From the IMG/VR virus record IMGVR_UViG_3300045952_000020, positions 1 to 20,293 of that record: 20,293 nt of DNA, one strand, 5' to 3'. The position numbers and the translations under genes were made by a program. This document shows positions 1 through 20,293 of the stretch, in pieces. The notes beneath the pieces were generated by a model. That model was not told the DNA's origin. It was given only the letters and a program-made list of their open reading frames with translations, and made no database searches. The DNA comes from a virus. Each line of letters begins with the position of its first letter. Position 1 is the first letter of the stretch.

Positions 1-1
1 C

Positions 2-1432
2 CATTTTACAGATTGCGAAAATTTTTGTTTCATCGGAGCAGAAGGTTTTGGCTCCAGATATGGTATATCCCCACATCAAGACGTGGCGTCTCCGCTTGGT
101 AATATTAGGCGGCTTTACAACTACGTCACTCCTACTGGTAATACTCTGCTTTCACTGGTTTGGGATGGCGTGGATGGTAAAATATATCATGTTGTTGATG
201 CTACTACTGTTTATCTTATTCTTACCATAGCTGGAATGGAAGATTTTGCATTCTGTCCATTTGGCGGCAGAGCATATATCTCTCCATTTAAGACATATAC
301 TTTTGGAACATTAGAACAAGAACGTGGAATGCAAAATGAGAATTTATATGTATATGCAGGTGATGGAACTGCTGCACGATTAGCCGGTGTAGAAACTCCT
401 ACAGGAAATGTTACGGCTGCTAATGGCGCAGCAGGTCATACAGACGCAGGAACACATTTATTCGGAGTTGTATTTGAATCAGCATCAGGGGCGCTATCAA
501 TTCCAGCGGCATTCGATGATTTTGCTACAACATCCACAAGCTCAGTATCGTTCACTACAGTTCCAGTGGGCATTTCGTCCGCTGTTGTGGCACGACATAT
601 TGTAGCTACAAAAGTAATTGCAGATTACGATGGTAATACTACAGGTTATGAATACTTTTTCATACCCGGTGCTACTATCAATGATAACATAACCACATCA
701 CTTGCTAATATTTCTTTCTATGATGCTGATTTATTAGAAAGTGCAGATTATTTATTTGATGGATTTGGTAATGATATACCTGCGGGATGTAGTTTATTCA
801 TGTATCATAAGCGTATGATTCTTACTACGCCATATGATAACATGAGTATAGCATATGCATCAGCAGTTGGAGAACCAGAATCATTTAATCAAGTAGATGG
901 ATTAATTGAAATTCCGCCTGATGGAAATCCAATTACCACAGGTGCAGAACTTCGAGATATTCTCTATTTGATGAAAGCAAATCGCACATATTCATTTGTG
1001 GATAATGACGATGTTCCCGCAACATGGCCTATTTCAATTGTTGACCAGGCTTACGGGGCACCAGTTCACGGTATCGGAACTGTTATTGATTCTGGTAGTG
1101 GTAATGTGGATTATCTTATTGTAGGTGCGCGCCGCGGAATCTGCATCTTCAATGGTAAATATGCGTTACCTGAACTTAGCTGGAAAATAGACCAATTTTG
1201 GTTAGCTCAAGATAAGACAGAATTTAGGCGAGTTCAAATTGTAAATAATGCAATTGACCAGGAAATTTACATTACGCTTCCTGATACTCGATTATTAATT
1301 GGGTCATATTCAGAGGGATTTGACCCTCAAAATATTCGATGGACAGTGTGGCGATTTGTAATTACAATTAATACGATTGCTCTAGTTAATGTGAATGAAC
1401 TAATTCTTGGTGCAGAGGAAAATAGAGCATGA
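2..1432 (+). CDS. Neck/tail stabilisation-type virion protein, 5'-truncated
   Basis: The reading frame is open from the window edge, so the gene starts upstream; the GTG at 83 is internal and not a credible start. About 476 residues are visible. The protein is rich in beta strands, aromatic residues and Gly, with no membrane segment. The segment GEPESFNQVDG followed by a short strand resembles the blade motif of P22 gp10-like packaged-DNA stabilisation proteins and related podoviral neck or tail proteins. In that family the protein closes the portal after DNA packaging and joins the head to the tail. I see the resemblance by eye only, so the exact family is inferred. The stop overlaps the next start (ATGA at 1429-1432), indicating translational coupling within the virion operon. 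It could also be another beta-propeller tail-tube or hub protein. Confidence 0.55.
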   Translation, partial: HFTDCENFCFIGAEGFGSRYGISPHQDVASPLGNIRRLYNYVTPTGNTLLSLVWDGVDGKIYHVVDATTVYLILTIAGMEDFAFCPFGGRAYISPFKTYTFGTLEQERGMQNENLYVYAGDGTAARLAGVETPTGNVTAANGAAGHTDAGTHLFGVVFESASGALSIPAAFDDFATTSTSSVSFTTVPVGISSAVVARHIVATKVIADYDGNTTGYEYFFIPGATINDNITTSLANISFYDADLLESADYLFDGFGNDIPAGCSLFMYHKRMILTTPYDNMSIAYASAVGEPESFNQVDGLIEIPPDGNPITTGAELRDILYLMKANRTYSFVDNDDVPATWPISIVDQAYGAPVHGIGTVIDSGSGNVDYLIVGARRGICIFNGKYALPELSWKIDQFWLAQDKTEFRRVQIVNNAIDQEIYITLPDTRLLIGSYSEGFDPQNIRWTVWRFVITINTIALVNVNELILGAEENRA

Positions 1433-1845
1433 GTCTCATCGTTCCAATAACAATTCAAACTGCTGTAATACAAGAAGTTCTTTCAGCAGATTTGAAATTA
1501 CGATTATACTCGAATAATTATTCTCCATCAGTAAACTCTGTAATTGGTTCATTTACAGAAGTTTCGGGTGGTGGATATGCGGCTGAAGATTTGCTTTCAG
1601 CCGATTGGGTTTACGGAACTGTTTCGCCAGTAGCTGCAACTCAAACAGTTAAAACTTTTGGATTTAGTGGAGCAACAGCATCACCATCAACTGTATATGG
1701 TTATTATGTAACTAATGTGGCTGGCTCAGTTCTTTATTGGGCTGAAGCATTTTCAACTACATACTTTCCATTTGAACCGTCGAATGGTGCTTATATTAGA
1801 ATTTTTCCACGGTTCGCAGTTTCTGGCGGAGCAGTAGGAAGTTAA
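1429..1845 (+). CDS. Small phage structural protein, tail module
   Basis: 138 residues, beta-rich, without a signal peptide or membrane span. It carries the pattern LRLYSNN, then FTEVSGGGYAAEDL, then VYGYYVTN and WAEAF, which I recognise from a small protein common in the tail regions of many phages and prophages. Its biochemical role is not established to my knowledge; a minor virion or decoration role fits the context. It starts inside the stop of the upstream neck-type gene (ATGA) and is followed one base later by the next gene, so it is coupled on both sides. I am confident that it is coding and of virion type, but not of the precise function. Confidence 0.6.
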   Translation: MSLIVPITIQTAVIQEVLSADLKLRLYSNNYSPSVNSVIGSFTEVSGGGYAAEDLLSADWVYGTVSPVAATQTVKTFGFSGATASPSTVYGYYVTNVAGSVLYWAEAFSTTYFPFEPSNGAYIRIFPRFAVSGGAVGS

Positions 1846-1846
1846 G

Positions 1847-2746
1847 ATGGGAACCTTTCGTATAAGTAATTTTACTGCTGATGCTATTAGATTACTTTGG
1901 GTAGACCATAATTTTGGTTGGGATATTGAACCGCCCAATGCACATACTCCTTTTTTAAGTTATCAACCTAGTAGTAGTCCACCTTCTCCGGCTGGGGGAG
2001 AAGTGCATGTTCGTTTAAGTGCTAATTATGCAAGTTTGTATTTAGATGGTTCTTCTACTCCAACTGCTTTAGAAGATTTACCAGAAGATTTTGGAATTGA
2101 TACGATTACTTATGAGCAAACTCCTCCTTGGTTAACGACGGGAGTGTTACCTGGAATTACACCTAATATGCCTCTATGTAATGAGCCGGGAACTCCGGTT
2201 CTTAGAGGTGGTGGTTCTCAGTATTATTGGACAATTGAACCAGTTGGATTAGATGAGTATCAACTTCCTAGTTCTGGTCTAGTTCAATCTAATATATTAT
2301 TAGCTGACCCTGAATTGGGAGTTGGATATCCACCAGTTTTTACTAAATGGAATGGATTTCTTCAATCATTACTTCAACAAGGCACGCTTAGAGTAGTTTT
2401 TTCTAGAATGCCCGTTGCATTTGGGGCATATGAATTATATACATTTGTAGATTTAATAAATAGTGTAAATGAAGAAGGCTACTTAAATGTTGGTGAACTT
2501 TGGGGAATAGAAGGAACTTACGGTAGTTATCCGCCGCCTCCGAATCCAACTGTTTATATGGGTGGTGGATTAGATTTTGGAAGCGCACCTATAATTCAGA
2601 TTCTCTCTGATGCATCTGGAATTTACACATTAACTGCTGGATTACATAGAGACGAACTTTGGCAGCGAAGCGGAACTACAGCTACAGTAGTTAGTTTTGA
2701 AATTCCTCAGCCGTTCTTTAAGACAGGTTATATTGGTGGTCGCTAA
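1847..2746 (+). CDS. Hypothetical virion-module protein (299 aa)
   Basis: I do not recognise a named family. The protein is Pro-, Gly- and Tyr-rich, with a proline stretch near residues 42-50 and another at 229-233. A Gly-rich segment follows (VYMGGGLDFG, residues 236-245), then a strand-turn pattern SGIYTLTAGLHRDEL (257-271) and the C-terminal ending PFFKTGYIGGR. The composition suggests a beta-structured virion component rather than an enzyme. The start ATG is one base after the upstream stop, with GGAAG as ribosome binding site. Its own stop overlaps the next start (TAATG at 2744-2748), so it appears to be made together with the following 94-residue protein and may be its partner. Confidence 0.5.
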   Translation: MGTFRISNFTADAIRLLWVDHNFGWDIEPPNAHTPFLSYQPSSSPPSPAGGEVHVRLSANYASLYLDGSSTPTALEDLPEDFGIDTITYEQTPPWLTTGVLPGITPNMPLCNEPGTPVLRGGGSQYYWTIEPVGLDEYQLPSSGLVQSNILLADPELGVGYPPVFTKWNGFLQSLLQQGTLRVVFSRMPVAFGAYELYTFVDLINSVNEEGYLNVGELWGIEGTYGSYPPPPNPTVYMGGGLDFGSAPIIQILSDASGIYTLTAGLHRDELWQRSGTTATVVSFEIPQPFFKTGYIGGR

Positions 2747-3030
2747 TGGCTACTGGTTATGCAGTTGAACAACATCTCGTTTCGATAAGATTACGAATGC
2801 AGGGAAGCGGGGAATTTCATGCGCGTCTTGCAGCATTAGAAGATGACCCTGAACAAGATTTAGTTGATTCTACATTAGCTGTTGGAGCTAATCGACCAGT
2901 TAGTTTATTATCAAATATTCGCGCAATGCGAATTCAATTTCATGGTTCAATTGATGGAATTGATGAACATTTTGAGATTAAGAATATTTTATTTTATGCT
3001 AAACCAATTGCAAGTGGATACCCGCAATAA
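2746..3030 (+). CDS. Hypothetical small virion-module protein (94 aa)
   Basis: 94 residues, beginning MATGYAVEQHLVSIRLR. It includes LAALEDDPEQDLV (29-41) and a C-terminal segment around IDEHFEIKNILFYAKP. No cysteine, signal peptide or membrane helix is present. The pattern suggests a compact beta-sandwich-like structural protein, but I cannot assign a family with certainty. It is coupled at both ends by TAATG overlaps (2744-2748 and 3028-3032), directly between a 299-residue virion-type protein and the repeat-bearing fibre. A role as adaptor or small tail component is an inference from position only. Confidence 0.5.
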   Translation: MATGYAVEQHLVSIRLRMQGSGEFHARLAALEDDPEQDLVDSTLAVGANRPVSLLSNIRAMRIQFHGSIDGIDEHFEIKNILFYAKPIASGYPQ

Positions 3031-4694
3031 TGTCTTTTCCGCAGTTAGACCGATTAAAACAGCAGTTAATGACCTCTGGAATTCAGCAGAGGGATAATGC
3101 TACATGGCAAGTAATTAATCAACTAATTGATATTTTAAGAGGAAGTAATCTCGCAATCTTAGAAGTTCAAGATGAAATTTCTGGTGGTGGAACTGGCGGA
3201 GCAGGAATAACTCAATTAACAGGAGATGTTACTGCGGGTCCGGGTAGTGGTAGCCAAGTAGCAACAATTGCACCATTAGCCGTAACAACAGGTAAAATTG
3301 CAGACCTCGCGGTAACTACTGGCAAACTTGCTGACGATGCAGTTACAGAGGCTAAATTAGCTGATGATGCTGTTTCAACGGATAAGATTGTCGATGCTGC
3401 GGTTACTTACGAGAAGATACAGCAAATCTCGCAAACGTCGGTATTACTTGGAAATGGCGATATATCTGCGCCAGCTACGGTTCAAGAAATCGGACTTGGA
3501 GAAAATCTTTCGATTACTGACGGAACGTTACAAGTAGAATTAGATACAGAGGAAAGCGGTGGGGGAACTGGATTAGGTCATAGAGTGTTATCAGGAGTTC
3601 ATTTTGATAGTTTACCAGCGGAACCAATTCTTGGTGATTTAATTTACGCGGGTCCGGGCGGAGATTTTGAAGGTAGTTATGTTAATGGTGTTCTTTTAAG
3701 TCCTATCATTGAAGATTTTGAAGGTATTCGTGCGGGATACATGTTAGGATTTAATGGTGAAGCATTACCAACTGGAAATGTTGTTTGGGGCGCGCCACCA
3801 CCGTTAGAATATATTGATAATGAATTACCTGAAACATGGTTAACTTGGAATATTATTGATGGATTTGCACAAACTACAATAATTGAAGATTTTGAAGGTG
3901 TTCGTGCTGGTTACATGGGTGGACAACCAGGTATTAATCTTCCATATATCGTTCCAAGAAGTGGTGGTTATTCTGGATATCCAGTTTTAATGATTCCAGC
4001 ACCGGATTTAGCAAATCCATTAAATAGTCCACTATGGCAAAGATTAGCAATATCTGAAACAGAAGGGCAAATATTACAGAAAAATGAAGATGGAATGCCA
4101 GAATGGACAGAAAATTTAGAATTAGCTGGTGACGCGCAAATTGATGGTGACGTAAATATTGATGGTGATTTAGATGTTCAGGGAGATTTAGATGCTCTTA
4201 ATGCTAGTGTAACTGTTCAGAATTTAACTGCATTAGGTGCTATTTCTGCACCACAAATTAATGGTCATACTCTTGGTGTTTGGGCAGATGTAACATTTGA
4301 TGCGGCTAATTTTACAGCAAATGGTGGAACTACCCCAACATGGACTTTAACATCTCCAGACCAAGTTCAATTTAGATATTGCTATATTGGTGCTGGAACA
4401 ATGGTAGTGCAAGTTTATCTTGCAACTACTACAGTAGCATCAGTAGCAGGAGCAGTAACTGAATTAAGAATTAAAATTCCCGAAAGTCAGGTTTGTGTAG
4501 GAACTGCAAGTGCTCAATTAGTTGGTGCCCAAGAAAATGGTGCTGCTGTATTTGATATTTACGCATCATGTGACCCGGCTACGAGCACAACAAATATTTT
4601 GATTAAGACATTTCCAGTTGGAGCAGGACGCGCATTCGACCAGACTGCTAACGCAAGTTATTTTGGATTCACAATTATCATTAGGATTGCATAA
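3030..4694 (+). CDS. Tail fibre / receptor-binding type protein with two repeat blocks
   Basis: 554 residues. The N-terminal 45 residues are helical and may anchor to the virion. A Gly-rich link leads to ITQLTGDVTAGPGSGS (60-75), a segment I associate with phage fibres. Five decapeptide repeats follow at 83-132, of the type AVTTGKLADD, which in fibres form trimeric shafts. Two copies of IIEDFEG[IV]RAGYM sit at about 226-238 and 284-296. A six-residue repeat block at 368-388 (IDGDVN, IDGDLD, VQGDLD) looks like a beta-helical shaft. The C-terminal 130 residues form a beta-rich, Ala/Thr-rich domain, probably the tip. Coupled by TAATG to its neighbours. The role in host recognition is inferred from architecture and position. 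Confidence 0.7.
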   Translation: MSFPQLDRLKQQLMTSGIQQRDNATWQVINQLIDILRGSNLAILEVQDEISGGGTGGAGITQLTGDVTAGPGSGSQVATIAPLAVTTGKIADLAVTTGKLADDAVTEAKLADDAVSTDKIVDAAVTYEKIQQISQTSVLLGNGDISAPATVQEIGLGENLSITDGTLQVELDTEESGGGTGLGHRVLSGVHFDSLPAEPILGDLIYAGPGGDFEGSYVNGVLLSPIIEDFEGIRAGYMLGFNGEALPTGNVVWGAPPPLEYIDNELPETWLTWNIIDGFAQTTIIEDFEGVRAGYMGGQPGINLPYIVPRSGGYSGYPVLMIPAPDLANPLNSPLWQRLAISETEGQILQKNEDGMPEWTENLELAGDAQIDGDVNIDGDLDVQGDLDALNASVTVQNLTALGAISAPQINGHTLGVWADVTFDAANFTANGGTTPTWTLTSPDQVQFRYCYIGAGTMVVQVYLATTTVASVAGAVTELRIKIPESQVCVGTASAQLVGAQENGAAVFDIYASCDPATSTTNILIKTFPVGAGRAFDQTANASYFGFTIIIRIA

Positions 4695-5578
4695 TGGCTT
4701 CTTTTACAGCTTCCCCATCTAATTGGACAAATTCAAGTGATGCTAACTTCCGTGCATGGGGAAGTTATATTGCTGCTAGATTTCTTGCAGTAGGTCTAGT
4801 TCAAACTGCTGATACTGGTCAAATTAACTGGGCTACTGTAACTGCCCCTGCTGGTGCTAGCACAAATCAGGGTTATGAAATTTGGCGATTTGCAGATGCT
4901 TTACAATCCACAGCACCTGTATATTTTAAAGTATTTTACGGGTCTGAAGCAAGTTCTGCAAACAATCCAAGAATGCAGTTTATTTTTGGAACAGGCAGCG
5001 ATGGTGCTGGTAATTTAAGCGGCACTCTTTCTACTACAATGTCTGTTGGTGCTTCTGCTAGTGCTGGTGCTGGCAGTATATTTGGTTCTGGCAGCACAAA
5101 TAGATTCGTTTTGAGCACATTATATGTTACTGCTTCTGCATTCTGGTTTATGTTTGAAAGAACTAGAGATGCTAATGGAGATGTAACATCAGAAGGTGTT
5201 TGGTTTGCTGGAAAACCAAATATTAACTCTGGAAGTTGTGGAGTTGGATTTTGGAATCGTTCAACTGGAATGGTTGGACCAGCATGGGCTGTTAACAATA
5301 CAGTTTGTGCAATGTTTCCTGATACTACAGGAATCACTGGCACACAAACTATTGTATCACCAATTTTTCCGGAAAAGGGAATCTTTGGAAATCCAATTTT
5401 AAGTGCAGTAGGATATCTAACTAGCGATATTGCGGCTGCAAGCACACCTACAATTTATATGTATGGACAACCACATACATATTATTGTGTAACTGGAACT
5501 GCTGGAATTGTAATAGCAAATTGGCGCGGTCCTTCTCCGGGTTCTACTGGTGAAGCAATGGCGATTCTTTACGAATAG
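4694..5578 (+). CDS. Tail-module structural protein (294 aa)
   Basis: 294 residues, with a characteristic N-terminus MASFTASPSNWTNSSDANF, then GLVQTADTGQINW and NQGYEIWRFADALQSTAPV. I recognise this pattern from tail or virion-associated proteins of many uncultured phages. The composition is rich in Ser, Gly, Ala and Thr with many aromatic residues, consistent with a beta-structured surface or baseplate protein. No enzymatic motif is seen. It begins in the TAATG overlap with the fibre gene and ends ten bases before the glycoside-hydrolase-like gene. It could be a second fibre tip, a fibre chaperone or a baseplate component; I cannot choose between these. Confidence 0.6.
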   Translation: MASFTASPSNWTNSSDANFRAWGSYIAARFLAVGLVQTADTGQINWATVTAPAGASTNQGYEIWRFADALQSTAPVYFKVFYGSEASSANNPRMQFIFGTGSDGAGNLSGTLSTTMSVGASASAGAGSIFGSGSTNRFVLSTLYVTASAFWFMFERTRDANGDVTSEGVWFAGKPNINSGSCGVGFWNRSTGMVGPAWAVNNTVCAMFPDTTGITGTQTIVSPIFPEKGIFGNPILSAVGYLTSDIAAASTPTIYMYGQPHTYYCVTGTAGIVIANWRGPSPGSTGEAMAILYE

Positions 5579-5587
5579 GAGAGAACA

Positions 5588-7060
5588 ATGGATTATCCCT
5601 ATCCTGATGAACATACATTTTGGAAAGAATATCAACAGGCTGTAAAGGGTTGTTATAATGAGGCAGGAAGACAATTTCCTGACCCAAATGACCCCGATGC
5701 ATACATGTGGTTCTCGCGTTGCGGATATGATTCCCGCACAATGCCAGCTAATCAAGCAGCAGAAAAACATATCAAAGGATTACGAGAAGCATTAGGAATA
5801 TCTCCTATTCCTGAACCAGAACCAGAGCCGGAACCAGAACCGGGAGAAAAAGTAGTTAGACCTATTCAGGGTTATGTAAGAACTGAAGGCGGAAAATGGA
5901 GAGATGATTCTGGATTTCGTTCATTCCGAATCATGTCTTGGTTTCCTGCTTTAAGATGTTATCGAGATAATCCAACAGAAGTTAAGAAAGAGCTTGATAA
6001 CATTGCCTTGTATTGGCAAGGAATTCGAGTATTTTGGAATCTCGGTGTAGATTGGTGGGCAGGTTACGAAATCAACCCAAAAATGGGTGGTTTCGATATG
6101 TCATTTGTTGAATTTTTAAAGGAATGCCAAAAAAGAGGACTTCGTGTTTCTTTAACTTCGGGGGATATGCAAGTTCTTCAGCCGTCTGGTAGTGAAGATG
6201 CATGGCATGAACATATTGCAACTCTTGCTAAGACTGTTGACCAGATTACTGCATCATGGCATGGTGTTTGGAATGAAGGTTGGCAAAATACTACAAGAGA
6301 AAGAGCTAATATTGAAACTGCACGAAGAATCGCACAGAAAAGAATAGCTATTTATCCTTGGGGCGCGCACGGATTAACAGACCCCGCAGGATTTGATGAT
6401 AATGGCGACCCTGAAGACCCGCAAACATTAGCTACATGGTCACAACCACCAGCTAATTTTACTTTAGTTCATGGAACTAGAGTATTTCCTGATTCAATCC
6501 GGCGTGCATTTAATTTAATGTATGAAGGAACTTTCTTAGTTAATCAGGATGAGCCTGTAGGTCCGGGACCAGATGTATATCAGAGAGATGATGACCCGAG
6601 ACATCTTTTTGGTCTATATTGTATGCATGTAATCACTGGTCAAATGACTACATATTTTAGTGGTCATGGACTTAAATCTTGGAAACAGTCAGGAGATTTC
6701 TATAAGGATTGGGGATTCAAGGAACTGCCAATTTTATGGCAGCAAATGCAAATTCCTGAAGATATTTCTACATGGACAAAGAAGCCGGGACATCATGGAG
6801 ATGCGGCTATTTATCCAAGGGTATTTTCAAATAATGGTAGCGGTCCTGATAGATGTGACGGCTCACAAAATAGTAATTCAGCATGGGTTGTAGTATCAGG
6901 GGGCAGAGGAACTTGGGAAATGATTTCTCGTAGGAATGCTCATATTAAAGTATGGGCACACGATGGAATCAAATGGGAAGGTGATGTATCTGCTGGTCAA
7001 ATGTTCTATACAGCAGATGCAGCTTCAACGAAAGCATTAGTATTCAATTCACAGGCTTAG
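5588..7060 (+). CDS. Virion-associated glycoside-hydrolase-like protein with Pro-Glu linker
   Basis: 490 residues in two parts. The N-terminal domain (1-72) is Trp/Tyr-rich and may attach to the virion. It is followed by a PE repeat linker (75-86). The larger C-terminal part looks like a clan-A TIM barrel: an early strand ending IRVFWNLGVDWW (146-157), then GVWNEGW with E230 as candidate acid/base, and NQDEP with E322 as candidate nucleophile. Spacing of about 92 residues between the glutamates is reasonable for this fold. A beta-rich tail (about 405-490) could be a small C-terminal sheet domain. Its place in the tail gene block suggests a depolymerase acting on capsule, exopolysaccharide or wall glycan during entry. 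The ribosome binding site GGAGAG lies 6 bases before ATG. Substrate and activity are inferred. Confidence 0.6.
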   Translation: MDYPYPDEHTFWKEYQQAVKGCYNEAGRQFPDPNDPDAYMWFSRCGYDSRTMPANQAAEKHIKGLREALGISPIPEPEPEPEPEPGEKVVRPIQGYVRTEGGKWRDDSGFRSFRIMSWFPALRCYRDNPTEVKKELDNIALYWQGIRVFWNLGVDWWAGYEINPKMGGFDMSFVEFLKECQKRGLRVSLTSGDMQVLQPSGSEDAWHEHIATLAKTVDQITASWHGVWNEGWQNTTRERANIETARRIAQKRIAIYPWGAHGLTDPAGFDDNGDPEDPQTLATWSQPPANFTLVHGTRVFPDSIRRAFNLMYEGTFLVNQDEPVGPGPDVYQRDDDPRHLFGLYCMHVITGQMTTYFSGHGLKSWKQSGDFYKDWGFKELPILWQQMQIPEDISTWTKKPGHHGDAAIYPRVFSNNGSGPDRCDGSQNSNSAWVVVSGGRGTWEMISRRNAHIKVWAHDGIKWEGDVSAGQMFYTADAASTKALVFNSQA

Positions 7061-7072
7061 TGGAGAATTAAG

Positions 7073-7969
7073 ATGCCTCTGGGATATGGCGGAAGAAATA
7101 CAGGATTCAATGGTGGTCGTCAAATGACAGGTTGGGGACCAGATGGCCCTATTTATGGTCAACCTCCGCCTGAATATACACCAGAAGCTGCATTTCCTAG
7201 AGCTATTGAGCAGCAGGCCGGTGATTACGATAGTATTATGTCAGGTTATAGAAACCTGCTTAATACACAAGACCCAGACTATGGCGATTTAATGAATCGC
7301 TATAGAATGCAGTTAAATCAAAATCAACAACCAGCACGCGCTACTTATGCTGAAACTCCACAGTTTCATGAGGCATTTGGTAGTGCTCGTGAACTAGCTA
7401 GAACTGGTGGAATATCTGATGCTGAAGAAGCATCAATGCGTTCGCGCGGCGTATCACCAATTCGCGCAGCATATCAACTTGCTCAATCAAATATGAATCG
7501 CCAAGCTAGATTAGGTGGTGGTTCTGCTGGATATAATGCTGCTATATCTCGAATGGCTAGACAGCAAAGTCAGAGTATGGCAGATGCAATGGAAAATGTT
7601 AATGCAGGAATTGCAGAAACTAGACAGCGAGGAAGGATAGCTGGAACAGGAAATATGACCACGATGGGTGAAGGTAGTTCTAGTAGACGTAATGAAGTAG
7701 AAATTGCTAATGCTAACAATGCTAGTCGATGGGGGGAATCTCAAGCCTCATTATTAAGTGGCATGGGCAATTTAATGCAAATGAATGCTAATCGTAGAGC
7801 ACAAGCATTACAAGGAATGACTTCACTCTACGGAACTACACCTGCACTAGTAAATACATTTGGAAATCAAGTTCAAAATGCTCAGCAAATGGCGGCAAAT
7901 AATCCTAGAACTACTAGGAGAATGGGTGCCGGTGTAGCTATGATGCCCCGTGGTGGAGTAGGATACTAA
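7073..7969 (+). CDS. Internal/ejection-type virion protein (298 aa)
   Basis: 298 residues with a Gly/Pro-rich start (1-40). A long Ala-, Gln-, Asn-, Met- and Arg-rich region of probable helices follows (about 95-275), ending in a short basic Gly tail. No catalytic motif is seen. The composition matches internal virion or DNA-ejection proteins of podovirus-like phages, which lie just before large late proteins. It is preceded by GGAG 11 bases before ATG (gtGGAGaattaagATG) and is followed after one base by the next gene of similar composition. The function is inferred from composition and context; a head scaffold role is less likely because capsid genes are not nearby. Confidence 0.5.
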   Translation: MPLGYGGRNTGFNGGRQMTGWGPDGPIYGQPPPEYTPEAAFPRAIEQQAGDYDSIMSGYRNLLNTQDPDYGDLMNRYRMQLNQNQQPARATYAETPQFHEAFGSARELARTGGISDAEEASMRSRGVSPIRAAYQLAQSNMNRQARLGGGSAGYNAAISRMARQQSQSMADAMENVNAGIAETRQRGRIAGTGNMTTMGEGSSSRRNEVEIANANNASRWGESQASLLSGMGNLMQMNANRRAQALQGMTSLYGTTPALVNTFGNQVQNAQQMAANNPRTTRRMGAGVAMMPRGGVGY

Positions 7970-7970
7970 G

Positions 7971-9599
7971 ATGGCCTTCCTTCCAAAATTTGCTGACAGA
8001 ACCGGCTATCGAGACGCTAATATTTATCAATTTGAGCGTCGTCGAGAAGAACCATATCGAGAAACATCTTCTGTTTCATGGGGACCATCTCCATTACAAC
8101 AGGGATTAAATAGTCGTGGAATGGTGGATAGAGTAGGTCCACAAAAAGCTGGTCCTGACCCTGCAAGTGGAATGAATCCTACTGCTGGATTACTTGGTAT
8201 TCAAAATACTACAGGTTTCTCTCAAGAAGCACCAAATGTAGTATATGATTATCGACCAGAAGAAGCTGCTAAAGATAGAAAATTACAAGCAAGAGAGCTT
8301 GATATTCGTGAAATGGCTGCGCGCGGTCAGCTTGAGAATAATGCAATTCTCAATCAGACTCGAATGATGAACGCATTAAGTGGACAAGAAAGAGCAGCTA
8401 TTCAACGTATACGAGCGGAAAATCCTAACATGGTTTTCCAGCAAACTCCAGAGGGAATCATTGCATTAGACCCAGCTACGGGTGCTGCAATGAATACTGG
8501 AATTGGAACTGGAAAAATGGGGAGGGAAGCTGAAATTAATCTACTTCAGGGTGGAAGAATGGCCCAAATTGGTGCTCAAAATCAGGGCCAAATGAATGTG
8601 CAAGGATTACGTAATACTGGAATGATGGATGTAGCAACTGCTAATAATGCCGCAGCATTAGAACGGCTTGGATACAGTAGAGATACTGCACTCCAATTAG
8701 CAATGCTTAATCAGCAAGGTGCTTTAAATCTTGCTCATTTTAATCAAGGCCAAGCAAATCTGCGGCAGCAATCTCAGCAAGATTATGATAAGAGCAAAAC
8801 AATTTTCCAAGCAGAACAAGGAGTTTATAAAACTCGAAATCAAGCAACTCCTGTAGATAGAGCATGGGAACTTTACAATACTAATCCAGTATTAAGACCA
8901 TTCCTGAAATTCTCAGCAGATGGGAAACATGTTCAAGTAGTGGAACCTGCTGAAAAGGAAGGATGGTTTGGTGGATTACAGGGTCATGACCCCAATACAC
9001 CTACTGGTGAACAATATCGAATGATTCAACAGGGAATGTATGGGGATGAAACACCAAATATGAATTGGCCCGGCGGGGGAGGAAATAGAGGTGGGACACA
9101 ATCTCCTACGTGGATTACTCCTGCTCCTACTTCTGATAATAATCCTCCTGCTATCAACACACCTCCAAGTGGGGCTATTAATCAGTTATCTGTAAAGCCT
9201 GAACAACAGGGATTACCATCAGGATTAGGATTAGGTGGAACTAGTCCTACTGGTGGATTCTTTAATTTAAGAAATCAAAATCAAGGACAAGGATTTAGTG
9301 CTGCACCGGGACAATATAATGCACAGCCCGGACAATATAATGCACCTGTTGGTGGTCAAACTCCGCCACAACAGGGAACTAATCCGCAGCAAAATGAACA
9401 ATTAAAACAGCAAGCATTAGCATTATATCAGCAAAAATATCCCGGTAGAACTCCTACTGAGGAAGACCTTGCATATGTAATGCAACAACTTCAAACTAAG
9501 CAGAGCACAGCTACTCCGGGTCAATTAAGTGCTGGCACAGTTATGGGTGCTCCCGCTGGAACTTTAAGTGGACCTAGTGCTGGAACTGTGAGGAGATAA
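7971..9599 (+). CDS. Gln/Asn-rich internal/ejection-type virion protein (542 aa)
   Basis: 542 residues. A charged N-terminus rich in Arg and Glu (20-33) is followed by a long helical, coiled-coil-like region (about 95-290) with many Gln, Asn, Ala and Met residues. A low-complexity Pro/Gly/Gln tail follows (about 365-542). The tail contains two adjacent PGQYNA units (446-458) and two SAGTV units (520-524, 536-540). No enzymatic motif is seen. Like the preceding gene, it resembles proteins stored in the capsid and expelled into the cell during DNA entry. The stop overlaps the start of the 1008-residue gene (TAATG). Function is inferred. Confidence 0.5.
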   Translation: MAFLPKFADRTGYRDANIYQFERRREEPYRETSSVSWGPSPLQQGLNSRGMVDRVGPQKAGPDPASGMNPTAGLLGIQNTTGFSQEAPNVVYDYRPEEAAKDRKLQARELDIREMAARGQLENNAILNQTRMMNALSGQERAAIQRIRAENPNMVFQQTPEGIIALDPATGAAMNTGIGTGKMGREAEINLLQGGRMAQIGAQNQGQMNVQGLRNTGMMDVATANNAAALERLGYSRDTALQLAMLNQQGALNLAHFNQGQANLRQQSQQDYDKSKTIFQAEQGVYKTRNQATPVDRAWELYNTNPVLRPFLKFSADGKHVQVVEPAEKEGWFGGLQGHDPNTPTGEQYRMIQQGMYGDETPNMNWPGGGGNRGGTQSPTWITPAPTSDNNPPAINTPPSGAINQLSVKPEQQGLPSGLGLGGTSPTGGFFNLRNQNQGQGFSAAPGQYNAQPGQYNAPVGGQTPPQQGTNPQQNEQLKQQALALYQQKYPGRTPTEEDLAYVMQQLQTKQSTATPGQLSAGTVMGAPAGTLSGPSAGTVRR

Positions 9600-12500
9600 T
9601 GTATCCTCCGTATAACAGACAACAAGAACTGGATGAATTCGGTGGAATTGATTGGTCAGGATTACCAAGTGACCAACAAAATATTCCTTCGTTTCCACAG
9701 TTTCCAGAGCCATATCCAGAACCGACAACGGATATGGATATTGATTGGTCTGGATTACCTAGTGAACAAATTCAAATAACTCCACAACAAGCACAACCGG
9801 GACCACCACCGCAAGAAGAATTTTTTCCAACTAGATTTAATAGTGAACCTACTGTAACTGATACGGCTCCGAATTGGTTACAAAAGTTTCGCACTCCATT
9901 AACAGACATTGGCAGGAGAGTTGCTTCGCGCGTTGAAGCTGCACCTAATCCTCATGCTGAATATCAGGATGAGGAAGGTAGAGCTATGGCTGAAATGGGG
10001 AAAGGTGCAATTGGTCTTTTAGGACATGGATTTGATGAAGCTACAGCGGCTATCAATATCCTTCCAATGGCTTTATTCGGAGCAGCTAATGCTCTTAAAT
10101 CTCCAGTATTAAATCTCTTAGGTAGAGCAGCTAGTATTCCTACTGCTGTATCTGGAATTGAGCATATAGCTAGTGGTAAGAACTGGCTAGATAAAGTAAT
10201 GGGCGTAGCTGAAACTGTAGGTGGTGCATTAGGAGCTAAGACAAAATTAAATCTTACACCGAAGCCAAATGTAGCACAGCAAGCTGAAGAAATTATTGCA
10301 TCTGCCCCAAGAATTCCTGAGACTAATTTACCGCAAAGTCAAAAGGAAGCTATTGCTGAAGCTCTGTTCATGTCCGATGAGGAATATGACCAGATGTATA
10401 ATAAGTTAACGGAATATCAGAATAGAATGCGCGCTGGAACTCTTAGCGCATCAGAAATTGAAGAAGCCAAGCGAATTAATAAAATAGTTCGCGCGCATCC
10501 TAATTTTGGTAGGCCAATTCCTACACCAGAATTACCTGATATTCCAATTCCTGCATCAGAAATTCCACCTGAAGGTGTGCCTACTGCATCTGGTTTACCT
10601 TTGATGCCAGAGGAACCATTAGCACAATCAATTTCTATTCCACATCCGAATAGGCCAAATTTTCCGGATTATTCTCCTAAGACGGAAATGATGGCACGTC
10701 AATTCTTAAATGCAGTAGGAGTTAAACTTAAGGGCAATCCTTCAAATAAACAGATAATTGATGCTGCCCGATATGCAGCAGAACAAAAATATCCAAGCAC
10801 TAAAAAAGCAGTAGAAATGGGAACTGGTGGGTATATTCCGGGTTCTAAAACTCCGGAACAAGTTCCGTTTGGCAGGCAACAGCAACCAGTATCTGAAGGA
10901 TTTACTGCGCAACAGCAAGATATGTTTGCGCGTCAGCCTACTGGTGAAATTCCACCTAGCGGACCATTAACTCCTAGGGGAACTGGTCCTGATGATTTAA
11001 CTATTCCACCGGGAATGAATCGTGCTCAACCTAGTCCTGTAGCTCAGGCTGTAGATGCTCACTATGGGGAATTATTTGGAGATATTGAACGTAAATTAGA
11101 TGCGAATGGTAAACCAATTGAACGTCCTAAGATGATGGAAGTTGGGAAAGGTGAGTTTGTTAACTCAGACTACCCCGATTTTATTCTTGATTCTGATGGT
11201 AATGTTCTTCGCACAGTTTCTGGTTTACCTATCAATACACCTGAAGTTGTGAAAAGAAGTTTATGGAAAACTGCCGCTAATACTCCACGTGCAATTCAAG
11301 CATCTATGGATTTATCTTTCCCATTAAGACAGGGAATTGGATTGATTCATAAACCTGCTTGGTGGAAAGCATGGGGAGGAATGGTAAAATCCTTTGGTTC
11401 TGATAAAGCATTCAAAGGAGTAATGGATTCTATTATGGATAGGGCTAACTATAAGCCCAATATTCGATATCAAAAATTCAATCCAACTAGTAAGAAAATG
11501 GAACCCACTTCATTCGCGGAGTGGTCTGGATTAGCTATTACTGATATGACTAATGCCGCTGAAATGGAACATATGCGGTCATTAGCTGAAAGCTGGCCCG
11601 GAGTTAAGCATAGCAATAGAGCATATACTGCATTTGCTAATAAACTCCGAGCAGATGTATTTGATGATTTGGTAAATCAGTTTACCAAGGCAGGAATGGA
11701 CCCTAGAAATAACAGGGAATTAGCAAAAGAACTTGCGGAGTTTGTAAATACAGCTTCAGGTAGGGGTTCTATTGAAAAATTAGAAAAGCATATGGATGCT
11801 CTTAGCACGGGCTTCTTTAGTCCTAGATTGCAGATTGCGCGTGCTAAGATGGGATTAAGAGGAGCTTCAGGAATAGCTCATGGAGCTATGGATTTAGGTA
11901 GGATTGCAAAGAATGATGGGTTCAGCGCATTAGCTGACCCTAAAACTTATGCAATGATGAAGCCAGATGTAAGACGAGAATATATGAAATCCATGTTGGC
12001 ATTAGCCGGTGCATGGGGAAGTATGACTACGTTCGCTTCCATGTTACCGGGAGTATCTACGTCATTAGATACAACTAATCCTGACTTTGGAAAGATTAAG
12101 ATAGGAGATACAAGGATTGATTTAGGTGGGGGATTCCAGCAGTTCCTTGTCTTTGCTATGAAGTCTTTAAGACAGAGAGCTACTCGCACTAGTGAGCCGG
12201 ATAATCCGAGATATTTTGATGATGCTTCAAGTGCATATGACCCAACGTGGGGAAAAGAAATTGGAAACTTTGCTTATAGCAAGGCTTCTCCATTAGGTAG
12301 GCTTGCTGTTGATTTGGCTATGAGAACTCAAGGAAGGCCATTTGATACAGCAGATGAACTTGCTAGATTGGGAACACCAATCATTGCTCAAGATTTATTT
12401 GAAGTTCTGATGAATGAAGGAATAGACCCAGAAATGCTTGGTGCGATTCCTGAATTTATTGGAGCAGGTGTGCAAACTTATGGCGGAAAGAAACAACTCT

Positions 12501-12625
12501 TTGATGAGGGTAGTCAATATGATAGGCGAATGCTAGGTCCAAACCTTGGTCAGAACCTAGCATGGCCCCGTAAACGCGGAATGTTCGAGGGAGGAACATT
12601 CAGTAGTGGTCCGTTTGGACGTTAG
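9599..12625 (+). CDS. Large late protein with LPD38-like region, probable ejected protein
   Basis: 1008 residues. The N-terminus has two copies of DWSGLPS[DE]Q (18-26 and 49-57) in a Pro-rich disordered stretch. A hydrophobic Ala/Gly-rich segment lies at about 136-213, and another Pro-rich linker at about 300-360 and 410-480. The central region 565-755 carries DLSFPLRQG, SNRAYTAFANKLRADVFD, FVNTASGRGS and GFFSPRLQIAR. This series I recognise from the large polyvalent protein-associated domain LPD38 of phage and mobile-element giant proteins. A further hydrophobic stretch (about 796-818) and an amphipathic C-terminus follow. LPD38 has no defined activity that I know of; such proteins are thought to enter the host with the DNA. 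Its stop interlocks with a convergent gene. Confidence 0.6.
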   Translation: MYPPYNRQQELDEFGGIDWSGLPSDQQNIPSFPQFPEPYPEPTTDMDIDWSGLPSEQIQITPQQAQPGPPPQEEFFPTRFNSEPTVTDTAPNWLQKFRTPLTDIGRRVASRVEAAPNPHAEYQDEEGRAMAEMGKGAIGLLGHGFDEATAAINILPMALFGAANALKSPVLNLLGRAASIPTAVSGIEHIASGKNWLDKVMGVAETVGGALGAKTKLNLTPKPNVAQQAEEIIASAPRIPETNLPQSQKEAIAEALFMSDEEYDQMYNKLTEYQNRMRAGTLSASEIEEAKRINKIVRAHPNFGRPIPTPELPDIPIPASEIPPEGVPTASGLPLMPEEPLAQSISIPHPNRPNFPDYSPKTEMMARQFLNAVGVKLKGNPSNKQIIDAARYAAEQKYPSTKKAVEMGTGGYIPGSKTPEQVPFGRQQQPVSEGFTAQQQDMFARQPTGEIPPSGPLTPRGTGPDDLTIPPGMNRAQPSPVAQAVDAHYGELFGDIERKLDANGKPIERPKMMEVGKGEFVNSDYPDFILDSDGNVLRTVSGLPINTPEVVKRSLWKTAANTPRAIQASMDLSFPLRQGIGLIHKPAWWKAWGGMVKSFGSDKAFKGVMDSIMDRANYKPNIRYQKFNPTSKKMEPTSFAEWSGLAITDMTNAAEMEHMRSLAESWPGVKHSNRAYTAFANKLRADVFDDLVNQFTKAGMDPRNNRELAKELAEFVNTASGRGSIEKLEKHMDALSTGFFSPRLQIARAKMGLRGASGIAHGAMDLGRIAKNDGFSALADPKTYAMMKPDVRREYMKSMLALAGAWGSMTTFASMLPGVSTSLDTTNPDFGKIKIGDTRIDLGGGFQQFLVFAMKSLRQRATRTSEPDNPRYFDDASSAYDPTWGKEIGNFAYSKASPLGRLAVDLAMRTQGRPFDTADELARLGTPIIAQDLFEVLMNEGIDPEMLGAIPEFIGAGVQTYGGKKQLFDEGSQYDRRMLGPNLGQNLAWPRKRGMFEGGTFSSGPFGR

Positions 12626-12846
12626 AAATACCACATCAATAGTTGACTAGCAACTAGACTAGAAAGCAATCCCGTAAGAACTGCCTTTGGGGTTAATTGT
12701 TTCCAAGCTATATGGTAAGCAATTAACCCCATTGGAACAAATCCAAGTAAGGCTAACCACCATAGACCGTCATAGCTTACGACAATCTGTAATGCTCCAA
12801 TAATCCAAAAAGACAGGAAAATCAGAGCCAGTTGGATTATGGACAT
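12622..12846 (-). CDS. Small three-helix membrane protein, holin candidate
   Basis: 74 residues, almost entirely hydrophobic: three likely membrane helices at about 3-23, 28-46 and 55-73, with a short polar link (WKQLTPK) before the last. Size and topology fit a class I holin-like protein, which would open the inner membrane at lysis, but no signature confirms this and other small membrane functions are possible. ATG at 12846 lies inside the end of the upstream exported-protein gene, with AAGGAGAG as ribosome binding site. It is the last gene of the - strand module. Its TAA stop interlocks with the TAG of the convergent late gene. A strong DNA hairpin lies in codons 39-53. Confidence 0.5.
   Translation of the reverse strand: MSIIQLALIFLSFWIIGALQIVVSYDGLWWLALLGFVPMGLIAYHIAWKQLTPKAVLTGLLSSLVASQLLMWYF
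12689..12730. repeat. Long hairpin inside the membrane-protein gene
   Basis: An 11-base perfect inverted repeat (GGGGTTAATTG at 12689-12699 and CAATTAACCCC at 12720-12730) is extended inward by TTT/AAG (one T-G wobble) and CCA/TGG with one bulged T at 12716. This leaves a 7-base loop, AGCTATA. It lies about 65 bases past the convergent stop codons as seen from the + strand. No T-tract follows on either strand, so it is not a classical intrinsic terminator. It could slow or end transcription from either side, or protect mRNA ends. Confidence 0.6.
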
Positions 12847-13379
12847 TGGAGTTCTCTCCTTCTAGTTACTTCTCTATCTACGCCCCAATACCACGCGCCC
12901 CATGTTTGGCCCATTAAACCAAACATAGCAGCAACCCAAGGATTGATAGGGCTAGCTACAATACCTGCTGTAGTCCAAGCCCATGAACCCCACCAAACTC
13001 TATCTGCAAGAGCTTGGTGATTTTGTATTTGAGCCATTGTATAACAGGCTTCTTGGTAAGTGCTCCAAGGTGAACATTCTTCGTGGTAATTACCATCTTC
13101 ATCATACCATCCGAAGTAATGGCTACACACCATTGGATTGGAGTCTACGCTAATATCCCAAAAAGAGTTTAGACCCGCCCTAAGGTCTATACCCTCATCT
13201 TGCATAATCATTAACGCATGTCTCGCAGCGGCAGATTGGTTTGGATTATCTTTCCAAACTTCATTGTCGATGCGATTCATAGCGTAGTAGAATTTGTATA
13301 GCCCATTCATACTAAAATCTTGGGCTTCCGCTTGCAGGGGTAATGCTACCAGAAACAGAAGCACAAGCATCTTTTTCAT
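12837..13379 (-). CDS. Exported Trp/Cys-containing protein of unknown function
   Basis: 180 residues with a clear Sec signal peptide: MKK, a Leu/Val-rich core, then a signal peptidase I type site AEA before Gln20. The mature part has four cysteines (85, 102, 112, 179), an acidic middle segment (YDEDGNYHEE) and a Trp- and Ala-rich hydrophobic region (about 128-165) that could insert into or lie on a membrane, ending with a basic RRR. I do not recognise a family. Directly upstream of a small membrane protein at the end of the module, it could belong to lysis (spanin-like or regulator) or superinfection exclusion; both are guesses. Strong ribosome binding site AAAAGGAG 8 bases before ATG. Overlaps the next start by 10 bases. 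Confidence 0.55.
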   Translation of the reverse strand: MKKMLVLLFLVALPLQAEAQDFSMNGLYKFYYAMNRIDNEVWKDNPNQSAAARHALMIMQDEGIDLRAGLNSFWDISVDSNPMVCSHYFGWYDEDGNYHEECSPWSTYQEACYTMAQIQNHQALADRVWWGSWAWTTAGIVASPINPWVAAMFGLMGQTWGAWYWGVDREVTRRRELQCP

Positions 13380-13392
13380 TGTTTTTCTCCTT

Positions 13393-13773
13393 TTACCAAC
13401 GTGGTATTCTAGGTCTGAATTGAGGTTCTTCAGAGCGTTGAATATCTCTATATCGAATTGGAACTTCTCTAGAAATTCCTAAATATTCACTCCTTCCTGG
13501 GGAGCAATCATTTAAAAATTCATAGAAATAGAGACGCCTTGCCTCATTTTCTAGTTCTCTCAAATATGCTTCCTGTGCAGTGGCTGGTTTCCATAGCACA
13601 GTAGTCCAGTCTTTGATATTACCCCAATCAAGTGCTGGTTTAGCTGGAGCATTAGAAGGAACAAAAATTCTATCCCTTCTATTAGGAACCCAGAGTTTTC
13701 TTTCGGGGTCTAATTCTACTTCCAATCCAAATGGTGATGGAAATGAAGTCGCGCGCTGTCTAGTCATCCTCAT
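13393..13773 (-). CDS. Hypothetical basic protein (126 aa)
   Basis: The frame is open to 13836, but that start would overlap the zinc-ribbon gene by 77 bases. I choose ATG at 13773, which has AAAGG seven bases upstream and only a 14-base overlap with the upstream stop; ATG at 13767 is an alternative. The product is rich in Arg, Pro and aromatic residues, with a helical AQEAYLRELENEARRLYFY segment in the middle and an Arg/Pro-rich C-terminus ending RPRIPRW. There is one cysteine and no membrane span. I do not recognise the family. It is followed after 13 bases by the exported-protein gene, so it is part of the same transcript. Confidence 0.5.
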   Translation of the reverse strand: MRMTRQRATSFPSPFGLEVELDPERKLWVPNRRDRIFVPSNAPAKPALDWGNIKDWTTVLWKPATAQEAYLRELENEARRLYFYEFLNDCSPGRSEYLGISREVPIRYRDIQRSEEPQFRPRIPRW

Positions 13774-13915
13774 TTTCTGACCTTTCATCTGTGTCGATGA
13801 TTGAAGATTTTCCGCAGGTATTGCAGAAAATTTCAATCTTAGTCCGCAACTTTCCGACTATCTCAATCGCGCTTTCTCTGTCTTCTCCACACTTGGGACA
13901 CTTAAGAGGTTCCAT
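13760..13915 (-). CDS. Small zinc-ribbon protein (51 aa)
   Basis: I choose ATG at 13915 because it gives the TAATG overlap with the upstream ATPase stop and a GGGGAG ribosome binding site 8 bases before it; a longer frame to 13978 lies inside the ATPase gene. The product begins MEPLKCPKCGED and has a second pair CNTC, so cysteines 6, 9, 31 and 34 form a two-knuckle zinc ribbon. The C-terminus is acidic (DTDERSENEDD). Small zinc ribbons in phages often bind nucleic acid or RNA polymerase, but the target here is unknown. Confidence 0.6.
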   Translation of the reverse strand: MEPLKCPKCGEDRESAIEIVGKLRTKIEIFCNTCGKSSIIDTDERSENEDD

Positions 13916-15183
13916 TATTGTCTCCCCGAAAAGAACTTCTGCATTTCTAATACAGTGGTGGGGGTCATTGTTAACCAAACCTCATGACCTATAGCTTCAA
14001 TCGTGACATATTTATTCTCCACAAATGATGCTATGCATTCGTCCCACTCTTTGACATTGCCCTGTATCCAGAATTTTTTGTGAAGCTGTGTGCGAGAAAT
14101 CTTATGTCCGTCGGTTATTAGTAGCTCGTTAATCAGAAGAATCTTTCGTTCCGCATTGGTGCCTTCTATCTCTGTTCTTCCGAATGTAACCTTCCGAACA
14201 TTACCCACTAACGCTTCACATATTTCGATAGCTTGAATCATTGCCTGTTCTGAGATTTCAAGCTCTGCTCTTTCTGCTAATGAAAGTAACATTGCTACTT
14301 TCAATACAGAAGAACCAAATCTGTTTAGTGTCCCAGTAGGGTCACGCACTTTCTTTCTGAAAGCTGCAAACTCTCTATACCATGCTTCGTATACTCCACC
14401 TGCTTGGGTGAAATATTCGACGCTATTGTTATAGGGATTTTTTATTTCTATCTTGTGATAATCGGTTTCTTCCTTACTCCCTAACGTAACGAATCCGCCT
14501 TTAAGCTCTGATAGTTTCTTTAGATAGGCTGTAAGTTCTTCTACATTTGGAACAACTGTAGGTGGAACTAAAAGAGAATTGACGCGATTCTCCTCTTTCT
14601 CATGAATGATAAAAGTGCGTGCAAAATAACCACCGTTGATATCCTTTCGTGTAAAGAAATCATTTGAATGGCTTTCATTTGTAGCTGTAAGCATTGTTAT
14701 TGTTGGGTCTTTTAAATCAAAGACTTCCATCTTTAACAATGACTTCCATTGGTCTGCGTTATAGTTCCTATCATACAGGTCCGTCAAGATTGTAGTTGCT
14801 ACTTTATCTTCTACTATACTTGATGATAATTCCGAGGAACATATAAACGCTGTAGCTTTCCGATTAACAGGTTGACCTGGTTTACTTTCTGATAGGGACA
14901 TCTCTTTTAAGATGCCCTGTATACTACTCCGTCCAGAAATGACCTTTGTATTGCCAACTTTCTGAACTAGTTTCTTTGCAAGATTAACTGGTGGTCCTTT
15001 TTTCATACCCGAATCTGCGTGAAACATCACGTAGACATTCGGATACATATTGAACATGTGTTGATTTAAGTAGACATTATCTTTAACAACGGCAGATATA
15101 GATGCAATAGCAGCCCACCGCCAAAAATTCAATGGGGGTTCAAACTCTTTATGTTGGTCTACTACTTGCTCTATGAAGTTCAT
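13915..15183 (-). CDS. DUF3987-like replication ATPase/helicase with a degenerate P-loop
   Basis: 422 residues. The N-terminus FWRWAAIASISAVVKDNVYL leads to YPNVYVMFHADSGMKKGPP (47-65). This is the layout of DUF3987-type phage/plasmid ATPases, where the motif is usually GxSGxxKS. Here K62 is the likely P-loop lysine but Gly63 takes the Ser/Thr place. Other conserved-looking points are SSELSS with E118 (Walker B position), LTATN with N169 (sensor 1) and GGYFARTF with R189 (arginine finger). The C-terminal 130 residues are helical and may be a winged-helix region (TQLHKKF). Such proteins are thought to act as replicative helicases or helicase-primases. It sits downstream of the polymerase, overlaps the 62-residue gene by ATGA and the zinc ribbon by TAATG. 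Assignment is by motif inspection. Confidence 0.6.
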   Translation of the reverse strand: MNFIEQVVDQHKEFEPPLNFWRWAAIASISAVVKDNVYLNQHMFNMYPNVYVMFHADSGMKKGPPVNLAKKLVQKVGNTKVISGRSSIQGILKEMSLSESKPGQPVNRKATAFICSSELSSSIVEDKVATTILTDLYDRNYNADQWKSLLKMEVFDLKDPTITMLTATNESHSNDFFTRKDINGGYFARTFIIHEKEENRVNSLLVPPTVVPNVEELTAYLKKLSELKGGFVTLGSKEETDYHKIEIKNPYNNSVEYFTQAGGVYEAWYREFAAFRKKVRDPTGTLNRFGSSVLKVAMLLSLAERAELEISEQAMIQAIEICEALVGNVRKVTFGRTEIEGTNAERKILLINELLITDGHKISRTQLHKKFWIQGNVKEWDECIASFVENKYVTIEAIGHEVWLTMTPTTVLEMQKFFSGRQ

Positions 15184-15368
15184 GAGTCTTTCCGATACTC
15201 ACCCGCTTCTAATGCCAACTTAATGAGAGCAGTTCTGATTTCTAATTTACACTGTTCTATATGTTCTTCCGGGGTTTCCTGCAATGTGGAATGAGTTATC
15301 AAATCATTAGTTATTACTAACGCAGAGAATCTCAATCCACAGGATTCTACATGGACATCTATAGTCAT
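15180..15368 (-). CDS. Hypothetical small protein (62 aa)
   Basis: 62 residues, with strands in the first half (MTIDVHVESCGLRFSALVIT) and a helix in the second (PEEHIEQCKLEIRTALIKLALEAGEY). Two cysteines are present but not in a metal-binding spacing. No family is recognised. The start overlaps the polymerase stop (TAATG), with GAGG seven bases upstream, and the stop overlaps the DUF3987-like ATPase start (ATGA). This tight coupling at both ends supports a real gene made in step with the two replication enzymes, perhaps as an accessory factor. Confidence 0.5.
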   Translation of the reverse strand: MTIDVHVESCGLRFSALVITNDLITHSTLQETPEEHIEQCKLEIRTALIKLALEAGEYRKDS

Positions 15369-17845
15369 TAAGCTGCCTCAACTAGTGGCTTCCACTTGTT
15401 CATTTCCATGTAGTTTTCCCCTACTTCAATCTCGGCAGGGATAACTAAATCTCTACGCGCCAAAGAAGCAGATGCAAAGCTGATAGGTCTTTCCATTTCT
15501 TCCTTGAGAATGGCAGCGAAATAATCCACTTCAGACACTGGGACCATGTATAAGAGTCCGTCGTGTGCTTCAAGTATGAGCCGTGCAAGTCTAGGTTCCC
15601 TAAGTCTAACTCGCAAGGCTGCACACTTAGTGTTATCACTGACACTTCTTTGAGGGATATACGAATATGCTTGTCGAAAAAGCTCATCGTCCCATCTCTC
15701 AAGAAATTGTCGTTTCCCACCACAAGGACTATCGATGCCATATGGTAGACCTGCTGTTAACGTGCGTTGATTTTCTTTAAGAAACTCTTGTATGCCCTTC
15801 TGGAAGATTCCACGTATCTTGGGTTGTCGGCGGTGAAAGATATTAAGGCCCGTCTCTGCGAATTGCTCATTGATTTGTATATCAATACCAAATTTTCGTG
15901 CATCTGTGTTAACAGAGATAGCTGCTCTCCGCTTAGAAGCCCCAAGATGTCCTGCATGGCGTAATGTTTTACCAACAAAGCGGACAGGGTGTTCGTATCC
16001 GAGAACTTTTTTGGAATAATCTTTTTCTGTCCCACCGAAAAACCAACTTGCGGTGAGCGCGTGGTAGTCGTGGTGGTCGATTTGATAGAGCGCGTCTTCG
16101 TCATCGGCTAATAAGAATACTACACGAGCCTCAGCTTGTGCAGAATCTCCTCCTACAAATAGATAACCTTTTTCTGGTTTATATTGTTTGCGAACATCCG
16201 CTCCAATATCACCATGTTTGGTGAATGTTTGGAACGGTATTCCCATTACCTTGTTTTTCTTCTTACCATTTACATCTCGTATTTCCACCGTCGGTCTGAT
16301 AGGTGGGTCTTGTTGTCCTGTAGATGTTCTACCTGTATCCAAACAAAGGAAGCAAGTAGTCTTCATCTTACCATCATAATCCGGCATAGCAGCTAGATAA
16401 TGATTGATAGTCTTATCTACTCTGCGCTTCAAGAGAATTATCTCAAGTGCGCGTCGCTGGACAACATCTAATTTCTTTGATGTTGCATTTAGAATTGCAG
16501 TGATTTCTTCTTCACCAGTTCCTTCACCTCGATTCGGAATCTTGTAGACATCATAAAGGAGAACAGCTACTTGCTTTGGTGAATTTACGTTTATTGTATC
16601 CCCAACCAAAGAATATAACTCATATCCCAATCGTTCAGTCCATGCGATATACTTTCTGAATAGGGCTTCCCGCACTTCATTGTCAATGTAAAGTCCTTCA
16701 TTCTCCACGCCTAAATAAAGGGAATGTAAATCCATCAAGAAGTTGTAATAGAACTTGGACACTCCAAATTCTTCGATGTCACGCTCCATCTTTATGTCAA
16801 TTTCTTTAGTGACACAAGAATCTCGCGCGCATCCTAGCATCAAATCTTCAGCAGAACCTTCATACATTCCCTCATTTTTATAGAAGGGTTCCTCTGTATA
16901 GATTGATGTATAGAAAGCTAATCCTTTAGGAAGCTCAGGACTAATTGCAAATCCTTTAAGCATCGTATCAGATTCAAGTCTAGGTTTGAATCCAATTCGA
17001 TTTAACTTGTCCTCGTCATACTTGTAGTTCTGTCCTACTACTCCCCATGTTTCATAGATGTAGTTCATAAGCAACCACATCTGAACTATTTCAGAATCCG
17101 AAATAGACATTAAGTTAGCTGTCTCTCCCTTATTCCAAAAGGGAACACAGATACCTTCCTTTTCAGTGAATGCAAATCCATTACAAAATGGAAGCATCTT
17201 ACCGCGCGCTTCAATATCATTTGCGGGTCTGGTTAAATGCTTATGGCGCTCAATAAAATCTTGAAGCTGACCTGCACTTTTACAGATTTGAAGGTTTCTA
17301 ATCGGACGATTAAGTTCCTTAAAGAAACTTTGAGTATGCGCGCGAGTGATATCGTGGAGAATTAATTGTCGATTCCAATACCCAATGAATTCTCCGGGTT
17401 CCCAAATATTTAATCCTCTCGGGTCATACGTAGCAACGACCTTACTACCAAGACCAGGCAAAATACTACCACGATAATCCCCAATACCATACTTACCTGT
17501 GGTAGCCCAAAGAGCAGTGTTACCGAGGGCAAGGATACAATTTGGTTCAAGAGATTTAATTTCAATGGCAAGATTACTAACTTGCTCATCCATATCAATG
17601 CCAGCATGGTTTGCTCGCACTAAGAATGGAATCTTTTTACCCTTCTTTGGAGAGGGTGGAACGTAATGTTTACAGACATATGTAAACCATACATCTGATG
17701 AATTAATACCAACTGTGCGAAGTAGTTCATAGAAAGCTCTCCAATTCTTAGTCGATTGAAACGAAGCTGTTTCACCAACAGATGGAGATTCACCTATGAT
17801 TACTAACCTACAGTGATTATTTCCGTGGCCCTTTACGTAATCCAT
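15368..17845 (-). CDS. UDG-like / 3'-5' exonuclease / family A DNA polymerase fusion
   Basis: 825 residues in three parts. Residues 1-165 look like a family 4-type uracil-DNA glycosylase: GESPSVGE (18-25), LALGNTAL (105-112) and VATYDPRG (137-144), where TYHP would be usual. The exonuclease part (about 205-350) has ND-IE (D210, E212), N273-D277 and D342. The polymerase part (about 365-825) has TGRTS (504-508), motif A GGDSAQAEAR with D567, motif B from R622 and K626 to G635, and motif C HDG at 761-763. The SQAEAR-like motif A points to a phage-type clade; SPO1-like phage polymerases are a known case of an N-terminal UDG-like domain. It replicates phage DNA; whether the UDG part is catalytic is unclear. 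ATG at 17845 overlaps the upstream gene by 29 bases. Confidence 0.85.
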   Translation of the reverse strand: MDYVKGHGNNHCRLVIIGESPSVGETASFQSTKNWRAFYELLRTVGINSSDVWFTYVCKHYVPPSPKKGKKIPFLVRANHAGIDMDEQVSNLAIEIKSLEPNCILALGNTALWATTGKYGIGDYRGSILPGLGSKVVATYDPRGLNIWEPGEFIGYWNRQLILHDITRAHTQSFFKELNRPIRNLQICKSAGQLQDFIERHKHLTRPANDIEARGKMLPFCNGFAFTEKEGICVPFWNKGETANLMSISDSEIVQMWLLMNYIYETWGVVGQNYKYDEDKLNRIGFKPRLESDTMLKGFAISPELPKGLAFYTSIYTEEPFYKNEGMYEGSAEDLMLGCARDSCVTKEIDIKMERDIEEFGVSKFYYNFLMDLHSLYLGVENEGLYIDNEVREALFRKYIAWTERLGYELYSLVGDTINVNSPKQVAVLLYDVYKIPNRGEGTGEEEITAILNATSKKLDVVQRRALEIILLKRRVDKTINHYLAAMPDYDGKMKTTCFLCLDTGRTSTGQQDPPIRPTVEIRDVNGKKKNKVMGIPFQTFTKHGDIGADVRKQYKPEKGYLFVGGDSAQAEARVVFLLADDEDALYQIDHHDYHALTASWFFGGTEKDYSKKVLGYEHPVRFVGKTLRHAGHLGASKRRAAISVNTDARKFGIDIQINEQFAETGLNIFHRRQPKIRGIFQKGIQEFLKENQRTLTAGLPYGIDSPCGGKRQFLERWDDELFRQAYSYIPQRSVSDNTKCAALRVRLREPRLARLILEAHDGLLYMVPVSEVDYFAAILKEEMERPISFASASLARRDLVIPAEIEVGENYMEMNKWKPLVEAA

Positions 17846-18017
17846 CTACGTATTCCGCGAGGTTAAATGATTTTGTTAAGTCGATTACCACATCAGCTTC
17901 GCTAATAATCGCACTTATCCTACGTTCAGCCATTGGGCTGGACTTAGGAAGAAGATTTGCTAATCTTTTTACTGTTTCTGCATGTTCAATGATGCTATCC
18001 AGTTTGTTCTTGTTCAT
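17817..18017 (-). CDS. Hypothetical small helical protein (66 aa)
   Basis: I choose ATG at 18017, with GAGG seven bases upstream (GAGGCGTATAATG); the frame is open to 18068 but that would overlap the cold-shock gene much further. The product starts MNKNKLDSIIEHAETVKRL and appears to be two helices joined by a Pro/Ser turn (LPKSSP), with a basic end GPRK. No family is recognised. It overlaps the cold-shock gene by 23 bases and the polymerase by 29, so it is translationally linked to both. Confidence 0.45.
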   Translation of the reverse strand: MNKNKLDSIIEHAETVKRLANLLPKSSPMAERRISAIISEADVVIDLTKSFNLAEYVDGLRKGPRK

Positions 18018-18249
18018 TATACGCCTCAATATTAATAGCCTTCCAGCCCTTCTCGCGCTTAAGAGCATTGAATTTTACAACATCATTCTTTTGCAGAGTT
18101 TTGAAATTCAGATTATTGTGAAGTCCAGTCCAATGGAAATAGACTTTACTGAATTCAATCTCATGCGAATTAATATATCCCCAACCCTTCGGATGTAGGT
18201 AAATTATCTTTCCGGTTATGGCTTTCTTATACTCTTTCTGCTGTTCCAT
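17995..18249 (-). CDS. Cold-shock-domain nucleic-acid-binding protein
   Basis: 84 residues. The sequence from about 11 to 76 fits a single cold-shock domain (OB fold): G-KIIYLHP, then KGWGYI (21-26) in the RNP1 place, VYFHW (36-40) in the RNP2 place, FKTLQKNDVVKF (49-60) and a final strand KGWKAINIEAY. Cold-shock proteins bind single-stranded RNA or DNA, melt structure and can act as RNA chaperones or antiterminators. The phage copy is diverged from the host type (KGFGFI, VFVHF) but keeps the aromatic residues expected for base stacking. It lies between the acidic gene and the polymerase, so a role in replication or in reading structured phage RNA is plausible. AGGT ribosome binding site 8 bases before ATG. 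Confidence 0.7.
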   Translation of the reverse strand: MEQQKEYKKAITGKIIYLHPKGWGYINSHEIEFSKVYFHWTGLHNNLNFKTLQKNDVVKFNALKREKGWKAINIEAYNEQEQTG

Positions 18250-18303
18250 CTTGATTTACCTATGCGCGTGATATCGTATGCGCGCCCCACGTTTTTCCGT
18301 TAA

Positions 18304-18453
18304 TTACTCGGTTGACTCGGATTCATCATCCTCGTCATCATCGTCATCGTCTTCATCGGTAGCGTCGATTTCCTCTGGTGTATCCTCATCTTCAACAGCA
18401 TCAGAGGAATCATCATCAGGGTCCACGTATTCCTTATCCTTGGGGTCAGTCAT
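18304..18453 (-). CDS. Hyperacidic mini-protein (49 aa)
   Basis: Read directly from the - strand: ATG at 18453 to TAA at 18306-18304, 49 residues. More than half of them are Asp or Glu, including a run of six Asp at about residues 35-40, with only two Lys (both near the start) and no Arg. The ribosome binding site AAGGAG lies eight to nine bases before ATG, stronger than that of most neighbours, which supports translation. It is 32 bases after the stop of the ssDNA-binding candidate, in a different frame. Possible roles are a DNA mimic, an electrostatic partner of DNA-binding proteins, or an acidic tail acting in trans; none is shown. Confidence 0.6.
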   Translation of the reverse strand: MTDPKDKEYVDPDDDSSDAVEDEDTPEEIDATDEDDDDDDEDDESESTE

Positions 18454-18485
18454 TTTGCTATCTCCTTTTCAGACTTGTTAATTAA

Positions 18486-18890
18486 CTACCCCTGATTGGG
18501 ATAGCGGTAACGGTGATTAACCCTGTTGATGAGACGCCCTTGCCACTCAGAGTTTTCGATAAGCATATCGACTTCCTTACCCTTAGTGGCTTCCAAATCG
18601 TAACGTTCATTCGGAGTGAGTTTTGCATCAGGACCAATGAGAGCCTTGAAAAGACCCTGCATAAATCCCGGTGCTTTGCTGTTAAAGTTCCATACAATAA
18701 CAGCACCCGCGAAATCAACAGCACCATCGTTAGCGTTACAGATAACAGTTCCTTCCATAACGTAGTTGATGGACTGCTTATCCTTACTTTCCTGTGGTGT
18801 CACGTCATCGATTCTGACGCGATACCAATCAGGAGAAACAAGAATCCCACGGGCTAAGTCTCTTTCCGAAAATTGAACGTGAATCGCCAT
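18486..18890 (-). CDS. DUF669-like single-stranded DNA-binding protein candidate
   Basis: 134 residues. The pattern GILVSPDWYRVRIDDV, then SKDKQSINYVMEGTV, FKALIG, and a late KGKEVDMLIENSEWQGRLINRVNHRYRYP resembles phage DUF669-type proteins, which are considered ssDNA-binding proteins with an OB-like fold. The Trp and Tyr residues in the strands would suit base stacking. Unlike many SSBs, it ends in a neutral to basic tail (YRYPNQG) without acidic residues. It is the first gene after the structured intergenic region, with AGGAT about nine bases before ATG. It lies next to a Sak4-like ATPase and upstream of the polymerase, which fits a replication/recombination role. The family call is by eye and moderate. 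Confidence 0.5.
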   Translation of the reverse strand: MAIHVQFSERDLARGILVSPDWYRVRIDDVTPQESKDKQSINYVMEGTVICNANDGAVDFAGAVIVWNFNSKAPGFMQGLFKALIGPDAKLTPNERYDLEATKGKEVDMLIENSEWQGRLINRVNHRYRYPNQG

Positions 18891-18924
18891 TTTTCTATCC
18901 TCACTTGTGTGGTTGTGGTTGTTG

Positions 18925-18968
18925 GTTAATTTTCCCCTACACTATATGGCACAGCGGTAGGGGTTAAC
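18925..18968. promoter_or_regulatory. Interrupted dyad around a possible - strand -10 box
   Basis: CCCCTAC (18934-18940) and GTAGGGG (18957-18963) are perfect inverted repeats. They extend to GTTAA (18925-18929) and TTAAC (18964-18968), with a TTTT insertion in the left arm. Read on the - strand, TATAGT (18946-18941) between the arms could be a -10 box, with TTAACC about 15 bases upstream as a weak -35. The arms could therefore be an operator for the downstream ssDNA-binding candidate gene, or an mRNA hairpin. Promoter activity is inference and the spacing is short. Confidence 0.35.
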
Positions 18969-18978
18969 TGCCGTTCTA

Positions 18979-19014
18979 GGTATTCACTCCTTTTACGTGA
19001 TGCAAAAGGATACC
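18979..19014. repeat. Bulged hairpin downstream of the Acb2-like gene
   Basis: TCCTTTT (18988-18994) pairs perfectly with AAAAGGA (19004-19010) around a 9-base loop. The outer GGTA (18979-18982) pairs with TACC (19011-19014), leaving a 5-base bulge (TTCAC) in the left arm. It starts 12 bases after the stop of the Acb2-like gene on the - strand. No T-run follows, so it is not a classical terminator; a processing site, attenuator or protein-binding site is possible. Confidence 0.45.
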
Positions 19015-19025
19015 CGAGCCAATCC

Positions 19026-19250
19026 TTATTCCTCAATAGGATACTCAGAACTAATGAGGACATTAATCTGCATCATAGACTCATGCAATCTACGAATAGC
19101 AAGAGTCCTTTCAGCAGAAGGTTTAACACCATTCATGATATCGAAGGCAAGTTTCTTATACTTGTCTCGAAAAATTTTCATTCTAAGTTTGCCATCAGCA
19201 TCTAACTGATGACTAGAGAATAGAGATTCTATTTCCTCGAATGACATCAT
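19026..19250 (-). CDS. Acb2-family anti-CBASS cyclic-nucleotide sponge (probable)
   Basis: 74 residues, a helical hairpin without cysteines. The order I-E-S-LF-S-S-H (7-14), a basic helix with R23, K25 and R28, then KPSAERTLAIRRLHESMMQIN (43-63) matches by eye the small phage family typified by Acb2, whose common form ends in a P-S-x-E-R, LA, L-x-E-x-x-M-x-x-N pattern. Acb2 proteins assemble as hexamers and sequester cyclic di- and trinucleotides, which blocks CBASS and related signalling defences. The usual aromatic residue before the early His (FxYH) is Ser here, so ligand choice may differ. The start overlaps the Sak4-like ATPase stop (ATGA). Family call is by motif only; the anti-defence role is inferred from it. 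Confidence 0.6.
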   Translation of the reverse strand: MMSFEEIESLFSSHQLDADGKLRMKIFRDKYKKLAFDIMNGVKPSAERTLAIRRLHESMMQINVLISSEYPIEE

Positions 19251-20080
19251 ACTTTCACCACCTGAATATTCTGACCTTTAATCTTGTCAATCGCAGGCTT
19301 GAGGAAATCTGTGTATAGTGGTTTGTCATCGAATGTGATGCGTGTTGGCAGGTCTAAACTTGTGCGCGCAAAATCATCGCCGGTATTCTCAGTGATAAGA
19401 GAATACTGACCCGGCACAGATGCGCTAATTGATTTGATGATATCGAAGTGATAAACTTCTGAACAATAACCGGGCATCTTTGCAGCAGTTCGTTTGCCAG
19501 CAGTTACAATTGTTCGAGAAGTGGAAGTCTTACCTTGACTATCTTTATTGGTGACTTCCATTACGTGGGCTATGATGATAACATTCAACTTGTGATAAGA
19601 TTGAATGTCTTTGAGGAGGGCTATCATTTCATTTGCTGCTGAAGTTTCAGCATTATAATCTTCAAGTTCATTTACTGGAATGCCCGCAATAAATCTACCG
19701 GCTGCGGCACCAGAACCTCTAGTTACGCCGCCCTTAGCTTTCAAAGTTTGGCGTAACGTCATATCCATAGCAGAAGTAAAACTATCAACGATGATAGTCT
19801 CATACTTCCGCCCATCTGGATGCTTACACGTAGTAGTAAAGAGTTCTAATTTCTTACGAGCACCTTCCCAATCTGCATAGGTATCGTATACTACATCTTT
19901 GGGATTGATACCCCATTTGAGCATGGGAACTACCAATGAACCAAGTTGCATTTTTGCATCCCAATCAAACCAATATTGAGGTTTAGGATAACTCAGAGCT
20001 TGCGTAGATTTTCGCGTGCCCGGTTCACCCTTAAACATATAGAACTGATATGTTGGGTCAAACGTTTCAAGTGTTGGCAT
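19247..20080 (-). CDS. Sak4-like RecA-superfamily ATPase
   Basis: 277 residues. Walker A GEPGTRKS (18-25) follows a short N-terminal strand, and IIVDS (96-100) with D99 is Walker B. The strand VIIIAHV ending with H172 sits where RecA-like phage ATPases have their sensor residue. A loop rich in Gly, Ala and Arg (117-130) and a second polar loop (177-198) could contact DNA. The size, the DWDAK segment after Walker A and the neighbours (small gene upstream, ssDNA-binding candidate nearby) fit the Sak4/AAA_24 group of phage recombination ATPases, which cooperate with SSB in strand annealing or exchange. ATG at 20080 overlaps the preceding gene by 14 bases; the ribosome binding site (CAGGTT) is weak, so coupling is likely. 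Confidence 0.7.
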   Translation of the reverse strand: MPTLETFDPTYQFYMFKGEPGTRKSTQALSYPKPQYWFDWDAKMQLGSLVVPMLKWGINPKDVVYDTYADWEGARKKLELFTTTCKHPDGRKYETIIVDSFTSAMDMTLRQTLKAKGGVTRGSGAAAGRFIAGIPVNELEDYNAETSAANEMIALLKDIQSYHKLNVIIIAHVMEVTNKDSQGKTSTSRTIVTAGKRTAAKMPGYCSEVYHFDIIKSISASVPGQYSLITENTGDDFARTSLDLPTRITFDDKPLYTDFLKPAIDKIKGQNIQVVKV

Positions 20081-20279
20081 TTTTGTGAACCTGCGTTGCT
20101 ACTTCATCATACTTCTGAAAATAATTCTCAAAAGTTGAAGTTAGCTTTCTTTTATTTTCCATATCTGCTGCTCGATAAAGCCTTGCCAACTGCTGAATAA
20201 AATTTCCTCCATACTTTTCCATTGCTTCGAGAATTTCCCATTCAGGATTTAAATATTGTCCCATCATAACATCTTCCAT
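20067..20279 (-). CDS. Small conserved-looking phage protein (70 aa)
   Basis: 70 residues, mostly helical. The core GGNFIQQLARLYRAADMENKR followed by TFENYFQKY resembles a small protein often present in early regions of phages (pattern G-x-F-x-x-x-L-A-x-x-x-x-x-A-D-x-x-N, then F-x-x-Y-F-x-x-Y). I know of no established function. It is the first complete gene of the - strand block in this window and overlaps the Sak4-like gene by 14 bases. The start may be ATG 20279 or ATG 20267, since neither has a strong ribosome binding site. An ATGTGA just upstream suggests another gene continues beyond the window edge. Confidence 0.5.
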   Translation of the reverse strand: MEDVMMGQYLNPEWEILEAMEKYGGNFIQQLARLYRAADMENKRKLTSTFENYFQKYDEVATQVHKNANT

Positions 20280-20293
20280 TCTCGTTTCACATT

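Follow-up and report, generated by a model that had tools for sequence, protein, structure and literature searches.

The experimentally established Acb2 proteins T4 Vs.4 (PDB 7uq2) and PaP2 p26 (PDB 8h2j) are nucleotide sponges which score 71 and 66 bits, respectively, with the PF24729 (Acb2/Tad1 hairpin) profile. When cGAMP is bound by T4 Vs.4, its purine bases are stacked against Y8 and F82, with H11, K23, and R79 as further contacts; binding is cut more than 5-fold by the Y8A substitution and more than 25-fold by F82A (PMC10097602). The protein neither oligomerises nor binds once the interface residues L29, A66, A73, and A77 are mutated, and phages sensitised to CBASS yielded A77I among other mutations (PMC10097602). 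The dinucleotide and trinucleotide pockets of Acb2 are mutually independent (PMC12043709).

The stacking tyrosine has been lost in nature. Panoptes is a defence which fires when a phage sponge takes away a decoy cyclic nucleotide, and phage T2 is not restricted by it; the authors suggested that the altered Acb2 of T2 is selectively impaired at its site for dinucleotides (PMC12657218). T2 Vs.4 starts with LKILRDKPHT as against MIEDIKGYKPHT in T4, which places Asp at Tyr8. Likewise, T4 Acb2 carrying Y8A fails to trigger Panoptes, and the structure 9ptq has Thr at the Tyr position. The residue details used here were drawn from PMC10097602, PMC12657218, and PMC12657230.

Many phages that are unrelated to one another have short Acb2/Tad1-hairpin proteins, which are mostly recorded as ‘hypothetical protein’ or, in Paenibacillus and Brevibacillus phages, under a phosphomannomutase label. 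No published ligand for them was found in the literature examined.

A hairpin gene in a phage replication operon

The window, that is, the whole 20,293-nucleotide stretch of viral DNA analysed here, carries such a gene on its minus strand within the following run.

19247 to 20080, minus strand: RecA-like, Sak4-like annealing ATPase, upstream of the hairpin gene (AAA_24, E 4e-13; phrog_124, E 1.5e-19)
19026 to 19250, minus strand: 74-aa Acb2/Tad1-hairpin-family protein (open reading frame, family HMM, hhalign, syntenic orthologs)
18486 to 18890, minus strand: ssDNA-binding protein (SSB) candidate, downstream of the hairpin gene (phrog_378, E 0.001)
17995 to 18249, minus strand: cold-shock-domain protein in the replication operon (PF00313, E 1e-9; present in both relatives)

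The open reading frame call and the AAA_24, phrog_124, and phrog_378 matches confirm the arrangement described by an earlier sequence-only reading, which had placed a 74-residue product between a RecA-like ATPase and an ssDNA-binding candidate. Residues 10-14 of this product are LFSSH and residues 45-63 are SAERTLAIRRLHESMMQIN. Its ATG shares a 4-nt overlap with the stop codon of the Sak4-like ATPase gene, and AGGTGG lies immediately 5' of the ATG. The SSB candidate is followed on the same strand by the cold-shock-domain gene, a DNA-polymerase-like gene (phrog_17, E 3e-46), and a primase-like gene (phrog_14296, E 6e-19). The hairpin gene is probably translated together with the phage replication operon.

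Two IMG/VR contigs, L001 and L004, carry an ortholog of the hairpin gene in the same operon with 70% and 51% identity, and further IMG/VR scans for additional orthologs gave only these two again. Compared with the L001 ortholog, the hairpin gene has a dN of 0.25 and a dS of 1.6, giving a dN/dS of ~0.15, a rough figure since dS is saturated or almost so in several other comparisons; the values are close to those of the Sak4 gene against L001 (dN 0.21, dS 1.4). Judged from these coding sequences, the hairpin gene is maintained under constraint. The presence of orthologs in the same operon of two related contigs, together with this dN/dS, shows that the open reading frame is real and not a chance one.

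A gene of 110-124 aa with only marginal PHROG matches lies between the Sak4 and hairpin genes in L001 (742-1116, plus strand) and L004 (4309-4641, plus strand) and is absent in the window. Besides, a short, extremely acidic separate open reading frame adjoins the SSB gene in all four of the phages below; it is 49-68 aa long, and 27-29 residues are Asp/Glu in the three where these were counted.

Window 18304 to 18453, minus strand: acidic open reading frame beside (downstream of) the SSB gene
L001 about 2290 to 2435, plus strand: acidic open reading frame beside (downstream of) the SSB gene
L004 5509 to 5682, plus strand: acidic open reading frame beside (downstream of) the SSB gene
L005 4785 to 4991, plus strand: acidic open reading frame upstream of the SSB gene

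The SSB of these phages has no acidic C-terminal tail, and the acidic frame looks like such a tail encoded as its own gene. Elsewhere in the window, two predicted proteins of 1008 aa (9599-12625, plus strand) and 490 aa (5588-7060, plus strand) had no convincing PHROG match.

Family membership and predicted fold

With PF24729 the window protein scores 17.5 bits, and the scores of all three orthologs (17.5, 17.6, and 18.4) lie under the cut-off of 27; phrog_1454 matches the three at E 5e-5, 0.0016, and 2e-5. An independent test was made with an HMM from 13 short phage proteins, excluding the lineage itself, and those of the 13 that were scanned exceed the Pfam cut-off. Some of these proteins were recruited via similarity to the lineage, so that the comparison is not wholly blind, but by their own Pfam scores they are Acb2/Tad1-hairpin proteins. 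This HMM gave the window protein 48.8 bits (E 1e-12); the best of 5,000 shuffles of the same protein reached 11.9 bits, and none of the other open frames of the window exceeded 4.4 bits. These shuffle and six-frame controls rule out a chance hairpin. In a profile-profile comparison, hhalign aligned 69 columns without a gap at a probability of 98.6% (E 9e-16), and a PDB search with the family profile found one significant match, 9ptq, ‘Acb2 homolog 43’ (E 9e-5), an entry with six chains. NCBIfam, PADLOC, and a single-sequence PDB search yielded nothing useful for the hairpin protein.

The window protein almost certainly belongs to the Acb2/Tad1 hairpin family, as a short, divergent member. The hairpin-family match proposed by the sequence-only reading is thereby borne out by the 13-member HMM and hhalign, the Pfam score alone being sub-threshold. 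The label ‘Acb2-type’ stands in part: it holds for the hairpin family, and the strict marks of Acb2, namely the stacking Tyr and most of the T4 cGAMP contacts, are missing.

An AlphaFold2 model from 14 sequences (pLDDT 85.9), which replaced an earlier model from 3 sequences (pLDDT 68), places helices at residues 4-10, 18-41, and 46-69. The predicted fold has the layout of the Acb2 protomer, in which a short helix at the N-terminus leads into a long hairpin of two helices. Among viral structures, the top matches are almost all titled Acb2/Tad1 hairpin domain-containing protein (best Foldseek E 0.03, probability 1.00). Searches of PDB structures gave generic two-helix proteins only, with 9ptq and 7uq2 not among the matches listed; the fold is so simple that such matches decide nothing.

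T4 and PaP2 Acb2 share with the window protein the PF24729 domain, the short N-helix with a two-helix hairpin, a basic residue at the Lys23 position, and an early or replication-side gene; the window protein is ~20 residues shorter in its helices and loop. The short phage hairpin proteins (those of Halcyone, Jenst, Tunturi_1, and others; phrog_1454) resemble it in length, fold, and ~69 gapless columns, and their genes also often lie in replication or recombination modules. They carry F-x-Y-H-x-P and A-N-A-S-I; in the window lineage, the His is followed by L-x-D and the second motif reads I/L-N-V/I-L-I. Tad1 (PDB 8kbb) contains the hairpin as its C-terminal domain by Pfam definition, with a non-significant profile match (E 0.82), and differs in having an N-terminal beta-sheet (PMC12043709); no such domain is found in the 74-aa model, which is all-helical without strands.

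Small proteins of N4-like roseophages (L007 3962-4192 and L009 3004-3204) match phrog_1454 and not PF24729, with the motif F-R-Y followed by L-A-V-F-A-A-V-E-A. They may represent one more remote branch of the family, and they were excluded from the family counts.

Pocket and interface residues

Three positions of the window protein bear on comparison with T4 Acb2.

19212 to 19214, minus strand: codon AGT, Ser13, at the dinucleotide-stacking Tyr8 position of T4 Acb2 (alignment, codon check, PMC10097602)
19167 to 19169, minus strand: Arg28, at the Lys23 position of T4 Acb2, basic and contacting cGAMP (alignment, PMC10097602)
19065 to 19067, minus strand: Ile62, at the Ala77 position of T4 Acb2, in the hexamer interface (alignment, PMC10097602)

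In the alignment, the T4 contacts Y8, H11, K23, R79, and F82 correspond to S13, L16, R28, V64, and S67 of the window protein. Only the basic residue (R28) is kept, and this position is basic in every relative examined. The replacement by Ser of the Tyr that usually precedes the early His, pointed out by the sequence-only reading, is true: outside the lineage the position is Tyr in 20 of 22 relatives, His in one, and Thr in one, proportions which are descriptive only, since the 22 had been gathered for their similarity and, in some cases, through patterns containing the motif. Both orthologs also keep Tyr, which leaves the window as the only one of the three with Ser. Its codon there is AGT, two base changes away from the TAT/TAC of the orthologs, hence a single miscalled base cannot account for Ser13 and sequencing error is an unlikely cause. 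In Arthrobacter phage Talia1610 (L038 3001-3231), the family Tyr is likewise naturally replaced, with F-D-H-H instead of F-x-Y-H.

The short branch as a whole lacks most of the T4 dinucleotide contacts, except the basic residue and the Tyr, and the ligand is therefore not transferable from T4. The 9ptq protein is similarly a short form (76 aa) without the Tyr; unlike the window protein, it keeps the interface Ala and has Lys at the T4 Arg79 position. T2 Vs.4 shares with the window protein the replacement of the position-8 Tyr and differs in being a long form, otherwise nearly identical to T4 Vs.4, with the interface Ala retained.

The second substitution, in the interface, had gone unmentioned in the sequence-only reading. 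The T4 positions L29, A66, A73, and A77 align with L34, A51, S58, and I62; two are kept, one is exchanged small for small, and one has changed from Ala to Ile. At this last position 22 of 22 relatives and T4 Acb2 have Ala, as against Ile in two of the three orthologs (the window protein included) and Leu in the third. Since the change to Ile or Leu is common to all three orthologs, it is old.

The operon offers a clean natural comparison, since orthologs that have the stacking Tyr and one that lacks it occupy the same site, in addition to the older interface change. With it, one can test whether phages retune their sponges so as to avoid dinucleotides, a proposal made for T2 facing Panoptes (PMC12657218).

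Possible roles of the hairpin protein

The protein is, with modest confidence, a divergent short nucleotide-sponge homolog, and its ligand and assembly would probably differ from those of T4 Acb2. We infer that it may oligomerise, bind a nucleotide of the kind proposed below, and have an anti-defence function. Copies would assemble through the long helices and form pockets between subunits, and these pockets would hold a host-made signal nucleotide and thereby keep a cell-suicide defence from firing. With no stacking Tyr at the T4 Y8 position, cyclic dinucleotides would be bound more weakly or in another way, the ligand being more likely a cyclic trinucleotide or another nucleotide, and Ile at the A77 position (Ile/Leu in the lineage) would lead to a repacked or different assembly. 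A sponge is favoured by the HMM, hhalign, and 9ptq matches, the characterised Acb2 proteins in the same Pfam family, the model, the retained basic residue, and the constraint on the gene; moreover, the natural loss of Tyr in T2 Acb2 and the Thr of 9ptq make a sponge without Tyr plausible. Against it stand the retention of the basic residue alone among the T4 contacts, the Ile/Leu at the A77 position, the absence of a host or host defence system from the results of the genome scans, and the frequent location of family members in replication modules, which would fit an accessory role too. Anti-CBASS activity is at most putative for the window protein, which is of the short (~70 aa) branch, lacks most of the T4 cGAMP contacts, and has Ile at a hexamer-interface Ala of T4.

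A more specific form of the sponge reading extends the T2/Panoptes precedent to the window protein by inference. The Tyr would have been removed, independently of T2, and the interface repacked, in favour of a different immune nucleotide or of countering CBASS without triggering defences that rely on decoys, such as Panoptes. Such retuning is conceivable and is regarded as rather unlikely.

Also rather unlikely is an accessory role in replication or recombination, wherein the helical hairpin would bind SSB, the Sak4-like ATPase, or DNA, and the fold would serve protein contacts and not nucleotide capture. The hairpin gene is conserved between the Sak4 and SSB genes in three phages, the T4 nucleotide contacts are poorly kept, and distant relatives occupy comparable sites in unrelated phages. 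For example, Paenibacillus phage Halcyone has it two genes past SSB, amid genes for helicase, primase, and Pol I; in Lactococcus phage 1706 the gene immediately before it encodes an exonuclease, and the same run includes annealing protein, helicase, and endonuclease; in Jenst it is several genes past UvsX and a Holliday junction resolvase; and in KimJongPhill it adjoins RNase H. However, the characterised members of T4 and PaP2 are sponges, and other relatives adjoin unrelated genes, e.g., the portal gene. As PaP2 acb2, a sponge, is itself a few genes away from primase and Pol I, genome position does not discriminate between the two roles. Early operons suit a counter-defence protein, and the same facts would fit an accessory role. 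The sequence-only reading had treated the gene as hidden in the replication operon, outside an anti-defence island; the location is ordinary, for several phages of unrelated kinds have relatives of the gene in modules for replication or recombination.

A conventional Acb2, in which a T4-like hexamer sequesters cyclic dinucleotides such as 3'3'-cGAMP while other residues compensate for the Tyr and the Ile is accommodated, is less probable still. It agrees with hairpin family membership and with the Tyr kept in both orthologs, but the equivalents of F82, R79, and H11 are also missing and Ile62 matches the A77I mutation of T4. That the gene is a decaying, no longer functional Acb2, as substitution at two positions critical in T4 Acb2 might suggest, is very improbable given an intact open reading frame with a coupled start, its retention by three phages that have diverged from one another, with protein identity slightly under that of the replication genes, the low dN/dS against the close ortholog, and an Ile/Leu that is old in all three.

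As regards the host, named genomes were scanned with both the hairpin family and the polymerase; nothing closely related turned up, the nearest being polymerases of Endozoicomonas at ~23% identity, and the gene is accordingly assigned to no host and tied to no CBASS or Thoeris system. In many Paenibacillus and Brevibacillus phage records, ‘(putative) phosphomannomutase’ is a propagated misannotation of ~70-aa hairpin proteins, as in the following two.

L033 3495 to 3710 (Paenibacillus phage Halcyone): hairpin gene mislabelled phosphomannomutase
L008 2992 to 3198 (Brevibacillus phage Jenst): hairpin gene mislabelled phosphomannomutase
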